Below, piece after piece: positions 1-64,000 of a stretch of 64,000 nucleotides of DNA. The stretch's first letter is position 1, and the number at the start of each line of letters is the position of its first letter. Source of the DNA: Salibacterium qingdaonense (lineage in GTDB: Bacteria > Bacillota > Bacilli > Bacillales > Marinococcaceae); assembly GCF_900114715.1 (NCBI RefSeq), contig NZ_FOTY01000010.1, forward strand, positions 1 through 64,000, in the 5' to 3' direction. Under the pieces are notes generated by a model. The model did no database searches, was not told where the DNA came from, and saw only the letters and a program-made list of their open reading frames with translations. Made by a program: the position numbers and the translations under genes.

Positions 1-99
1 ATTTGCTTCCTAGGCATACATCGATGATAGAGGACCTTCTCTTTTTTTGCCAATCATCAGTCTTCGTCGTTACCGAGAACTATTTTACACATACGCACC

Positions 100-128
100 T
101 TGTGCCGTGCTGTTCTATTCATTATAAT
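100..128 (+). promoter_or_regulatory. Probable sigma-A promoter of the ypjC-like gene
   Basis: The hexamers TTGTGC (100-105) and TATAAT (123-128) are 17 bp apart and 40 bp upstream of the start codon at 169. The -10 is perfect and the -35 is weak. Bases 1-99 hold no gene I can support. Confidence 0.5.
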
Positions 129-168
129 ATACTGGGTTCAAATGTCCGGCAGAAAAAGGAGTAATTCC

Positions 169-1035
169 ATGACACAGCATATCAAAAACATCGTTTTTAT
201 CGTTCTCGGCTCCGCTGTAATGGCTTTCGGACTCGTATATTTTAATATGCAGAATAATCTGGCAGATGGGGGATTCACCGGTATCACACTGATTCTTTAT
301 TCTTTGATGAATATCGATCCAGCCGTGTCCAACATTGTATTGAATCTCCCTTTTTTTCTGATTGGTTGGAGGATCCTTGGAAGAACCGTGTTTATATACA
401 CCATCATTGGAACCGTCGGTCTTTCGTTCTTCTTATGGCTGTTTCAGCTGTACCCTCTTCTTGATTTCAGTCTGCAGGAAGACATGACGCTCGCCGCCTT
501 GTTTTCAGGCGTATTCATCGGCAGTGGTCTTGGTTTGGTCTTCCGCTTTGGCGGAACAACCGGCGGGTCGGATATTATCGCCAAACTCGGCGTAAAATAC
601 CTCGGCTGGAGCATGGGCCGGACCCTTTTTATGTTTGATGCGGCGGTCATTACTTCTTCTTTGATTTATCTGGACTACAGAGAGGCGATGTACACGCTCG
701 TTGCCGTCTTCACTGCCGCCAAAGTCATTGACTTCATTCAACAGGGGGCCTATGCCGCTAAAGCGGCTTTTATCATTTCCGAGCATCCACAAGTTATCGC
801 GGATTTGATTTTAAAAGAAATGAACCGCGGCGCCACTTTGTTCCAGGGCAGAGGCTCTTTCACCGGCACTGAAAAGGAGGTCCTGTACTGTGTGGTAGCC
901 CGAAACGAACTGGTCCGGTTGAAAAATTTGGTTGAACAGGCCGACCCGGCAGCGTTTGTGACAATTAACGAAGTACAGGATGTTGCGGGAGAAGGGTTCA
1001 CGCTCGATCAAAACAAAGAACCGATTGACTCATAG
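169..1035 (+). CDS. ypjC: YitT/DUF2179-family membrane protein (YpjC-like)
   Basis: A 288-aa integral membrane protein of the YitT family. About five or six hydrophobic helices fill the first 200 residues, and a small cytosolic DUF2179-type domain forms the last 80. I chose ATG 169 because AAAAAGGAG lies just before it; the open frame continues upstream to 100 without another ribosome binding site. In B. subtilis, from memory, ypjC neighbours ypjA, ypjB and qcrABC, as here, but in this window it is on the opposite strand from them. The family function is not established; roles in transport have been suggested. Its transcript should end in the hairpin of the repeat that starts 17 bp after the stop. 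Confidence 0.8.
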   Translation: MTQHIKNIVFIVLGSAVMAFGLVYFNMQNNLADGGFTGITLILYSLMNIDPAVSNIVLNLPFFLIGWRILGRTVFIYTIIGTVGLSFFLWLFQLYPLLDFSLQEDMTLAALFSGVFIGSGLGLVFRFGGTTGGSDIIAKLGVKYLGWSMGRTLFMFDAAVITSSLIYLDYREAMYTLVAVFTAAKVIDFIQQGAYAAKAAFIISEHPQVIADLILKEMNRGATLFQGRGSFTGTEKEVLYCVVARNELVRLKNLVEQADPAAFVTINEVQDVAGEGFTLDQNKEPIDS

Positions 1036-1051
1036 ATTCGCAGCGCGCAAA

Positions 1052-1391
1052 AAGAGTCTGGGACAAAACCTCTATAAGATAGAAAAATGCCGAACGATTT
1101 TAAAAAATCGTTCGGCATTTTTCGTTGCTGAGACAAACCGCTGCGCCAAAATGCTTCGCTTTTACTCCAGAGCACAAGGGCGACATCGATTCGCTGGCGC
1201 TTATCGTGTCTTCTTTGCCGCGGGCACGGCTCAAGCCTCCTCGGAAGAAAATCGCTTCCTGCGGGGTCTTGAGACTCGTGCTGTTCCCGCAGGAGTCGAA
1301 GCATTTTGGCTCCGCTACCATTCGACTGTTGAACAACGCCGCAAGACATTCGTGTTGTCCTTCATCTATTTTACTTTTGTCCCAGACTCTT
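1052..1391 (+). repeat. MITE-like repeat, long copy A (carries a terminator hairpin)
   Basis: This 340-bp element is bounded by perfect 17-bp inverted ends, AAGAGTCTGGGACAAAA at 1052-1068 and its complement at 1375-1391. Inside the left end is a strong A/T-flanked hairpin (1083-1122), and the centre is a GC-rich imperfect palindrome (about 1215-1300). It fills the gap between the convergent genes ypjC and yugP. It is colinear with the element at 54167-54451 read on the minus strand, with about 54 extra bases near 1155-1210. No transposase is encoded, and the 137-aa open frame across it looks spurious. Confidence 0.8.
1083..1122 (+). terminator. Rho-independent terminator inside repeat copy A
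   Basis: The stem AATGCCGAACGATTTT pairs with AAATCGTTCGGCATT, with A-tracts before and T-tracts after, so it could work in both directions. It lies 48 bp after the ypjC stop codon. The same hairpin recurs in the other members of the repeat family. Confidence 0.75.
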
Positions 1392-1411
1392 AAGCAATAT
1401 TTTTATCCTGG

Positions 1412-2092
1412 TTACTCATCCATGAAGAAATACATGGCGATAAAACGGCCGAGTTCCAAGACTGCTACCAGCGCTGCAGCAACGTAAGTCAATGCCGCGG
1501 CATTCAGTACTTTTTTCGTCTCTTTTTCCTCATTACTCCGGATAATACCGGTCGACACAATTTGATCCATCGCCCTGCTGCTTGCGTTAAATTCCACCGG
1601 CAGGGTGATGAGCTGGAACAACACAGCCGCCGACATGAACACGATACCAACAAGCACTAAATTGGAAATCGTCAGCAGAACACCGGCAATAATGAAAATG
1701 AACGACAAGTTAGAGCCGGTGCTGGCTGCCGGCGCAAGAGCGCTCCGAAATTTCAGGAAAGCGTAGTCCTCTGCATCCTGGATGGCATGTCCGACTTCGT
1801 GGGAAGCGACAGCCTGCCCGGCCACGCTCGTCCCGTAATAATTATCTTCAGACAACCGGACCGTCTTCTTTCTCGGATCATAATGGTCGGAGAGCTGCCC
1901 TTTCACGGGTTCCACCCCGACGTCGAAAATACCATTTTCGTGCAGGATCTTCCGGGCTACTTCCGCTCCGGTCATGCCGGAGGAGTTGGATATTTTTGAA
2001 TATTTTTTAAACGCTCTTTTCACTTTAGCCTGAGCCATGAGCGGAATCGCCATGATGATAACAAGGTATACGAGCATTGATATAATACTCAT
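1412..2092 (-). CDS. yugP: YugP-type zinc metallopeptidase, membrane bound
   Basis: A 226-aa membrane protein of the Zn_peptidase_2 (YugP) family. An N-terminal membrane segment (residues 3-22) is followed by a soluble part with the zinc-binding HEVGH motif near residue 98, then two hydrophobic helices around 120-165 and another near the C-terminus. The start is ATG 2092 with GGAGGG 6 bp upstream; the longer frame to 2161 has no such site. The substrate is unknown. It ends 21 bp from repeat copy A and is followed upstream by ypjB, a neighbour I do not remember for B. subtilis yugP. Confidence 0.8.
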   Translation of the reverse strand: MSIISMLVYLVIIMAIPLMAQAKVKRAFKKYSKISNSSGMTGAEVARKILHENGIFDVGVEPVKGQLSDHYDPRKKTVRLSEDNYYGTSVAGQAVASHEVGHAIQDAEDYAFLKFRSALAPAASTGSNLSFIFIIAGVLLTISNLVLVGIVFMSAAVLFQLITLPVEFNASSRAMDQIVSTGIIRSNEEKETKKVLNAAALTYVAAALVAVLELGRFIAMYFFMDE

Positions 2093-2190
2093 TGCAATCC
2101 CTCCACAATTAGTTACTATCCTTATTTTATTTAAAACGTCAAAGAAAGTCAATAAAACCAATTCCGCAGCTTTGACGGTTCTGTGACGCC

Positions 2191-2997
2191 TTATTTATCC
2201 CGCATACGGTCATGCTGTTTTTCCCCTTTATATTTTTTCCATCCGGTATACGTCAACGAAACAAACAGGATGCTCCCTATCGAGAAGATGACCGCCCACA
2301 GGGAAGGATCCGCTCCATCCCTCGTATGATTTTCAATTACATCCGTCATAAACCGCTGAAGCGTTTCTATCCGTGGTATCTGCTCATTGTCTTCCCAGTT
2401 CAAGCTGTCCAGATAGCGGATATAGGACACAAGCGGCATGTAATCTTCTTCCTTCTCCGATGTATACATGGCAGAACGGATGATTTCAAATCCGGTCTGC
2501 CACTCATGGAACCTTTGCTCGGCATCGTTTGTATTTCCCTGCTTCAGGTTTTCTTTTAACGGTTCCAGTCGTTCTGAAAGAGTGCGGGCATATTCTTTCC
2601 ATATCGGATTGGATGTCGTCACTGCTGCATCCACCGAAAGACGAAATGCCAAAATAATCCGGACACGCTCTGCCTCATCCATATCCGCATCCACAAGTGC
2701 CGTACCGGCTCGGTCGAACGCCCGAAGCAGTGCTGTAAGCTGCGTGGTGTCCATGTCATAATCATCAAATGAAACTTCAGGCAGACGCCCGGCAATCCAC
2801 GAATGGACAGCTTTTGCCTCTTCAAACTCGCCGTTTACAGCCAAATCATGCATGGCGGCTGCTTTATCATCCACCTTCTCAAGCGGTAGCGCGGCATCTG
2901 TTTGTGCCTGCAGGTGGTGTGTATGAAAAAACATGAGGATAACAGCTGCGGCGCTGACAATCCAGGCCGCCCGCTTCCCTGGTATGTTGGACGTCAT
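2191..2997 (-). CDS. ypjB: Sporulation protein YpjB, exported and membrane anchored
   Basis: A 268-aa protein with an N-terminal signal or anchor segment (about residues 10-28), a charged helical extracytoplasmic region, and a C-terminal transmembrane helix (about 232-252) followed by a basic tail. This layout and the position next to ypjA and the qcr operon match the YpjB sporulation family. I chose ATG 2997 because AGGAGGGGG lies 5 bp before it. The biochemical role is not known. A short gap with no clear promoter separates it from ypjA. Confidence 0.7.
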   Translation of the reverse strand: MTSNIPGKRAAWIVSAAAVILMFFHTHHLQAQTDAALPLEKVDDKAAAMHDLAVNGEFEEAKAVHSWIAGRLPEVSFDDYDMDTTQLTALLRAFDRAGTALVDADMDEAERVRIILAFRLSVDAAVTTSNPIWKEYARTLSERLEPLKENLKQGNTNDAEQRFHEWQTGFEIIRSAMYTSEKEEDYMPLVSYIRYLDSLNWEDNEQIPRIETLQRFMTDVIENHTRDGADPSLWAVIFSIGSILFVSLTYTGWKKYKGEKQHDRMRDK

Positions 2998-3114
2998 AAA
3001 AACCCCCTCCTTCTCATGGTCCATTGTATGACGAAATGGACAAGAGTAGACCGGAGGGGGATTTTTTGACTTTTTGTATCACAAAACGTGTTCTTGTGAG
3101 TATTCAGCCGGTTT

Positions 3115-3705
3115 TTATAGTTTTAAATAATGCCGGCGCTTTACGCTGAACACATATACAACGCTCACAGAGATGACACTCAGCCAGAAAGTGAAATACC
3201 CTATATGCATAATATCATCGGATAACACAGAAGAGACCCACGGGTTCATGCCGTACACATAATCAATGATATCATTATGTACCGTCCAGACTGCCGCGGC
3301 TGCCAAATGCCAGATCTTTATCCGGTAATAAGGGATAAACAAGAGAGCCTGCACCGCCATGGCCCCGTGGGAAACGATCAACATGTAATGCGACCAGATC
3401 AGATCTCCGCCTGCTGCTCCCGCTGCAATGTTCATAACTACCGCCCACGTGCCGTATTTCAGCAGGGTGACAGCGGCCAGTGCTTCAAGAAGTCCGTTGT
3501 TCTTTTTGAAAAGAAAAAAAGCAAGAACACCGCAGAAAAAAAGGCTGGCGGTCGGACTATCCGGAACAAAAATCAGGAAAACCGGAGGAGTCTCTACGAG
3601 CTGCGGTTTGTACCACCAGTATCCGTAGATGGTTCCAAGCAGATTTACGGTTAATAAAACCGCAAGTACCTGCGGCATACCTAGAATTCGTGGTATCATG
3701 CCCAT
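3115..3705 (-). CDS. ypjA: DUF1405 membrane protein YpjA
   Basis: A 196-aa polytopic membrane protein of the DUF1405 family with about six hydrophobic stretches, conserved aromatic residues near the N-terminus (YGYWWY) and an HND motif in the second half. ATG 3705 is preceded by GGTGGTG; a second ATG at 3699 is also possible. It is downstream of qcrABC as in B. subtilis, but a strong terminator (3740-3768) lies between, so its expression would depend on readthrough or a separate promoter. Function unknown. Confidence 0.75.
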   Translation of the reverse strand: MGMIPRILGMPQVLAVLLTVNLLGTIYGYWWYKPQLVETPPVFLIFVPDSPTASLFFCGVLAFFLFKKNNGLLEALAAVTLLKYGTWAVVMNIAAGAAGGDLIWSHYMLIVSHGAMAVQALLFIPYYRIKIWHLAAAAVWTVHNDIIDYVYGMNPWVSSVLSDDIMHIGYFTFWLSVISVSVVYVFSVKRRHYLKL

Positions 3706-3734
3706 TTTTAAACACCACCATTTTTTATCTCTCG

Positions 3735-3768
3735 TAAAAAAGGCTGCCCCGGTATACGGGGCAGCCTT
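3735..3768 (-). terminator. Terminator of the qcrABC operon
   Basis: An 11-bp perfect stem (AAGGCTGCCCC with its complement) with a 7-base loop, followed on the minus strand by six T residues. It begins 15 bp after the qcrC stop codon. Confidence 0.9.
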
Positions 3769-3782
3769 AAACAACGAATGTA

Positions 3783-4682
3783 TTATTCGCCTCCGCTGTT
3801 TTCACCTTGTGATCCTTCTCCTGAAGACTCTTCTCCGGATGATTCATCACCGGATCCTTCCTGAGAAGATTCCCCGGATCCACTGCCGCCGCTGCCGGGA
3901 TTTCCACCGGAAGAAATGTATTCAGCAAGCGTCTGAAGGTCTTCATCACTTCCGTCAAACTGGCCGGCCGGCATTTCACCGATACCATTTACAGCGATGT
4001 CCTGCACTGTTGCCGCATCATACTGCGTGTTATAAAGGGACGGACCGGCTGATCCAGACCCTTGCAGCTGATCTCCGTGACAGCTGATACAGCCCTGGTC
4101 GGAGTATATCTGATACCCTGCAGCTTCCGTATCCACCTGCGACATCGCCTGCTGTTCTTCCTGATCAAGCATTTCCCCCTGATCAGCCGCTGCTTCCCAG
4201 TCATGGTGTTCCACTGATTCCCATGTAAGGAAAACAGTGGCCAGCGTACCGAGAATCATTAATCCTGAAGCTATCGGTCTTCTCGAAGCTTTCCGTTCCG
4301 GTCCTGTATCCAGCCACGGAGCAAGCAGAAGAGCGCCGAATGCAAGCCCCGGAATAACGACCGCTCCAATTACGGTAAAGTCACCGGCTGCGTATTCATA
4401 CTTTAACAACTGATATAAAAACAGAAAGTACCAGTCCGGCAGCGGGATATAACCGGAATCAGTCGGGTCGGCAACCCTTTCAAGCGGGGAAGGGTGTGCT
4501 ACCGTAAGACAAAGATAACCGATCAGAAATACTGCTCCAACCAGCCATTCTTTCAGCAGAAAGTTCGGCCAGAATGCCTCTGTCTTTCCGGGAAATTCCG
4601 AATAGTCTTTTGGAATATTCGGCTTACGCCCGGCCGGTATACGTGAATCCCCGACAAATTTCATGCCCTTTCCACGATGCAT
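3783..4682 (-). CDS. qcrC: Menaquinol:cytochrome c reductase, cytochrome b/c subunit QcrC
   Basis: QcrC joins the subunit-IV part of cytochrome b to a c-type cytochrome. Residues about 35-160 hold three membrane helices with the PDWYFLFLYQLL quinol-site motif. The haem c motif CISCH lies near residue 203, with the likely axial Met in the EMPAG segment. The protein is 299 aa, longer than the roughly 255 aa I remember for B. subtilis, because the last 40 residues form a low-complexity acidic Ser/Gly/Glu tail. That tail would face outside. ATG 4682 has AAGGAGG 8 bp upstream. It is last in qcrABC. Confidence 0.93.
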   Translation of the reverse strand: MHRGKGMKFVGDSRIPAGRKPNIPKDYSEFPGKTEAFWPNFLLKEWLVGAVFLIGYLCLTVAHPSPLERVADPTDSGYIPLPDWYFLFLYQLLKYEYAAGDFTVIGAVVIPGLAFGALLLAPWLDTGPERKASRRPIASGLMILGTLATVFLTWESVEHHDWEAAADQGEMLDQEEQQAMSQVDTEAAGYQIYSDQGCISCHGDQLQGSGSAGPSLYNTQYDAATVQDIAVNGIGEMPAGQFDGSDEDLQTLAEYISSGGNPGSGGSGSGESSQEGSGDESSGEESSGEGSQGENSGGE

Positions 4683-4730
4683 CGGTTTCCCTCCTTAGAT
4701 TCTCAAACATATAAGTTCTGCTGCGGGCTT

Positions 4731-5405
4731 TTACAACGGTCCGGATATTCCCTGTTTCCGGATCATAATAAAGTGTGCCGCCATCAGACCCAGCAGTGCC
4801 CCCGGAAGGAAAAACACATGAATCGCGAAAAACCGGGTCAAGGTCTGTGCCCCGATGATTTCCGGATCTCCGGCAAGCAGTGTCTTTGTCAATGTTCCCA
4901 CTAAAGGAACACTCTCTGCAATCTGCAGTCCTACAACGGTTGCGAAGTAGGCTTTCATATCCCACGGAAGCAGATATCCCGTAAAACCAAGTCCAAGCAT
5001 AACAAAAAATATGAGAACACCAACTACCCAGTTCAGTTCTCTCGGTTTTTTATACGCTCCTGTAAAAAATACACGCAGAGTATGTAGGAATATCATGACG
5101 ATAACAAGGCTCGCCCCCCAGTGGTGCATTCCCCTTACAATCGTGCCGAATGCCACGTCCCCTTGAAGGTACTTCACAGATTCGTGAGCGTTGACAATAT
5201 CAGGAACATAATACATGGTTAAAAACATGCCGGATAAAATCTGAATGACAGTGATAAAAAATGTCAAACCGCCGAAGCAGTAGACAAAGGCTGAGAAATG
5301 GTGTGCCGGATTAACGTGTTCAGGCACTTCATGGTCAGCAATATCCCGCCACATCGGAGTAATATCCAGGCGTTCATCCACCCAATCATATACTCGCTGC
5401 AACAT
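4731..5405 (-). CDS. qcrB: Menaquinol:cytochrome c reductase, cytochrome b6 subunit QcrB
   Basis: A 224-aa cytochrome b6 with four membrane helices. Paired haem ligands are visible as HHWGAS plus HT in one half and H in HVFFLPG and in the following AAHF segment in the other. It carries the quinol-oxidising core and the transmembrane haems of the bc-type complex that passes electrons from menaquinol to cytochrome c. It lies 14 bp after qcrA and 48 bp before qcrC in one operon. The length matches the family. Confidence 0.95.
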   Translation of the reverse strand: MLQRVYDWVDERLDITPMWRDIADHEVPEHVNPAHHFSAFVYCFGGLTFFITVIQILSGMFLTMYYVPDIVNAHESVKYLQGDVAFGTIVRGMHHWGASLVIVMIFLHTLRVFFTGAYKKPRELNWVVGVLIFFVMLGLGFTGYLLPWDMKAYFATVVGLQIAESVPLVGTLTKTLLAGDPEIIGAQTLTRFFAIHVFFLPGALLGLMAAHFIMIRKQGISGPL

Positions 5406-5419
5406 AAATAATGCCCCTC

Positions 5420-5923
5420 CTAAACTTGTGGTTCTGCCTTACCGACATAGACAGTTCCTTCACGTACTTCCACTTGGTATTTGTGAAGAGGTTCTGTCGG
5501 TGGAGTCCCTTCGATGTTGGTACCATCTTTCTCATAACGTCCTCCGTGGCAGGGGCAGTAGAATTGATTGGGATGGTCGGAACTTGACCCCCAGCTTACT
5601 TTACACCCCAAATGCGTACAGGTATTGGAAAGTGCCACAATTTCCTCTCCGCTTTGGTAAATAAATGCAGTCTCTGTCACTTCCGATGTGTTCCAGGCAT
5701 CTTCCTGCTCGTAGGAAAAATCAAACCGCTGCGGAGTATCTGTCAGCTCCGATACATCGGTTACCGCTTTCATGTCCCCTTCAGACTCAGCCTGTAGAAC
5801 AGGATCAATGGCAAACCGCGCCATCGGCAGTATGATGCCTGCAGCCATAAAGCCGCCCACACCGGTAAGAGTATAGGTTAAAAACTGCCTTCTTGAAACA
5901 TTGTGATTCTGTTCATCACTCAC
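5420..5923 (-). CDS. qcrA: Menaquinol:cytochrome c reductase, Rieske iron-sulfur subunit QcrA
   Basis: A 167-aa Rieske protein. The N-terminus has a twin-arginine-like SRRQFLTY followed by one membrane helix (about 22-43). The [2Fe-2S] ligand boxes CTHLGC and CPCHGG are intact in the C-terminal half. The start is GTG 5923, chosen because a GGGGGG ribosome site lies 6 bp before it and homologues begin near the SRRQF segment. It is first in qcrABC and has its own promoter upstream. Confidence 0.94.
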   Translation of the reverse strand: MSDEQNHNVSRRQFLTYTLTGVGGFMAAGIILPMARFAIDPVLQAESEGDMKAVTDVSELTDTPQRFDFSYEQEDAWNTSEVTETAFIYQSGEEIVALSNTCTHLGCKVSWGSSSDHPNQFYCPCHGGRYEKDGTNIEGTPPTEPLHKYQVEVREGTVYVGKAEPQV

Positions 5924-5997
5924 CAGTATCCCCCCCTGTTGTATATCCGTCCTCCCGGACATTGTTTACACACACGTTACAAAACTAGGACATACTC

Positions 5998-6027
5998 ATG
6001 ATAGCCCAGCGGACAACGGCCTGTCAA
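5998..6027 (-). promoter_or_regulatory. Sigma-A promoter of qcrABC
   Basis: On the minus strand TTGACA (6022-6027) and TATCAT (5998-6003) are 18 bp apart. The start point would be about 70 bp upstream of qcrA. A separate qcr promoter fits the position after ypiF. Confidence 0.65.
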
Positions 6028-6056
6028 TCTTTTGTAGCACCAATTATGCAGGAATT

Positions 6057-6530
6057 TCAGCTGTTCCCTTCTTTCTTCCATATGTCCATGATAACAGGAA
6101 GAAGCTGTTTGATCTGCTCCGATATTACCTGCTTCTTATAGGAAGCCTCCAGATTTTCAAGTGGAACAAGCGGCATCCAGATCAAAAAGGCATCCAGATC
6201 ATGTTCAGCTTTCTTCCAGGACGAATCAGCTGTAAGCAGAATAATATGCTTTAGCTTTTCCTTTTTCATGGATTCTATCCATTTATTCAGTTCTTCTGAC
6301 GAAGGCCTGCTCTCTTCATCTGCTGCCAGGTATGTATAAGACGGGGCAAGCAGAATGCGGCCCCTGAACTGTTTTTCCAGCTCCGCTGTCATAACGGTAA
6401 TGAATTCGGTCATTGCTGCACTTTGACGAATCCCGTCACCGAATTCGACCGGAAGAAGTGGAAGCAGCACGGTATCAACGTACTGCCTTTCTTTGACAAA
6501 CGAAGGAATGTCTTCGGTCGACCATCTCAT
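6057..6530 (-). CDS. ypiF: DUF2487 protein YpiF
   Basis: A 157-aa soluble protein of the DUF2487/YpiF family with no catalytic motif that I recognise. It begins MRWSTEDIPSF and has a central LLAPSYTYL block. ATG 6530 is preceded by AAAGGGG, whereas the longer frame to 6581 is not. It sits between ypiA and qcrA as in B. subtilis, where it has been considered part of the qcr transcription unit; I do not remember a proven function. The ypiB gene that separates ypiA and ypiF in B. subtilis is absent here. Confidence 0.75.
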   Translation of the reverse strand: MRWSTEDIPSFVKERQYVDTVLLPLLPVEFGDGIRQSAAMTEFITVMTAELEKQFRGRILLAPSYTYLAADEESRPSSEELNKWIESMKKEKLKHIILLTADSSWKKAEHDLDAFLIWMPLVPLENLEASYKKQVISEQIKQLLPVIMDIWKKEGNS

Positions 6531-6567
6531 CACGATTCCCCTTTCTGTTCCAAAACATGAGAGACCG

Positions 6568-6605
6568 CCTCCCTGTTCCAAAGAAGATGGAAAATGACAG
6601 GGAGG
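6568..6605 (-). repeat. Inverted repeat between ypiA and ypiF
   Basis: Nine-base arms CCTCCCTGT (6568-6576) and ACAGGGAGG (6597-6605) enclose 20 bases. There is no T-tract, so it is not a classical terminator. It could attenuate or stabilise the ypiA-ypiF transcript. Confidence 0.5.
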
Positions 6606-6617
6606 TCCGGGGACGGT

Positions 6618-7886
6618 TTACATTCCGCTGTCCTCAAGATCTGTCACCAATTCCTGAATTTCTGTGTTGGCTGGATCCAGTGACAGCACACTGCGGAAAT
6701 AACGCAATGCTTCCGTTCTGTATCCAAGTTCCAGAAGCAGACGCCCGTAATCTTCCAGAAATGATTCATTCTCCGTGTATTCCTGCTGAATTCCCTGATA
6801 GGTTTCCACCGCTTTGTCGAAGTCTTCTGTTTCCCACTGGGCTTTACCGAGGTACCATTCCAGCTTTGGATCATCTTCTTTAATTTCTTTCAAGTAGGAA
6901 ATCAGGTCAATCATGGACTCATAGTCTTCCTGTGTAAGCCATAATTCAAGCACTGCAAATGCGGCATCTCTGTTAGCGGGGTTAAGGGACAGAGCTTCCC
7001 GCAGTCTTTTTTCAGCGGCATCCTGATCATCCAGCGCCATATTCAGTTTCCCTGCTTCAAGAAACAATTGATCATTAAACTCATCGACAGAAAGACCATC
7101 TTCTGCTGTCTGTAACGCCTGATCGAAATTTTCCAGTCCTTCGTAAGCCCGTACCAAATAAGGATACAGGGTGACAAATTCCGGATCCATCGCTTTCAGC
7201 TCTTCCAGCTGTTTTGACGCGGTCTGATAATCACTTATCTGAAGCGCTGTGTATCCGTAGCCAAACAGCGCCTGCGGCTCCTGCTTTTCTTTTATGCCTT
7301 TTTCATAATAAGACATTGCATCTTCAAAAGCCCCCGTTGAGCTGTAGGCTTCAGCGAGCCGCAGATCCAGGCTCCCTTCCGGAAATTCAAAGCCCTGCCG
7401 CTCTGCCTGCTTAAGATATGGAATACTTTTTGAAAAATCACCCTGGTCCAGATAATAATCTCCAAGGCCGGCAAGTAATATAGGTTCTTCAGGCGCTTCC
7501 TGAAGCGCTGCCTTCAGTTTTGATTCTGCGACCTCATTCAGCCCCTGCAGCTGATATAAATCCGCCAGAAGCATCTGAGCCTGAAGAAAAGCTTCATCTT
7601 TCCTGTCAACTTCCAGAAGCCATTCAATGGCTTCATCTTCCTTATCCATGTCTATTGCTGTCTCCGCCGCAGTGGTCAACAGCTCTCCTTCATCAGGATA
7701 ATTCTGAATAAGCTCCTGAATGAGCGGTTCGGCTTTATCGGGTCTTCCCAGTTCATTATAAAGCTGCACAAGATCGTACTTCTGTTGATGATCAGCTTCT
7801 TTTTCAAATTCACTAAGAAGTTCCAGTCCTTTTTCGGTGTCACCCTGTTGAATAAACTCCATGATTTGTTCGAGACTATACTTCAA
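6618..7886 (-). CDS. ypiA: Tetratricopeptide repeat protein YpiA
   Basis: A 422-aa protein made almost wholly of TPR-like helical repeats (for example LGDYYLDQGDFSKSIPYLKQ), a protein-interaction scaffold with no enzyme domain visible. The start is TTG 7886, giving the N-terminus MKYSLEQIMEF, because AAAGGGG lies 7 bp upstream and the length then equals that remembered for B. subtilis YpiA. The frame stays open to 7988 but that part overlaps the upstream gene. It is highly acidic. It lies 19 bp after the unknown gene and is probably cotranscribed with it. Confidence 0.85.
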   Translation of the reverse strand: MKYSLEQIMEFIQQGDTEKGLELLSEFEKEADHQQKYDLVQLYNELGRPDKAEPLIQELIQNYPDEGELLTTAAETAIDMDKEDEAIEWLLEVDRKDEAFLQAQMLLADLYQLQGLNEVAESKLKAALQEAPEEPILLAGLGDYYLDQGDFSKSIPYLKQAERQGFEFPEGSLDLRLAEAYSSTGAFEDAMSYYEKGIKEKQEPQALFGYGYTALQISDYQTASKQLEELKAMDPEFVTLYPYLVRAYEGLENFDQALQTAEDGLSVDEFNDQLFLEAGKLNMALDDQDAAEKRLREALSLNPANRDAAFAVLELWLTQEDYESMIDLISYLKEIKEDDPKLEWYLGKAQWETEDFDKAVETYQGIQQEYTENESFLEDYGRLLLELGYRTEALRYFRSVLSLDPANTEIQELVTDLEDSGM

Positions 7887-7905
7887 TCCACTACCCCTTT
7901 GCTCG

Positions 7906-8781
7906 TTACGCGTAATCAATAGAACGCAGCCGCCCCGGGAAAATTCCAGCGCAGCAGTTTCCGGATGGAGCGGTCGATGTGAAGACACTTCCCGCTTTCA
8001 GGACGCGCCCTCTCATGACGACAATATCCGGATTTCTGTCCGAAATCAATGTCTGTTTCCGGGTTCTTCCCGCCTGTTCTGATTTATAGTATAACAGATA
8101 ATCAGCATCACCTCGAACGACAGAACCCTTTTTCGGGTACAGGCCGCAAAACTGAAGCTCTTTTTTATTCAGCACCGGCCCTGTTTTCAGGGAAAGGACC
8201 GGAAATGCAGCAGCCAAACTGTTTTCCCATTCTGTTTTTAAGCGGATCTCTTTCAACGTTTCAGAAGGCGGAAAACGAAATATGAAACTTATGGTCGATG
8301 GCCCAACCGCCTGACGGATCCAGTCCCAGGGTACACTTTTGCAGGCTTCATACGAGGAAAATGTGATTTCAATGAGCGGGTATTTGTTTACAATCACCCC
8401 CTGAATAAATGAAGAAGTGAGTCTGTTCGAAGGAATGGATGGGACGAGCATATAATCAACCGGTGGTGCCAGCTTACGTTGAATATTTATCCTGTTATCT
8501 TCTAATTCACGACGCGATTGGACCGGCATCAAGAGAAGAACTGTCGTGATTCCTCTACAGATAATGTTTGTCCACTTTTTGTCTGCCTCCTTTCCGAAAA
8601 AGGAGTACACACTTCCTCCCAGAGCCGTTGCTGCCGGAGTAATAAGAAACTCTCCGGCCTCCATTCTCATCATTCTTTCACGTCGGTTCCGGTAGAGTCC
8701 GGTAAATGACTGGTTTTGAACCTTCACATTGCGCTCCTTTTTGCGGCCTGGTTCCTCTGCCGACATAAGCCAGTAGTTCAT
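7906..8781 (-). CDS. Unrecognised 291-aa protein upstream of ypiA
   Basis: I do not recognise this protein. ATG 8781 is preceded by a very strong AAAAGGAGGGGG site, and 291 codons remain open, so it is very likely expressed. The N-terminus (residues 1-40) is basic and rich in Arg. A moderately hydrophobic stretch follows (about 43-80), then a mixed alpha/beta-like region with no catalytic signature that I can name. There is no signal peptide. It takes the place between tyrA and ypiA where B. subtilis has the EPSP-synthase gene, but it bears no resemblance to that enzyme. It has its own promoter with a hairpin-bearing leader. Confidence 0.6.
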   Translation of the reverse strand: MNYWLMSAEEPGRKKERNVKVQNQSFTGLYRNRRERMMRMEAGEFLITPAATALGGSVYSFFGKEADKKWTNIICRGITTVLLLMPVQSRRELEDNRINIQRKLAPPVDYMLVPSIPSNRLTSSFIQGVIVNKYPLIEITFSSYEACKSVPWDWIRQAVGPSTISFIFRFPPSETLKEIRLKTEWENSLAAAFPVLSLKTGPVLNKKELQFCGLYPKKGSVVRGDADYLLYYKSEQAGRTRKQTLISDRNPDIVVMRGRVLKAGSVFTSTAPSGNCCAGIFPGRLRSIDYA

Positions 8782-8877
8782 TCCGCTTCCCCCTCCTTTT
8801 ATGTGAAGCATTATATGCAGGACAACTTCAGTAAAGAAGGGAATATCCAGAAAGGAGAAACAGCCTCCATACAAAAG

Positions 8878-8907
8878 ACCCGGTAAGTAAACGCTTACAT
8901 ACCGGGT
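8878..8907 (-). promoter_or_regulatory. Leader hairpin enclosing a cre-like (CcpA) site
   Basis: Arms ACCCGGTA and TACCGGGT (8878-8885, 8900-8907) enclose GTAA-ACGC-TTAC, giving a nearly continuous hairpin, followed on the minus strand by TCTTTTGT. The central 15 bases on the minus strand (8886-8900, ATGTAAGCGTTTACT) fit the cre consensus WTGNAANCGNWNNCW at every fixed position. It lies about 60-85 bases downstream of the predicted transcription start and about 100 bases before the ATG at 8781. It could act as a CcpA roadblock, an attenuator, or both. Confidence 0.55.
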
Positions 8908-8970
8908 TAACAAAAAGTTATTCCATTTTGAGTATGGATAGGAGTGGAGAGAAACCATACGCTTGCCTTT

Positions 8971-8998
8971 ATTATAACTTTTCTCACCTTTTTGTCAA
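8971..8998 (-). promoter_or_regulatory. Sigma-A promoter upstream of the unknown gene and ypiA
   Basis: Consensus TTGACA (8993-8998) and TATAAT (8971-8976) with a 16-bp spacer on the minus strand. Transcription would start near 8964, giving a leader of about 180 bases. A second TATAAT (8812-8817) closer to the gene has only a weak -35. Confidence 0.75.
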
Positions 8999-9007
8999 GC
9001 GTACTTC

Positions 9008-9047
9008 AAAAAGATCTGGAAGGAAACGCCAGTTATACGCTTCCTTC
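9008..9047 (-). terminator. Terminator of the aro-trp-tyrA operon
   Basis: Downstream of tyrA, GAAGGAA pairs with TTCCTTC and the stem extends past one G-T wobble by two more pairs (9019-9047). TTTTT follows on the minus strand after six bases (9008-9012). Confidence 0.6.
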
Positions 9048-9059
9048 TCTGCAGGTTCT

Positions 9060-10160
9060 CTAGTTCATAATATATGTTTCATAGAATGCTTGTTCAAGCC
9101 GTGTTTTCCCCTCAAGCCTTTCCTGGTCGGAGCGGAAAGTCAGCTGCAGCACCCCCATAATGTCCTCTCTTGTTTCAATGATTCTAATATTAATGATACT
9201 GATCCCGCTTTCAGCAAGCATGCCGGTAATGTCAGATATGACGCCGGGATGGTCCGGTACATCCACAAATAGATCATAGTGGGAAGGAAGTACTCCCCGT
9301 TCCTTGGCGGGAAGCCCGTCCCGAAACGATTTGGCAGATCCGAAGTATTCAAGAATACCTTCACTGTCTTCTTCTTTAAGCATAGCCTCTACAGATTCCA
9401 TCTGGGCCTTCCACTGCTTCATAAGATCAAGCATCACCTGTTTATTATGGAGAAGAATATCCCGCCACATGACCGGACTGGCCGAAGCAATCCGTGTAAT
9501 ATCACGAAACCCTCCTGCTGCCATTCTCGTTACCAGGGAGTCGTCTTTATGGGTGTTTTTCACCTGCTGCACAAGACCTGCTGCAATAATATGCGGGAAA
9601 TGACTGATCAGCCCGGCCAGCTCGTCATGCTGATCTGCTGTCAGCTCCAGAAATTGAGCACGGGTTCCTTTCAGCCAATCCTGCAGCTGCATAATAGTAG
9701 AAGCAAGTGTACCCTGGACAGGAGTCAGTACATAAAAAGCATTTTCAAATAAATGTGCTTTAGCAGCCTGGACGCCGCTTTTATGTGATCCTGCCATAGG
9801 GTGGCCTCCGACAAACTCAACCCCTTTTTCATGCAGCATGCCGGCTTTTTCCACAATTCTTTTTTTTGTGCTTCCGACATCTGTAATAATGGTCCCCTTA
9901 CGCAGAGGCATATCGAGAAGCTGTTCTATCATTACTTCCGTTTTTGTTACAGGTACAGCAAGTATAATCAGTTCTGCCTTCCCTGCCGCAGTGGAAATAT
10001 CAGTCGTATCATCATCAATGACACCCAACGAGCGCGCGAGTCTCAACTGATTCTCGTCTATATCGACTCCGGTAATATGTACATCATGTTCGTTTTTAAT
10101 GGACAGGGCAATCGAACCGCCTATCAGCCCCATCCCCACTACACAAATGTTCCTTGGCAC
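9060..10160 (-). CDS. tyrA: Prephenate dehydrogenase with C-terminal ACT domain
   Basis: Oxidatively decarboxylates prephenate to 4-hydroxyphenylpyruvate, the tyrosine branch. The 366-aa protein has an N-terminal NAD Rossmann motif (GMGLIGGSIA, residues 9-18), a central helical prephenate dehydrogenase domain with GGHPMAGSH, and a C-terminal ACT domain (about 295-366; VPDHPGVISDITGML) that probably senses tyrosine. The start is GTG 10160 with GGAGGG upstream. It is the last gene of the aro-trp block, after hisC as in B. subtilis. No EPSP-synthase gene follows. Confidence 0.95.
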   Translation of the reverse strand: MPRNICVVGMGLIGGSIALSIKNEHDVHITGVDIDENQLRLARSLGVIDDDTTDISTAAGKAELIILAVPVTKTEVMIEQLLDMPLRKGTIITDVGSTKKRIVEKAGMLHEKGVEFVGGHPMAGSHKSGVQAAKAHLFENAFYVLTPVQGTLASTIMQLQDWLKGTRAQFLELTADQHDELAGLISHFPHIIAAGLVQQVKNTHKDDSLVTRMAAGGFRDITRIASASPVMWRDILLHNKQVMLDLMKQWKAQMESVEAMLKEEDSEGILEYFGSAKSFRDGLPAKERGVLPSHYDLFVDVPDHPGVISDITGMLAESGISIINIRIIETREDIMGVLQLTFRSDQERLEGKTRLEQAFYETYIMN

Positions 10161-10245
10161 TGTCTCTCCCTCCTTCGTACCTGGGTGTCTGAATCACTAG
10201 ACACAAAACAGACGCTCTGCGCACAGGCAGAGCGGCCGTTTAACA

Positions 10246-11352
10246 TTACTGTTCAGACAACGTGCTGTTTTCGCTCAGGCTTTCGTCGAGCGCCTTCAGG
10301 AATAATTGATTCTGTTCTTTCGTTCCTGCTGTCACCCTTATGGAATCAGGGAAACCAAGGGATTCACCGGAACGGACGATAAACCCTTTTCTCAGCAGTG
10401 AATCAAACATCCTGTTTCCTGGAATGCCCGTATTTATCAGCAGAAAGTTTGTCTGGGACGGAAGATAGGATAGGCCGTGTGATTCGCAGAAACGTTCAAA
10501 TTCATCCAGTGCTTCCCTGTTTTCTCTCCGGCAGCTTTCTACATATTCCTGATCTTTTAAAGCGGCTGCAGCTGCTTTCTGGGCAATCGTTGTCGTATTA
10601 AAAGGAGGCCGGATTGGATCAAGTGCCTGCACGAGTTCCGTTGAACCTGCACCGTACCCGACCCGGAGCGAAGCCAGCCCGTAGGCTTTGGAAAACGTGC
10701 GGAGCACCATAAGGTTCGGGTAATCATTCAATAAAGAAAGAGTGTCCGGGTAGTCCGGCGCTGTGACGTATTCGATATAGGCTTCGTCGGAAACGACGAG
10801 GACATCAGACGGAACCTGCTCTAAGAAAGATTCAAATTCCTCTTTTGTTGTATACGTACCTGTAGGGTTATTAGGGTTGCACACCCAGATGATGCGGGTG
10901 TTTTCATCGACTTGATCGAGCATCGCCGGAAGATCATGATACCCGTTTTTAAGAGGAACTTCTCTTATTTCAGCCCCTTCCACAACAGCATTATGTTTGT
11001 ACTGTGAAAATGTGGGTGATGCCATTACTGTATTTGTCTCCGGTGTTAAAAGTGCACGGCACAACATCAGAATAACCTCATCGGATCCCGCTCCAAAAAC
11101 AAGCTGCGACGGATCTATATTCAGGTGCGCAGCTGTTTGCGAGCGGAGTTCTGCCGCGTAGCCGTCCGGATAAATTTCCGGATGACCGGCAGCTTCAGCA
11201 GCAGCTTCAGCCGCTGCCGGAGAAGGGCCGTATGGATTTTCATTGGATGCCAGTTTATGCACTTCAGACAGCCCGAGTTCCTGTTTTACTTCTTCCATCG
11301 GCTTGCCGGGTTTGTAAGGCTCCATACCGATAATTTGTGTTTTTACCTTCAT
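10246..11352 (-). CDS. hisC: Histidinol-phosphate / aromatic aminotransferase HisC
   Basis: A fold-type I PLP aminotransferase of 368 aa. The KLASNENPYGPSP N-terminal signature and the Schiff-base lysine in TFSKAYGLAS are visible. In Bacillus this enzyme serves both histidine synthesis and the last step of phenylalanine and tyrosine synthesis, which explains its place between trpA and tyrA. ATG 11352 is preferred because AAAGGTG lies 9 bp before it; ATG 11358 and GTG 11364 are in frame but too close to the site. Confidence 0.95.
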   Translation of the reverse strand: MKVKTQIIGMEPYKPGKPMEEVKQELGLSEVHKLASNENPYGPSPAAAEAAAEAAGHPEIYPDGYAAELRSQTAAHLNIDPSQLVFGAGSDEVILMLCRALLTPETNTVMASPTFSQYKHNAVVEGAEIREVPLKNGYHDLPAMLDQVDENTRIIWVCNPNNPTGTYTTKEEFESFLEQVPSDVLVVSDEAYIEYVTAPDYPDTLSLLNDYPNLMVLRTFSKAYGLASLRVGYGAGSTELVQALDPIRPPFNTTTIAQKAAAAALKDQEYVESCRRENREALDEFERFCESHGLSYLPSQTNFLLINTGIPGNRMFDSLLRKGFIVRSGESLGFPDSIRVTAGTKEQNQLFLKALDESLSENSTLSEQ

Positions 11353-11399
11353 TGTCATCTGCACCTTTCATCGTTTCACAAAAATCTTCTTTCTCTATC

Positions 11400-12209
11400 T
11401 TACGACGAAATGAGAGAGGACACAAACGATTTTACCGCATCAAGTGCGTTTGATTTTTCTTCCGGATTCTTGAAACGTTCCAAGTTTTCCTCCACTTTTT
11501 TCATAATCGCGCTTCCTACAATAACACCGTCACAAACACCATCCAGGCTTTTAACCTGAGCCGGGGTGGATATTCCAAATCCAGCTGCGACCGGAACACT
11601 GCTGTTCTTTTTCACTTTTTCAATAAAGGAATAAGCCTCCGGAGGAAAGCTATCTCTCGTCCCTGTCACACCCAGACTCGAAACGCAGTACAAAAACCCT
11701 TCTGCTTCTCCGGCGAGTTTTTCAATACGGCCTCCGGATGTCGGAGCAACAAGCGTTATGTTTACCAGTCCGCGTGCCGCAGCCATGTTATGGATATCTC
11801 TACTTTCTTCATAAGGAAGATCAGGTATTAAAACACCATCGCCGCCATTTTCTTTTAATTGGTCAAAAAAGTACTTCTCCCCCATCTGCAGTACAGGATT
11901 GTAATAAGTAAAAGCAATCACAGGGATGGTCAAACCTCTCTGCCGCATAAACGGAATCAGCTCAACGGCGCGCCGCAGACTCATTTCGTTTTGCAATGCG
12001 CGGGAGGCGGACCGCTGCAGAAGTGGTCCGTCAGCGAGCGGATCGGAATACGGGATGCCGAGTTCAAGGATATGTGCGCCCGCTTCCTCAAGCTTCAGAG
12101 CTAGATCAATGGTCGTTTCCGGATCAGGGTCGCCCGCCATGATAAAAGGAATGAAAAGCGGGTATTCTGCCTGTTCAGCTGCTTTTTGCACCATGGTTCC
12201 TTCCATCAT
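11400..12209 (-). CDS. trpA: Tryptophan synthase alpha chain
   Basis: Cleaves indole-3-glycerol phosphate to indole and glyceraldehyde 3-phosphate. The 269-aa TIM barrel shows the signature [14 protein letters not shown] with the catalytic Glu and Asp, and the phosphate loop GFGIS near residue 210. The ATG at 12209 overlaps the trpB stop codon by 4 bases (ATGA), a sign of translational coupling; GGAGG lies just upstream. Confidence 0.97.
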
Positions 12210-13402
12210 TGTTCCTCCTTTTCCATGAATTTCTTAATGGAATGGACGTCTTTATCGCCTCTGCCGGAAAGACAGATTACAATGGTCTGCTCCTTTGACA
12301 TTTTTTCTGCCTCCTGAAAAGCAAGGTGCAGAGCATGCGCTGATTCTACGGCGGGAAGAATACCTTCTTTTTTTGTTAAAAGGGTTAATGCATCAAGTGC
12401 CTCTTTATCCGTCACTCCTTCATAAGTCACACGTCCTGATTCCGCGAGATGAGCATGCTCGGGGCCTATACCAGGGTAATCAAGACCTGCCGAAATGGAA
12501 TACGGTTCAATAATCTGACCGTTTTCATCCTGAATCAAGTAAGTGAGCGAACCATGAATAACACCTTTTGTTCCTTTATTGATCGTGGCTGCATGGTTAT
12601 CGGTGTGCATACCTTCTCCAGCAGCTTCAGCACCATAAAGCTTCACATCGTCATTCAGAAAAGGGTGGAACATTCCGATAGCATTACTGCCCCCGCCTAC
12701 ACAGGCAAAGACAGCGTCCGGAAGGGAGCCTGTTTTCTGCACCGTCTGTTCTCTTGTTTCATCCCCTATCACTCTCTGAAAATCCCGGACCATTCTCGGA
12801 TAAGGGTGAGGGCCGACAACGGAACCGATGAGATAAAATGTATCTTCCACATTTGCCACCCAGTACCGTATCGCGTCATTAGTGGCATCTTTTAATGTTT
12901 TACTGCCGGAGTGCACCGGTACGACTTCAGCTCCAAGCAGCTCCATCCGAAAAACGTTCAGCTCTTGTCTGCGGGTGTCTTCCTCTCCCATAAACACTTT
13001 ACACTCAAGACCCATAGCAGCGCATACCGTAGCCGTTGCGACGCCGTGCTGTCCGGCACCTGTTTCGGCAACAATTTTTTTCTTTCCCATTCTCCTGGCA
13101 AGCAGAGCCTGTCCGATGGCATTGTTCAATTTATGCGCCCCGGTGTGCAGAAGATCTTCGCGTTTCAGATAGACCGAAGCGCCGCCGAGATAATGTGTAA
13201 TACGTTCAGCGTATGTCAGCGCTGTCGGTCTCCCCGCATATTCACGGAGGGTCTGGTGGTATTCATCAACAAACGCCTGATCCTGCACCGCCTCATCCAA
13301 CGCTTCTTCCAATTCCTCCAAAGCATACATCAACGTCTCCGGCACAAATTTTCCGCCGAAATTTCCATATCTTCCTTTTTCATCGGGATACATGGTTTTC
13401 AT
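12206..13402 (-). CDS. trpB: Tryptophan synthase beta chain
   Basis: Condenses indole with serine. The 398-aa PLP enzyme has the Schiff-base lysine in [10 protein letters not shown], the ETGAGQHG loop and the GGGSNA phosphate-binding loop, all intact. It starts at ATG 13402 with AGAGG upstream, inside the last 23 bases of trpF. Confidence 0.97.
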
Positions 13403-14036
13403 TGCTGTTCAACCTCTTTTCCATTTCCATTACAAGGGATTTATCTTTTTTTCCTTCTTTTTCAATGCCGCTTGAGACATCGACACCCCACGGATGAAAC
13501 GAGACAAGCTCCCCTGCGTTACCGGGATTGACGCCCCCGGCAATCAAAACAGGGATGCCGTGTTCTTTACCAAATGAAACATAGCCGGGAACGTGGGACC
13601 AGTCAAACTGCTGTCCGGTACCACCCCTGGCTCCCTTTACTTTGGCATCTACAATAAATCCATCCGCTGCTTCGTACTGCTTCATTTTTTCCAGCGTCTT
13701 TGTATCATGAGGTACTGCTTTCCAGATTTCTCTGCCGGTTGTCTTCTTTATATTTTCAAGATCACGGACTGTTTCATCTCCGTGCAGCTGTATAATGTCC
13801 GGGTTCACTATTTCCACCGCTCGTTTTATTTCCTCCAGGGGAGCGTTAACAAACAGTACAGCAATTTTCTTCCCCGGAAGCGGACATGTATCGAGCCAGA
13901 TTTTTACGGTTTCCGGAGAAACGCGCCGGCGGCTCTCAGCCATTACAAACCCCGCATAATCAGCACTCGACTCCGCCACGGTCACCACATCATCCAGAGA
14001 GTGCAGGCCGCATAATTTCAGTTTCGGCACCGTCAT
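13380..14036 (-). CDS. trpF: Phosphoribosylanthranilate isomerase
   Basis: A 218-aa TIM barrel catalysing the Amadori rearrangement of phosphoribosylanthranilate. The catalytic Cys in KLCGL near the N-terminus, the Asp in FIVDAK and the GGVNPGN phosphate loop are present. ATG 14036 is preceded by AAAGGAG. Only one base separates it from trpC, and it overlaps trpB. Confidence 0.95.
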
Positions 14037-14037
14037 A

Positions 14038-14793
14038 TCAGGATTCTCCTTTCAACGCTCTCAGGGCTGACTCCACGTCGTCCCGGCGCATCAAAGATTC
14101 ACCCACGAGCACAGCCTTGGCTCCTGCCTGCTGAACAAAGGCCATATCTTCGGGTGTATGAATCCCGCTTTCGCTTACCAGCAGAGTCTCAGGTGGTATA
14201 TGGCGGCTTAGTTCGTTCGTAACTTGAAGAGTCGTTTCAAACGTTGTCAGATCTCTGTTATTGATACCGATAAGCATGGGACAAAACAATCCAAGCACTG
14301 CATCGAGTTCGGCCAGGGAATGGCATTCGACCAGTACTTCCATTCCTTTTTCCACCGCTGAAAGATATAAGTCATGGAGCTTTTTTGGTTCAAGGGCAGC
14401 TGCGATGAGCAGAACGGCATCCGCCCCCATCCGCCTGCTTTCTTCTATCTGGGTTTCTTCTATCATAAAATCTTTGCGCAGGACAGGCAATCCGGTTTTA
14501 TGTTTCACTTCTGTTAAGTAATCCCGGCTTCCCTGGAAATACGTTTCATCGGTTAACACCGAAAGAGCTGCCGCACCGCCCTTTTCATACTGGCGGGCAA
14601 TATCTGCGGGATCAAACGGAGAACGGATCAAACCTTTTGACGGAGATGCTTTTTTCACCTCGGCAATGACCTGCACCTCATCTGCTTCTGCTCTCAATGC
14701 CTTTGTCAGGGAATACCTTGTAACCGGTGCCTCCTCAGGCATTGTCAGTGTCTTCAATTCTTCTCTTTTAGTCTCAAGAATTCGATCAAGCAT
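14038..14793 (-). CDS. trpC: Indole-3-glycerol phosphate synthase
   Basis: A 251-aa TIM barrel that closes the indole ring. It shows the EVKKASPSKG motif with catalytic Glu and Lys, the second lysine in LRKDF, and GINNRDL. ATG 14793 is chosen: it overlaps the trpD stop by 8 bases and has AGGTGG 9 bp upstream; ATG 14802 abuts that site and is less likely. Confidence 0.95.
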   Translation of the reverse strand: MLDRILETKREELKTLTMPEEAPVTRYSLTKALRAEADEVQVIAEVKKASPSKGLIRSPFDPADIARQYEKGGAAALSVLTDETYFQGSRDYLTEVKHKTGLPVLRKDFMIEETQIEESRRMGADAVLLIAAALEPKKLHDLYLSAVEKGMEVLVECHSLAELDAVLGLFCPMLIGINNRDLTTFETTLQVTNELSRHIPPETLLVSESGIHTPEDMAFVQQAGAKAVLVGESLMRRDDVESALRALKGES

Positions 14794-15811
14794 GATTTGC
14801 ATCCACCTCGCTCTGCTGCAGATTGTTCAAGTGCTGCATTACTGTACCGTTATCGATCACTTCTGCAGCAAGGGCAGCCCCTTCTTTAAACGTACGGCAG
14901 CGCTCTGATGTATAAAGACCCGCAGCCATATTCATGAGTAGAATGTCTCTGGCTGCCCCCTGTTTCCCGCCATTGAATATAGATTGGATGAGTGCTGCAC
15001 TTTCTTGTACATCCTGTACCTGTGCGTCTTTAACCGGTGACGTGCGGAGTCCAAAATCTTCAGGACTCACGGTATACTCATTCACTTCACCGTTTCGCAG
15101 TTCCGCTACATACGTTATCCCGGCTGTCGTAATTTCATCCATGCCGTCACCACCTGTCACAAAAAGCGCCCGTTCCGCTCCGAGTCTGTTTAATACTTGT
15201 GCCATTTTTCTGCCGTAGTCTTTGTTGAACACTCCTATCACCTGCGCGCGCGCCCCGGCCGGGTTTGTGAGAGGGCCCAGGAGGTTGAAAATAGTCCGGA
15301 ATCCGATTTCTTTTCTCGGGGTCACAGCATGCTTCATCGATGTATGGTATAAAGGAGCAAACAAAAATGCCAGATGGTACCGGCGCAGCGACTCTGCCGC
15401 TGTTTCCGGGGTGGTCTGCACAGGAATACCGAGTGCTTCCAGGACGTCGGCGCTGCCGCTTTTTGAGGAAACCGACCGATTTCCGTGCTTAGCTACAGGA
15501 ACACCCAGCGAAGACAAACCGATAGCGGATGCTGTCGATATATTATAGGTGGAGCTCATATCGCCTCCGGTGCCGCACGTATCTATAACGTATTCTTCAT
15601 CATGCTTCATCGGTATGACATGGCTCCGCATCGAAGCCGCAAAGCCGGTCATCTCTTCTACCGTTTCCCCGCGGTAACGAAGAACCGTAACGAGGCTTGC
15701 GATCTGACTTTCTGTAGCCCGCCCTTCCATAATTTCGTCCATTGTTTCTTCTGCCTGTTTCTCTGAAAGGCTGCCGCCTTCCATACATGTTTCTAATATC
15801 TCTTTAAACAT
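14786..15811 (-). CDS. trpD: Anthranilate phosphoribosyltransferase
   Basis: Transfers the phosphoribosyl group of PRPP to anthranilate. The 341-aa protein has the PRPP-binding DTCGTGGD motif (about residue 80), KHGNRSVSSKSGSAD, and the second metal site in GGDGMDE. ATG 15811 overlaps the end of trpE by 8 bases. There is no fused trpG domain; the glutamine amidotransferase subunit must be encoded elsewhere, as pabA/trpG is in B. subtilis. Confidence 0.96.
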   Translation of the reverse strand: MFKEILETCMEGGSLSEKQAEETMDEIMEGRATESQIASLVTVLRYRGETVEEMTGFAASMRSHVIPMKHDEEYVIDTCGTGGDMSSTYNISTASAIGLSSLGVPVAKHGNRSVSSKSGSADVLEALGIPVQTTPETAAESLRRYHLAFLFAPLYHTSMKHAVTPRKEIGFRTIFNLLGPLTNPAGARAQVIGVFNKDYGRKMAQVLNRLGAERALFVTGGDGMDEITTAGITYVAELRNGEVNEYTVSPEDFGLRTSPVKDAQVQDVQESAALIQSIFNGGKQGAARDILLMNMAAGLYTSERCRTFKEGAALAAEVIDNGTVMQHLNNLQQSEVDANHA

Positions 15812-17318
15812 GATTAGTGTCCCCCTTTTCCGAAAACACCGCTTCTGCTGCTTCAACTGCCCTCAACAGAGCTGCTGCTTTGTTCTGTGTTTCCTCATAT
15901 TCTTTTTCAGGTACAGAATCCGCTACAATGCCTGCACCGGCCTGTATCTTTGCTTTGCCGTTTTCAACAACCATTGTGCGGATGGAAATACAGGAATCAA
16001 TATTGCCGTCATATCCAAGATAACAGACCGCACCGGAGTAAATGCCGCGTCGGTGCGGCTCAAGACTTTTAAGTATTTCCATTGCACGGAATTTCGGAGC
16101 TCCCGAAACGGTTCCTGCGGGAAAAGATGCCTGAAGCGCTTCAACAGGGGTTATTTCCTTTTTGAGCTCCCCGGTAACTTTGGAAATGATATGCATAACA
16201 TGGGAAAACTTACCGACTTCCATTAGTACCGGTGTTTTTACCGATCCGTACTCTGCCACCCTTCCCGCGTCATTTCTGGCGAGATCAACAAGCATGTAAT
16301 GTTCGGCGCGCTCCTTCTCGTCTTGAAGAAGCTCACGGGTCAGCTCTTCATCCTCTTCCACTGAGCGCCCTCTCTTTCTTGTTCCGGCAATAGGGTGGAT
16401 TTCAATACGGCGGTCCTGCACCTGTATAAGCCTTTCCGGTGAACTGCCGACCACTTCTTTTTCCCCCAGCTTCAAATAAAACAGATAAGGGGAAGGATTG
16501 ATCATTCGAAGCGCCCGGTAGATGTCGAAGGCTTCAACGGATACCCTCCGCTCAAAGCGCTGGGACAAAACAGCCTGGAAAATGTCCCCTGCATTTATAT
16601 ACTCCTTGATGCGTTCGACATCCTGTTCGAATTTTTCTTTCGGGTAACACGTGTATACCTTTGAAAAATCAGCTTCCGCGCTTTTCCCAAGGGGTGCCTG
16701 GAGATGTCCGGTCGTCCGGGCGCCAGCTGTCAAAACATCCAAAAGCCGTTTCACTCCGGCAGCCGCATGGTCGTATCTTTCAGATAGAGTGATATCCGTA
16801 TCTTTGTTGTAATGGATAAATGTCAATTCCCTGTTTTCATGATCCATGGCTATAATCGTTTCACAAAACTGCAGGGTTACATGATCTTCTCCGGGAGCGT
16901 CTTCTTCCTTTTGAAGATCGGGTTCAAAATCTTCGATACTGTCATACGGAATGACACCAACGGCACCACCCAGAAAAGGAATATCAACTTCCGCCGGGGC
17001 AGGAGCAAGATACTGGATTGCTTCATCAAAAAGAACCGAGAGCGACGTGTTTTCCTTCAGGAGCGCTCCTTTTTCATTAACGAACGCATAGTTTCCACCG
17101 CGGTCCGTAATGGTAAATTGAGGATGCAGTCCAATAAAAGAATACCTGGACCACAGGGAAGCTTCATCTTTGCTTTCCAGCAGAAAAACCGCTTCTTCCT
17201 GAAACTTCTGAAACACTTCTATCGGGGTCAGGGTATCGGTGAAAAATGTACTGACATAGGGGATCATACTGTAAGTTTCTGCTTGTTTACAAAAAGTTGA
17301 AAAAGATGTTTCGGACAT
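15804..17318 (-). CDS. trpE: Anthranilate synthase component I
   Basis: Makes anthranilate from chorismate with an external TrpG. The 504-aa protein has the N-terminal component-I domain and the chorismate-binding domain with the SPSPYLFYL-like NPSPYLFYLKL, the IAGTRKRG block and the PAGTVSGAPK active-site motif. ATG 17318 has GAGGTGAG upstream. It is the first gene under the TRAP leader, although aroH-aroB-aroC readthrough may also supply it. Confidence 0.97.
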   Translation of the reverse strand: MSETSFSTFCKQAETYSMIPYVSTFFTDTLTPIEVFQKFQEEAVFLLESKDEASLWSRYSFIGLHPQFTITDRGGNYAFVNEKGALLKENTSLSVLFDEAIQYLAPAPAEVDIPFLGGAVGVIPYDSIEDFEPDLQKEEDAPGEDHVTLQFCETIIAMDHENRELTFIHYNKDTDITLSERYDHAAAGVKRLLDVLTAGARTTGHLQAPLGKSAEADFSKVYTCYPKEKFEQDVERIKEYINAGDIFQAVLSQRFERRVSVEAFDIYRALRMINPSPYLFYLKLGEKEVVGSSPERLIQVQDRRIEIHPIAGTRKRGRSVEEDEELTRELLQDEKERAEHYMLVDLARNDAGRVAEYGSVKTPVLMEVGKFSHVMHIISKVTGELKKEITPVEALQASFPAGTVSGAPKFRAMEILKSLEPHRRGIYSGAVCYLGYDGNIDSCISIRTMVVENGKAKIQAGAGIVADSVPEKEYEETQNKAAALLRAVEAAEAVFSEKGDTNHV

Positions 17319-17432
17319 GTGCTCACCTCTTTACGTACTTGGAAGAAGAGAGCGGGCAGAAGTAAAGCGCATAAGACGGTTCACACGGAAACCGCCGCCG
17401 CTGCATATAGGCGGGGAAGGGTGTATTCATAT

Positions 17433-17461
17433 AAAAAGCCTGAAACAGCGCTGTTTCAGGC
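17433..17461 (-). terminator. Attenuator terminator of the trp leader
   Basis: A perfect 24-base palindrome (17438-17461; GCCTGAAACAGC and its complement) is followed on the minus strand by TTTTT. It lies 115 bases before trpE, just 3' of the TRAP triplets. I could not identify the competing antiterminator pairing. Confidence 0.85.
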
Positions 17462-17479
17462 ACACGTATCCAATCCATG

Positions 17480-17553
17480 CTCTGCTGCGCTCTTCTCTGC
17501 TATTCTCATCACTCTCTGCTCTACTCTTCTCATGTACTGGCTATTCTAATCTA
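17480..17553 (-). promoter_or_regulatory. TRAP-binding (G/U)AG triplet array in the trp leader
   Basis: On the minus strand about twelve GAG or TAG triplets occur, most with 2-base spacers. Their plus-strand first bases are 17551, 17546, 17541, 17529, 17524, 17519, 17514, 17505, 17500, 17495, 17490 and 17480, a 5-base period with a few skipped registers. This is the layout of the B. subtilis trp leader bound by the 11-mer TRAP. The TRAP gene mtrB is in this window at 26770-26985. Confidence 0.88.
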
Positions 17554-17558
17554 TCTTT

Positions 17559-17588
17559 ATCTTACCGGTTTTCTTTTCGTTTTGTCAA
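17559..17588 (-). promoter_or_regulatory. trp operon promoter within the end of aroH
   Basis: TTGACA (17583-17588) and TAAGAT (17559-17564) lie 18 bp apart on the minus strand. The -35 is inside the aroH coding sequence, so transcription would begin at the start of the TRAP triplet array. Confidence 0.7.
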
Positions 17589-17945
17589 CTCTAAATCCGG
17601 ACGCAGGGTGACTGCGTCATTTAAGTAAACGTGATTGACTTCTTGCTGCATGGCTTCGGTCTCTGCCGTCATCATCACCCGTATACAAAGCGGCAGACTT
17701 TCCGGAACCGGTATTTCCTGTGCACACATCACCGGTACAAACTGCCACCCATCAATTAATCTAGTCGCTTTTGCCGGAAATGCTGCATCAAGGTCCTCTG
17801 TTACCGTAAACCATATGTGGGACACACTTTCAGGGAACATATGATTTTCCTTGATCATTTTTTCCAAAAGTCGTTTCGTGCTGCTTACAATCTGCTCCTC
17901 GGTATTCTTCTTCACCGTCGTCGCTCCGCGTACTCCTCTAATCAT
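17562..17945 (-). CDS. aroH: Chorismate mutase, AroH type
   Basis: Converts chorismate to prephenate. The 127-aa protein is the small trimeric AroH fold; the N-terminal MIRGVRGATTV with its active-site Arg, the following charged helix and the central RVMM segment match the family. ATG 17945 overlaps the aroB stop by 8 bases and has AAAGGGGG upstream. It feeds tyrA and hisC further down the same block. Confidence 0.93.
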   Translation of the reverse strand: MIRGVRGATTVKKNTEEQIVSSTKRLLEKMIKENHMFPESVSHIWFTVTEDLDAAFPAKATRLIDGWQFVPVMCAQEIPVPESLPLCIRVMMTAETEAMQQEVNHVYLNDAVTLRPDLELTKRKENR

Positions 17946-19035
17946 CCCGGCATTCCCCCTTTTTCATTTCTGACAACAGATGAAGGATGTCGCGTTCCTC
18001 CACATTTGCAAGAAATGGTTTCCCAGGGGAGGCAGCCAGTACAAACGTCAATTCGCCGGCTCGTGCTTTTTTATCACTTTTCATCGTTTCAACGAGTGCA
18101 GCCGGTTCAAAAGCAGCCGGTGCTTCCACCGGATACCCGAGTGCTTTAAACCACGCGGTTTCCGCGGCAGTATCCCACTCTGAATACTGAAGATAATTGC
18201 TTACTTTCATCGCAAAAATCATTCCTGCTGCAACAGCTTCCCCGTGGGTTAAGTCTTTATAACCCGATGCTTTTTCCAGTGCGTGGCCGAGCGTGTGGCC
18301 GAAATTAAGAAATGCGCGCACCCCTGCTTCGCGTTCATCTTCTTTGACTATATCAGCTTTCACAGTCATGGATTGTTTCAGAAACTGTTTCAGGGAGTCT
18401 TTTTTCATATCCTCCGTGTTTTGAACTTCCGTTCTGAGGCGGACCAGAAGATCCGGGTCTTTAATAACGGCATGCTTAATCATCTCGGCAAATCCGGAAC
18501 GCCATTCCTTGTCGGGAAGAGAAGCAAGGGTGTCTGTGTCATACAGCACGGCTTCCGGCTGATGAAACGCCCCAATGAGATTTTTTCCTAGAGGGTGATT
18601 AATGCCTGTCTTTCCTCCTACACTGCTGTCCTGGGCAAGCAGGGTTGTGGGCATCTGTACAAAGGATATTCCTCTCATATATGTAGCAGCAGCAAACCCT
18701 GCAAGATCACCAACCATTCCGCCGCCAAGTGCCAAAATGACAGAATGCCGGTCGAGACGGGCATTGATACAGGCTGTCATCACCTGATCGTACCCTTCCA
18801 GCGATTTAGAGTGTTCTCCTGCCTGCAGCGTGTGAATATGAACCGAAAGCAGCGGTTCCAGTGAATCACGCACCGTTTCTGCATAAAGTGGTGCTGTGTT
18901 GGAATCACTGATAATCAGCGCCCGGCTCTTTCCTTCCAGTACAGAGGCCAAAAGCTCTGCACTCCGGTGCAGCAGACCTTCTCCTATATATACCGGGTAC
19001 TCCCTGCTTGACGTATCAATAATCAACTGCTCCAC
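17938..19035 (-). CDS. aroB: 3-Dehydroquinate synthase
   Basis: Second step of the shikimate pathway. The 365-aa NAD- and metal-dependent enzyme shows the GGGMVGDLAGFAA and PTTLLAQDSSVGGK motifs and the zinc-ligand histidine in FGHTLGHALE. The start is GTG 19035, sharing one base with the aroC stop codon and preceded by GAGGGA; this matches the usual N-terminus better than the longer frame to 19053. Confidence 0.95.
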   Translation of the reverse strand: MEQLIIDTSSREYPVYIGEGLLHRSAELLASVLEGKSRALIISDSNTAPLYAETVRDSLEPLLSVHIHTLQAGEHSKSLEGYDQVMTACINARLDRHSVILALGGGMVGDLAGFAAATYMRGISFVQMPTTLLAQDSSVGGKTGINHPLGKNLIGAFHQPEAVLYDTDTLASLPDKEWRSGFAEMIKHAVIKDPDLLVRLRTEVQNTEDMKKDSLKQFLKQSMTVKADIVKEDEREAGVRAFLNFGHTLGHALEKASGYKDLTHGEAVAAGMIFAMKVSNYLQYSEWDTAAETAWFKALGYPVEAPAAFEPAALVETMKSDKKARAGELTFVLAASPGKPFLANVEERDILHLLSEMKKGECRDD

Positions 19036-20207
19036 TAAAAATCCCTCGCCCATTCTTTGTGCTGTTCTACCGCCTGCTTCACAGCGTCCACTCTGTCAGA
19101 ACCGAACATATCCAGTACCGCAGCAGCCACTTCAAATGAAATCACATTTTCCATCACAACCGAAGCTGCCGGTACAGCACAGCTGTCCGACCGTTCGATG
19201 CTTGCGTTGAAAGGCTCCTTCGTCTCAATATCAACGCTCTGAAGAGGTTTATACAGTGTCGGAATAGGTTTCATGACTCCCTGGATGATTACGGGCATCC
19301 CATTGGTCATTCCACCTTCAAATCCACCCAGGTTATTTGTTTTTCGGTAATAACCGGTTGCAGCATCCCAGGCTATCTCGTCATGCACCCTGCTTCCCGG
19401 CATCCCTGCTGCATCAAAACCGATGCCGACCTCGACGCCTTTAAACGCGTTAATGCTGACGACAGCGCCCGCTATTTTGGAATCGAGCTTCCTGTCATAT
19501 TGAACGTGACTCCCCATCCCTACCGGCACTCCACTGATTACAGTCTGCACGACTCCACCAATGGAATCACCGTTTGCTTTCGCGTCATCAATCGCTTGTT
19601 TCATTTTTTCCGCGGCATCCTCGTCAAGACAGCGCACCGGGGAGGCTTCCGACCGTTCCTTGAGATCCAGCATGTTTTCGTATTCTACTTTTTCCGCCTC
19701 GATTCCCCCGATTTCAAGAACCTGTCCTCCAACATCCATACCCAGCGTGTGCAGAACTTTTTTGGCAAGAGCTCCTGCACACACCCGGGATGTCGTCTCC
19801 CGGGCCGAGGAACGTTCGAGCACATTACGGAGGTCACGGTGTCCATATTTAACAGCGCCGTTTAAGTCAGCATGCCCGGGTCTTGGACGGCTGATCCGGC
19901 GTTTTACGTTCTGCTCTTCCTCTTCAGATAAAGGAGCCGTTCCCATAATTCCGGTCCAGGACTGGTAGTCTTTATTTTCCACTACCATCGTAATGGGGGC
20001 TCCAGTCGTACGGCCGTGACGGACGCCGCTCATAAACTGTACCTTATCTTTTTCAATCTGCATGCGCCGGCCGCGTCCGTAACCACCCTGGCGGCGCCGG
20101 AGCTCTTTGTTGATATCTTCTTCCACAAGCTCCATACCCGCCGGCACGCCTTCCACAATCGTAGTTAACTGGGGACCATGCGATTCTCCAGCTGTTAAGT
20201 ATCTCAT
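19035..20207 (-). CDS. aroC: Chorismate synthase
   Basis: Forms chorismate from EPSP with reduced FMN. The 390-aa protein begins [14 protein letters not shown] and carries the [12 protein letters not shown] and RPGHADLNG motifs. ATG 20207 has AAGGAG upstream; the open frame to 20258 is not needed. The B. subtilis locus name is aroF. It opens the aroC-aroB-aroH part of the aromatic block; its promoter was not clearly identified, though a TATCAT-like -10 is seen around 20260-20270. Confidence 0.96.
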
Positions 20208-20316
20208 GTTCGTATTCCACTCCTTTTTCCGTATTCTCTCTTTCGTGCTTTTATGCATTAAATGATAACATATTTACAGACGCTTGTGTCGGGAAATACA
20301 CATACGTTTCATGCTT

Positions 20317-21141
20317 TTATATATCTTTTGTTTTTTTATAAAAAAATGTATCTTCTGTTTCAAATCCGAACTGTTCCGGGTTGAAAATCTGTTCTGTACT
20401 TCCGACAAAAAGGATACCGCCTGATTTCAGCGCTCTATTAAATTTCCTGTAAATCTCCCGTTTCGCTTCATCGGTGAAATATATCAGAACATTCCGGCAT
20501 ATAATAATATCAAAGCCGGTTTCATATGTATCAGCAAGCAGATTATGTTTTCGAAACGTTACGTTACGTTTAACATCGTCTGTGATGCGCGAGCCTGTCT
20601 CCTCCTTTGTAAAATACCGGTTAATCACCGGGGTGGAAAGTTCTTTCAGCGCCCTTTCCGTGTACAGTCCAGCTTCCGCCCGTTTTAATATAACATCATC
20701 AATATCGGTAGCTGTAATACTGTAATCCTTTACCGAGTTGTTTTCTTTCAGGATTATCGACATCGTATACGGCTCTTCTCCTGTTGAACAGGCAGCCGAC
20801 CATATTTTCAGACGGGAAGACTGTTTCAGAAGACGAGGCAGAATAACTTCGGTCAACACGTCCCAACGTTTTGAATTACGGTAAAATTCAGATACGTTTA
20901 TCGTCATGCGCTCCAGAAACTTTTCAAGAACAGATTCATCTTTACTGATACCTCTATTAAAAAAGTCATGGAAGTTTTGATATCCGCGTTTCTCATAAAA
21001 CGAGGTCAGACGCCGTTTCATCTGCGCTTCTTTATAGAGCGACAAATCAATGCCAGTCTTTGTTTTTACGTCCCTCTTAAATCTCTCGTAATCGGACTCC
21101 GTTCCGGTACGGAGTCCAGATTTTTCTTCTTTTTCACTCAT
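20317..21141 (-). CDS. cheR: Chemotaxis receptor methyltransferase CheR
   Basis: Methylates glutamates of methyl-accepting chemotaxis proteins using SAM. The 274-aa protein has the N-terminal helical CheR domain (to about residue 85) and the SAM-binding domain with WSAACSTGEEPY and CRNVLIYF. ATG 21141 is preceded by AAAGAGGG. The place between ndk and aroC is the same as in B. subtilis, where it is also isolated from other chemotaxis genes. Confidence 0.95.
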   Translation of the reverse strand: MSEKEEKSGLRTGTESDYERFKRDVKTKTGIDLSLYKEAQMKRRLTSFYEKRGYQNFHDFFNRGISKDESVLEKFLERMTINVSEFYRNSKRWDVLTEVILPRLLKQSSRLKIWSAACSTGEEPYTMSIILKENNSVKDYSITATDIDDVILKRAEAGLYTERALKELSTPVINRYFTKEETGSRITDDVKRNVTFRKHNLLADTYETGFDIIICRNVLIYFTDEAKREIYRKFNRALKSGGILFVGSTEQIFNPEQFGFETEDTFFYKKTKDI

Positions 21142-21250
21142 GTGGGTGCCCTCTTTCACTTTCTAAATCATGCTGTTATTGTATCATGACATTCAGTAGG
21201 TGAATAGTCCGCAGATAAAGAGCCTTTCTCTGGTTTTCCATACAAAAAAG

Positions 21251-21327
21251 AGCAACGAAAAATGCCGAACGATTTTAAAAAATCGTTCGGCATTTTTCTG
21301 AATGATAAAGGTTTTGTCCCGGACTCT
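21251..21327 (-). repeat. Repeat family, short copy C (left end only), ndk terminator
   Basis: Read on the minus strand, 77 bp match the left end of copy A: the terminal AGAGTC(C/T)GGGACAAAACC, a short variable stretch, then the GCCGAACGATT hairpin (21258-21297) with T-tract. It starts 10 bp after the ndk stop codon. The rest of the long element is absent. Confidence 0.8.
21258..21297 (-). terminator. Terminator of ndk (hairpin of repeat copy C)
   Basis: Nearly identical to the hairpin at 1083-1122: a stem of about 17 bp flanked by A- and T-tracts, following the ndk stop by 40 bp. Confidence 0.8.
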
Positions 21328-21337
21328 CCGTAAACTT

Positions 21338-21781
21338 TTATACCCAATCTGCTACATGCTTTTCATAGGATTGTATCTCACTTTTGTCAAAAAACAGGTC
21401 AATTTCACGTGCTGCACTTTCCGGGGAATCGGAACCATGAATGACGTTCATCCCGACCTGTACGGCGTAATCGCCGCGGATTGTACCGGGAGCAGCTTCG
21501 GCCGGATTGGTTGCCCCCATCATTTTGCGGGCTTCGGCGATGACGTTCTCCCCTTCCCAGACCATCGCAAACACAGGACCGGATGTAATAAACGATATCA
21601 GGCTGTCAAAAAACGGCTTGTCCTTTAATTCGTCATAATGTTTTTCCGCCATTTCTCCCGGGATGGACATTAACTTTGCTGCTGCCAGGGTGTAGCCCTT
21701 GTTTTCAAAGCGCTGCACGATGTCCCCGACAAGATTCCGCTGTACGCCGTCCGGTTTCACCATAATAAACGACTGTTCCAT
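21338..21781 (-). CDS. ndk: Nucleoside diphosphate kinase
   Basis: Transfers the gamma-phosphate of ATP to nucleoside diphosphates through a phosphohistidine. The 147-aa protein has the [11 protein letters not shown] start and the catalytic His in [11 protein letters not shown] 21781 has AAAGAGGG 6 bp upstream; ATG 21787 abuts that site. It is the last gene of the hep cluster, as in B. subtilis. Confidence 0.97.
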
Positions 21782-21872
21782 CTTCATCCCTCTTTCTTAT
21801 GTAATCGTTTTCTGAACCCGTCTGATTATATCAAACACTGAAAGCGTTAGCAACTTCCATTACATAAGGTCT

Positions 21873-22844
21873 TCAGCTGTTTCGGCTTCCAATATAGGAA
21901 GCAATATCCAGAAGAGATTTTTTGGCTGAAATATCCTCCAGACCGTCCAGGGAACGAAATGCTTTCTGCAAATACTGTCTGCTCAAGGTTTTGGAGTATT
22001 CAATGCCGCCGGATTGGTTGATCATATCCAGAAGTGGAGATATGTCCCCGGGATCATCCCCTGATCTCCCGATAATGCGGTTGATTTCTTCCCGGCAGAA
22101 CGAGTCATGATGCATCGCATATAAAGCCGGAAGAGTGACATTTCCCTGCCGCAGGTCGCCTCCGGCCGGTTTACCCAGTTCCTTTTCCGTCCCTGTGAAA
22201 TCGAGGATATCATCAATAATCTGATAGGACATACCAACGTTATATCCATAGTAGTAGAGACGGTTTTGATCTTCACGTGACGCTCCCGCACTGATGGCCC
22301 CCAGCTGACAGCTTACTGCTATCAAAAGCGCGGTTTTACGCTTGATGCGGCGCAGATAGGTTTTGAAGTTCTGATCCCAGTTATACTGATCACGTATCTG
22401 CTCTATTTCACCCAGACACATTTCCATCATCGCATTGGAAATCACCCGGTGAATCGTTTCATTTTCAAAAAACGAGGCCTTTTCAATCGCTTTCGCAAAA
22501 ATGTAATCCCCTGTGTACATTGCAACCCGGTTGTCCCACCTCGCCTTGATCGTTTTGCTGCCCCGGCGGAGATCCGCATCATCAATGACATCGTCATGAA
22601 CGAGAGATGCCATGTGGATCAACTCAAGAGCTGCAGCAATATGTTTAACACGGTCTATTTCATACTGTCCAAATTTTGCACTAAGCAGCACAAATACCGG
22701 CCGGATCCGCTTTCCCCCTGAATGAAGGAGGTGCAAAGACGCTTCCTGAAGTACCGGATGATCAGCTTCCACCGCACGTTCAAGTTCTGATTCTATTTTT
22801 TTTATATCCGGCTTGAGAAACATGTACAGATCGGCCAACTTCAT
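21873..22844 (-). CDS. hepT: Heptaprenyl diphosphate synthase, catalytic subunit HepT
   Basis: Catalytic component of the heterodimeric prenyl synthase that makes the menaquinone-7 side chain. The 323-aa protein has both Asp-rich motifs, DDVIDD near residue 84 and DDILD near 210, plus GGKRIRP. ATG 22844 is preceded by AAGGTGA; the frame to 22892 overlaps mqnA and is not needed. HepS, the partner, is encoded about 3 kb upstream with four quinone genes between. Confidence 0.95.
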   Translation of the reverse strand: MKLADLYMFLKPDIKKIESELERAVEADHPVLQEASLHLLHSGGKRIRPVFVLLSAKFGQYEIDRVKHIAAALELIHMASLVHDDVIDDADLRRGSKTIKARWDNRVAMYTGDYIFAKAIEKASFFENETIHRVISNAMMEMCLGEIEQIRDQYNWDQNFKTYLRRIKRKTALLIAVSCQLGAISAGASREDQNRLYYYGYNVGMSYQIIDDILDFTGTEKELGKPAGGDLRQGNVTLPALYAMHHDSFCREEINRIIGRSGDDPGDISPLLDMINQSGGIEYSKTLSRQYLQKAFRSLDGLEDISAKKSLLDIASYIGSRNS

Positions 22845-22855
22845 GATATTCACCT

Positions 22856-23719
22856 TCAAAATAAGTATTGCACCTCGTTTCCGGCTGCCCATAACGGAAT
22901 ATGGTTTACGGGGGTCTTCAAAAAACCGTATTTGTACAGAAGTTCAAAATAATAAAGCAATCCTTCTTTTTCTTTGTCCCGAAAATCATAATGCAGTCCG
23001 CGGAAATAGTCATCCCAGAATGAAAGGGTTCCGCCATGCTCCTTTTGCACATCCTGCACCATCTGTTCAAAGCAGCTGTGAAGTGAAAGAGCCTTGCTGT
23101 AGTGAAAGGCTTTGAACAGAGTTTTTATTATGCTCTGGTCCTTTTGAGCAGCTGCGTTGCGCACAGCAAACACCGCATACGTCATGGGGAGTCCGGTGTG
23201 TTGGTACCACAACTCGCCCAGATCATAGCAAAAGAAGGATCGGTCCGGACTCCAGGATTCACGAATCGCATCGTCCCCTATTAATAAAAAGGCGTCATGC
23301 TCCATTTTCATTGTTTTCGGATCAGGATGCATCGTCTCATAATTAATGTGTGTTAAATTATAAAATTCTGCGAGGATAATTTTCAGCAGGTGGACTGAAG
23401 TTGCGCTCGAAGAGGTGAGAGCAATCGAACTGCCTTCAAGCTTATCAATCTCTTTTTTGGAAAAAAAGAGAATGGATCCTACTTTTCCGTATGAGGAAAC
23501 AGATAAGTCCGGAAACAGTTCCAGTTCTTCAGCATTTTCCCCGTAGGCGAAGGAGGAAATACCTGCTGCATCAATCGAGCCCTCTTTTATACCTGCATTC
23601 AGCTCGGCAGGCACCTTCGGGTAAAATAAGCATCCCTGGGTTTCCAGTTCCCTTTTATCAAGAAAATGAAAAGCAGGAATAATGTTTGTATAAGAAATTT
23701 CACCGATTCTAATGCTCAC
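22856..23719 (-). CDS. mqnA: MqnA-family chorismate dehydratase (futalosine pathway)
   Basis: By family, converts chorismate to 3-enolpyruvyl-benzoate, the first step of the futalosine route to menaquinone. The 287-aa protein has the typical start RIGEISYTNIIPAF, the SSFAYGEN and LTSSSATSVHLLK motifs and the DLGELWYQHTGLPM(T)YAVF block shared with periplasmic-binding-like MqnA and MqnD. The start is uncertain: GTG 23719 overlaps the ubiX stop as GTGA, while the frame extends to 23734. B. subtilis uses the menF/D/B route and has no such gene here. The other mqn genes are outside the window. Confidence 0.85.
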   Translation of the reverse strand: MSIRIGEISYTNIIPAFHFLDKRELETQGCLFYPKVPAELNAGIKEGSIDAAGISSFAYGENAEELELFPDLSVSSYGKVGSILFFSKKEIDKLEGSSIALTSSSATSVHLLKIILAEFYNLTHINYETMHPDPKTMKMEHDAFLLIGDDAIRESWSPDRSFFCYDLGELWYQHTGLPMTYAVFAVRNAAAQKDQSIIKTLFKAFHYSKALSLHSCFEQMVQDVQKEHGGTLSFWDDYFRGLHYDFRDKEKEGLLYYFELLYKYGFLKTPVNHIPLWAAGNEVQYLF

Positions 23720-24318
23720 TTTTTCTGCCCCCATCTCGTAAATAAAGCGTGCCCCACACCAAGACTGTCCAGAATTTTGCCGGCTACAAAATTAATCAAG
23801 TCGTCCTTTGTCTCAGGAAGGTGATAAAAACCCGGCATTGCCGGTACAATCAGAGCCCCGTTTTTCTCTGCTTTGGACAGATTTTCAAGATGAATACCGT
23901 GCAGCGGGGTTTCTCTTGGCACAAGAAGGAGCGGTCGTTTTTCCTTGAGCTGTACATCCGCCGCCCTCTCAATTAAATTCCCTGAAATGCCGTTTGCAAT
24001 CTTGGATAATGTTCCCATAGAGCATGGAGAGACAATCATTCCATCGGTATGATGAGAACCACTTGCGATTGGGGCTTTGAAGTCCTGGAGTTCATGCATC
24101 ACCCATTGTTCGCTGTTGTATCCGGCAAACAGCTTCCGCACACACTCCTCTCTATCTGTCGTATCAAGGAGTAGTTCTTCCCGGAAAACCTGCCATCCTG
24201 CCTCGCTGACCAAAAAATGAACATAATGCCCCTGTCTCAGCAGTTCTTCTGTGATACGGATGCCGTATACTGCTCCACTGGCACCAGTAATAGCTACAGT
24301 AAATGTTTTTACAGTCAT
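23716..24318 (-). CDS. ubiX: UbiX-family flavin prenyltransferase
   Basis: Makes prenylated FMN, the cofactor of UbiD-type decarboxylases. The 200-aa flavoprotein starts with VAITGASGAVYGIR and has the SPCSMGTLSKIANGI and LVPRETPLH motifs. Next to mqnA and a UbiA prenyltransferase it probably serves the decarboxylase acting on the naphthoate intermediate of the futalosine pathway; that role is inferred from context. ATG 24318 overlaps the preceding stop as ATGA. Confidence 0.9.
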   Translation of the reverse strand: MTVKTFTVAITGASGAVYGIRITEELLRQGHYVHFLVSEAGWQVFREELLLDTTDREECVRKLFAGYNSEQWVMHELQDFKAPIASGSHHTDGMIVSPCSMGTLSKIANGISGNLIERAADVQLKEKRPLLLVPRETPLHGIHLENLSKAEKNGALIVPAMPGFYHLPETKDDLINFVAGKILDSLGVGHALFTRWGQKK

Positions 24319-25175
24319 AACAGCATGTCCCCAATTGTGAAAAACAGCATGACAAAGCTGATGACCCCGTTCATCGGGAAGAAAGCCACCCCTACCCTGG
24401 ACAGATCATTGGGTTTCACGATGGAGTGTTCATAGGTCATCACAACACCGGCAATCAGAACGCCCGCCAGATACACCCAGGACAGCGGCGAAAGAAAATG
24501 CAGAGACAATAACGCTAGAAAACTGATGCAGTGAAAAAGTCTCGCCGCCATCAAAGCTTTTGGAACGCCGAACCGGGAAGGAATGGAATGAATGCCTTCT
24601 TCATCGTCATGCTCTTTATCCTGTGTGGCGTAAATGACATCAAAGCCCGCAATCCAGAATGCTACAGCAAGAAAAAGCAGTAATGCTTCCGGACGAAGAG
24701 TTCCGGTTGCACCAACCCATCCTCCGAGCGGTGCAATGGCTATCGTTACACCAAGAAAGATGTGACAGAGCCAGGTAAACCGCTTTGTATAAGAATAAAA
24801 TGTCAAAAAAAACACCGCCGCCGGAAGAAGATAAACCGACAACATGTTAAGTTGAAAAGCTGCTGTCACTAAAACAAGTAGTGATACAGCGATAAACAAT
24901 ATACTTTGATTCATGGAAATCAACCCGGCCGGAATCGCACGTCCGGCTGTCCGCGGGTTTCGTTTGTCAATGCGGGCATCAATAACACGGTTCATCGTCA
25001 TGGCAGCACTTCTCGCCCCTACCATGGCAAGAGTTATCCATACCCATTCCCCAATGGCGGGCCATGTCCCTTCCACCATTAAACTTCCAAGTACCGCCCC
25101 GAGAAAAGCAAACGGAAGGGCGAATACGGTATGCTCAAATTTGATCATTTCAAGTATGATTTTTACTTTTTTCAT
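24315..25175 (-). CDS. mqnP: UbiA-family polyprenyltransferase (MqnP-like)
   Basis: A 286-aa integral membrane prenyltransferase with about eight or nine helices. The first Asp-rich motif is in NRVIDARIDKRNPRTAGR and the second in DVIYATQDKEHD. In this setting it most likely attaches the heptaprenyl chain to dihydroxynaphthoate of the futalosine pathway, rather than acting on 4-hydroxybenzoate as automatic annotation would suggest. ATG 25175 has AAAGGAAG upstream. It lies between menG and ubiX. Confidence 0.87.
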   Translation of the reverse strand: MKKVKIILEMIKFEHTVFALPFAFLGAVLGSLMVEGTWPAIGEWVWITLAMVGARSAAMTMNRVIDARIDKRNPRTAGRAIPAGLISMNQSILFIAVSLLVLVTAAFQLNMLSVYLLPAAVFFLTFYSYTKRFTWLCHIFLGVTIAIAPLGGWVGATGTLRPEALLLFLAVAFWIAGFDVIYATQDKEHDDEEGIHSIPSRFGVPKALMAARLFHCISFLALLSLHFLSPLSWVYLAGVLIAGVVMTYEHSIVKPNDLSRVGVAFFPMNGVISFVMLFFTIGDMLL

Positions 25176-25198
25176 TTATGTACTTCCTTTCCAGTACT

Positions 25199-25906
25199 TC
25201 AGCTGCTCTTCAAAGCGGAATGGGAAGCAGCTGTTCCCATCGCAAACGACGTCACATCCACTTCACAAAATCCGGCTTCTGCGAACATAATCGTGAGGAG
25301 GTTCTTGTTAGGAAAGGCGGCGGTTGACTCTTGAAGCCAGGAATACTCCTCATAATTTCCTGCAAACAGTTTTCCTAAGCCGGGCATCATATAGCTGAAA
25401 TATACGGAATACATCCGCTTGAAACAGTTGTTTTCCGGTGTCGACGTCTCAAGACAGACCGCCCGTCCTCCTTTTTTAAGGACTCTGTGCATTTCGCGCA
25501 GCACCGTTGGATAATCCGCAGCGTTGCGCAGCCCAAAACCAATCGTAACATAATCGAATGATTCGTCGGGAAAAGGCAGATCCATCACATTCGCCTGAAG
25601 CAGTTCAACCTGGGAAAGTCCTTTTTGCTGTACCTTTTCCTGTCCGGTTTGAAGCATACTGCCACTAAAATCAACGCCTGTCACACTGCCGGCACTGCCC
25701 GTGGCTTCTGCAAGATCAATCGTCCATTCCGCGGTACCACAGCAAAGATCAAGTACTACGGCTCCTTGTTCCACATTCAGCGCCTCCATCGTTTTCTTTC
25801 TCCATGATTTATGAAGACGAAAGCTGATTACCGAGTTCATCAGATCGTATTTGTGGTGTATGTTTTCGAATACTTCATGTACTCGTTCTTCTTTTGTTCT
25901 ATTCAT
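25199..25906 (-). CDS. menG: Demethylmenaquinone methyltransferase
   Basis: Final step of menaquinone synthesis, C-methylation with SAM. The 235-aa class I methyltransferase has the YDLMNSVISFRLHKSWR motif, the SAM loop LDLCCGTAEWT and GFGLRNAADY of the UbiE/MenG family. It lies 17 bp after hepS. This step is common to both menaquinone routes. Confidence 0.95.
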   Translation of the reverse strand: MNRTKEERVHEVFENIHHKYDLMNSVISFRLHKSWRKKTMEALNVEQGAVVLDLCCGTAEWTIDLAEATGSAGSVTGVDFSGSMLQTGQEKVQQKGLSQVELLQANVMDLPFPDESFDYVTIGFGLRNAADYPTVLREMHRVLKKGGRAVCLETSTPENNCFKRMYSVYFSYMMPGLGKLFAGNYEEYSWLQESTAAFPNKNLLTIMFAEAGFCEVDVTSFAMGTAASHSALKSS

Positions 25907-25922
25907 GGAATTCCTGCCCCCG

Positions 25923-26729
25923 TTACTTAATCTCTGCTTTTATAAAATCGCGGGACCATGATGTCAGCACATTAAAGAGCAGCTCGTTTCCAATGGAAGT
26001 TGTTGTATGTAATTTTTGATGCAGTTCTTTTTGCAGCCTCGTGATATGATGGGTCAGCCACTGTTCTACACTTTGTGCCGGCCAGGAACCTGTCCATTCT
26101 ATTCCGCCTTCCAAAAACGCATGGATAGAATTCGCCGGGGCAGAAAGATAACAGCTTTCTTTTGGGTTCCGTTCATGAACAAGACGCTTTAACAGAAAAA
26201 AAGTCTCCGCAAGCGATCCGGCCTCAGGCTTCTGATAAAACGAAGCAATATTCTTTAAAAAAGCACCTTCCACTAATGCAAGCCGGGAGAGGAGCACCTC
26301 TTCGCTTTCATTTTCGCAGAAATGAAGGCTCATTTTTTCTTCGTTGATTTTTTGAATAGCATCACTGAATACAGGTATCACCTTGGCATGGACATCTCTA
26401 TCGAGCATGCTGTGGTAAAGGCTGCTGAAAAAATCACCGGCCAGAACGGTCAGCTGCCGGGGCTTTTTACCGAGAAGTACTTCCTGACCTCCGGTTTCCA
26501 CCTTTTCATGGGTAACAAAGGCTGCCTGGACCAAAAGAGCCGATAATATCTGTTCTCTTTTTGCATCTGCAGAAAGAGGGGAATCCAAGAGCAGCTCCAT
26601 CATGAACAAAATATAATCATATTCGATACCGGCCTCTTCGATATATTCTTTTAAATATGGATGACTTGTCAGCTGCTTAAACTCGTGTTCAATTTTCTGC
26701 ACCTCTGCATCTTCATACAGCTCTTTCAT
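25923..26729 (-). CDS. hepS: Heptaprenyl diphosphate synthase, component I HepS
   Basis: A 268-aa helical non-catalytic partner of HepT that controls product chain length. The family is poorly conserved; assignment rests on length, the central HEKV..GGQEVLLGKKPRQLTVLAGDFFSSLYH block resembling a degenerate prenyl-synthase fold, and position between mtrB and menG as in B. subtilis. Confidence 0.88.
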   Translation of the reverse strand: MKELYEDAEVQKIEHEFKQLTSHPYLKEYIEEAGIEYDYILFMMELLLDSPLSADAKREQILSALLVQAAFVTHEKVETGGQEVLLGKKPRQLTVLAGDFFSSLYHSMLDRDVHAKVIPVFSDAIQKINEEKMSLHFCENESEEVLLSRLALVEGAFLKNIASFYQKPEAGSLAETFFLLKRLVHERNPKESCYLSAPANSIHAFLEGGIEWTGSWPAQSVEQWLTHHITRLQKELHQKLHTTTSIGNELLFNVLTSWSRDFIKAEIK

Positions 26730-26769
26730 ACTTGAGAGGCCCCCCGATCTATTAAAATTTTCCGCTTTA

Positions 26770-26985
26770 TTATTCTTCTGTTCTCAACTCGCCGTGACTC
26801 GTCTGAATCACTGCTTTTCCTCTGACCTTCACTGCGGAAGTATGTTCAGTGAACTGGGCAATCATCACTTCTCCCCGGTCAAGCTTCTCTGAATGATGGA
26901 ATCTGGTGTCGGTTCCCCGGGTCAAGCCGATAACATGCACTCCGTCTTCTTCGGCCTTAATAACACAAAAATCATCAGACGACAT
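26770..26985 (-). CDS. mtrB: trp RNA-binding attenuation protein TRAP
   Basis: A 71-aa RNA-binding regulator that forms an 11-subunit ring when bound to tryptophan and wraps (G/U)AG triplets. The sequence [20 protein letters not shown] and [11 protein letters not shown] is almost the same as in B. subtilis; the RNA-contact residues correspond to K34, K53 and R55. ATG 26985 has AGGAGG upstream. It is cotranscribed after folE (the mtrA-mtrB pair). Its target is the leader at 17480-17553. Confidence 0.97.
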
Positions 26986-27002
26986 TTTCTTTCCTCCTCT
27001 AG

Positions 27003-27572
27003 TTATGAACGGTTAATAAGTGTCAATACTTCCGCCCTTGATGCTTCATCGTTTTCAAACGATCCCCGGACCGCTGATGTTACCGTTTCGGTTCCTGGTT
27101 TCTGGATACCGCGCATCGTCATACACATGTGCTCGGCTTCCACCACGACAATCACACCATGAGGATTAAGTGTTTCAAGAATGCTGTCAGCCACCGTGGA
27201 TGTGATTCTTTCCTGAAGCTGCGGTCTTTTCGCCACTGTTTCCACTGTTCTTGCCAGTTTACTTAACCCGGTAACCTGTCCTTCTTTTGGTATGTAACCG
27301 ACGTGGGCTTTTCCGTAGAAAGGAACAAGATGATGCTCACACATCGAGTAGAACGGAATATCTCTTACAAGAACGAGTTCCTCATGTTCTTCTCCGAAAA
27401 CGGTTTGAAGGTGTTCAGCCGGATCCTGCGACAATCCCTGAAAAACTTCCTCATACATTCTTGCTACCCTTTTGGGCGTGTCCAGAAGACCATCCCGGTC
27501 TGGATTTTCCCCGACAGCTTCCAAAATGGAGTAAACTGCTTTCTCTATTTTATCGTGATTAACGGTAGACAC
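27003..27572 (-). CDS. folE: GTP cyclohydrolase I
   Basis: First step of folate synthesis, GTP to dihydroneopterin triphosphate. The 189-aa protein has the zinc site CEHHLVPF and the second ligand Cys in [11 protein letters not shown], with the LSKLARTVE motif. It starts at GTG 27572 with AGGGGG upstream. It is also called mtrA and heads the folE-mtrB-hep cluster. Confidence 0.96.
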
Positions 27573-27614
27573 TCTCTTTTTCCCCCTGTCTCCACTTAAT
27601 ATGACCTTTGAAAA

Positions 27615-27643
27615 ATTTTAGCATAAGGGTATGTAGAAAGCAA
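27615..27643 (-). promoter_or_regulatory. Probable promoter of the folE-mtrB-hep operon
   Basis: TTGCTT (27638-27643) and TAAAAT (27615-27620) with a 17-bp spacer on the minus strand, about 40 bp before the folE GTG. The remaining 27644-27715 stretch is AT-rich with no open frame, and I see no hbs gene there. Confidence 0.55.
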
Positions 27644-27715
27644 AGAATCAGAATTTTAGTTTTCTATAATATTATTATGTAAACTTAATTTTGAGATAAT
27701 AGGTTTCTACGTAAT

Positions 27716-27759
27716 AAAAAATGCTTCCGAATATCATAAAAGATAGTCGGAAGCATTTT
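27716..27759 (-). terminator. Terminator of spoIVA
   Basis: AAAATGCTTCCGA (27718-27730) pairs with TCGGAAGCATTTT (27747-27759); a run of T residues follows on the minus strand. It lies about 100 bp after the spoIVA stop. Confidence 0.8.
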
Positions 27760-27861
27760 GCCCGCACTTCAGAAAAGTACAAAGCGCCCTTAAAAGCCAG
27801 GGGCTTATTTAAAGATTCATTTATTACGAATCAAACACCCATTTCCCTCATACCACACCTT

Positions 27862-29343
27862 CTACAGTATGATCGCTATCAATCCTCCGGAGCCCTCATT
27901 GATAATACGTTCCAATGTTTCTTTCAGTTTGTATCGAGCATTTTCCGGCATCAAAGACAATTTTGCCTGTATTCCTTCGCGGACTATAGAGTTAAGGGAA
28001 CGCCCGAAAATGTCCGAATTCCAGATGGACAATGGATTCTCTTCAAAGTCCTGCATGAGATACCGGACGAGTTCTTCACTTTGTTTTTCCGTCCCGATAA
28101 TCGGAGCAAATTCAGATTCGACATCCACCTTAATCATATGAATGGACGGCGCCACCGCTTTCAGTCTTACTCCAAAACGCGATCCCTGTTTAATAATTTC
28201 CGGTTCATCGAGGCTCATGTCTGTTAAGGCAGGAGCTGCAATGCCGTACCCTGTCTGCTTCACCATTTTCAATGCTTCACTGACTTGATCATACTCTTGT
28301 TTGGCGTGAGAAAAATCCTGCATCAAATGGAGCAGATGGTCTTTTCCTCTGATTTCCACCCCGACGACTTCTTTTAATATCTGGTCGTATAGGTGCTCCG
28401 GCGCGTACAGATCTATTTCAGCAACACCGCGTCCCATTTCAATGCCCGCCAGACCGGCTTCTTCTATGAATTCAAAGTTTCCTGCAAACTGCTGGACCAC
28501 TCGGTCTACATCCCGAAGCCGTTTAATGTCTTTCACCGTGTTGCGTACGGATTGTTCATATTCCTCACGAAGCCAGTGATTGTCCCGCAGCACCATGACC
28601 CAGCTCGGCAGGTTTACATTCACTTCATGAACTGGAAACTCAAAAAGTACTTCCCTTAAAACGTTGTGAATATCGTGCTCTGTCATACTTTCTATGCTGA
28701 GAGCCAGTACCGGAACATCATGTTCTTCCATCAATTGCTGACGAAGTGCCTCTGTTTCCGGATGGTGCGGCTGAACAGAGTTAATCACCATAATATAAGG
28801 TTTTCCTACTTCATTGAGTTCTTCCATAACCCTGTCTTCAGCTTCCACATAATCATCACGGGCAATGTCTCCAATTGTTCCATCCGTTGTAATCACTACT
28901 CCAAGTGTCGAATGTTCCTGAATAACTTTCCGCGTACCGATTTCAGCTGCTTCCTGAAATGGAATGGGATCTTCGTACCACGGGGTATTAATCATACGAG
29001 GGCCATTTTCATCCTCATATCCTTTTGCCCCTTCCACCGTATACCCGACACAATCGACGAGCCGTACATTCACTTCCAGGCCTTCTTCCACTTCGAGCGA
29101 AACAGCATTATTGGGCACAAATTTGGGTTCTGTCGTCATAATTGTGCGTCCTGCTGCGCTTTGCGGCAGTTCATCCGTTGCCCTTGTTTTATCGACTTCA
29201 CTTCCCATGTTGGGAAGCACAACCAGCTCCATGAATTTTTTAATAAACGTGGATTTACCGGTACGGACGGCGCCGACAACTCCTAAATATATATCTCCTC
29301 CGGTCCGTTCTGCGATATCCTTGAAGATATCCACTTTTTCCAC
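27862..29343 (-). CDS. spoIVA: Stage IV sporulation protein A, spore coat ATPase
   Basis: Self-assembling ATPase that forms the basement layer of the spore coat on the forespore surface. The 493-aa protein has the Walker A GAVRTGKST near residue 24, a TRAFAC-like GTPase fold, a middle region and the conserved C-terminal segment ending GLIAIIL. It begins at GTG 29343 with AGGAGGGG upstream. CATA-type sequences about 30-60 bp upstream could be part of a sigma-E promoter but I cannot fix the hexamers. Confidence 0.97.
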   Translation of the reverse strand: MEKVDIFKDIAERTGGDIYLGVVGAVRTGKSTFIKKFMELVVLPNMGSEVDKTRATDELPQSAAGRTIMTTEPKFVPNNAVSLEVEEGLEVNVRLVDCVGYTVEGAKGYEDENGPRMINTPWYEDPIPFQEAAEIGTRKVIQEHSTLGVVITTDGTIGDIARDDYVEAEDRVMEELNEVGKPYIMVINSVQPHHPETEALRQQLMEEHDVPVLALSIESMTEHDIHNVLREVLFEFPVHEVNVNLPSWVMVLRDNHWLREEYEQSVRNTVKDIKRLRDVDRVVQQFAGNFEFIEEAGLAGIEMGRGVAEIDLYAPEHLYDQILKEVVGVEIRGKDHLLHLMQDFSHAKQEYDQVSEALKMVKQTGYGIAAPALTDMSLDEPEIIKQGSRFGVRLKAVAPSIHMIKVDVESEFAPIIGTEKQSEELVRYLMQDFEENPLSIWNSDIFGRSLNSIVREGIQAKLSLMPENARYKLKETLERIINEGSGGLIAIIL

Positions 29344-29496
29344 TGGATCCCCTCCTGTTCAATAAAATTCCGATACCGGTCTTACATGTATGACAATATA
29401 TATCTATGATGAATACGAAAACTTATGCCTTGTTTATGTACAGGACTTCTATAGAATGTGGGACTGGCGGGGAGGGAGGCCGCTGACTCACCGTAT

Positions 29497-29525
29497 AAAA
29501 AAAGCAGCACTCCGAAGAATGCTGC
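29497..29525 (-). terminator. Terminator downstream of yphF
   Basis: GCAGCA (29504-29509) pairs with TGCTGC (29520-29525) with weaker pairing inside, followed on the minus strand by seven T residues. It lies between yphF with repeat E and the spoIVA start. Confidence 0.8.
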
Positions 29526-29630
29526 CAAACATCGTTCTATTGCACGCCTGTTGATTTACCATATAAAGGAATGGGAAAGGATTCTATGAGGAGGGTGCAT
29601 CTGTGATCAAAGCATGTATACCCCCTTCTT

Positions 29631-29758
29631 TTTCGTTGGACGGAGCTGTCTGCCCGACTCCAGCGGGAGAAGCGTCAGCCGAAGATCACCGGGTGATTTT
29701 CCCGGTAGCTGAGGCGACGCCCGCGGAAAGCGGTCAGGAAAGGCGGAGTCCAACGAAA
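29631..29758. repeat. Palindromic repeat E with TTTCGTTGGAC ends
   Basis: A 128-bp element bounded by perfect 11-bp inverted ends (29631-29641 and 29748-29758). It has an inner ATCACCGGGTGAT/ACCGGGAAAA hairpin region and the blocks GACTCCAGCGGGAGAAGCG and GCCCGCGGAAAGCG. These two blocks match the central core of the long repeats at 1052 and 54167. It lies 36 bp after the yphF stop and codes for nothing. Confidence 0.7.
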
Positions 29759-29793
29759 CGCTTCCTATATTTGCATAATCAACAGCCGTGGTT

Positions 29794-30522
29794 CTATTGA
29801 TTTCTTTCCTTGAAAACAGGATCCCCGTTTTCATCAAGTGTATACGGGACTGAGTAAGCTGGTACTATAGGAGAATTTTGTGCCAGGATGGATCTGATGT
29901 CGTCTCCGGACTGCAACTGATGTTCGTGTTCCTGAAGGGCGATATTCAGGTCTATCGCGTAATCAATACGCACTTCCCCTTGCGCATTAATCAGCATAGG
30001 CAGCGATGTATCAGCATGATAAGGGCTTTCTACTTTCAATTCGCCGCTGTAATCAAGGCGCTCATTATCTATTTCAAATACTCCGGGACCCGCAGGTTCC
30101 TTAATTGGAGCATACTCATTGCTGTCGATATAGCTGTTGACCGCCCTCTGCAGCTTCTGCACTTCATCCATAATGCTTAAATCAATAACTTTCACCGTCG
30201 GTTCTTCTTCGGGGGTGATAATAACATACCGGTACTTCCCGCCGTTTTCAAAAGAGTTTCCGGGCGGCTGCTGCATATAACGTGGTATTAATTCATTAAA
30301 TGAAATCTGATATTTCTGGTAGATAGGCGTATCCGCCTCGACTGTCCGGATGGGCAGTACACCCGTATCTTTTTGATATTGTTCAACCGCCTGCTGTACT
30401 GATTGCAGCTGGGATTCATAAGGAACCTGATTTTTCGCACGCTCGTCCTGCGGAAACAGACATCCCGATAACAGCAGCACTACAGCTGCCATTGCGCCAA
30501 ACAGCGGAATATACCGCTTCAA
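29794..30522 (-). CDS. yphF: YphF-like lipoprotein
   Basis: A 242-aa predicted lipoprotein with a basic N-terminus, a hydrophobic segment and the lipobox LLLSGC (Cys at about residue 21). The mature part is acidic and Gln-rich with no enzyme motif. The start is TTG 30522 with AGAGGTGA upstream. Position between yphE and spoIVA matches B. subtilis yphF. Function unknown. Confidence 0.75.
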   Translation of the reverse strand: MKRYIPLFGAMAAVVLLLSGCLFPQDERAKNQVPYESQLQSVQQAVEQYQKDTGVLPIRTVEADTPIYQKYQISFNELIPRYMQQPPGNSFENGGKYRYVIITPEEEPTVKVIDLSIMDEVQKLQRAVNSYIDSNEYAPIKEPAGPGVFEIDNERLDYSGELKVESPYHADTSLPMLINAQGEVRIDYAIDLNIALQEHEHQLQSGDDIRSILAQNSPIVPAYSVPYTLDENGDPVFKERNQ

Positions 30523-30571
30523 TAGCTTTCACCTCTCTGTCGTCAGGGTTGTCCTGTAACAGCTTTTATAT

Positions 30572-30766
30572 CTACTCCGCAAGAGGTCCTCTTACGACAG
30601 TAACGAATACAATCAATCCAGCCGTAACAAGAAATATAAAAGACACAGCTAAAACAAGAAAACGTAAGAATCCGGATAATTTATGGGATAAAACAGATAA
30701 TGCTGCTGAAGCGAACATTAAAAATATCCCGAAAAAAGCAAGCCACATACTTTGTAACGCCGTCAT
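30572..30766 (-). CDS. yphE: Small membrane protein YphE (DUF2768)
   Basis: A 64-aa protein with two hydrophobic helices (about residues 5-25 and 34-56), matching the DUF2768 family found next to yphF. ATG 30766 is preceded by AAAAAGGAGG; the 30 extra codons upstream lack such a site. Function unknown. Confidence 0.72.
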   Translation of the reverse strand: MTALQSMWLAFFGIFLMFASAALSVLSHKLSGFLRFLVLAVSFIFLVTAGLIVFVTVVRGPLAE

Positions 30767-30857
30767 TACCCCGTCCTCCTTTTTCCAGACCACATTATAA
30801 CACAACAATATCAGCCTATGGCACATTAGTGGATAGCTGTGTGGTGACAAAATCATG

Positions 30858-30894
30858 AAAAACCAGCCGGTACCGGGGCGGAGTACGGCTGGTT
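30858..30894 (-). terminator. Terminator downstream of spoVIF
   Basis: AACCAGCCG (30861-30869) pairs with CGGCTGGTT (30886-30894), followed by TTTTCAT on the minus strand. It lies between spoVIF and yphE. Confidence 0.65.
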
Positions 30895-31010
30895 CCAGCT
30901 ATATTCTTTCCTTTTTCAGCACAGCCTTCCTTCTACTCTGTTTACTATATTCATGAACGGATCTGTTGGAATGAGCATTCGCCTCTGAAACGGAAAGAAA
31001 ATTTCTGTTT

Positions 31011-31274
31011 TCAACGACTGGACTGAAACCATTTACTTAAAGAAGCCAGGTCAAGTGGGATATCATTGTTCATGACAGCCTTCACCAACTCATCTTCTTT
31101 CCGGGCGGATACGGATTTGCCGGCAAGAGAACCAACATCTCTAATTACTCTGCGGACTGTCTTCTCATCCTGGAAATCGGCTCCCTGCAGCGATTGGACG
31201 AGTTTCATGATATCTTCCTGCTTCACGTTCGTATTTTTTTCGATATTGTCAAACATTGAATCACTGTGCTTCAT
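31011..31274 (-). CDS. spoVIF: Stage VI sporulation protein F family (SpoVIF)
   Basis: An 87-aa protein. The pattern MFDNIEKNTNV, LVQSLQGADFQDEKTVRRVIR and a C-terminal short amphipathic helix fits the SpoVIF family of small spore coat assembly proteins. ATG 31274 has AAAGGGAGG upstream. In this genome it follows gpsA. No catalytic residues; the role is by family. Confidence 0.75.
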   Translation of the reverse strand: MKHSDSMFDNIEKNTNVKQEDIMKLVQSLQGADFQDEKTVRRVIRDVGSLAGKSVSARKEDELVKAVMNNDIPLDLASLSKWFQSSR

Positions 31275-31341
31275 ACAGCAGCCTCCCTTTCTCACGATTC
31301 ATCCCATTCTATGCGGGACAGGAAAGAGACGTGCTTTTTCA

Positions 31342-32424
31342 TTACCCGTTTGTCCACGGACCTTGACTTGTATCGTCCCATTTTCTCTGAAAATCGGGAT
31401 CAAGCAGCAGTGACATGTTTTCTTCTTCATGTTTACGTTCTCTAGCCATCAATTGACGGACGGACTCTTCTGGTTTTGTTCCTTCAAATAGAACGTCATA
31501 TAAAGCTTCTGTAATCGGCATTTCCACGTTCTGAGCTTGAGCGAGTCCGTGAACAGCTTTCGTGGTACGGACTCCTTCCACAACCATCCCCATCTCTTCA
31601 AGAACGTCATCAAGATGAGCGCCGCGGCCCAATTTATCTCCAGCGCGGCGGTTCCGGCTGTGGCGGCTGAAACAGGTGACAATCAAGTCTCCGAGACCAG
31701 AAAGACCGTTGAACGTCAAGGGGCTTGCTCCAAGCGTCACTCCCAGCCGGGAAATTTCAGCAAGACCCCGCGTCATAAACGCAGCCTTGGCGTTATCCCC
31801 AAAACCAAGTCCGTCGGTCATTCCAATTCCGAGGGCAATGATATTTTTTAAAGCGCCTCCGATTTCGACTCCAATTATATCCTGATTCGTGTATACACGA
31901 AAATAGTTATTCATGAAAAGACCCTGAACTTTTTCTGCGGACGGCTTATGACTGGAAGAAACAGTTACGGTTGTCGGTTGTTTTTCACATACTTCCTCCG
32001 CATGACTCGGTCCGGAGAGCACGACAATATGATTCGCAGCGGTGCCCGTCAGTTCTTCTTCCATTACTTCAGAAATCCGTTTAGACGTGCCTGGCTCAAT
32101 TCCTTTGGAAGCATGAATCAGTACTGCTTCTTCCGAAAGAAATGAACGCAGATCTTTCATCATCTCCCGGACGGCTTTAGCCGGCACAACGAGCAGTATA
32201 TAACCAGCATCTTCGGTACATGTTCGAAGATCGGTGAAAGCCTGCACCGTCCCAGGTAAATGAAAACCGGGAAGATAATGTTCATTCGTATGATGTTGAT
32301 TCATTTCTTCTGCTTGATCTTCTCTTCTCGTCCATAAGCGGACGTCCTGCCCATTATCGGCAAGAACAGACGCCAAAGCTGATCCCCAGCTTCCTGCTCC
32401 AATGACTGCAACCTTTTCCGCCAT
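31342..32424 (-). CDS. gpsA: NAD(P)-dependent glycerol-3-phosphate dehydrogenase
   Basis: Makes sn-glycerol 3-phosphate from dihydroxyacetone phosphate for phospholipid synthesis. The 360-aa protein has the VIGAGSWGSALA Rossmann motif at residues 7-18 and the active-site lysine in GGALKNIIALGIG. The last 20 residues, including MSLLLDPDFQRKWDD, extend a little beyond many homologues. It lies between plsY and spoVIF; the PlsY reaction uses its product. Confidence 0.96.
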   Translation of the reverse strand: MAEKVAVIGAGSWGSALASVLADNGQDVRLWTRREDQAEEMNQHHTNEHYLPGFHLPGTVQAFTDLRTCTEDAGYILLVVPAKAVREMMKDLRSFLSEEAVLIHASKGIEPGTSKRISEVMEEELTGTAANHIVVLSGPSHAEEVCEKQPTTVTVSSSHKPSAEKVQGLFMNNYFRVYTNQDIIGVEIGGALKNIIALGIGMTDGLGFGDNAKAAFMTRGLAEISRLGVTLGASPLTFNGLSGLGDLIVTCFSRHSRNRRAGDKLGRGAHLDDVLEEMGMVVEGVRTTKAVHGLAQAQNVEMPITEALYDVLFEGTKPEESVRQLMARERKHEEENMSLLLDPDFQRKWDDTSQGPWTNG

Positions 32425-32442
32425 ATTTGCCCGCCTTTCTTA

Positions 32443-33087
32443 TCAAGATACTTTACTGCCTATCTTATGTTCATTTCCTTTAATCAGCCGTTGAATATTA
32501 CTGCGGTGCTTCCAGACAGCCAGTACGCCGATGACAGCTGTCAAATAGAAATAGGAAGGCGGATGATCATAATGGAAATTAGTCAGGATAATCACTACAG
32601 GAGTAACGACAGCAAAAATGAGGGAGCCAAGGGATACATACCGTGTCATAACAATCGACAATATAGCTGCAATCCCAACATATACCGCCGGGAAAAATAC
32701 GAGACTGGCTACGACACCAATGGTTGTAGCCACACCTTTCCCGCCTTTAAAACCGTAGTAAACAGGCCAGTTGTGACCGGCAATCGCGGCTGCTCCGGCG
32801 AGTGCCGAAGCCACCCCCTCGACTTGACCGAAAGCTGTCCATACAGGAAGTATATCTGTTATCTCAAGCAGTCGTGCTATCCAGACCGCGGCCACCCCTT
32901 TTAACACATCAAGAGAGAGAACCGTAATGGCCGAACCTTTTCCCAGCACCCTCAGTATGTTTGTTGCACCCGCATTACCGCTCCCGTGCTGGCGGATATC
33001 TATTTTTTTTATATTCCAGGCGATAACATAACTGAAACTGATCGAACCTAGAAGATAAGCGATTACAATTGAAAAAATAAGTTCCAC
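32443..33087 (-). CDS. plsY: Acyl-phosphate:glycerol-3-phosphate acyltransferase PlsY
   Basis: First acylation step of phospholipid synthesis, in the membrane. The 214-aa protein has about five to seven helices and the motifs GSGNAGATN, GHNWPVYYGFKGGKG. The start is GTG 33087 with AAAGGAG upstream. It lies 18 bp before gpsA, which supplies its acceptor. In B. subtilis plsY (yneS) is elsewhere, but the der-plsY-gpsA order is common in other Bacillaceae as I recall. Confidence 0.94.
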   Translation of the reverse strand: MELIFSIVIAYLLGSISFSYVIAWNIKKIDIRQHGSGNAGATNILRVLGKGSAITVLSLDVLKGVAAVWIARLLEITDILPVWTAFGQVEGVASALAGAAAIAGHNWPVYYGFKGGKGVATTIGVVASLVFFPAVYVGIAAILSIVMTRYVSLGSLIFAVVTPVVIILTNFHYDHPPSYFYLTAVIGVLAVWKHRSNIQRLIKGNEHKIGSKVS

Positions 33088-33120
33088 TTGAATTCTCCTT
33101 TAGATGAGAAATAATACCGG

Positions 33121-34434
33121 CTAATCGCTTTTCTTTCTTGCGATGATCTTGATGGGGGTGCCTTCAAAATGAAAAGCTTCCCGCAGCCTGTTCTCCAAAT
33201 AGCGGTGATAGGAAAAATGAAGAAGATCAGGGTCATTAACAAATAAAACGATGGTCGGTGGTCCAACCGCAACCTGGGTTGCATAATTGATACGCAGGCG
33301 TCTGACCCCATCAGTCGGTGTCGGATTCATAATGACAGCATCAACAATGACATCATTAAGTACGTTCGTCGGCACCCGCAGGTTATGGTTATCGGCAGCT
33401 TCTTTCACCATTGGCAGAAGATGCTGCATGCGCTGCTTTGTAACGGCAGAGAGAAAAAGAACCGGCGCATACGGCAAAAACTGAAATCCCTCACGGATAT
33501 CTTCGGTAAATCGGGACATTGTTTTATCATCTTTTTCAACGGCGTCCCATTTGTTTACGACCATCACGATGGCTCTTCCGGCGTCTTCGGCGTATCCGGC
33601 TATCTTTTTGTCCTGCTCTAGAATCCCTTCTTCTCCGTCGATAACCATCAACACGACATCCGACCGCTCAATCGCACGAAGGGCCCTCATAACGCTGTAT
33701 TTTTCGGTATTTTCATACACTTTACCTCGTTTCCGCATGCCGGCGGTATCAATCACCGCATACTCCTGCCCGTCTCTTTCAAATACCGTATCGACAGCAT
33801 CCCTCGTCGTTCCCGGCATATCACTGACAATGACGCGTTCTTCTCCCAGCACAGCGTTCACGAGGGAAGATTTGCCAACATTCGGCCGCCCTATGACTGC
33901 CATTCTAATGGTATCTTCTTCGTAATCGTCGCCTTCTACTTCGGGAAAATGGCGGAGAACCGCATCCAGCATGTCTCCCAGCCCCAGACCGTGTGATCCT
34001 GACACAGGATATACTTCCCCGAATCCGAGGCGGTAGAAATCGTAAATATCCATCTGCATCTCGAGGTTATCAATCTTGTTCACACCCACTACGACCGGTT
34101 TGTCCGTCCGAAACAAAAGGGAGGCTACTTCTTCGTCTGCTCCTGTCACTCCGTCGCGTCCATTAACGAGAAATACGATGACATCCGCTTCTTCCAATGC
34201 AATTTCCGCCTGGTGACGCATCTGCTGGAATAACGATCCTCCACCGACATCAATGCCGCCGGTATCAATAATATTAAATTCCTGGTTCACCCATTCTGCT
34301 TTGCTGTACACTCGGTCCCTGGTGACACCAGGAACATCCTCCACAATCGCCAGTCTTTCCCCAGCCATTCGGTTAAAAATGGTGGACTTGCCGACATTCG
34401 GGCGGCCGACGATTGCAACTACGGGTTTGGACAT
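33121..34434 (-). CDS. der: Ribosome-assembly GTPase Der (EngA)
   Basis: Double-GTPase needed for 50S subunit maturation. The 437-aa protein has two G domains, with GRPNVGKST at residues 9-17 and GRPNVGKSS near 183, two NKxD motifs and a C-terminal KH-like domain. ATG 34434 has AAGGAAAG upstream; the longer frame adds nine residues without support. Confidence 0.97.
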
Positions 34435-34585
34435 TGTGCTCTTTCCTTTCTTATCGTTCACATAATGTTACATTTGTTTTTCTTCATCTTTCATTCATCA
34501 ACAAATCAGACCTGCAGATGAAAAGAAGCAGGCTTCTCTCTTATTAACTGCATAAAACAGCTTACTTATTGTAGCAGATGCAGAC

Positions 34586-35185
34586 TTACCGGGGCAAACT
34601 GGATAACGTCCTGTTTTCACTACGCTTCAGCATCTTCATCCCTTTTGCCGCCGTATCATATATATGAAGCAAAAGAATCAGAAAAAGAATGATTTTCAAA
34701 AGCAAAGGGTCTCCAAGTATAACATTATCCGTTAAAGTTCTGAGGTGAATCCGGCTGAGTATCTCTCCGGAAGAACAGGCCGTTACAGCCATGGACACGC
34801 GCTCATGCAGAGATTTTCCGAACACAAAAAAAAGAACTGAAAAAATAGAAAGATAGGTGACGGAGTGTCCGAATAGAAATACCACGGGTTCGTACCATTC
34901 CGCCAGTCTTACTGCAGCAAACAAGAATGCAAAAGCTGCGGAAAAATAAAAAACTCTTCTTTTTCTATCGGACGGCAAAAGAGGGAAAATCAGCAGTCCA
35001 CCGGCATACAAAAGTAAAAAGGCTGGATGAACAACGATAGAAGCTGCCTGCCACTCCATGGGGAAAAGAATAATCAATACCAGAATAAAAGCGGCGGAAG
35101 TGGTTCTGTATTTATTTTTGACTGCAAAAAAAGTCTGAATCATCCATATGTACCAAAGAATGATTAAGCAGAGAATACTATTCAT
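34586..35185 (-). CDS. yphA: Membrane protein YphA-like
   Basis: A 199-aa integral membrane protein with about six hydrophobic helices and a short basic C-terminal tail. It has the length and the place (between fni and der) of B. subtilis yphA, on which the call rests; sequence similarity could not be checked. Function unknown. The 150 bp between it and der are AT-rich with a weak CCTGC/GCAGG hairpin. Confidence 0.6.
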   Translation of the reverse strand: MNSILCLIILWYIWMIQTFFAVKNKYRTTSAAFILVLIILFPMEWQAASIVVHPAFLLLYAGGLLIFPLLPSDRKRRVFYFSAAFAFLFAAVRLAEWYEPVVFLFGHSVTYLSIFSVLFFVFGKSLHERVSMAVTACSSGEILSRIHLRTLTDNVILGDPLLLKIILFLILLLHIYDTAAKGMKMLKRSENRTLSSLPR

Positions 35186-35245
35186 TTTTTTCCTTTTTTT
35201 TAAGCAGTATAACCGTATTTAATGTTTTTAAAACAGGAAAAGCAT

Positions 35246-36307
35246 CTACCTGTCAATCATCCTGCGGCTGTAGGATGTTGTGTCAATGCCTCTTTCAGTA
35301 AGCCATTCTTTCGTTCTTCCTTCAACAACAACCGGTACTCTTTTCAATTCGGAAATGGTAGATGCTCCTGTGGCAGCCATCACCATTTTCAGCTCATCCA
35401 TACATTGATGCAGAAATGCTTCAGCCTGCTTTTGCCCCCCGCTTTTTAATGCCGAAAGAACCGTACCGGCCAGAGCAGCTGCATCTGCACCGAGAGCAAT
35501 GGCTTTGGCCGCTTCCACCCCGTTACGAATTCCTCCGGAGCCTGTTATTGAAAGGGTATGTCGAACGGATGCAGCTTCTGCAATCGATGATGCTGTAGAA
35601 ATACCCCATTCATCAAAAAAAGAGAGGTGCTGTTCGCGCCGTTGATTTTCAATCCTGGAGAAATTAGTGCCGCCGTGGCCGCCTACATCCACAATCGCTG
35701 CTCCGGTGTGTTCGAGTACTTTTATGTTCTCTGCACTCATTCCAAATCCTGTTTCTTTCACTATAACCGGAATGTCGAGTGCCTGGACGGTTTGCTGTAT
35801 ACGGTCAACAGCCCCTCTGAAGTCGCGGTCACCTTCAGGCATCACAAGTTCCTGAATAACATTCAGATGAATTTGAAGGGCATCAGCTTCAAGCATCTCT
35901 ACAGCTTTCACCGCGTGCTCCGGTGTCAGTTCACTACCCAGGTTCGCAAATACACGACCGTTTGGATAATTAGCACGCACCGTTTCAAACGTGTACCGCT
36001 CCTGTTCATCTATGACAGCTCCCATCTGGGACCCCACAGCCATAGCTGCACCCGTTTCGGCGGCAGCCAGGGCCAGAGAACGATTAATGTATTCTGTCTC
36101 TGATCCACCGCCTCCGGTCATCGCATTAATAATAAACGGCGAACTTAAAGAAAGTCCGCCGATTATTACAGATACATCGATTTCCGAAACAGAAGTTTCA
36201 GGTAAGCTGTTATGAACGAAACGGATGTCATCCAGACTGTTCCAGGAAGGCATTCCTGTAGATAAAGCGTATTGAATGTGATCCTTTTTCCGATCAGATC
36301 TTGTCAC
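35246..36307 (-). CDS. fni: Type 2 isopentenyl-diphosphate isomerase
   Basis: FMN-dependent interconversion of IPP and DMAPP. The 353-aa TIM barrel has the NAMTGG, VGSQMGA, LQIHLNVIQELVMPEGDRDF and VDVGGHGGTNF motifs of the family. It starts at GTG 36307, 12 bp after ypfD, with AGGAG upstream. The products feed the prenyl chain made by HepS/HepT. Confidence 0.95.
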   Translation of the reverse strand: MTRSDRKKDHIQYALSTGMPSWNSLDDIRFVHNSLPETSVSEIDVSVIIGGLSLSSPFIINAMTGGGGSETEYINRSLALAAAETGAAMAVGSQMGAVIDEQERYTFETVRANYPNGRVFANLGSELTPEHAVKAVEMLEADALQIHLNVIQELVMPEGDRDFRGAVDRIQQTVQALDIPVIVKETGFGMSAENIKVLEHTGAAIVDVGGHGGTNFSRIENQRREQHLSFFDEWGISTASSIAEAASVRHTLSITGSGGIRNGVEAAKAIALGADAAALAGTVLSALKSGGQKQAEAFLHQCMDELKMVMAATGASTISELKRVPVVVEGRTKEWLTERGIDTTSYSRRMIDR

Positions 36308-36319
36308 GCTACCCGGCTC

Positions 36320-37474
36320 CTATTCCTTATACTTTTTGAGTTGATCTCCAATCATATCTCCAAGTGAGAATCCGGAATGATCTTCCTCCGGTGCTTCATA
36401 CTCTTCCTGAACTTTTGGATTAGGAGTATCTTCTCTTTCAAGTTCCCGAATGCTGAGGGAGATACGTTGTTCAGCCGGATTAATGTCCAGTATTTTCACG
36501 TTAACCGCCTGACCTTCTTCCAGTACTTCACTTGGTGTTCCGATATGACGGTTGGCAATTTGGGAAATGTGAACAAGACCTTCCACTCCGGGAGCAACTT
36601 CAACAAAAGCTCCGAAAGATACAAGACGTTTAACCTGTCCCTCGATAATGTCGCCTGCTTCCATCTGTCCATCAATTGTTGTCCATGGTCCCGGAAGCGT
36701 CTCTTTAATGGAGAGCGAAACCCGCTCGCTTTCCGAATCTACTGCAAGAATCTTGACGTCAATTTCATCGCCCTCATTCACAATTTCTCCCGGTGATTCT
36801 ACTCTGTGATGAGCCATCTGGGAAATGTGAACAAGGCCGTCTACGCCGCCGATATCTACGAAAGCGCCAAAATCAGTGAGACGCTGCACGGTGCCTTTAA
36901 CAACATCACCGACCTGAAGATTTTCCAGCAGCTCTTTCTTCTGCTGATCAGCTTCATCATCCAGCACCGCCCGCTGGGAAAGAATGAGCTTGTTGTCTTC
37001 CGGATCGATTTCAGCAATTTTCAGGCGCAGGGTACGGCCTTTGTAATCACTGAAGTCTTCCACAAAGTGGCGTTCCACAAGAGAAGCAGGGATAAATCCG
37101 CGGACGCCGAGATCAACAACCAGACCTCCTTTTACTACTTCCGCTACTTCTGCTTCGAGAATGTCACCGTTATTGAACTTTTCCTGGAGTTCTCCCCAAG
37201 CTTTATCAGCGAGTGCTGCGCGGCGCGAAAGGACCAGTTCATCATCTTCAACTTTCGTCACCTTGCACTGCAGTTCATCATCTTCCTGCAGGATGTCGTC
37301 CACTTTTTCCACGTGAAGACTGGACAACTCACTTATCGGAATAACAGCATCCACTTTATAACCTGCATCCGCATAAGCCTGTTTTTCTTCCACTTTGGTG
37401 ATTTTCGCGTTTACGATATCACCAACATGCAGTTCATTCATTCCGGCCATCTCATTATTCATTTCGTCAACCAT
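36320..37474 (-). CDS. ypfD: S1-domain RNA-binding protein (YpfD, RpsA homologue)
   Basis: A 384-aa protein of four S1 domains (about residues 15-90, 105-170, 190-260 and 275-345), each with the GxVDGLVHIS-type strand in the last two, and an acidic tail. It is shorter than the six-domain E. coli S1. It probably binds mRNA or ribosomes, but its need differs from that of S1. ATG 37474 has AAGGAGG upstream. Confidence 0.92.
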   Translation of the reverse strand: MVDEMNNEMAGMNELHVGDIVNAKITKVEEKQAYADAGYKVDAVIPISELSSLHVEKVDDILQEDDELQCKVTKVEDDELVLSRRAALADKAWGELQEKFNNGDILEAEVAEVVKGGLVVDLGVRGFIPASLVERHFVEDFSDYKGRTLRLKIAEIDPEDNKLILSQRAVLDDEADQQKKELLENLQVGDVVKGTVQRLTDFGAFVDIGGVDGLVHISQMAHHRVESPGEIVNEGDEIDVKILAVDSESERVSLSIKETLPGPWTTIDGQMEAGDIIEGQVKRLVSFGAFVEVAPGVEGLVHISQIANRHIGTPSEVLEEGQAVNVKILDINPAEQRISLSIRELEREDTPNPKVQEEYEAPEEDHSGFSLGDMIGDQLKKYKE

Positions 37475-37574
37475 TGACTTCTGCCTCCTTCACTGTCCTC
37501 AGGGAACTTCAAACTAAATATTTTTTAAATTCTTTCGGAAGAAAGAATTTGTTCCTGTGTTAACGCGCAGGTTA

Positions 37575-38168
37575 TTACCCGCTTTTTTCCATATGTTCTT
37601 TTTTAAGACCACGGATCTGCTCCATGATCGTTTCGGTGGCCTCCGCAGCATCCGCCTTTTTCTCACGCATAGAGTCCATATCCACCGGTGGTCCGTAAAT
37701 GATTGTTATACGGCCGAACAGCTTATAAGACCCGACGATGACAACAGGAACGACAGCGGCTTTTGACCGCAGGGCAAAAAAGCCTGATCCTGCAAGCCCG
37801 CTTCTGATTTCCCCCGTCCTACTCCTTGTACCCTCAGGAAAAAGGCACAAAACATGTCCTTCTTCAAGAAGTCCAAGGCCTTTTTTCAACGCCCGCCGGT
37901 CACTGCTCCCACGCTTCACCGGAAAAGCTCCAACCCTTGTCAGAACAGCGTTTACCAGCTTTTTTTCAAACAGTTCCTCTTTCGCCATAAAGGTCATGGA
38001 GCGTGACATAAACGATCCAAGCAGTGTAGGGTCAAGATTGCTGATGTGATTAGAGCATAAAAGAACAGGGCCTGTTTCCGGAATGTTCTCCCGGCCTACG
38101 ACACGGACTCTCATAAACAGAGAAAAAAACGTGCGGAATAATGCTCTCCCAATACGGTAAAGGCTCAT
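37575..38168 (-). CDS. plsC: 1-Acyl-sn-glycerol-3-phosphate acyltransferase
   Basis: Second acylation step giving phosphatidate. The 197-aa protein has the acyltransferase motifs NHISNLDP (NHxxxxD) near residue 40 and FPEGTRS near 113, with an N-terminal hydrophobic segment. ATG 38168 overlaps the cmk stop as ATGA. The cmk-plsC-ypfD order is typical of Bacillus. Confidence 0.92.
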   Translation of the reverse strand: MSLYRIGRALFRTFFSLFMRVRVVGRENIPETGPVLLCSNHISNLDPTLLGSFMSRSMTFMAKEELFEKKLVNAVLTRVGAFPVKRGSSDRRALKKGLGLLEEGHVLCLFPEGTRSRTGEIRSGLAGSGFFALRSKAAVVPVVIVGSYKLFGRITIIYGPPVDMDSMREKKADAAEATETIMEQIRGLKKEHMEKSG

Positions 38169-38842
38169 ATCTCATGAATCCTTTCCCTGGCCATTTCACA
38201 TATCTCAGCCGCCGCCTCTTCAGCGGATAGGTCTGTCGTATCAACCTTGACAGCGTCATCAGCCTGGACGAGTGGAGAAATGTCTCTGCCTGCGTCTTTT
38301 TCATCCCGGGCTTGAATGTCTTTCATCATCATCTGGAGATCAGAAGATATTCCCTTTTCCACATTCTCAAGATGACGCCGTCTCGCCCGTTCTTCAACTG
38401 AGGCGGATAAAAAAACTTTCAACTCCGCGTGTGGAAGAACTGTAGTACCGATGTCACGACCGTCAAGAACAGCTCCACGATTCTGTGCCAGTTCCTGCTG
38501 TTTTTTTACCATCTGCCTGCGCACTTTTGCGTGGGCCGAAACATCCGATACGGCAGCGGTTACGTCATTGGAGCGGATCGCAGAGGTTACTTCCTCTCCA
38601 TCTACGAAGACCCTGTTCCCTTCCGGGGATGGCAACAGTTCAATATCTGTCTTTTTTAATAACACGGAAATCCCTTCTTCATCCTGAATATCCACGTTAT
38701 GATGAATAGCATTCCAGGTTAATGCCCGGTACATCGCACCGGTGTCGATGTAGACATATTGTAATTGTGAGGCTGCGGTTCTTGCCACTGTACTTTTTCC
38801 GGCCCCGGCAGGGCCATCAATTGCGATGTTAATCTTGTTCAT
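38165..38842 (-). CDS. cmk: Cytidylate kinase
   Basis: Phosphorylates CMP and dCMP. The 225-aa protein has the Walker A GPAGAGKST near residue 10, YIDTGAMYR, and LDGRDIGTTVLP. ATG 38842 has GAGGTGC upstream; the open frame to 38914 is not supported by a ribosome site. Confidence 0.96.
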   Translation of the reverse strand: MNKINIAIDGPAGAGKSTVARTAASQLQYVYIDTGAMYRALTWNAIHHNVDIQDEEGISVLLKKTDIELLPSPEGNRVFVDGEEVTSAIRSNDVTAAVSDVSAHAKVRRQMVKKQQELAQNRGAVLDGRDIGTTVLPHAELKVFLSASVEERARRRHLENVEKGISSDLQMMMKDIQARDEKDAGRDISPLVQADDAVKVDTTDLSAEEAAAEICEMARERIHEI

Positions 38843-38949
38843 AGAGCACCTCGATGTTACAATATGTACTTCTTTGCTGTGAACAATGGATAGTACCATT
38901 GCTGGTGGTAACATTCTTAGATTATCATATCACAAAGCGTTGAACAAAT

Positions 38950-39642
38950 CTAATGATTCCGGCTGTTTATGTGTTTTCGTGCCTGAAGCTGCTGTTCGAA
39001 ACAATACTTAATTATCAGCTGTCTATCTCCATCACTTATATTATCAAACCGCAGAGAACATCTGTCTTTGGCCGCACCTTCTGCCTCCATAATCCGCACG
39101 ACACTACAGGAAAGATGCAGGTAATGTATACCACCTTCGGCCGTGTGCAGTACCACCCATGCGTTAATCATATCCTCTTGATTTAGTCCATGGCCGGCGG
39201 GCAATAAGACAGCCATACCTCCTCCACTGATGTCGATTGTGGAAGAAACAAACGGGAGAACTTCTGATTTCTGCGGATATACAGCAGCATCAAGCGCCGT
39301 GTTAATTCTAACATAATTTCTTCGTTGAACCCTGATGTAGCAGTCTCTTCCAGGGTCGGTCAACAGAATGGATCTTACCTGCCCCTGTTTTCTTCCCTTC
39401 ACTTCCGTTTCAAATGTGTACACTGCTTCATCTTTTCCAATAAACCAGGCGCTGAGCTCCACCCCTTCCAAAAAAAACCCGGTCCGTCCGGTTTCAGCGT
39501 TGACGGGGGGATCCACGACAAAAAGGCCGTTATCATAGTCAATCAGTTTACAACGGTACGTTTTGACTTCCGAACTGCCCCGCTCCAGAGACGCATGTAC
39601 CTCTTCAAGTTCAAGATGGATGGTATCACCGATATTTATCAT
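38950..39642 (-). CDS. motI: PilZ-domain c-di-GMP receptor (MotI/YpfA-like)
   Basis: A 230-aa protein with an N-terminal YcgR-type domain (about 1-90) and a C-terminal PilZ domain. The c-di-GMP-binding residues are intact as RRNYVR and, after a spacer, DISGGG. In B. subtilis the homologue inhibits the flagellar stator when c-di-GMP is high; the same role is inferred. ATG 39642 has GGGAGGG upstream. It sits between ypeB and cmk as in B. subtilis. Confidence 0.88.
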   Translation of the reverse strand: MINIGDTIHLELEEVHASLERGSSEVKTYRCKLIDYDNGLFVVDPPVNAETGRTGFFLEGVELSAWFIGKDEAVYTFETEVKGRKQGQVRSILLTDPGRDCYIRVQRRNYVRINTALDAAVYPQKSEVLPFVSSTIDISGGGMAVLLPAGHGLNQEDMINAWVVLHTAEGGIHYLHLSCSVVRIMEAEGAAKDRCSLRFDNISDGDRQLIIKYCFEQQLQARKHINSRNH

Positions 39643-39682
39643 ATATTGCCCTCCCTGTAACGGTGCTTCCAGTAATAACGGG

Positions 39683-39709
39683 AAAAGAAGAAGCATTCAT
39701 GCTTCTTCT
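39683..39709 (-). terminator. Terminator of the sleB-ypeB operon
   Basis: An 11-bp palindromic stem (AGAAGAAGCAT with its complement, 39686-39709) with a TT/GA centre and TTTT following on the minus strand, 22 bp after the ypeB stop. Confidence 0.75.
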
Positions 39710-39731
39710 TTGAACGTTTCCCATATTTCTC

Positions 39732-41081
39732 TTACATGGTATCATATACCGGTTCGGCATGCTTCATTTTTTCCACTTTTTCTTCTTTTCCAGTTTCCGC
39801 ATTTATATAAATGGTGTAGGTGTCATTATTAATGGTCCCAAAAAACTCGTAGCAGAATACTTCATCACCGTTTTCTGTTTCAATAACCGCTTTCTGTCGT
39901 TCTTTCACTTCTACTTTCGGATTTAGTTTCTGTTCGGCTTCCCCTTCGGTTATTGCCGGCTTCAGGGTTCCGCGTTCTTTTTTATTGATTAGATGTTCAG
40001 CTCCCTTAAAGCCGACAATTTCCCCGTCATCAAGTGCAGCCTCCACATAAACCGTCTCCGGATATATCTTCACCCCATTGATGACAGGTGCGAATTGAAA
40101 GGTACCGATGGAATCATACTGATTCCCTTCCATCATCTCCATATTCTTAAAACCATTTCGTTCCAGAAACGCATGGGCTTTCTGCGAGGCTTTATTCAAG
40201 CTGATTTCCTGTTCATCTACCGGTCTCGCCTGTAAGAACCAGAGAGGATGTCCACCCTTTTTTGTCATATCCATGTAAATAATGTCTTCGCCTTCGGGTT
40301 CTTCCATCGTCATCGTATAACCTTCGTATGCTGATCCCGGCTCAAGCTCTGATATTTCCACTTTCATGGAATCGGGGATTTGTAGAAATTGTTTTGCTTT
40401 TTTTGCTGCCTGTTCTTTGTTGATTGGTTTCCCTTCTATTTTCTCAGCTATCTGTTTATCAACAGCAGGATGGATTGGATCGTCAGGAGCAGCGCCTGAT
40501 TCTCTGAATCCTTTTGCCTTGCCGTCGATCGTCTGAAAACCATTTGCAATGGAATTATCCATTGGACTTCCGTTTTCTGCCATCGTTTCTTCCGCTTCTG
40601 TCCATTTTAACTGATTTTTAAGAGAAGAAGCTTGTAATCGGCGCAGGTCGTTTTTAATTTCACCGGACTGCTCATAATATCGTTGAAGCTTCTCATATTC
40701 TTTGCTGGATAAAGGTTTTTGGCCAAGATCCCGCACCGTTGTTTCATAACTGAAATCTCCTATTTTATTCAGCAGTTCCTCCGTATCATGAAGAGCCATC
40801 ATACCAATTGGAAGCTGTCCTAATTCACTGCGCGCCATCTCAGAAATCCTCCACACTTCAGCGAGGGAGCCTGACAGTTGATTTTTTGAGTTCATTGCAA
40901 GCGTCGTGCCGACTTTGTCCTGAAGCTCGTCTAAATGAAAGGTTAAATCGTGAAAGGCGCGTTGGTAGTTATTCTCGTTTTCGATCCGGAGTGCCTCATT
41001 CTGCTCTGCCTGACCGGCCCCCCAAAATCCGGTACTGATTAAAGCCACTCCCAGAACTCCTATAATGATGTTACGTATCAC
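39732..41081 (-). CDS. ypeB: Germination protein YpeB
   Basis: A 449-aa spore protein needed to stabilise and localise SleB. It has one N-terminal membrane helix (residues 4-22), a long helical middle region and C-terminal PepSY-type repeats (from about 180). It starts at GTG 41081 with GGAGGTGA upstream, 15 bp after sleB. YpeB and SleB normally depend on each other. Confidence 0.93.
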   Translation of the reverse strand: MIRNIIIGVLGVALISTGFWGAGQAEQNEALRIENENNYQRAFHDLTFHLDELQDKVGTTLAMNSKNQLSGSLAEVWRISEMARSELGQLPIGMMALHDTEELLNKIGDFSYETTVRDLGQKPLSSKEYEKLQRYYEQSGEIKNDLRRLQASSLKNQLKWTEAEETMAENGSPMDNSIANGFQTIDGKAKGFRESGAAPDDPIHPAVDKQIAEKIEGKPINKEQAAKKAKQFLQIPDSMKVEISELEPGSAYEGYTMTMEEPEGEDIIYMDMTKKGGHPLWFLQARPVDEQEISLNKASQKAHAFLERNGFKNMEMMEGNQYDSIGTFQFAPVINGVKIYPETVYVEAALDDGEIVGFKGAEHLINKKERGTLKPAITEGEAEQKLNPKVEVKERQKAVIETENGDEVFCYEFFGTINNDTYTIYINAETGKEEKVEKMKHAEPVYDTM

Positions 41082-41096
41082 CGTTTTTCACCTCCA

Positions 41097-42065
41097 CTAT
41101 TTACTGAATTTGTGCTTTCCTATTGTTTTTATTGTTTCCCGGCTGAAAATCCAGTCCGAGGTAGCTGTGACCGGATTATAGTAATAAATCGCCCCTCCGG
41201 AAGGATCTTGTCCGTTAACAGCATCCAACACAGCTTTACGGGCTTCTTCATTTGGTTCCATGTAAATCTGGCCGTCGGCTACAGCCGTGAAGGCTCTTGG
41301 TTCAAAAATGACCCCGGACGCCGTGTTTGGAAAAGAAGAACTCTCCATACGGTTGATAATAACCGCTGCTACAGCGACCTGTCCTACATAAGGTTCACCT
41401 CGCGCTTCACCGTAAACGGCATTAGACATAATTTGAATGTCATTTTCAGAATAGCCGTCTGGCACATTCATGGCTTTTTGAATATTAGCCTTATTGGATT
41501 GGTTTTCGTCTACACTGCCATTGCTATCGCTGCCTTCCCCTTTCTGATTATCCCGTTCTTTCCCTGTCTGGCCGTTTCGCTGGGTATTCCGCTGATTTTG
41601 CTGCGGACCGCCGTTTTCTTCCTTTTTCCGGGGCTGCTCTTGTTCCTGCTTACTGTCCGCACTTCCTTTCGGCCCTTTTTCGATCTTATCGGGGGTGCCT
41701 CCGTAATGCGTGAAGTCCCTCCCCTCTTCAAGTGCCTTTTTAACAAACGCTTCGTTATATTCAGTGGATTTCTCGAGCATTGCTTTCATGTCCGGACCGA
41801 CCAGTCCATCAACATCCATTCCGAATTCCTCTTGATAATTTCTTACCGACCAGTACGTACCCCATCCAAACACACCATCTATCGTGCCTTCATAAAAACC
41901 GTTATACTGAAGTCTTGACTGAAGTTCCACTACATCGTCTCCGGAGGCACCTTTTTGAACAATCTGATCGGAAAATGCTTCTGCCTGCCGGACAGGAAAG
42001 GCCGTCAGAATGATACCGGCGAGCATTATTCCCGCCATCCGTTTCCGGGCTTTTCTGTTAGTCAT
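41097..42065 (-). CDS. sleB: Spore cortex-lytic enzyme SleB
   Basis: A lytic transglycosylase that degrades spore cortex during germination. The 322-aa protein has a signal peptide (cleavage near AEA, residue 30), a peptidoglycan-binding domain (about 35-95), a long low-complexity Gln/Asn/Lys linker (about 125-195, longer than in B. subtilis as I recall) and a C-terminal hydrolase_2 domain with the catalytic Glu in NAVYGEARGE. ATG 42065 has AAGGGGG about 12 bp upstream. A sigma-G promoter is expected but not clearly seen. Confidence 0.93.
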   Translation of the reverse strand: MTNRKARKRMAGIMLAGIILTAFPVRQAEAFSDQIVQKGASGDDVVELQSRLQYNGFYEGTIDGVFGWGTYWSVRNYQEEFGMDVDGLVGPDMKAMLEKSTEYNEAFVKKALEEGRDFTHYGGTPDKIEKGPKGSADSKQEQEQPRKKEENGGPQQNQRNTQRNGQTGKERDNQKGEGSDSNGSVDENQSNKANIQKAMNVPDGYSENDIQIMSNAVYGEARGEPYVGQVAVAAVIINRMESSSFPNTASGVIFEPRAFTAVADGQIYMEPNEEARKAVLDAVNGQDPSGGAIYYYNPVTATSDWIFSRETIKTIGKHKFSK

Positions 42066-42266
42066 TTCTTTGCTGAACCCCCTTCTTTGCTGTCACTTCA
42101 TGCCGGTTATGGTTATTTTCTTCCCACCTGCACTTTTTATACATTCCTATCCGGCGTGTAACATTTATTTTGTAAAACCGCTTCTTCTGTATGCTCACAA
42201 ACATCCTTTCCCGTGCAGGGACACGTTTCCTTTCATTCAAACTCAACAATCCATTTTCCCTATGAA

Positions 42267-42310
42267 AAAAAGTTCCGGACGATTCAACATTGAATCGTCC
42301 GGAACTTTTT
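42267..42310 (-). terminator. Terminator of metI-yitJ
   Basis: A 20-bp perfect stem with a 4-base loop and flanking A/T runs, the strongest hairpin in the window. It follows the yitJ stop by about 50 bp on the minus strand. Confidence 0.88.
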
Positions 42311-42338
42311 AGTTCATCATGGTTTTGTCCAGTCTCTT
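42267..42338 (-). repeat. Repeat family, divergent short copy D, yitJ terminator
   Basis: On the minus strand it reads AAGAGACTGGACAAAACC, a spacer, then a perfect 20-bp hairpin (42267-42310, loop ACAT) flanked by A- and T-tracts. The ends and layout match the left end of copies A to C but the hairpin sequence differs (TTCCGGACGATTCA). It starts 25 bp after the yitJ stop. The rest of the 42066-42362 gap, toward sleB, shows no gene. Confidence 0.65.
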
Positions 42339-42362
42339 CGTGCTTACAGCTGCTGGAACTTT

Positions 42363-44192
42363 TTAATTTGTATTATTATTTTCGCGTACATACGCTGTTA
42401 ATTCTGCCGTAATATCATAACGCAGGAATGGTGTTATTAAATACACTCCATGAAAATACCGCAGAGATTCGTCAATCAGTTCTTTGGAAATGGCGATCCC
42501 TTCTGCCTGCGCCGCTTCACGATCTTCCCCGCATGCTGCCATTCTTGATCTAATTCCATCTGTCAGCTGGATTCCGGGAACTTCATTATGGAGAAACTCA
42601 GCATTTCTACTGCTGACAAGCGGCATTATCCCTATATAGATGGGAACAAAAAGATTTTTCACTTCTTCATATATGTTTTCAAACTGATCTTTTCCATACA
42701 CCGGCTGTGTCATAAAATAATCCGCCCCGGCTTCGATCTTTTTTTCCAGTCTCTGTGCTGCTTTATGCAGATTTCTCACATTAGGATTAAAAGCAGCGGC
42801 GACGGTGAATGATGTTTTTTCACCTAGAGAATTACCGGAATACGAACGACCCTCATTCATTTCCTTTATCAAGGTAATAAGCCTGGTGGAATTCATGTCA
42901 TATACGGATGTTGCCCCTGGAAAGTCGCCGACTTTGGATGGATCTCCGGTCACAGCAAGGATATCCTGAATCCCCATCGTATGCAGACCGAGTAGATGAG
43001 ACTGCAGGCCGATCAGGTTCCGGTCCCTGCACGTAAGATGCAAAAGCGGACGCGCTTTTGTTCTGTTCTGCACAGCGGCCGCCATTGCCAAATTATCAAT
43101 CCTCGGGCTCGCAAGAGAGTTATCCGCCATCGTTACTGCATCTGCTCCTGCCTCGTGGAGCGCTTTTGCACCGTGTATGAACTTTTCCGTAGCAAGTTTT
43201 TTCGGAGGATCAAGCTCTACAATCACCGACGGCCTGTCGCGATTCACTACATCAAGCCGCTGTTTCGGTGGATGGATCCGTGACGCAGCCGGAATTTCCC
43301 GGGCAGGCTCCGGTACAGTTTCCTTCTCTGTGATCGGCATGGTGTTTTTTACCGCCTCTGCCGTCCAGGCAATGTGATCCGGGGTCGTGCCGCAGCATCC
43401 TCCGATAATATTAACACCTTCATTTTTAAGATCAAGTGCCCTCTGGTAAAAGTACTCCGGGTTGGACTGATACACGAACCGGCCGTCATCAAGATTGGGC
43501 AGACTGGCATTTGGATAAGCGGAAAAATACATTTCTTCCATTAAAGGAACGTGTTCAAACGACTGTACCAAATGATATGGACCCATCCTGCAGTTCAGTC
43601 CAGCCACTTCAGCTCCCGCTCTTTTCAGTTCCTGAAATACCTCAGTGACCGGAGTACCTCCGTGCATAACGCCAACGTCCCCTAGAGCAGCCTGGGCAAT
43701 GACCGGCACGTCAGTCATACTCCGCAGCAGCCGTACCGTTTCCAAAAGTTCCTGCCAATCATAAAAGGTTTCGAGGATGAAGACATCCGGACTTTCTTCC
43801 ACCAGGGTTTGGATCTGCCTCCGGTAGGATTCACCGATTGTGTCCCTTGAAATATCGAGCGCCTGCACACCGGTTATCCCCCCTACAGTTGCTGCTGCAA
43901 AAGCGCGGGAACCGGCAGCTTCTTTTGCCAGGCGCATTCCCTGCCGGTTAATGTTTTCCACTTCCTCATCAAGTGTATATTTTTTTAGTTTTACGTCATT
44001 GGCAGCGTACGTATTCGATTGAATAACATCTGCTCCGGCATCTACGTATTCCTGATGAACCTGTTGAATAACGTCCGGTTCCGTCACATTCAGCGACTCA
44101 AACGAGCCACTGTACCCTTTATCATAAAGGTAGGTTCCCATCGCTCCGTCCCCTACCAGTACTCTTTTGTTTAACTCACTGACGATATTCAA
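42363..44192 (-). CDS. yitJ: Bifunctional homocysteine S-methyltransferase / methylene-THF reductase
   Basis: A 609-aa fusion. Residues 1 to about 290 are a homocysteine methyltransferase domain (DGAMGTYLYDKG; zinc cysteines in GLNCRMGP and GGCCGT), and about 320-600 a methylenetetrahydrofolate reductase barrel (ELDPPK, VTGDPSKVGD, TQPVYG). It thus makes the methyl donor and may use it on homocysteine. The start is TTG 44192 with AAAGGGTG 7 bp upstream. It is second in a SAM-riboswitch operon with metI. Confidence 0.94.
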   Translation of the reverse strand: MNIVSELNKRVLVGDGAMGTYLYDKGYSGSFESLNVTEPDVIQQVHQEYVDAGADVIQSNTYAANDVKLKKYTLDEEVENINRQGMRLAKEAAGSRAFAAATVGGITGVQALDISRDTIGESYRRQIQTLVEESPDVFILETFYDWQELLETVRLLRSMTDVPVIAQAALGDVGVMHGGTPVTEVFQELKRAGAEVAGLNCRMGPYHLVQSFEHVPLMEEMYFSAYPNASLPNLDDGRFVYQSNPEYFYQRALDLKNEGVNIIGGCCGTTPDHIAWTAEAVKNTMPITEKETVPEPAREIPAASRIHPPKQRLDVVNRDRPSVIVELDPPKKLATEKFIHGAKALHEAGADAVTMADNSLASPRIDNLAMAAAVQNRTKARPLLHLTCRDRNLIGLQSHLLGLHTMGIQDILAVTGDPSKVGDFPGATSVYDMNSTRLITLIKEMNEGRSYSGNSLGEKTSFTVAAAFNPNVRNLHKAAQRLEKKIEAGADYFMTQPVYGKDQFENIYEEVKNLFVPIYIGIMPLVSSRNAEFLHNEVPGIQLTDGIRSRMAACGEDREAAQAEGIAISKELIDESLRYFHGVYLITPFLRYDITAELTAYVRENNNTN

Positions 44193-44222
44193 TGCCTGAC
44201 ACCCTTTCTGCCCGTCCCTTGA

Positions 44223-45329
44223 TCAGGAAAGGTTGTTCAAAGCCTGGTCCAGATCAGCGATCAAATCATCTGCATGCTCTATTCCTACGGAAAAACGCAG
44301 AAGTCTGTTGCACACTCCGTTTGCCGTTCTTACTTCTTCAGGCATATCTGCATGCGTCTGGGTAGCCGGATACGTAATAAAACTTTCCACACCGCCCAGA
44401 CTCTCCGCGAAGGTAATCACCTGCAGGTTCTGCAGGAGCGGATTGACCCATTCTTCATGGTCAAGGCGGAAAGAAAGCATACCACCCTGTCCCGGATAAA
44501 GCACGTCTTTGATCTTTTCATGATTCTCAAGAAAAGAAGCAACAGCTCTCGCGTTTTCTGTATGTCTCTGCATCCTTAGAGAAAGAGTTTTCATACCTCT
44601 CATCAGAAGCCAGGAATCCATCGGAGAGAGTATCGTTCCCATACCGTTCTGGAAGTCCCCGATAGTATTCCCGGTTTCTTCATCTTTTGTGACAACAAGA
44701 CCTGCAATAACATCATTGTGTCCGCCCAGATATTTCGATGCACTATGAACAACGATATCCGCTCCTTCCTGCAGAGGCTGCTGCAAAAGCGGCGTATAAA
44801 ACGTATTATCTACGATCAGAAGAAGATTGTACTCGCCGGCAAGCGCCGACAATGCTTTAACATCGGCCTCCTGCATCAATGGATTGGTCGGTGTTTCAAT
44901 AAACAAGGCGCGTGTATTCTCATTAATAAGAGAGGCAAAATCCTCCATGTTACGGGGATCCCCGTATTGGATTTTCACGCCCCAGCGGGTCCATCCTTCT
45001 TCAAAAAGCCTGTAGGTTCCCCCGTATAAATCCTGAGAGGCCAGGACTTCATCACCATACGAAAACATCGAAAACAGAGTCTGAATAGCAGCCATTCCAG
45101 AGCTGAAAGCAAAGCCTTGCGCCCCTCCTTCCAGTTCAGCTATCGACCGTTCCAAAATATCTCTTGTTGGATTGCCCGTTCTCGAATAATCATAACCAGT
45201 CGACTCCCCAATACCACGGTGACGGTATGCAGTTGAAAAATAGACGGGTGGATTCACAGCTCCTGTCTTTTCATCGGCATTATTGCCTATCTGAACAAGG
45301 CTGGTTTCTACATGATGACGATTGCTCAT
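44223..45329 (-). CDS. metI: Cystathionine gamma-synthase / O-acetylhomoserine thiolyase MetI
   Basis: A 368-aa Cys/Met-metabolism PLP enzyme. The PLP lysine is in HSASKYLGGHNDVIAG, and the YSRTGNPTRD motif is intact. It is assigned to MetI rather than cystathionine lyase because it lies directly behind a SAM riboswitch and before yitJ; substrate choice cannot be read from the sequence. ATG 45329 has AAAGGTG 9 bp upstream. Confidence 0.88.
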   Translation of the reverse strand: MSNRHHVETSLVQIGNNADEKTGAVNPPVYFSTAYRHRGIGESTGYDYSRTGNPTRDILERSIAELEGGAQGFAFSSGMAAIQTLFSMFSYGDEVLASQDLYGGTYRLFEEGWTRWGVKIQYGDPRNMEDFASLINENTRALFIETPTNPLMQEADVKALSALAGEYNLLLIVDNTFYTPLLQQPLQEGADIVVHSASKYLGGHNDVIAGLVVTKDEETGNTIGDFQNGMGTILSPMDSWLLMRGMKTLSLRMQRHTENARAVASFLENHEKIKDVLYPGQGGMLSFRLDHEEWVNPLLQNLQVITFAESLGGVESFITYPATQTHADMPEEVRTANGVCNRLLRFSVGIEHADDLIADLDQALNNLS

Positions 45330-45363
45330 TTTGTTTCACACCTTTGCCGGTAAAATATATGTA

Positions 45364-45402
45364 AAATAAAGAAAGACCTTCTCCCGGATAAGAAGAAGGT
45401 CT
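45364..45402 (-). terminator. Riboswitch-controlled terminator before metI
   Basis: AGACCTTCT (45374-45382) pairs with AGAAGGTCT (45394-45402), followed on the minus strand by TTCTTTATTTT. It lies between the SAM aptamer and the metI start, as expected for a transcriptional OFF switch. Confidence 0.85.
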
Positions 45403-45423
45403 GTGTTCCAGACGGATGTTCAC

Positions 45424-45541
45424 CTCTTCTCATCTTCCAGGTGTCCTCCACCTGTTGGACTTAGCACCGGGCCGGACCGATTCTCCGGCTGGCTGCTGAG
45501 ATTTCTTCGGGCCTGTCCCTCCATCTCTCTTGATAAGAATC
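45424..45541 (-). ncRNA. SAM-I riboswitch (S-box) upstream of metI-yitJ
   Basis: On the minus strand all S-box signatures appear in order: TTCTTATCAAGAG, GGAGGGA, GGCCCGAAGAAATCTCAGC, GGTGCTAAGTCC, and the closing GATGAGAAGA. Binding of SAM should favour the terminator that follows and shut off metI-yitJ. The promoter would lie in 45541-45602, where I cannot choose convincing hexamers. Confidence 0.95.
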
Positions 45542-45602
45542 TGTATGACATTGTTGTTAGTAAAACCGTACACGATAACTTAAAGTTTTGCAACAAAGAA
45601 TA

Positions 45603-45767
45603 TTATTCAGGAGTTACATCAATGCGGAGATTGGATTGATTACCGCAAACGCATTGTTTGAATCCTGTTTCAAGTTCTCCTTTTTTATTCGTTCTGCCGC
45701 GGAGTACATATTTTTCCCCGCACCCGGGACAGCGCACAATAACGCGGTAGCGTGTATCAACCGCCAT
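45603..45767 (-). CDS. Small zinc-ribbon-like protein
   Basis: A 54-aa protein with four cysteines in CPGC and CVC(G) arrangement (CPGCGEKY ... QCVCGN), probably binding one zinc. I do not recognise a named family. The start is uncertain: ATG 45767 has AAAGGA 11 bp upstream and follows the prsW stop by 16 bp; ATG 45800 would overlap prsW. It is probably cotranscribed with prsW. Confidence 0.6.
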   Translation of the reverse strand: MAVDTRYRVIVRCPGCGEKYVLRGRTNKKGELETGFKQCVCGNQSNLRIDVTPE

Positions 45768-45783
45768 ATTTTCCGCATCCTTT

Positions 45784-46434
45784 CTATGCTGTTTTTCCAT
45801 CTGCCTTTTTCGTCCGCGATAACGCAAACCACCATAAAAAAAACATAAACGGAATAATAATATATACTACATTTTCGTGGATAGTCAGTAAAATGTAATC
45901 ATACAAACCGTGAAGAGCAATCGGAACAATAATGGAAAGCAGCATCCACACCAAATGCCGGCGATTCCCCTGCTTTTTGGCACTTCCCATGTAATACCCC
46001 ATTACAACACCGAAAAGAGCGTGACTGGACACGGGAAGAAAGGCACGGCCTATCGCCGAGTCAATACCAAGTGCCATTAAGTACATGATATTTTCAGCGG
46101 AAGCAAATCCAAGGGACAGTGCCGCTCCGTACAATATACCGTCATACCTCGTTTGAAACGGAACAAACCGGTAAACCGCAAAATAAAGAAGAAACCATTT
46201 AAAAAATTCTTCCATTGCAGCAGCACTGCCGAATGCCTTTACCCAGTCCCGGGTAAGGAGCGATTCTGCTTCCAGAGCATACTGCAGCACCATGATGGGA
46301 AATACAAGCAGTGCGCCTATCACAAAAGCTCTGATAACCTGGATGAGTGTATTGGATTCATATTCATTGCGGAGATAAAAGTAACTGAGAAGCGCAATGG
46401 CCGGCGCCAGAGCCGCTGTTATAAGCGCAATCAC
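45784..46434 (-). CDS. prsW: Glutamic-type intramembrane protease PrsW
   Basis: Site-1 protease that in B. subtilis cuts the anti-sigma factor RsiW. The 216-aa protein has about five to seven helices and the active-site motifs MEEFFKW, SSHALFG and HGLYD. GTG 46434 is preferred over TTG 46446 because the N-terminus then aligns with the remembered B. subtilis protein and AGAGGGG lies 12 bp upstream. Divergent from ansA. Confidence 0.9.
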   Translation of the reverse strand: MIALITAALAPAIALLSYFYLRNEYESNTLIQVIRAFVIGALLVFPIMVLQYALEAESLLTRDWVKAFGSAAAMEEFFKWFLLYFAVYRFVPFQTRYDGILYGAALSLGFASAENIMYLMALGIDSAIGRAFLPVSSHALFGVVMGYYMGSAKKQGNRRHLVWMLLSIIVPIALHGLYDYILLTIHENVVYIIIPFMFFLWWFALSRTKKADGKTA

Positions 46435-46476
46435 TTTCGCTTTCAACCCCTCTCATTCTCTTATCTTAACACGGTA

Positions 46477-46505
46477 TTTTCAGACGGGAAAAGAGAGCTT
46501 ATGAT
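46477..46505 (+). promoter_or_regulatory. Probable promoter of ansA
   Basis: TTTTCA (46477-46482) and TATGAT (46500-46505) with a 17-bp spacer, 35 bp before the ansA start, in the divergent gap to prsW. Confidence 0.45.
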
Positions 46506-46539
46506 AGTATTACATTGCAGGATCAGCGAAAGGAATGAT

Positions 46540-47520
46540 ATGTATATGAAAACCATTGTTATTCTACATACCGGCGGCACAATTGCCATGCAAAAAGACA
46601 CCGAAACCGGCGGATTAACGACCGGTGAGGTCAATCCTCTGCAGCAGTCCACAATCCCGGGTGCGGATACGCATCACATCATCTCGGAGGAACTTCTGCA
46701 GGTGCCTTCTCCTCATATGACGCCGGATTGCATGGTTTCTTTGTATCACGGAATGAAAGACCGGATCTATCGTTTTCAAGCTGACGGGGTTGTGATCACT
46801 CACGGTACGGATACGATGGAAGAAACCGCTTTTTTGCTTGACCTTTTTCATGACAGTGACATCCCTGTGGTAATCACGGGCGCCATGAGGTCTGAGAACG
46901 ATCTGAGTCCGGACGGACCGCTTAACCTTGCCGCCGCCGTACGTACAGCAGCTGACAAACAAGCGCGCGGAGCAGGAGTACTTGTCGTGATGAATGAAGA
47001 AATTCACACCGCAAAAGATGTAATGAAAATGCACTCTTCCAACGCAGCAGCATTTCAAAGCCCGGGATCCGGTCCGATCGGACGTTTCGCAAACAACCGT
47101 ATTCATTTGAATCACCGCCCTGTGCAAAGGCATCTGTTTCCTGCTGCACCGATGAATAAAAAAGTACCGCTTCTTAAAACGTACACCGGGATGGAACCGG
47201 AAGTTGTCGAACATCTTTCCTCTCTTCCCCTGGACGGCATTGTTTTGGAGGGCATGGGAATAGGAAACATCCCGCCCTCTATTACCGCTCCTGTTTATAA
47301 TCTGCTTGAACGCGATATCCCGGTTGTTCTTACATCGCGGTGTCCAGGCGGTACCGTCGAGGAGGTGTACAGCTATGAAGGAGGCGGGCGCAGATTGAAG
47401 GAGGCCGGTGTCGTGTTTACAGGTGGATGGAGCGGCCCGAAAGCAAGACTAATGTTAATGGCTGCTCTTGAATTCTGCACCTCCCGGGAGGAACTCCGAC
47501 AATGCTTTGAAGAAATTTAA
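46540..47520 (+). CDS. ansA: Type I L-asparaginase
   Basis: Hydrolyses asparagine to aspartate and ammonia, in the cytoplasm since no signal peptide is present. The 326-aa protein has the two active-site threonine motifs, HTGGTIAM near residue 10 and HGTDTMEE near 87. ATG 46540 follows AAAGGA by 5 bp; ATG 46546 is an alternative. The upstream open frame back to 46153 runs against prsW and is discarded. It ends overlapping the convergent bdr gene by 4 bases. B. subtilis has gudB near this place, as I recall. Confidence 0.92.
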   Translation: MYMKTIVILHTGGTIAMQKDTETGGLTTGEVNPLQQSTIPGADTHHIISEELLQVPSPHMTPDCMVSLYHGMKDRIYRFQADGVVITHGTDTMEETAFLLDLFHDSDIPVVITGAMRSENDLSPDGPLNLAAAVRTAADKQARGAGVLVVMNEEIHTAKDVMKMHSSNAAAFQSPGSGPIGRFANNRIHLNHRPVQRHLFPAAPMNKKVPLLKTYTGMEPEVVEHLSSLPLDGIVLEGMGIGNIPPSITAPVYNLLERDIPVVLTSRCPGGTVEEVYSYEGGGRRLKEAGVVFTGGWSGPKARLMLMAALEFCTSREELRQCFEEI

Positions 47521-48506
47521 GAATCTGTGCAGCTGTTTTTCCTAATTGATGATGCGATACGGTTCCCGTGGTGGCGCCCGTTTTCAATAAATATCTCATT
47601 GGCATCGTTTCCCGCAGCAAGCACCCCGGCAATATAAATGCCCGGCTCGTTTGTTTCCATCGTCATGGGATCGTGAACCGGGCGTCCGGTATCAGTCTCC
47701 ACTTCCACTCCCATGTTCTTTAGAAAAGAATGATCGGGGTGGTACCCTGTCATCGCAAACACAAAATCAGATGCTACACTGCAGGATTGTCCATTTTTTT
47801 CGTACCTCACATGTGTGGGCGTGATCTCCTGCACTTCAGCTTCATAAACCATGTCCACTTTCTTATGACGGACCAGGGAGTAAAAATCAGGGAGAATCCA
47901 CGGTTTTACAGCGCTTGAAAATTCGCTCCCCCGGTATAAAACCGTAACAAGCGCTCCTGCTGACTCAAGAGCAAGAGCCGTGTCCACAGCAGAGTTTTTT
48001 CCTCCGATGACCGTTACTTTTTTCTGGAAATAAGGGTGACTTTCCCTGAAATAATGAAAAACATGAGGATAATCCTCTCCAGGAATATCCATGATATTCG
48101 GATGATCAAAATAACCGGTTGCCACCACGATTTTTTTTGCATGATACGATGTTTTTGGCTGATTCCAGGGCTTTGTTTCCACTGCAAAATATCCGGATTC
48201 TTTCTCTACACTCTCGACCTGCTCATAGGAATGAATGCGGAGACCGCTTTTTGCTGCTACCTGACGGTAATAGACAAGCGCTTCATGACGTTTTGGTTTA
48301 CGTTCGGTGGAGGGGAAAGGATATCCACCGATTTCCAGCTTTTCACTTGAACTAAAAAATGTCTGATGAAGCGGGTAATGCGAGATGGCATGAACAACGT
48401 TCTTTTTTTCTATTAACAGCGGGTCATATCCCTGCCTTTGCAAAGCGATGCCGGCCGCAAGTCCGCATGGACCCGCGCCGATTATTATTACGTTTTCCGT
48501 ATTCAT
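47517..48506 (-). CDS. bdr: Bacillithiol disulfide reductase-like YpdA (Bdr)
   Basis: A 329-aa FAD- and NADPH-binding flavoprotein. The N-terminal IIGAGPCGLAAG binds FAD and VIGGKNSAVDTA near residue 160 binds NADPH. It lacks the CxxC of thioredoxin reductases and matches YpdA in length and place; by family it reduces bacillithiol disulfide. ATG 48506 has AAGGAG upstream; the frame to 48686 overlaps ypbH and is discarded. Confidence 0.9.
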   Translation of the reverse strand: MNTENVIIIGAGPCGLAAGIALQRQGYDPLLIEKKNVVHAISHYPLHQTFFSSSEKLEIGGYPFPSTERKPKRHEALVYYRQVAAKSGLRIHSYEQVESVEKESGYFAVETKPWNQPKTSYHAKKIVVATGYFDHPNIMDIPGEDYPHVFHYFRESHPYFQKKVTVIGGKNSAVDTALALESAGALVTVLYRGSEFSSAVKPWILPDFYSLVRHKKVDMVYEAEVQEITPTHVRYEKNGQSCSVASDFVFAMTGYHPDHSFLKNMGVEVETDTGRPVHDPMTMETNEPGIYIAGVLAAGNDANEIFIENGRHHGNRIASSIRKNSCTDS

Positions 48507-48537
48507 TGTTATTACTCCTTGAGTATATATTCCTTCT

Positions 48538-49089
48538 CTATCCATCGGCGAGAAACGAAATAGCATTTTTCTCCTGCAGTACAGTACCTCTTTGACGAAT
48601 GGAAGCAGCGTCCAGACATGATCGTTCCCCGTACTCTTCCATAAGCATTTCCAGCTCTTGTGAAGCAGAAGCGGAACTATCTTCAAACAGCAGATAACTG
48701 AAAGGATAAAAGAAAATCAACGTCCCTCCTGTTAAAGCAATGGACCGGGCCTGCTTTGACAGCGAGATAAGATCCTCCCTTGCTGCAAACCGAAATAAAA
48801 GTTCTGACTTCCCGGGAGAGGAACGGCTGACTTTTAACTTCCGGCCTTCCTCATCCAGGCATTCAATGATAAACAACAAAACATCATCCCATGACCTGCT
48901 GATTTCTGCATGCATCTGTGCATCTTCCTCAATATTGAAATGATCGCAAATGATCTGAAACAGCACCGCAAACAACATTTCTGATTGTTCCGAAGACCAG
49001 CATTCAACCGAATTCCCCTGGTTATAAAAACGGTCCTCTTCGTGCAGACGAACCATGAGACGATCTTCCGGCAGTGTATATAATTCCAT
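48538..49089 (-). CDS. ypbH: MecA-family ClpC adaptor (YpbH/MecB)
   Basis: A 183-aa adaptor protein that by family feeds substrates to the ClpCP protease. The C-terminal MecA-like domain (FRFAAREDLISLSKQA, TGGTLIFFYPFSYLLF) is clear; the N-terminal domain is short. Several conserved acidic stretches remain. ATG 49089 has AGGGGGA upstream. It lies next to bdr because gudB is missing between them. Confidence 0.85.
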   Translation of the reverse strand: MELYTLPEDRLMVRLHEEDRFYNQGNSVECWSSEQSEMLFAVLFQIICDHFNIEEDAQMHAEISRSWDDVLLFIIECLDEEGRKLKVSRSSPGKSELLFRFAAREDLISLSKQARSIALTGGTLIFFYPFSYLLFEDSSASASQELEMLMEEYGERSCLDAASIRQRGTVLQEKNAISFLADG

Positions 49090-49213
49090 TTTTCTCCCCC
49101 TGTTCTTCCCTCGTTTCCAACATAACGCAGCTTTCTGTCGTCATCTTATTCATACACCGGGAAAGGAGTGAGAGGGGATGCCGAAAAGACCGGCCGACAA
49201 AGCATATTTTATA

Positions 49214-49969
49214 TCAAGTGCGGGATTTCAGTTTGATGAGGTGTGTCTCAACCCGTGCACCGAGGCGCATCGGCAGCTTTGTCGTACCGAAACCGTTGCT
49301 TATCAAAAACGGAAAACCAAACCGGTATTTCCATCCACCGGGTTCACCGAGGCTCAGATTTCCAATACGTATCTGACCACCGTGGGTGTGACCGGACAGC
49401 GCTGCATCAATGCGGCCTCTGCCTTTAATATGCCACATAGCAGCAGGATCATGAAGGACGAGGAGCACCGTCTCTGTTTCCGGTATATTCTGCAGCAGCA
49501 GAGGATCCACGCTTAATGTTTTGTCACCTGCTCCTGCGACATGAATAATGCTTGCACCGATCTTCCACACATAAGTGCTGTTTTCCAGTGCTTTTATTCC
49601 TTCTTCTTTAAACAGCTGAAGAAGTTGATCCATATTTTTTTCGATATCATTATTCCCCCACACAAAGAGAACCGGCCCAATCTGTTTCAGACGTCTAAGG
49701 TTACGGCGGATTCTTGAAAAAGGCACGCCTTTCTCGAGCAGATCCCCTCCGATGATAACAAGATCCGCCTGCTGGACTTCCTTAACGAGAGACTCCGGAA
49801 CGCAGCGCCTGTGGATATCGGAAATGAAAAAAATACGTTTTCCTGTGAACGCCGCCGGGAGCGACGGTACAACCAGCTCTTCCTGAACAATATTTGTCCG
49901 CCCGGCATTGAACAACATCCACAGTAAGCCGGCACCGGCACATGCCGTCACATATTTGATAAAGGCCAT
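49214..49969 (-). CDS. ypbG: Calcineurin-like metallophosphoesterase YpbG
   Basis: A 251-aa membrane-anchored phosphoesterase. After an N-terminal hydrophobic helix it has the metal-site motifs ISDIHRR (D and H), GGDLLEKG, GNND, LHDP and SGHTHGGQ, all complete. The substrate is unknown. ATG 49969 has AAAGGT about 12 bp upstream. Its neighbours are as in B. subtilis. Confidence 0.88.
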   Translation of the reverse strand: MAFIKYVTACAGAGLLWMLFNAGRTNIVQEELVVPSLPAAFTGKRIFFISDIHRRCVPESLVKEVQQADLVIIGGDLLEKGVPFSRIRRNLRRLKQIGPVLFVWGNNDIEKNMDQLLQLFKEEGIKALENSTYVWKIGASIIHVAGAGDKTLSVDPLLLQNIPETETVLLVLHDPAAMWHIKGRGRIDAALSGHTHGGQIRIGNLSLGEPGGWKYRFGFPFLISNGFGTTKLPMRLGARVETHLIKLKSRT

Positions 49970-50085
49970 TCGATGATCTACCTTTCTTTTTTAAGCAGTG
50001 CTCCGTCTAAAGAAAGACATAGCTTTCTTCTGCGGGCTTCTAGTATAATGAATATACAAAAATGATGTAACGGAGGCTGTTGTAC

Positions 50086-50289
50086 ATGGATTTAACTATA
50101 TTCATGACGGGGACTTCATTTTTTGGAGCAGGATTTATTATCTTATTATTCTGCCTGCTGCGGAAAAAACAACTCTTTGTCCCCTTTCTTCTTATGGGAG
50201 CAGGCGTGCTGCTGTGTTTTGCAGGGCTTGTCTTGTCATCGCCGCTCACGGATTCGGGTAATGCGCCGGTTTGGGTGAAAGTACTATAA
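50086..50289 (+). CDS. Small two-helix membrane protein
   Basis: A 67-aa protein with two hydrophobic segments (about residues 6-24 and 31-52). I do not recognise a family. ATG 50086 has CGGAGG 9 bp upstream, and a TATAAT lies at 50043-50048, so expression is likely. It is on the opposite strand from its neighbours, and its last 6 bases overlap the end of the convergent gene at 50284. Confidence 0.6.
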   Translation: MDLTIFMTGTSFFGAGFIILLFCLLRKKQLFVPFLLMGAGVLLCFAGLVLSSPLTDSGNAPVWVKVL

Positions 50290-50514
50290 ATCAAGCCACA
50301 GCGGAGTGAGAACTGCCGCCACAACTATTATCAGGAAAATAACGAGCAGTATCCGCGCCGCGGGGAAACGTATTTTCCAATTCAATTTTTTCGATGCTTT
50401 CGAATGAGTTTCACTGCGGGGCGGGAGAGAAGTAGATTCTTTCTCCTCCAGCTCCCGGTATGCTTTGTTTTTTCTGCGGAGACTCTCCGCTTGGTCGTTA
50501 TGTTTTGAGGACAC
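50284..50514 (-). CDS. Short single-helix protein at the ypbE position
   Basis: A 76-aa protein with a charged N-terminal half and one membrane helix (about residues 52-72) ending four residues later. It lies after recS, where B. subtilis has ypbE, a longer membrane protein with, from memory, a C-terminal LysM domain; that domain is absent here. The start is GTG 50514 with GAAAGGGGG upstream and after the recS stop. The longer frame to 50574 overlaps recS. Confidence 0.55.
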   Translation of the reverse strand: MSSKHNDQAESLRRKNKAYRELEEKESTSLPPRSETHSKASKKLNWKIRFPAARILLVIFLIIVVAAVLTPLWLDL

Positions 50515-50537
50515 AGAACTTCCCCCTTTCTCCAAGG

Positions 50538-52007
50538 CTACTGATGTAGAATCCATTTCAGCCTTTCTTCCCATGACAACTCCGATTCCCGCTCCTTTCT
50601 CTGCTGGTACACATGCATCGTGTATTCCCCGCAGACGTCACAGCAGGGGGTCACAATATTTTTATTATGTTCATCAAACACTTCCAGCAGTGCTGTTCTG
50701 CGGCAGCGGTCTTTCTGATGCAGCCAGTATTCTTTTTGTTTAAGTTTTTGAAGTTTCCATTCCATCCGTCTTTGTATAACAGACGATATAAAATCTTCGA
50801 GTGGCTGCGTACGTGACGATTGGTACCATTTGTGAATATAAAACTGGAGAAAACGGGCATGAACTTCCTCCAGGCCGTATCTTTCGAGAAGAAACCGGCT
50901 TGTTGTCCACTCCGGCCGGTCCGGGTCATGACTTACCATCCTGATTTCCTCCTCGGAAGGAAATTCATGCTCAAGCATTCTTCTCGGGAGCATGCCGTCG
51001 GCCGCGTCATACAGGACGAGCGAAAGACTCTGTCTGCCGTCCCGGCCTGCTCTGCCGATTTCCTGCATGAAGGACTCCATATCTTTGGAATAGTGATAGT
51101 GGATAACAAAACGAATGTTGGGTTTATTGATTCCCATCCCAAACGCATTGGTACAGCAGATAACATCTATTTCATCGTTGAGAAACTGCTGCTGCACGAG
51201 CCGCCGGTCTTCATTGCTCATCCCCCCGTGGTAGGCCGAGGTTTTCAGTCCGTTTTCCTCTCTAATAAAAGCTGCCAGTTCTTCTGCTTTAAGACGGCTG
51301 TTCACATAAATCATGCCGGGAAGCGGAAGACGGGAACATTCTTCGCGAAGCGTTTCCCGCTTTTCTTCTTCATTCTTCTTTTTCCTCACATCGATGTATA
51401 TATTCGGCCGGTCCACCGAATCACAGTGTACAAGCGGATTAGTCAGCTCCAGTTTTTCGATGATATCTTTCTTTGCATCAGCGGAGGCAGTCGCCGTCAG
51501 TGCGATGCAGGGAGGATTACCGGCGAGGCGCCTGATTTCTTTAATTCTCAGATAATCTGTCCGGAATTCATGGCCCCACTGCGAAATGCAGTGAGCTTCG
51601 TCGACAGCCAGAAGAGATACATTAAGTTTTTCCAGACGGGATGCAACTTCCGGGTGCTGCAGGCTTTCCGGAGAAATATAGACAATTTTATAGTCAGCCA
51701 GGTGACGCAGAATATGCTCTTTTTCGGGTGGACTCAGGAAACTGTTGTAAGCCGCTGCCTGACGAATCCCGCTTTGTTTCAACTCCTGTACCTGGTTTTC
51801 CATCAAAGAAAGAAGAGGAGAAACAATAATCGCGGTTCCTTTTTTCCATAAAGCCGGAAACTGATAACAAAGAGACTTGCCGGACCCTGTGGCAAGCATC
51901 GCAAACACGTCTTCCCCGTTTATCACCGCTTCAATAATCTGCCTCTGCCCTTCTTTAAATGTTGTATGACCGAAATGTTTTTCCAGAAATGGTTTAAGCT
52001 TGTCCAT
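50538..52007 (-). CDS. recS: RecQ-family DNA helicase RecS
   Basis: A 489-aa superfamily 2 DNA helicase. It has Walker A LATGSGKSL near residue 43, DEAHCISQWGHEFR, the motif VI QEIGRAGRDGR and a C-terminal zinc domain with cysteines in CCRRT-like and PCCDVCGEY. No HRDC domain follows, so it matches the shorter RecS (YpbC) rather than RecQ of B. subtilis. ATG 52007 has AGAGAGG upstream, and the gene overlaps ypbB by 14 bp. Confidence 0.93.
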   Translation of the reverse strand: MDKLKPFLEKHFGHTTFKEGQRQIIEAVINGEDVFAMLATGSGKSLCYQFPALWKKGTAIIVSPLLSLMENQVQELKQSGIRQAAAYNSFLSPPEKEHILRHLADYKIVYISPESLQHPEVASRLEKLNVSLLAVDEAHCISQWGHEFRTDYLRIKEIRRLAGNPPCIALTATASADAKKDIIEKLELTNPLVHCDSVDRPNIYIDVRKKKNEEEKRETLREECSRLPLPGMIYVNSRLKAEELAAFIREENGLKTSAYHGGMSNEDRRLVQQQFLNDEIDVICCTNAFGMGINKPNIRFVIHYHYSKDMESFMQEIGRAGRDGRQSLSLVLYDAADGMLPRRMLEHEFPSEEEIRMVSHDPDRPEWTTSRFLLERYGLEEVHARFLQFYIHKWYQSSRTQPLEDFISSVIQRRMEWKLQKLKQKEYWLHQKDRCRRTALLEVFDEHNKNIVTPCCDVCGEYTMHVYQQRKERESELSWEERLKWILHQ

Positions 52008-53058
52008 GATCCTCTCTCCCATAAAAAGCAAGCGTCAATCGTATCGAAAAATAGTCCAGCTGTTTTGGCTGCGCGGCTTCTTTCAGCACTTTCAGCCTCT
52101 TAGTCTGTAATGCAGACGCATGATGCAGAATAAGGTTTTGATCTTCTTTCTCCACGTAATCCCCTATCGGGAAGTTGTTTTGTTCGGAAGCAATTTCGAC
52201 AACATGATCTTCAATGGTGCTCATTTTCAAATTCCGCACCCGGGCGATGCGTTCCATGCCCCACCCCTCGTTCATGTAACGGAGAGTTTTTTTCGTCGTT
52301 TCTGTCAGGACATCCCGAAAAACTAGATCCGAGGCGGCCTGGTGAAGTACAGCCGACCTGTCTGCATGTTCCAGAAGAAAATGGACGGAACCAAGAAATC
52401 GGAAATAGCATTCATCTTCGCTCATTTGAAGGCGGTTTGACAATTGTGTCCACGTCAGCCCTGTCAAATGATACCCCGTCAGCCGGTTCATGAAAAGGAA
52501 GGCATCGCGCTCATCCAGTTCATCAAGCAGATTACGCAGATCATTGAACAGGATGAAAGCCGTCTGCTGTTTTTCTTCTATCGTTTTGGGCCAGTTTTTT
52601 TTCAACCAGTGCTGCACTGAAATATCTTCAAAGACCGGGAGAAAGCGGCGGTTACCTGCCAGTGTCTGGGAAAGACATTGGACAAGAAGGGCTGTTCGTT
52701 TCCAAAAAACAGCTGCGTTTTTTCCATACAGCCACCCATTAAAGACGGGAGGCCATCTATAAAACATGCGGAAATTATCATTCTGACTTCTACCCTGCTC
52801 TGTAATCATAACCCGGTTGTTATCTGAAGCAATATACCGAAGATACTGTAGTTCGTTTGTATCTTTTTCAAAATCCGTTTCTTTCCAATAAGGAAACATG
52901 CGGAAATAATAAGTTACGTTGTACCATTTAATATCCTGTATCGTCTGGGACGATTTTTTTCCTGTTAAAATGTGATAAAGCGCCTGAATGGAACGCTCCT
53001 GATTCATTCGTTCGGCAAGTAATAAAAACATCTGCCTCCGGAAGGATAAAGCCTGCAC
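51994..53058 (-). CDS. ypbB: YpbB, helix-turn-helix protein encoded with recS
   Basis: A 354-aa soluble protein of the YpbB family, with a C-terminal helix-turn-helix region (about 265-330, MERIARVRNLKMSTIEDHVVE) like that found beside or within RecQ helicases. The start is GTG 53058 with GGAGGAGG 7 bp upstream. It overlaps recS, which suggests that they work together; the biochemical role is unknown. Confidence 0.85.
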   Translation of the reverse strand: MQALSFRRQMFLLLAERMNQERSIQALYHILTGKKSSQTIQDIKWYNVTYYFRMFPYWKETDFEKDTNELQYLRYIASDNNRVMITEQGRSQNDNFRMFYRWPPVFNGWLYGKNAAVFWKRTALLVQCLSQTLAGNRRFLPVFEDISVQHWLKKNWPKTIEEKQQTAFILFNDLRNLLDELDERDAFLFMNRLTGYHLTGLTWTQLSNRLQMSEDECYFRFLGSVHFLLEHADRSAVLHQAASDLVFRDVLTETTKKTLRYMNEGWGMERIARVRNLKMSTIEDHVVEIASEQNNFPIGDYVEKEDQNLILHHASALQTKRLKVLKEAAQPKQLDYFSIRLTLAFYGREDHGQA

Positions 53059-53150
53059 AAGTTTACCTCCTCCCCGAAAAGACACGTCAACGCCGCCGTT
53101 CATTATTACTGAAACAGCCGGGCGCAGCCGTTTTCTGCTCTGTTGAAAAG

Positions 53151-53178
53151 TTTACCATGAAAGCTTAGAATGTAAAAT
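53151..53178 (+). promoter_or_regulatory. Possible promoter of fer
   Basis: TTTACC (53151-53156) and TAAAAT (53173-53178), 16 bp apart, about 70 bp before the fer start codon. Confidence 0.4.
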
Positions 53179-53238
53179 AGAATGAGATGGATAACAACAC
53201 CGCTTCGCGGCCAGAAATGAGTATGCCAGTCTTTTTAA

Positions 53239-53493
<255 letters not shown>

Positions 53494-53503
53494 AATAAAC
53501 GAT

Positions 53504-53551
53504 GTCTCCTCTTATGCCTGGCAGGAGACCAGGCGTTTGTTTTATTTTTTT
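53504..53551 (+). terminator. Terminator of fer with two alternative stems
   Basis: GCCTGG pairs with CCAGGC (53516-53534), followed by a T-rich run. An overlapping alternative GTCTCCT/AGGAGAC (53504-53529) excludes the first. A TATAAT at 53563-53568 just downstream may be the ppa -10; its -35 is unclear. Confidence 0.6.
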
Positions 53552-53605
53552 CTTTTACCTGCTATAATTTTTAAGGAACCACTACATATCAAAGGAGGCT
53601 CTCTT

Positions 53606-54097
53606 ATGAGTACAGAGAATCGAGAAGTAGAAGCTATTATTGAAATTCCAACCGGAAGCCAGAACAAATATGAATTTGATAAGGATAAAGGCCATTATAA
53701 ACTGGACCGTGTCCTTTTCTCCCCAATGTTTTATCCGGCAGAATACGGCTACATCGATAACACTCTGGCGCTCGATGACGATCCGCTTGACATTCTCGTA
53801 CTGGCTACAAATCCTACATTCCCGGGATGTGCAATAGATGCACGGGTCATTGGATATCTGCAGATGGTTGATGATGGCGAAGAAGATGAGAAACTGCTTG
53901 GTGTTCCTGTTGAAGACCCGAGATTCGACAACATTCAGTCCATCGAGGATATCCCAAGTCACAAGCTTGATGAAATCTCCCACTTTTTCAAAACATACAA
54001 AGATCTCGAAAACAAAAAGACGGAAATCGGCAAGTGGGAAGACGCTGCAGCTGCTGCAAAATTAGTGGACGAATGCATCGAACGTTACAACAAGTAA
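53606..54097 (+). CDS. ppa: Family I inorganic pyrophosphatase
   Basis: Hydrolyses pyrophosphate. The 163-aa soluble enzyme has EIPTGSQNKYEFDK, YPAEYGYI and the metal-binding DDDPLDILV. ATG 53606 has AAAGGAGG upstream. B. subtilis uses a family II enzyme (PpaC), so this gene is not part of the B. subtilis order I remember; it lies between fer and a repeat element. Confidence 0.94.
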   Translation: MSTENREVEAIIEIPTGSQNKYEFDKDKGHYKLDRVLFSPMFYPAEYGYIDNTLALDDDPLDILVLATNPTFPGCAIDARVIGYLQMVDDGEEDEKLLGVPVEDPRFDNIQSIEDIPSHKLDEISHFFKTYKDLENKKTEIGKWEDAAAAAKLVDECIERYNK

Positions 54098-54166
54098 TAA
54101 CGAACCAAAGCAGGGATAACCTCTCCACAAGTGATAACAATCTTAGAAACTCCCTCAATCCAATCA

Positions 54167-54451
54167 AAGAGTCTGGGACAAGAGCACATGATGCGGCAGA
54201 TAATACGAATTTTCCGGGTCACTAATCAAAAGCTGTATAGCAGCGGAGCCAAAATGCTTTGACTCCTGCGGGAACAGCACGAGTCTCAAGACCCCGCAGG
54301 AAGCGGTTTTCTTCCGAGGAGGCTTGAGCCGTGCCCGCGGAAAGCAAAGCATTTTGGCGTAGCGGCTTGTCTCAGCAACGAAAAATACCGAACGATTTTT
54401 TGAAATCGTTCGGTATTTTTCTATCTTATAGAAGTTTTGTCTCAGACTCTT
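54167..54451 (-). repeat. MITE-like repeat, long copy B (carries a terminator hairpin)
   Basis: A 285-bp element on the minus strand, colinear with copy A (1052-1391). The ends are AAGAGTCTGAGACAAAAC (54435-54451 side) and the complement of AAGAGTCTGGGACAAGA (54167 side). The hairpin with flanking A/T tracts is at 54381-54420 and the GC-rich palindromic core at about 54258-54350. Its left end starts 33 bp after the stop of the M14 peptidase gene. It fills the gap between the convergent ppa and that gene. Confidence 0.8.
54381..54420 (-). terminator. Terminator of the M14 peptidase gene (hairpin of repeat B)
   Basis: ATACCGAACGATTT and its complement, with A- and T-tracts on both sides. It is the counterpart of the hairpins at 1083-1122 and 21258-21297, with paired G-to-A and C-to-T changes that keep the stem. 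Confidence 0.75.
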
Positions 54452-54483
54452 TTCACTGTTTAGAGATCGTCATGGTCCCGGTT

Positions 54484-55554
54484 TTATTTCGTAAAATTAG
54501 TAAATGTTAAGCTTTCCAGAAGAAGCGGAACTCCTGTAACCCAGATTCTTGCGGATGCCTCGGGCGGAAGTGGATTCATCCCCACACCTGTTTCAATCGT
54601 GAATCCGGGCCTGCGGAATGTTTTAATAAACCAATCTTTATATCCAGCGCTGCTTCCAGCGTCCTCGACCGGGCGAAATGACCCTGCTGCTGCCAGTCGT
54701 CTTCCCAATTCGGCGCTCTCCGGGGGTTCCAATCCACTATAACCCCAATAGACTTCTTCCCCCTGGGAATGAAGCGCGAGCACATGCGAAAATTCTTCCT
54801 GCATGCTGAGCTGATATACAGCTTTTGCCTCGGGCTCTGTGAGCGGGGCTTCTCCTCCGTAATGTCTTGGAAAAGGACAATCAGGAGAACCTGCTGCTTC
54901 TTCTTTCCAACCTGCCGGCCACTGATGATTTAAATCAACACCGCGTGCGTTGGCGGACCAGTGCCGGAAATCATTCATTCCACCGTTTATCTTCATCACT
55001 TCATCCTTTTTCTCTTTGTCCAGTACAGCCGCCCCTTCCTGAACGAGTTCCACCCCATCCGGATTGACAAGCGGTACTACGTAAAGAGTCACTTCCTGAA
55101 GAATTGTTTCAGGGTTGACATCATACCAATGCTCTTTCGACTCCTCCTTTGATATAAACATATGAAGAAATGACATTAAAAGCCAGGTATTCAGCCATTC
55201 ATTCCCATGCCAGGCGGCCGAAAATAATATTTTTTTCGGACCGCTCCCTGCACGAAACAACCATATCGGTTTTCCAAGCACGGAAGTACCGATCTGTTCC
55301 GAATAGATTGAAGACGGAAGACTCTTTCTGTCTTCTTCAAGCTCTCTCCATCCGTACTCATAAACACAACCTGTCTGTGTTTCACGAAGCGGATGATTTG
55401 TTTGTTCGGTCTTTGGAACAAGGATCGTCGTTCCTGGTTCCAGGTAGGTCTCCAGTGACATATTGTTTCTAGAAAGCAGCTGTTCTGTCGACACTTGAAA
55501 ACGAACCGCTATTTTACGCACGGTATCCCCCTGCTTGACGTTATATTTGATCAC
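54484..55554 (-). CDS. LysM-M14 carboxypeptidase (gamma-D-glutamyl-L-diamino acid peptidase I-like)
   Basis: A 356-aa protein with an N-terminal LysM domain (residues 1-48) and an M14 zinc carboxypeptidase domain. The zinc ligands are in HGNEW and LHSQGE, and the catalytic Glu in TIETGVG. It resembles the sporulation-linked peptidase of Lysinibacillus sphaericus that cuts peptidoglycan stems. There is no signal peptide, so it may act in the mother cell. It is divergent from the serA leader. Confidence 0.85.
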   Translation of the reverse strand: MIKYNVKQGDTVRKIAVRFQVSTEQLLSRNNMSLETYLEPGTTILVPKTEQTNHPLRETQTGCVYEYGWRELEEDRKSLPSSIYSEQIGTSVLGKPIWLFRAGSGPKKILFSAAWHGNEWLNTWLLMSFLHMFISKEESKEHWYDVNPETILQEVTLYVVPLVNPDGVELVQEGAAVLDKEKKDEVMKINGGMNDFRHWSANARGVDLNHQWPAGWKEEAAGSPDCPFPRHYGGEAPLTEPEAKAVYQLSMQEEFSHVLALHSQGEEVYWGYSGLEPPESAELGRRLAAAGSFRPVEDAGSSAGYKDWFIKTFRRPGFTIETGVGMNPLPPEASARIWVTGVPLLLESLTFTNFTK

Positions 55555-55644
55555 ATCATTTCACCCTCCTCAAGCGGCACGCCTTTTACCTGAAGTATAT
55601 TGACTTTCCCACCCTCCTATGATACATTTACAATCAATAAATGA

Positions 55645-55658
55645 AGGACACTTGTCCT
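55645..55658. promoter_or_regulatory. Dyad in the serA promoter region
   Basis: AGGACA-CT-TGTCCT is a perfect 6+2+6 dyad that ends 20 bp before the TATAAT (55679-55684), so it covers or precedes the -35 zone. It could be an operator for serA or for the divergent peptidase gene. Confidence 0.35.
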
Positions 55659-55678
55659 CCATGAGTACACAGTTACAG

Positions 55679-55930
55679 TATAATGCCTGGATGAAGAACG
55701 ACGAATTACAGGCCCATTCCAGAGAGCCGGATAAGCTGGAAACCGGTATGGCCTTTTTTCCGAGAGCACTTCTGAGCAGCCGCTTTGAACAAAAGTAGAA
55801 GCGGACGGATAATCCGTTACCTTGGAGCTTTGGCTCCCTGAGAAGTATAAAGGATACTTGAAAAAGGGTGGCACCGCGGAAACTTCCGCCCCTTGCGAAT
55901 TTATTCGTGTGGGCAGGGAGTTTTTTTTAT
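55679..55930 (+). ncRNA. Serine T-box riboswitch upstream of serA
   Basis: The leader starts after TATAAT (55679-55684). Stem I is closed by GAAG (55693-55696) and CTTC (55769-55772), with the AGAGAG and GGAAACCGG distal elements. The specifier codon is best read as AGC (Ser) at 55765-55767. The T-box AGGGTGGCACCGCGG is at 55865-55879. A terminator stem follows, ending in eight T residues at 55921-55928. Uncharged tRNA-Ser should turn serA on. Confidence 0.92.
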
Positions 55931-55999
55931 AGGTTTTCCCGGGGGCGGTATTTAAACTGTGACGCTATGATTTTATTACAGGTGAAGGAGTGGAGAGAG

Positions 56000-57622
56000 A
56001 TGATGCAGCAACCTGCAGCAGAAAAAAAAGCAGAAGAAGAACAAAAGACAAAGGCACGGATTCTCGTGTCGGATGCAATGAGCAAGGAAGGCCTGGCCCC
56101 CCTCCTGGGTCAGGATCAGATTGAGTGCGTCGAGCAGAATGTAAAAGACGTGGACGATCAGGATACCTACGATGCCCTTCTTGTGCGGAGTGGTACGACG
56201 GTGACTCCGGAGATCATGGATCAGATGACGAACCTGAAAATTATTGCCCGGGCAGGTGTAGGCGTCGACAATATTGATGTAGACGCGGCCACCAAACGGG
56301 GCATTGTAGTCATTAACGCTCCGGACGGCAACACGATATCCACCGCGGAACATACTTTTGCCATGATTATGTCTCTTGCCAGAAATATACCGCAGGCAGA
56401 TGCTTCCATCCAAGGCGGGGAGTGGAACCGTAAAGCATTTCAGGGTGTGGAACTGCGCGGCAAAACGCTGGGTGTCGTCGGTTTCGGCCGGATCGGATCC
56501 GAAATCGCAAAACGGGCCCGAGGGTTTGATCTATCGCTTCTCGTTTACGACCCTTTTCTCACCGAAGAACGTGCGGAGAAGCTCGGCGTAGAGATCGGCA
56601 CACTCGATGAAGTGCTCGAAAGTGCGGATATCATTACCGTCCACACTCCGCTGACAAAAGATACAAAAGGGCTTATCAACCGTGACAACATAGGAAAAAC
56701 CAAACCCGGCGTTCTTCTCATTAACTGTGCCCGAGGCGGTATCATTGATGAAGAAGCGCTTTATGAACATCTGGAAAGCGGGAACGCCGGAGGTGCGGCA
56801 CTGGACGTGTTTGAAGAGGAACCAGCTCAGAACAATAAACTCGTCGGCCTCGGCAACGTTATCACAACACCCCACATCGCCGCTTCTACCAAGGAAGCAC
56901 AGCTGAATGTAGCCGAACAGGTATCCGAGGAAGTACTGCAGTTTTTAAAAGGAATGCCTGCTCTGAATTCGATTAACCTGCCGACGATGTCGAAGGAAAA
57001 ATTTGAAACACTGCAGCCGTATTATGAACTTTCCAAAAAAATGGGGTATATTTTATCCCAGAGCATGAAGACTCCGGTTCAGGACATTGATGTGCATTAC
57101 AGCGGGGAAGTCACGGAACTTGAAACATCCGTTTTGACTCGTTCACTCGTCGCAGGTTTTCTCCAGACAAGAATTGATGCCCCTGTTAATGACGTCAATG
57201 CGTCCGTTATCGCAAAAGAACGAGGCATCACATACGGAGAAAAGCACCATACAAACGCTCTGGGCTATTCCAATCTGATGCAGGCAACAATACGCGGGGA
57301 GAACCGTCATTTCACGATTCACGGTACCTACGTCAAGGAATACGGACCGCGCATCGTCCGGATTAATGACTTTAACGTGGATTTCTACCCCACCGGACAC
57401 TTGATTTACATCCAGCATTCAGATAGACCCGGCGTCATTGGAAAAATGGGACAGCTTCTCGGCGAACATGACGTGAACATCGCCACGATGCAGGTCGGCC
57501 GGAGAGAAGAAGGCGGAGATGCAATTATGATGCTCGCAGTCGACAAAGAGGCGGGAGAAAACGTTGTGAAACATTTAACTTCCATTGAAGAAATTAAACA
57601 AGCAGACAAAATCGAAGTGTAA
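56000..57622 (+). CDS. serA: D-3-phosphoglycerate dehydrogenase
   Basis: First step of serine synthesis. The 540-aa protein has the catalytic and NAD domains (GVVGFGRIGSEIAKRA near residue 160; NCARGG and TPHIAAST with the active-site Arg and His), an intervening domain and a C-terminal ACT domain (about 465-540, RPGVIGKMGQLLGEHD). An extra Lys/Glu-rich N-terminus of about 20 residues precedes the core. ATG 56000 has AAGGAG 9 bp upstream. It is controlled by the serine T-box. Confidence 0.96.
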   Translation: MMQQPAAEKKAEEEQKTKARILVSDAMSKEGLAPLLGQDQIECVEQNVKDVDDQDTYDALLVRSGTTVTPEIMDQMTNLKIIARAGVGVDNIDVDAATKRGIVVINAPDGNTISTAEHTFAMIMSLARNIPQADASIQGGEWNRKAFQGVELRGKTLGVVGFGRIGSEIAKRARGFDLSLLVYDPFLTEERAEKLGVEIGTLDEVLESADIITVHTPLTKDTKGLINRDNIGKTKPGVLLINCARGGIIDEEALYEHLESGNAGGAALDVFEEEPAQNNKLVGLGNVITTPHIAASTKEAQLNVAEQVSEEVLQFLKGMPALNSINLPTMSKEKFETLQPYYELSKKMGYILSQSMKTPVQDIDVHYSGEVTELETSVLTRSLVAGFLQTRIDAPVNDVNASVIAKERGITYGEKHHTNALGYSNLMQATIRGENRHFTIHGTYVKEYGPRIVRINDFNVDFYPTGHLIYIQHSDRPGVIGKMGQLLGEHDVNIATMQVGRREEGGDAIMMLAVDKEAGENVVKHLTSIEEIKQADKIEV

Positions 57623-57652
57623 CAAAACAACTCACGATGAAATGCTTCCACG

Positions 57653-57685
57653 GCCCCCTGGATAAAAATGTCCAGGGGGCTTTTT
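57653..57685 (+). terminator. Terminator of serA
   Basis: GCCCCCTGGA (57653-57662) pairs with TCCAGGGGGC (57671-57680), followed by TTTTT, 30 bp after the serA stop. Confidence 0.92.
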
Positions 57686-57700
57686 ATCTTACACTCTTGT

Positions 57701-58111
57701 TCAGGGATCAGGCCAGATGTAGCCGAGAATCCGATTCCACTGGTTTTTTCTCGATAAAGCAAGAAACTTTCGTCCTTGTTCGGTGATGACTGCAGAGGTT
57801 TCTTCTTTTCTTATCCAGCCTTCCACCAAGGCTACATTTTCCATAAACTGATACAACACGATGTCTTTTGGTTTCTTTCGTCTGCTCATCAGTTTATACT
57901 GCAGAGAATCTTCCATCCCTTTCCAAAAACGTTGGTGAAGAAAATAGTGATGATCCAGACGTATCCTTTCATGTCGTGAAAACTTGATTAAAAAAAACAA
58001 AAAAGCATCCAGCATCCACTCTTCGTTATTTTGTTTATCTTCCTGCTGATTGAGCCACAATAAAAAAGACGTGTTCAGAGCAAAGTCTTTCGGCGGGTTG
58101 GAACTACTCAT
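57701..58111 (-). CDS. Hypothetical 136-aa protein, winged-helix-like C-terminus
   Basis: I do not recognise this protein. The first half is helical with many aromatic and His residues. The second half (about 80-130: LYQFMENVALVEGWI, then AVITEQGRKFLAL) has the pattern of a winged helix with the typical T-E-x-G-R turn. It starts at ATG 58111 with AAAGGAAG 9 bp upstream and is convergent with serA. Confidence 0.6.
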   Translation of the reverse strand: MSSSNPPKDFALNTSFLLWLNQQEDKQNNEEWMLDAFLFFLIKFSRHERIRLDHHYFLHQRFWKGMEDSLQYKLMSRRKKPKDIVLYQFMENVALVEGWIRKEETSAVITEQGRKFLALSRKNQWNRILGYIWPDP

Positions 58112-58201
58112 CTGTTCATGCTTCCTTTGCTGCTAATATTCTCAGGATACTGAGGTTATTCTATCATATTTCCCCCCGAAGACGTACGTGTTTCTTTATA
58201 T

Positions 58202-58924
58202 TCAAGCTATTAGTATCTCTTGATCCGGATAGATTAAAGATCCTTCAATATCATTTATATCCTGAAGGTTGTCCACCGTTGTGTCATAGGTACGGGCTAA
58301 GTCCCACAGGGTATCGCCTTTTTCTATTGTGTAACTGAAAGAGTCCGTCTCATTTTTATCTTCTGCATTCCTCACCATTCCTGCTATTTCTGCGGTTCGG
58401 TCATTACTTGCAGCAGCATAGGCATGACTATCCTGCTGCAATACCGGAAGTGGATCAGCGGCATACGTTTTATTCGGATTCCATTCCCCGAAATGCAGCT
58501 CAAAATGAAGATGAGGGCCGCGGGATCGGCCTGTGTTTCCAACTTGTCCCACGATTTCTCCCTGCTCTACTTTTTCTCCATCCTTTACCATTCGTTTTGA
58601 CAAATGGGCATACACTGTCTCTGTATCGTTATCATGCTTCATCATCACGACATGTCCGTAACTGGATGAGTAATCAGAACGTGTGATTTCTCCATCAGCA
58701 GCAGCTTTCACTTTTGTTCCCGTTTCAGCAGCGATATCAATACCATCATGGTTTCCCTGCCTTGAACCGAACGTATCGGTTAATGTCCCGCCTTCCAGGG
58801 GCCATATGTAATCTTTTTCTCCCTGGGAGACAGCATACATCGAAGAAGCCCCGATGAAAAAGAATAACAGCAGAAGGAACAGTGAAAAGAAACCCACCAG
58901 CACAAACCGTTGTACATATGACAT
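58202..58924 (-). CDS. M23 peptidase with C-terminal LysM domain
   Basis: A 240-aa membrane-anchored cell wall protein. It has one N-terminal helix (about residues 5-30), an M23 domain with all zinc ligands (HDGID and HLHFE) and a C-terminal LysM domain (about 195-240). It should cut peptidoglycan cross-links. ATG 58924 has GGAGG 11 bp upstream. The fold resembles spore and division endopeptidases but I cannot name the orthologue. Confidence 0.85.
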   Translation of the reverse strand: MSYVQRFVLVGFFSLFLLLLFFFIGASSMYAVSQGEKDYIWPLEGGTLTDTFGSRQGNHDGIDIAAETGTKVKAAADGEITRSDYSSSYGHVVMMKHDNDTETVYAHLSKRMVKDGEKVEQGEIVGQVGNTGRSRGPHLHFELHFGEWNPNKTYAADPLPVLQQDSHAYAAASNDRTAEIAGMVRNAEDKNETDSFSYTIEKGDTLWDLARTYDTTVDNLQDINDIEGSLIYPDQEILIA

Positions 58925-58966
58925 GGTATGGATAACCTCCATTTTTTGATGTGAAATATAATGCCA

Positions 58967-59317
58967 CTATAAGCTTATGAGGGCTTGTCTGTCTTTATGA
59001 CAAGTTTTACTCGATAGCCCCAATCTCCTGGTTGTGCTTCTATATTTTTCTCCAAAACCAACCGCATTAATATCTGTATTCTGAAACCGGCGTATCAAAT
59101 CCACTGTTTCTGTCTTTATCTGGTTTTTTATTTTGCATTCTATGATATCTATATCTTTTTTATTCCATAAGGGGACGTTTGTGTAAAAAGGTAAAAGGCG
59201 GACGGATAAATGTATCTTAGTAGATAAAACGGTGCAAAATACGGCCGGCCCAATGATTTCAGGCGGTCCGGCCCAGCTTCGCCGAGTCTGTCGTGATTTC
59301 CAGAAAAACTGCTTCAA
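58967..59317 (-). pseudogene. Possible remnant of a gerC-family germinant receptor gene
   Basis: The last 60 codons of this open frame (IECKIKNQIKTETVDLIRRF, then NTDINAVGFGEKYRS) resemble the C-terminal end of Ger(x)C lipoproteins of germinant receptors. The upstream half has no family likeness, no lipobox and no good ribosome site, and no gerA or gerB partner is present. I read it as a decayed fragment. The rest of 58925-59485 shows no gene. Confidence 0.35.
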
Positions 59318-59450
59318 TCAAGGGTGGAAATGGTATATTACTTCTGGAGGGGATCAGGCTGTCTCTCCCTTTGGATTGCTTCCAAGTAGTATATTACGAC
59401 CGCAGAACTCCTATGCAGACGGCTTCAGACATGGTGAAGACATAATAAAA

Positions 59451-59477
59451 GACTCTCCTGTGAAATAGAGGAGAGTC
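59451..59477 (-). terminator. Terminator of the btu operon
   Basis: GACTCTCCT (59451-59459) pairs with AGGAGAGTC (59469-59477), with TTTTATTAT following on the minus strand, 9 bp after the pduO stop. Confidence 0.82.
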
Positions 59478-59485
59478 CAGCTGCA

Positions 59486-60061
59486 TTATTCTTTGTTATG
59501 TCCTTCGCGGAAGACGACAGCACTTCGGTTGTATTCTACATCGGCAATTTCCAACCGGTAATTAACAATTCGCGCTGCTGCAAAAAAATAGTCGGATAAG
59601 CGGTTGATATATCTCTGCACTTCTTTATTTATATTTTCTATTTTTGCAAGTGTTGTTATCTGCCGTTCCGTACGTCGTGCAACCGTACGACAGATATGCA
59701 GCTCGGCAGAGGCGGCAGTTCCTCCCGGAAGGATGAAACGTTGGAGTGCCGGGGCTTCTTCGGTGTATATATCTATACGTTGTTCAAGGTAAGTGGTGGA
59801 CTGACGGCCGATTTTCCATACCGTGTCTTCCTTTATGCTGGAAAGGTCACTCCCGCAGTCGAACAATTCATGCTGAATCTGCATCAGCTCTGGTCCAATA
59901 TCCGGAAACAGATCATCGTCCAGAACCGCTGCTGCTTTGGCAGTACATGCGTTTAGTTCATCGCATGTCCCGTATGCTTCAATTCTGATATCATCTTTAT
60001 CTCTGGTTCCGCCTATGACCCTCGTTTTTCCCTGATCTCCGCTTCTTGTATACAATCTCAT
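59486..60061 (-). CDS. pduO: PduO-type cob(I)alamin adenosyltransferase
   Basis: Makes adenosylcobalamin from ATP and cob(I)alamin. The 191-aa helical protein has the TRSGDQGKT start motif, RIEAYGTCDELNA and the RTVARRTERQ helix. It is the counterpart of B. subtilis YvqK and is last in the btuF-btuC-btuD operon. ATG 60061 gives the usual N-terminus but the ribosome site is weak; GTG codons at 60070 and 60073 are alternatives. Confidence 0.92.
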   Translation of the reverse strand: MRLYTRSGDQGKTRVIGGTRDKDDIRIEAYGTCDELNACTAKAAAVLDDDLFPDIGPELMQIQHELFDCGSDLSSIKEDTVWKIGRQSTTYLEQRIDIYTEEAPALQRFILPGGTAASAELHICRTVARRTERQITTLAKIENINKEVQRYINRLSDYFFAAARIVNYRLEIADVEYNRSAVVFREGHNKE

Positions 60062-60121
60062 CCTCTGCACCACACTTTCTTTTCATTATCAACTGACCCC
60101 CTATATAGAGTGCCTGCTGTT

Positions 60122-61447
60122 TTACCTGAGTCTGTTATACACGAGACGGGCACTGCGCCGCCGTATCTCTTCTTGTGTATCAATGGAGGACCGCTGTCCC
60201 GAAACCGCGACGGTTACCGGTCCCTCTCCAAACATAATCTCCCGGTTATGTACAGTATCTACCGCCGCCTGCCCTTTTGCTTCTGCTGCTGCTGCCAGGA
60301 CGCCTGCCATTTCCCCCTCGTTTAATTCAGAATCGATAAAAAGCAGGATACAAACAAAATCCGGCCTGTAGGTCCACCCAGCATCAGCGCCGCCGACTTT
60401 GTTGATAACAGCCGTATAGACCTTGATGCAGCCATCCATGTCCTCTTCAACATGCATGTCAGAACTGGATACATCCAGCCCTTCAAAAGCTGCCTTCTTT
60501 CTTGCCCAATTCTCCATAGAAAGAGAAAAGGTCCGCGCCCATATAAAACCGTTTTCCTCCCCTGCAGATGACAGCGTCTTCCAGTCCATAGCAGACGTTA
60601 CATATAATTCATTATTTATTTCTTCCTTCTGCAGCGTTTCAAGCGGCCCGTTAATAATATTTCCTGTAAGATGGTCAGGTTCAAGCATCAACTGAGGACG
60701 GGGTGCGAACGGATGGATGACACGCGACAATGCCGTACCATACACCCGCTGAAGAAGTTGTTTTTTCAGGACATTGGAAGGTTCGTCAAGTAACTCCTGG
60801 TTCCCTTTATTCAAAAGAAGTAGTTTATCACTGTATAAAGCAGCCAGATTCAAATCATGAATCGCTGCAATGACCGTCATCTGTTTTTTGGCTGCCCATT
60901 GTTTCAATGTGTCCAGCAGATGCACCTGATACGCGATATCCAGATGATTCGTCGGTTCATCAAGCAACAGGTAATCAGGCTCCTGTGCCATCGCTCTCGC
61001 CAGATACACCCGCTGCTTTTCTCCTCCGCTTAATTGGTCCAGTGTTCGATGCGCTGCATGATCCACGTAAGTCTGCCGCATCGCTTCTTCTACTACTTCC
61101 CGATCTTGTCGGCTGGTTCGGCCGAACCAGCCTTTCTGATAAGGATAGCGCCCCAGCTCCACTACCTCGCAGACCGTATAGGAAAATGCTTCTTCTTCCT
61201 GCTGAGGAAGAACGGCGAGCTGAGCAGCTATCTGTTTTTGTGTCAGCGAATCAAGTGGTGTCCCGTTAAGATTTATGGTTCCCGTTTCAGGATGAAGTTC
61301 TCTGTACAGCATTTTTAAAAGCGTGGACTTGCCGCTTCCATTCGGGCCGATAATACCAACAAACTCCCCCGGCTCTGCCTTGAAATGAATGTTACACAGA
61401 ACCGTAACACCAGAATAACCACCACTAAGCTGTTCTACTTCAAGCAT
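60122..61447 (-). CDS. btuD: Cobalamin ABC transporter ATPase fused to a CbiZ-like domain
   Basis: A 441-aa fusion. Residues 1-255 are an ABC ATPase with Walker A GPNGSGKST (34-42), the signature LSGGEKQRV and Walker B YLLLDEPTNHLD. Residues about 275-441 resemble the adenosylcobinamide amidohydrolase CbiZ (INKVGGADAG, then a hydrophobic strand, AAEAKGQAAVD and a Gly-rich end). It may thus energise uptake and remodel imported corrinoids. The length equals that remembered for B. subtilis YvrA. ATG 61447 has GGTGA upstream. Confidence 0.88.
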   Translation of the reverse strand: MLEVEQLSGGYSGVTVLCNIHFKAEPGEFVGIIGPNGSGKSTLLKMLYRELHPETGTINLNGTPLDSLTQKQIAAQLAVLPQQEEEAFSYTVCEVVELGRYPYQKGWFGRTSRQDREVVEEAMRQTYVDHAAHRTLDQLSGGEKQRVYLARAMAQEPDYLLLDEPTNHLDIAYQVHLLDTLKQWAAKKQMTVIAAIHDLNLAALYSDKLLLLNKGNQELLDEPSNVLKKQLLQRVYGTALSRVIHPFAPRPQLMLEPDHLTGNIINGPLETLQKEEINNELYVTSAMDWKTLSSAGEENGFIWARTFSLSMENWARKKAAFEGLDVSSSDMHVEEDMDGCIKVYTAVINKVGGADAGWTYRPDFVCILLFIDSELNEGEMAGVLAAAAEAKGQAAVDTVHNREIMFGEGPVTVAVSGQRSSIDTQEEIRRRSARLVYNRLR

Positions 61448-61451
61448 GATG

Positions 61452-62495
61452 TCACCTTCTTTTCGGCCGGCGCCGTTGATGATAGAGAAGAAACCCAAAG
61501 ACAGGTGCCCCCGTTGCAGCTGTAATAACACCGATTGGAAGTTCCGTCGGTGCAATGATCGTTCGAGCCGCCAAATCCGTTAACACGAGAAACCCTGCGC
61601 CGCTGAGAATGGAAAGCGGCAGCAGCAGCCGATGGTCGGGCCCGGTCAACAGGCGTACCAGATGGGGGACAACCAAGCCGACAAAACCGATTGTACCGGA
61701 CACTGCCACCGACGCACCAGTTAGAAGAGAAGCTCCAGCTAAGACAGTGATTCTGCTTTTCTCCGGGCTTACCCCCAGGGTGCGTGCTGTCTCCTCCCCG
61801 AATACGAGGGCGTTTAGTTCCCGTATATTCATAAACAAAAGAAGGATGCCGATCAAAAAGAACGGAACCACAAGGGCAGCATAATCCCACCCCCTCATGG
61901 AGACGCTTCCCATCAGCCAGCTGATGATCTGTCTCAGTTCGTTTCCTGTTAAAGCAATGATCAGCGATAAAAAGGCCCCCAGGAACGAACTAACAATAAT
62001 ACCTGCGAGGATAATGGTCTCTGTCCTCATCTGCTGCTCCATCCAGCGGACGAACGTCAGAATAAAAAGCAGGGTTATAAATCCTGAGATAATACTTACA
62101 ACAGGCAGTGTGAGCGTCCCCAGAAGCGGGATTGTAAAACCAGTATAAAGGACAACTACCGCCCCCAATGCCGATCCGGAAGAAACACCAAGTGTATAAG
62201 GATCCGCCAGTGGATTTCTCAGAAGTCCCTGAAATGCTGTCCCTGCCGCCGCAAGAGAAGCACCTACAAGAGCGGCCAGTATCACTCTTGGAAGCCTTAT
62301 ATTTGTAATGATGGATACATCGGCTTCTGGAATGGAGGGCGGCATATCAATCCCGAATAAGATGCGCCATATAATCTCCAAACTTACCGGAATAGGAATA
62401 AAAACACTTCCAACAGACACACCGATTATCAGGCTGAGACCCGCAAACGCCAGCCCGGTCCCCATACTGATCCAGGCTTTATTCTGCGAAAACAT
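61452..62495 (-). CDS. btuC: Cobalamin ABC transporter permease (FecCD family)
   Basis: A 347-aa permease with about ten membrane helices and the FecCD signatures RLPRVILAALVGASLAAAG and GTIGFVGLVVPHLVR. The start at 62495 overlaps the end of btuF by 17 bp. It forms the channel for the BtuF-delivered corrinoid. The riboswitch upstream of btuF supports cobalamin as the substrate, rather than iron siderophore. Confidence 0.93.
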   Translation of the reverse strand: MFSQNKAWISMGTGLAFAGLSLIIGVSVGSVFIPIPVSLEIIWRILFGIDMPPSIPEADVSIITNIRLPRVILAALVGASLAAAGTAFQGLLRNPLADPYTLGVSSGSALGAVVVLYTGFTIPLLGTLTLPVVSIISGFITLLFILTFVRWMEQQMRTETIILAGIIVSSFLGAFLSLIIALTGNELRQIISWLMGSVSMRGWDYAALVVPFFLIGILLLFMNIRELNALVFGEETARTLGVSPEKSRITVLAGASLLTGASVAVSGTIGFVGLVVPHLVRLLTGPDHRLLLPLSILSGAGFLVLTDLAARTIIAPTELPIGVITAATGAPVFGFLLYHQRRRPKRR

Positions 62496-63471
62496 CAGGA
62501 TAAATCAACTCCGCCAATTCCTCTGCCCCTTCTGCCAGTCGGGGGCCGGGACGGCTGACCAGATTACTGTTCACATGATAGATTTCCCCGTTTTCAACGG
62601 CAGGTACATTGCTCCATCCATCCCGGTTCTTTATCTGTGCTGCCGGATTACCATCAACAGACTGCCCATACGTCGTAATAATCACTTGAGGATTTTGTTT
62701 CACCGCATCTTCTGTCGTGTACGGAATCCAGCCCTTTTCACTGCCGGCAGCATTTTCCGCATGAATAAGCTTCAGCATGCTATGCTGGAATGTACCGCTT
62801 CCAGTCGTATAAAGATCAGGCGGAGGCTGAATCTCCATCCAAACCGTTTTCTTCTTTTCTTCCGGGATCTGCGATGCCTGTTCCCGCAAGTGCTCAACAT
62901 CATCTTTCATCGATGAAATTATCTCTTTGGCTTCTGCCTTGGCACCGGTGGCCCGGGCGATCATGTTAATAGATTCATACGTTTCTTCAAATGAGGCTGC
63001 TTCATTGACTACAAGGACATCTATTCCTGCTTCTTCGATTTGCTGCAGACCCTCTTTTGACTGCTGAAGGGACGAAGCATGAGCCAATACCAAATCCGGT
63101 TCAAGAGATATGATTTTTTCTACATTGAATTGGAGTCCACCGATTTTTTCCTTTTCTGCTGCTTCTTTTGGATAATCCGCGTGATCGGAAACACCGGCGA
63201 TCTCTTCTTCCAGACCCAGTGCAAAGGCGATTTCGGTGTTGCTTGGTATGATACTGATGATTCTTTCGGGTTCTTCTTCGATCGTTACACTGTCTTCTGA
63301 GGCATCGTTAATTTCAACTGGAAAAGTTTCATCTTCAGAGGTTGATTCTTTTTGTACTGTATTCCGGGTTTCATTTTTAGTCTGTGCATCTTCTGTATCC
63401 TGTCCGGAACTACAGCCCGGTATGATCAGAATGCTTGTCAGGCAGAGCACCGGCAGCATATGTTGTTTCAC
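62479..63471 (-). CDS. btuF: Cobalamin-binding lipoprotein
   Basis: A 330-aa substrate-binding lipoprotein. The N-terminus has a hydrophobic segment and a lipobox ending IIPGC near residue 19, then a low-complexity acidic linker, then a TroA/BtuF-type two-lobe domain (ERIISIIPSNTEIAFALG). GTG 63471 has AAAGGGGG upstream. It is first in the operon behind a cobalamin riboswitch. Confidence 0.92.
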   Translation of the reverse strand: MKQHMLPVLCLTSILIIPGCSSGQDTEDAQTKNETRNTVQKESTSEDETFPVEINDASEDSVTIEEEPERIISIIPSNTEIAFALGLEEEIAGVSDHADYPKEAAEKEKIGGLQFNVEKIISLEPDLVLAHASSLQQSKEGLQQIEEAGIDVLVVNEAASFEETYESINMIARATGAKAEAKEIISSMKDDVEHLREQASQIPEEKKKTVWMEIQPPPDLYTTGSGTFQHSMLKLIHAENAAGSEKGWIPYTTEDAVKQNPQVIITTYGQSVDGNPAAQIKNRDGWSNVPAVENGEIYHVNSNLVSRPGPRLAEGAEELAELIYPDVFAE

Positions 63472-63505
63472 TTTTGTTCCCCCTTTTGTTCCTGATTTAT
63501 CATAA

Positions 63506-63533
63506 AAAACTCCCCCTGATTTCAGGGAGAGCT
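63506..63533 (-). terminator. Riboswitch-controlled terminator before btuF
   Basis: CTCTCCCTGA pairs with TCAGGGGGAG on the minus strand with a 3-base loop, followed by TTTTTT. It lies between the cobalamin aptamer and btuF. Confidence 0.82.
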
Positions 63534-63617
63534 CATAAACGGCTGCAAAACAGCACACGTCGGACGGGCTGCATGTATGACCGGCGGTCCCTTTCCTCGA
63601 AGGCGTGCACCGTATGA

Positions 63618-63795
63618 AAAGGCAGGTCTCCTGACTTACATCATCCGCAGTTTCCTTCCCGTTCCATTCAACAGTGGATTCTATAGCTGCGGCCTGTCAT
63701 GCTTACAGTGGCGGGACCGTACCGGAGTTTCACCGGTTTCCCTTTTAACATTTCTTTTACAGAGAAATGACCTTTTCACATCGGTATTCTGTTTT
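63618..63795 (-). ncRNA. Cobalamin riboswitch upstream of btuFCD-pduO
   Basis: On the minus strand the conserved blocks appear in order: GATGTGAAAAGG, AAAAGGGAAACCGGTGAA, GCCACTGTAAGCATG (the B12 box region), GGAAGG, and GATGTAAGTCAGGAGACCTGCC. Cobalamin binding should repress the operon through the terminator at 63506-63533. Confidence 0.95.
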
Positions 63796-63850
63796 TTGTC
63801 CCCATCAGTATAAAGGAAATCAGAGAGAATATCGAGACTCATCTGCTTCT

Positions 63851-64000
63851 TTATTGGGACGGGCGTTTCCGGCAGATAAAAATCTGCCGCGGCGATGATT
63901 GTTCCTCAAAAGGAGAAGCATCGTAATCTCCGAATAAATATTCGATATCAAATCCATTTTGCCGGAGCATTTGTTTTAATGTATCATTGCTGTACATTTT
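63851..64000 (-). CDS. C-terminal end of a SAM-dependent methyltransferase (cut by window edge)
   Basis: The last 49 codons of a minus-strand gene run off the window. The pattern LKQMLRQNGF, FGDYDASPFEEQSSPRQIFICRK is typical of the C-terminal strand pair of class I methyltransferases. The N-terminal SAM motif is not visible, so substrate and exact family are open. Confidence 0.55.
   Translation of the reverse strand, partial: KMYSNDTLKQMLRQNGFDIEYLFGDYDASPFEEQSSPRQIFICRKRPSQ

Follow-up and report, generated by a model that had tools for sequence, protein, structure and literature searches.

We analyzed a window of 64,000 nucleotides, the whole stretch of DNA under study, from the genome of Salibacterium qingdaonense. 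The open reading frames of the window placed a cluster on the minus strand in the order hepS-menG-mqnP(UbiA-like)-ubiX-mqnA-hepT-ndk. The genes and features of the cluster and its flanks, with their best family matches, are the following.

27862..29343, minus strand: spoIVA, upstream flank common to relatives (TIGR02836, 859 bits, cut-off 460)
27003..27572, minus strand: folE, upstream flank (TIGR00063, 259 bits, cut-off 182)
25923..26729, minus strand: hepS, heptaprenyl diphosphate synthase subunit 1 (PF07307, 155 bits, cut-off 30)
25199..25906, minus strand: menG, demethylmenaquinone methyltransferase (NF001243, 349 bits, cut-off 235; TIGR02752, 340 bits, below its cut-off of 420)
24315..25175, minus strand: mqnP-like UbiA-family prenyltransferase (NF041586 MqnP, 351 bits, cut-off 430; TIGR01475, 314 bits, cut-off 180.8; PF01040)
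23716..24318, minus strand: ubiX / mqnM, flavin prenyltransferase (TIGR00421, 197 bits, cut-off 108.9; solved UbiX relatives, E 9e-51)
22856..23734, minus strand: mqnA, chorismate dehydratase (PF02621, 212 bits, cut-off 26; solved SCO4506 / chorismate dehydratase, E 6e-30)
21873..22844, minus strand: hepT, heptaprenyl diphosphate synthase subunit 2 (TIGR02748, 507 bits, cut-off 456.55)
21338..21787, minus strand: ndk, next gene downstream of hepT (NF001908, 220 bits)
21257..21298, minus strand: terminator-like 19-pair stem downstream of ndk (consensus match only)
20317..21159, minus strand: cheR-like gene, flank common to relatives (named from its translation)
19035..20258, minus strand: aroC, chorismate synthase (TIGR00033, 421 bits, cut-off 212)
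17938..19053, minus strand: aroB, 3-dehydroquinate synthase (TIGR01357, 377 bits, cut-off 305)

The reading frames and family matches confirmed the claim of an earlier note on this DNA that mqnA, ubiX, and a UbiA-type gene lie between menG and hepT. The overlapping start and stop codons that it described were found at two of the four junctions from menG to hepT: mqnP and ubiX overlap by 4 nt and ubiX and mqnA by 19 nt, whereas menG and mqnP are spaced by 23 nt and mqnA and hepT by 11 nt. The hepT frame is open from 22892, and a reading of the start region pointed to the ATG at 22844 as the likely start. The gene that we take to be cheR-like from its translation had no NCBIfam match at 1e-60, and a homologue was found in the same position in many relatives. 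The mqnA product matches Pfam PF02621 and had no match in the NCBIfam profile search; it was called MqnA on the strength of its solved relatives, which are chorismate dehydratases. It keeps the Asn and Ser that two deposited SCO4506 variants have substituted (chain positions 18 and 87 in the printed numbering), and these residues may act in catalysis, given that the depositors changed both. A scan for terminator-like stems found short stems only from hepS to hepT and the 19-pair stem after ndk, while promoter-like sites were no commoner than chance (13 versus 9.4, sd 3.2, in shuffles). To judge from the sequence, the mqnP-ubiX-mqnA block covers the first step and the late steps of a futalosine pathway and would share a probable six-gene operon with the side-chain synthase.

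The futalosine (Mqn) pathway to menaquinone is known from Streptomyces and others. Searching the rest of the genome, we found everything that the earlier note had proposed to look for on the futalosine side, namely mqnB and mqnD (adjacent), mqnC, mqnE, and a UbiD homologue, all outside the hep cluster. MqnB scored 213 bits with TIGR03664 (cut-off 124.7) and MqnC 483 bits with TIGR03699 (cut-off 428), and two genes exceeded the TIGR03700 cut-off for MqnE. PF02621 matched two genes, at 238 and 212 bits, one in the window and one beside mqnB; the latter, on contig 18, was called MqnD because of that neighbor. The mqnB/mqnD pair, mqnC, mqnE, ubiD, and a candidate deaminase gene are on contigs other than that of the hep cluster, so the idea of a single coordinated unit fits the opening step, the late steps, and side-chain synthesis and fails for these genes. 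On the men side, the absence of the men genes can be stated for MenD, the one men gene searched: none was above the family cut-off in the genome, with three weak matches of 50-77 bits against 244.

We then considered 150 genomes of the same order. PF02621 matched in 29, and one genome (G016) was dropped because its match reached 38 bits over about half of the profile and MenD was present, whereas the best matches of the others were at least 204 bits. The 38-bit match is above the Pfam cut-off of 26. The remaining 28 genomes were classed as futalosine genomes, and MenD was over its cut-off in 122 of the 150, which are the complement of the 28 with full MqnA/D matches. It is hardly credible that a men pathway has gone unseen in this organism and that its mqn genes are spare. 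MenD was the only men gene searched and three weak matches to it exist, but their scores lie far below the cut-off and MenD exceeded that cut-off in 0 of the 28 genomes. The presence of mqnA to mqnE and UbiD, with no MenD over the cut-off, supports the futalosine reading, and this salt-loving Bacillus relative appears from its gene content to make vitamin K2 by way of futalosine, the less familiar of the two routes.

The reactions of the MqnA-E, HepS/HepT, MqnP, UbiX/UbiD, and MenG families are established, and in this organism they would be arranged as follows. MqnA would convert chorismate to 3-enolpyruvylbenzoate, from which MqnE, a deaminase (candidate), MqnB, MqnC, and MqnD, encoded at other loci, would lead to 1,4-dihydroxy-6-naphthoate. 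HepS/HepT would form heptaprenyl diphosphate and MqnP would attach it. UbiX would make the prenyl-FMN for a UbiD-type decarboxylase, encoded at another locus, which would take off the carboxylate, and MenG would carry out the methylation step. The present genome agrees with the known pathway (see also PMC3914697) in having mqnA, B, C, D, and E along with UbiA-, UbiD-, and UbiX-type late enzymes; it differs in that the genes are spread over five contigs, mqnA, mqnP, and ubiX lie in the side-chain cluster, and there are two tandem mqnE-type genes.

To describe the arrangement more widely, we compared gene orders. In the order, mqnA adjoins hepT in 27 of the 28 futalosine genomes. The order menG-mqnP-ubiX-mqnA-hepT was found in 62 of 77 named loci; 12 others have the same order without ubiX, one is cut by a contig end, and two are distant outliers. 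Since both patterns recur so often, the arrangement is not due to chance: it is real, common to many relatives, and mostly in line with known biology. The missing ubiX in 12 loci was not an artefact of the ORF filter, because an unfiltered rerun returned the same 12, and in one of them (L021) no ubiX was found in three frames of the space where it would lie, which contains repeated sequence. A survey of the class yielded 39 loci from 21 other families (33 fetched for mqnA and 6 for an mqnE-type gene), in which mqnA adjoins hepT in 30 and is followed by mqnC and then hepT in 9. Upstream, menG was present in 37 of these loci. The content of the block varies: 7 of the 39 loci yielded no mqnP and 1 yielded no ubiX. 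A larger block including mqnE and mqnC was seen in three families (f60, f64, and f80), and ubiD lies inside the cluster in at least one locus of each of f54, f60, f66, f69, f70, and f74.

In B. subtilis, hepS, menG, and hepT are contiguous. We examined 39 men-type loci, one per family, and found mqnP-ubiX-mqnA absent between menG and hepT in all of them. The gap between menG and hepT was -71 to 179 nt in 38; in the remaining locus (G017) a stop breaks the hepT frame into two pieces, and the distance from menG to one of them was 471 nt. Men-type clusters keep the same flanks, spoIVA-folE-hepS-menG on one side and hepT-ndk-cheR on the other, and lack the block that the cluster in the window carries. 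In the loci examined, one chromosomal site thus tells the route: futalosine where the block is present and men where it is absent. Switching between menaquinone routes has been reported for Actinomycetota and former Deltaproteobacteria (PMC13386864), and with the route readable at one site, it should be traceable in Bacilli too. The part of PMC8543038 consulted reports mqnABCD for members of Alkalihalobacillus apart from Clade VI and one additional species, and gives no gene order. In the titles and abstract starts of the open-licence literature, we found no description of this gene order in Bacilli, which is weak evidence of absence.

The earlier note had also read the UbiA/UbiX pair as menaquinone rather than ubiquinone enzymes. 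The best NCBIfam model for the UbiA-like protein was that of MqnP (NF041586, an 'exception' type model), and we named the protein MqnP-like because its score missed the cut-off although this was the best match. The UbiD of the genome, a protein of 605 aa, scored 350 bits with the menaquinone UbiD model TIGR03701, below the cut-off of 495.9, which was reached in 0 of the 150 genomes of the order. UbiD scores were 342-466 bits in all 28 futalosine genomes and did not exceed 232 bits in any of the 122 men genomes, so that a UbiD of at least 340 bits was found in 28 of 28 versus 0 of 122. In the hep loci compared, mqnP lies beside mqn genes and is absent from men-type clusters.

UbiX proteins serve many UbiD partners. 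It is therefore conceivable that UbiA and UbiX serve another quinone or the decarboxylation of aromatic acids and adjoin mqnA by coincidence, which would fit the missed MqnP cut-off and the 12 of 77 named clusters in which ubiX was not found. We consider this very unlikely, as MqnP is nevertheless the best model, mqnP and ubiX stand beside mqnA with menG and hepT as flanks in the 62 named loci, class loci carry mqnP in 32 of 39 and ubiX in 38 of 39, and only the 28 futalosine genomes have a UbiD of this kind. With MqnP as the best model and like-scoring UbiD so confined, the assignment of UbiA and UbiX to menaquinone synthesis is supported, and this support extends to the genes beside hepT across many Bacilli. 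Their naming as MqnP and MqnM is right in kind and not new: Ravcheev and Thiele 2016 (PMC4746308) already proposed the reassignment of MqnP, MqnL, and MqnM. As there, UbiA-, UbiD-, and UbiX-type homologues co-occur with mqn genes; the UbiD in this genome differs in its length of 605 aa, its score under the TIGR03701 cut-off, and its position outside the cluster.

The block had been described as inserted into a cluster like that of B. subtilis, and this is probably the wrong way round. In all 39 class loci, from 21 families, mqnA adjoins hepT or is one gene (mqnC) off, so the block looks old. This suggests that the contiguous hepS-menG-hepT order is derived. Pairwise distances of MqnA correlated with those of SpoIVA (r 0.64, n=21, 0 of 999 permutations as high), MenG (r 0.71), and HepT (r 0.72). 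The agreement with MenG and HepT would also be expected from transfer of the whole hep cluster. A tree of four neighboring proteins from 76 genomes (FastTree) gave three route changes with futalosine at the root, a root state that is biased because all 15 outgroup taxa were futalosine and chosen so, with men-type lineages elsewhere in the class left out. One futalosine genome (G034) fell within the men clade of this tree, which requires a reversal or repeated losses.

The placement of G034 is what one might see if the block had been inserted, once or several times, into a B. subtilis-like hepS-menG-hepT cluster as a transferred futalosine cassette. The patchy distribution within the order (28 of 150) points the same way, as does a mixed family (f1), in which G107 is of the men type and G000, G035, G075, and G135 are futalosine. 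We regard such insertion as unlikely: the block, though its content varies, occupies one and the same position in 21 further families, it is larger, with mqnE and mqnC, in f60, f64, and f80, and distances between MqnA proteins follow those of SpoIVA, MenG, and HepT. Futalosine-using Bacilli probably inherited the block, and the most likely origin of the men-type order is its loss as the men pathway replaced the futalosine route; this excision is an inference, as the tree has futalosine outgroups only. Taken jointly, the reading of a first-step and late-step futalosine block, in a probable operon, probably inherited, with the men-type order most likely arising by block loss, is one in which we have high confidence.

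Genomes without a detected MqnA, a deaminase candidate, and a second MqnE mark testable gaps in the pathway. In one genome of the same order (G145; one contig, 4.06 Mb), mqnB, mqnD, mqnE, an MqnC-like gene, mqnP, UbiD, and the deaminase candidate are present, neither ubiX nor mqnA lies between mqnP and hepT, and MqnD is the only PF02621 match. Of the 150 genomes with MqnE/MqnC-family matches in the survey of the class, 27 had no MqnA match at 1e-15, 16 of them from one genus (g112). A futalosine pathway without MqnA would imply that an unrelated enzyme takes the first step or that 3-enolpyruvylbenzoate comes from elsewhere. We consider it unlikely that some Bacilli run the pathway in this way.

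For the deamination step, which is needed where a futalosine hydrolase is used, a 5'-deoxyadenosine deaminase gene near mqnBD (L013:8157-9509, 689 bits) was rejected by its distribution, because the 23 genomes of 150 with a score over the family cut-off comprise 8 of the 28 futalosine genomes and 15 of the 122 of the men type. A related gene (L074:3815-5125), which no family model names at its cut-off, has homologues of 284-386 bits in all 28 futalosine genomes and in 15 of the 122 men genomes, with the bit floor set after the scores were seen and no more than 10 candidates per genome scored. In 22 of the 28 futalosine genomes it shares a contig with hepT and is found 25-47 kb downstream of it. 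In 0 of the 15 men genomes was it within 50 kb on the same contig; in 14 of these it is on another contig, and there it may still be close to hepT. Among the loci fetched, it stands between a putative dinG and ypmB/aspB or asnS, presumed identities that we took from the translations, in 12 of 14 futalosine and 0 of 6 men loci. We take L074:3815-5125 as a candidate for the aminofutalosine deaminase, at a fixed distant site.

The second mqnE-type gene stands in tandem with mqnE in this genome. It shares 38-42% identity with the first type and 67-73% with its counterparts in two relatives, and the second type forms its own clade in a tree. We rejected a recent duplication; by these comparisons the gene would be an old paralogue. 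A dead copy is not favored either, as all 21 genes that make up its clade keep the motif CX3CX2C. Both MqnE clades share 27 conserved positions that are absent from MqnC. Against the same function for both types, 19 first-type genes have 83 invariant positions at which each of the three second-type genes of the order differs from them.

On the minus strand of the window, the genes run in the order spoIVA, folE, hepS, menG, a UbiA-family prenyltransferase gene (mqnP), ubiX, mqnA, hepT, ndk, a gene that we take to be cheR-like, aroC and aroB. The earlier note had placed three genes between menG and hepT, and their coordinates were confirmed. Its description of overlapping start and stop codons held for two of the four junctions from menG to hepT (4 and 19 nt), while the other two are gapped by 23 and 11 nt. 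A terminator-like stem of 19 pairs follows ndk, and the same-strand terminator-like stems from hepS to hepT have merely 5-6 pairs. Promoter-like sites in the locus were not more frequent than in shuffled sequences. Judged from sequence, these stems and sites would be compatible with a single transcript. The nearest named MqnA was that of Salibacterium halotolerans (83% identity).

The futalosine route to menaquinone proposed for this organism is well supported by the gene set of the genome. All of mqnB to mqnE and a UbiD gene were found: mqnB and a second gene of PF02621 (the family of both MqnA and MqnD), taken for mqnD, are adjacent on contig 18, a tandem pair of genes over the MqnE cut-off lies on contig 48, mqnC is on contig 41, and a single UbiD gene is on contig 37. 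The expected absence of men genes was borne out for MenD, the one men gene searched, which gave no match over the cut-off in this genome. The MqnA of the window, which matched a solved chorismate dehydratase (E 6e-30), has both the Asn and the Ser that are altered in two of the five aligned chains. In the UbiD protein (L012:5627-7444, 605 aa), the match to the model of menaquinone UbiD stops ~157 residues short of the C terminus, leaving a C-terminal extension.

One set of 150 genomes of the order was searched with each of six families. PF02621 was found in 29 genomes, 28 of which were retained as futalosine genomes; G016 was left out because its one match (38 bits; Pfam cut-off 26) covers about half of the profile and MenD is present. 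MenD was over its cut-off in 122 genomes, the complement of the 28. That the two routes are largely mutually exclusive was already known (PMC13386864, PMC3914697); the first of these papers credits Zhi et al. 2014 with having noted it earlier. MqnE was over its cut-off in 27 genomes, every one futalosine; the 28th, G132, gave only a two-piece gene most like MqnC. On TIGR03701, whose cut-off was reached in none of the 150 genomes, UbiD scored 342-466 bits in all 28 futalosine genomes and at most 232 bits in the 122 men genomes.

The top NCBIfam model for the UbiA-like protein of the window was MqnP, at a score below its cut-off. This best model, the recurrent gene position and the concordant occurrence of UbiD support the earlier reading of UbiA and UbiX as menaquinone rather than ubiquinone enzymes. 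The reassignment is sound yet not new, since MqnP, MqnL and MqnM (UbiA-, UbiD- and UbiX-type late menaquinone enzymes) were proposed by Ravcheev and Thiele in 2016 (PMC4746308).

A deaminase of the 5'-deoxyadenosine/MTA deaminase kind is encoded on contig 54 of this genome (L074:3815-5125). Its homologues (284-386 bits) were found in 28/28 futalosine and 15/122 men genomes of the order, and in 22 of the 28 a deaminase of this type lies 25-47 kb downstream of hepT. It is a candidate aminofutalosine deaminase.

Across the order, mqnA adjoins hepT in 27 of the 28 futalosine genomes. In 38 of 39 men-type genomes, one per family out of the 122, menG and hepT are separated by -71 to 179 nt. The 39th, G017, has a hepT frame split in two by a stop, and the distance from menG to one of the pieces is 471 nt. 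In a FastTree phylogeny of four neighbouring proteins from 76 genomes, three changes of route were needed and the root was futalosine. Distances among MqnA proteins tracked those among SpoIVA proteins (r 0.64, n=21; 0 of 999 permutations reached this value), as did the distances of MqnP (r 0.66, 0 of 999) and UbiX (r 0.56, 1 of 999). We favour, with fair confidence, excision of the block over insertion, and the direction of change implied by "inserted" in the earlier note was probably the reverse. The root state is biased, since the outgroup consisted of 15 taxa that were every one a futalosine genome, chosen for the availability of their loci; several nodes have weak support, and G034, a futalosine genome, falls inside the men clade. 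G107, a genome of the same family as the window though of a different genus, is men-type, and in its locus (L018) menG adjoins hepT. A switch of route within this family is likely, the exact place of G107 in it being weakly supported.

A scan of named genomes gave 77 loci, of which 75 came from Bacillus relatives; the other two are distant outliers. The order menG-mqnP-ubiX-mqnA-hepT was found in 62; 12 were without ubiX and one was cut at a contig end. The outliers were a Paenibacillaceae MAG (ubiX-mqnA-hepT on a 4.2 kb contig) and a Thermodesulfovibrio MAG (mqnA alone). The blocks in which no ubiX was found (L096, L111, L115, L117, L147, L150, L151, L155, L156, L158, L161, L166) belong to Alkalicoccus species and an Alkalicoccus MAG, Shouchella xiaoxiensis, Alkalihalobacillus trypoxylicola, Halalkalibacter oceani, Alteribacillus persepolensis and a Bacillus MAG. 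Of 398 genomes of the class, 123 gave an MqnA match at 1e-15. We compared 39 loci with mqnA, drawn from 21 families outside the order at one to five loci each; 33 were fetched for mqnA and 6 for an mqnE-type gene. In 30 of them mqnA adjoins hepT, and in nine (families f60, f64, f67, f74 and f80) mqnC intervenes. Upstream menG was found in 37 (but in neither of the two f73 loci), ubiX in 38 and mqnP in 32, and some loci also include ubiD or an mqnE-type gene. Literature searches, judged by titles and the openings of abstracts, returned no description of the menG-mqnP-ubiX-mqnA-hepT order in Bacilli. We regard the gene arrangement of the window as a real finding and its pathway reading as well supported.

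In G145 (a single contig), the one futalosine genome of the order without mqnA beside hepT, the cluster reads hepS-menG-mqnP-hepT; inspection by eye of the 101 nt separating mqnP from hepT (site at L014:8102-8204) revealed no ubiX or mqnA remnant. Its single PF02621 match is MqnD, adjoining mqnB, and it also holds mqnE, an MqnC-like gene (known by its MqnE-model score alone), UbiD and the deaminase candidate. The lack of mqnA could also reflect a plasmid left out of the assembly, menaquinone auxotrophy or faulty assembly. Of 150 class genomes with MqnE/MqnC-family matches, 27 gave no MqnA match at 1e-15. Sixteen of the 27 belong to genus g112 in family f50 (e.g. L236, L237, L238), comprising 16/16 of its genomes with such matches. 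This evidence is weaker than that from G145, because it depends on the 1e-15 threshold and on at most six candidates scored per genome, and covers MqnA and MqnE/MqnC-family matches.

Directly upstream of mqnE on contig 48 lies a second MqnE-type radical SAM gene (L010:6531-7649). It shares 38-42% identity with first-type MqnE and belongs to a clade of its own, scattered through the class. Two genes over the MqnE cut-off were found in 3 of the 28 futalosine genomes of the order, and the second-type profile scored at least 544 bits in 27 of the 398 class genomes. In 18 of these 27 a first-type gene lies beside it in tandem (17 judged by coordinates, plus G232); the first-type gene is elsewhere in five, absent among the matches listed in two and undecidable from the matches listed in two. 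A related group comprises 12 genomes at 418-465 bits, with two genomes holding both forms; in the six fetched loci of f60, f64 and f80 the related form lies inside the hep block. The second-type clade has the CX3CX2C cluster motif in 21/21 genes and keeps 27 positions that are conserved in MqnE and differ in MqnC, and a second aminofutalosine synthase would be its likeliest function. At 83 positions that do not vary among 19 first-type genes, each of the three second-type genes from the order differs. The second type may instead have a changed substrate.

An MqnE-like protein was also observed upstream of mqnA in the hep block of families f67 and f74 (L216:7425-8480, L217:7683-8783, L226:7525-8157). 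These proteins score 59-83 bits to MqnE and are without CX3CX2C; the one Pfam domain found is the CofH/MqnC C-terminal region, which exceeds its cut-off in L226, falls below it in L217 and is not matched in L216. They are possibly pseudoenzymes, and full-length MqnE-type genes are located elsewhere in the same genomes.
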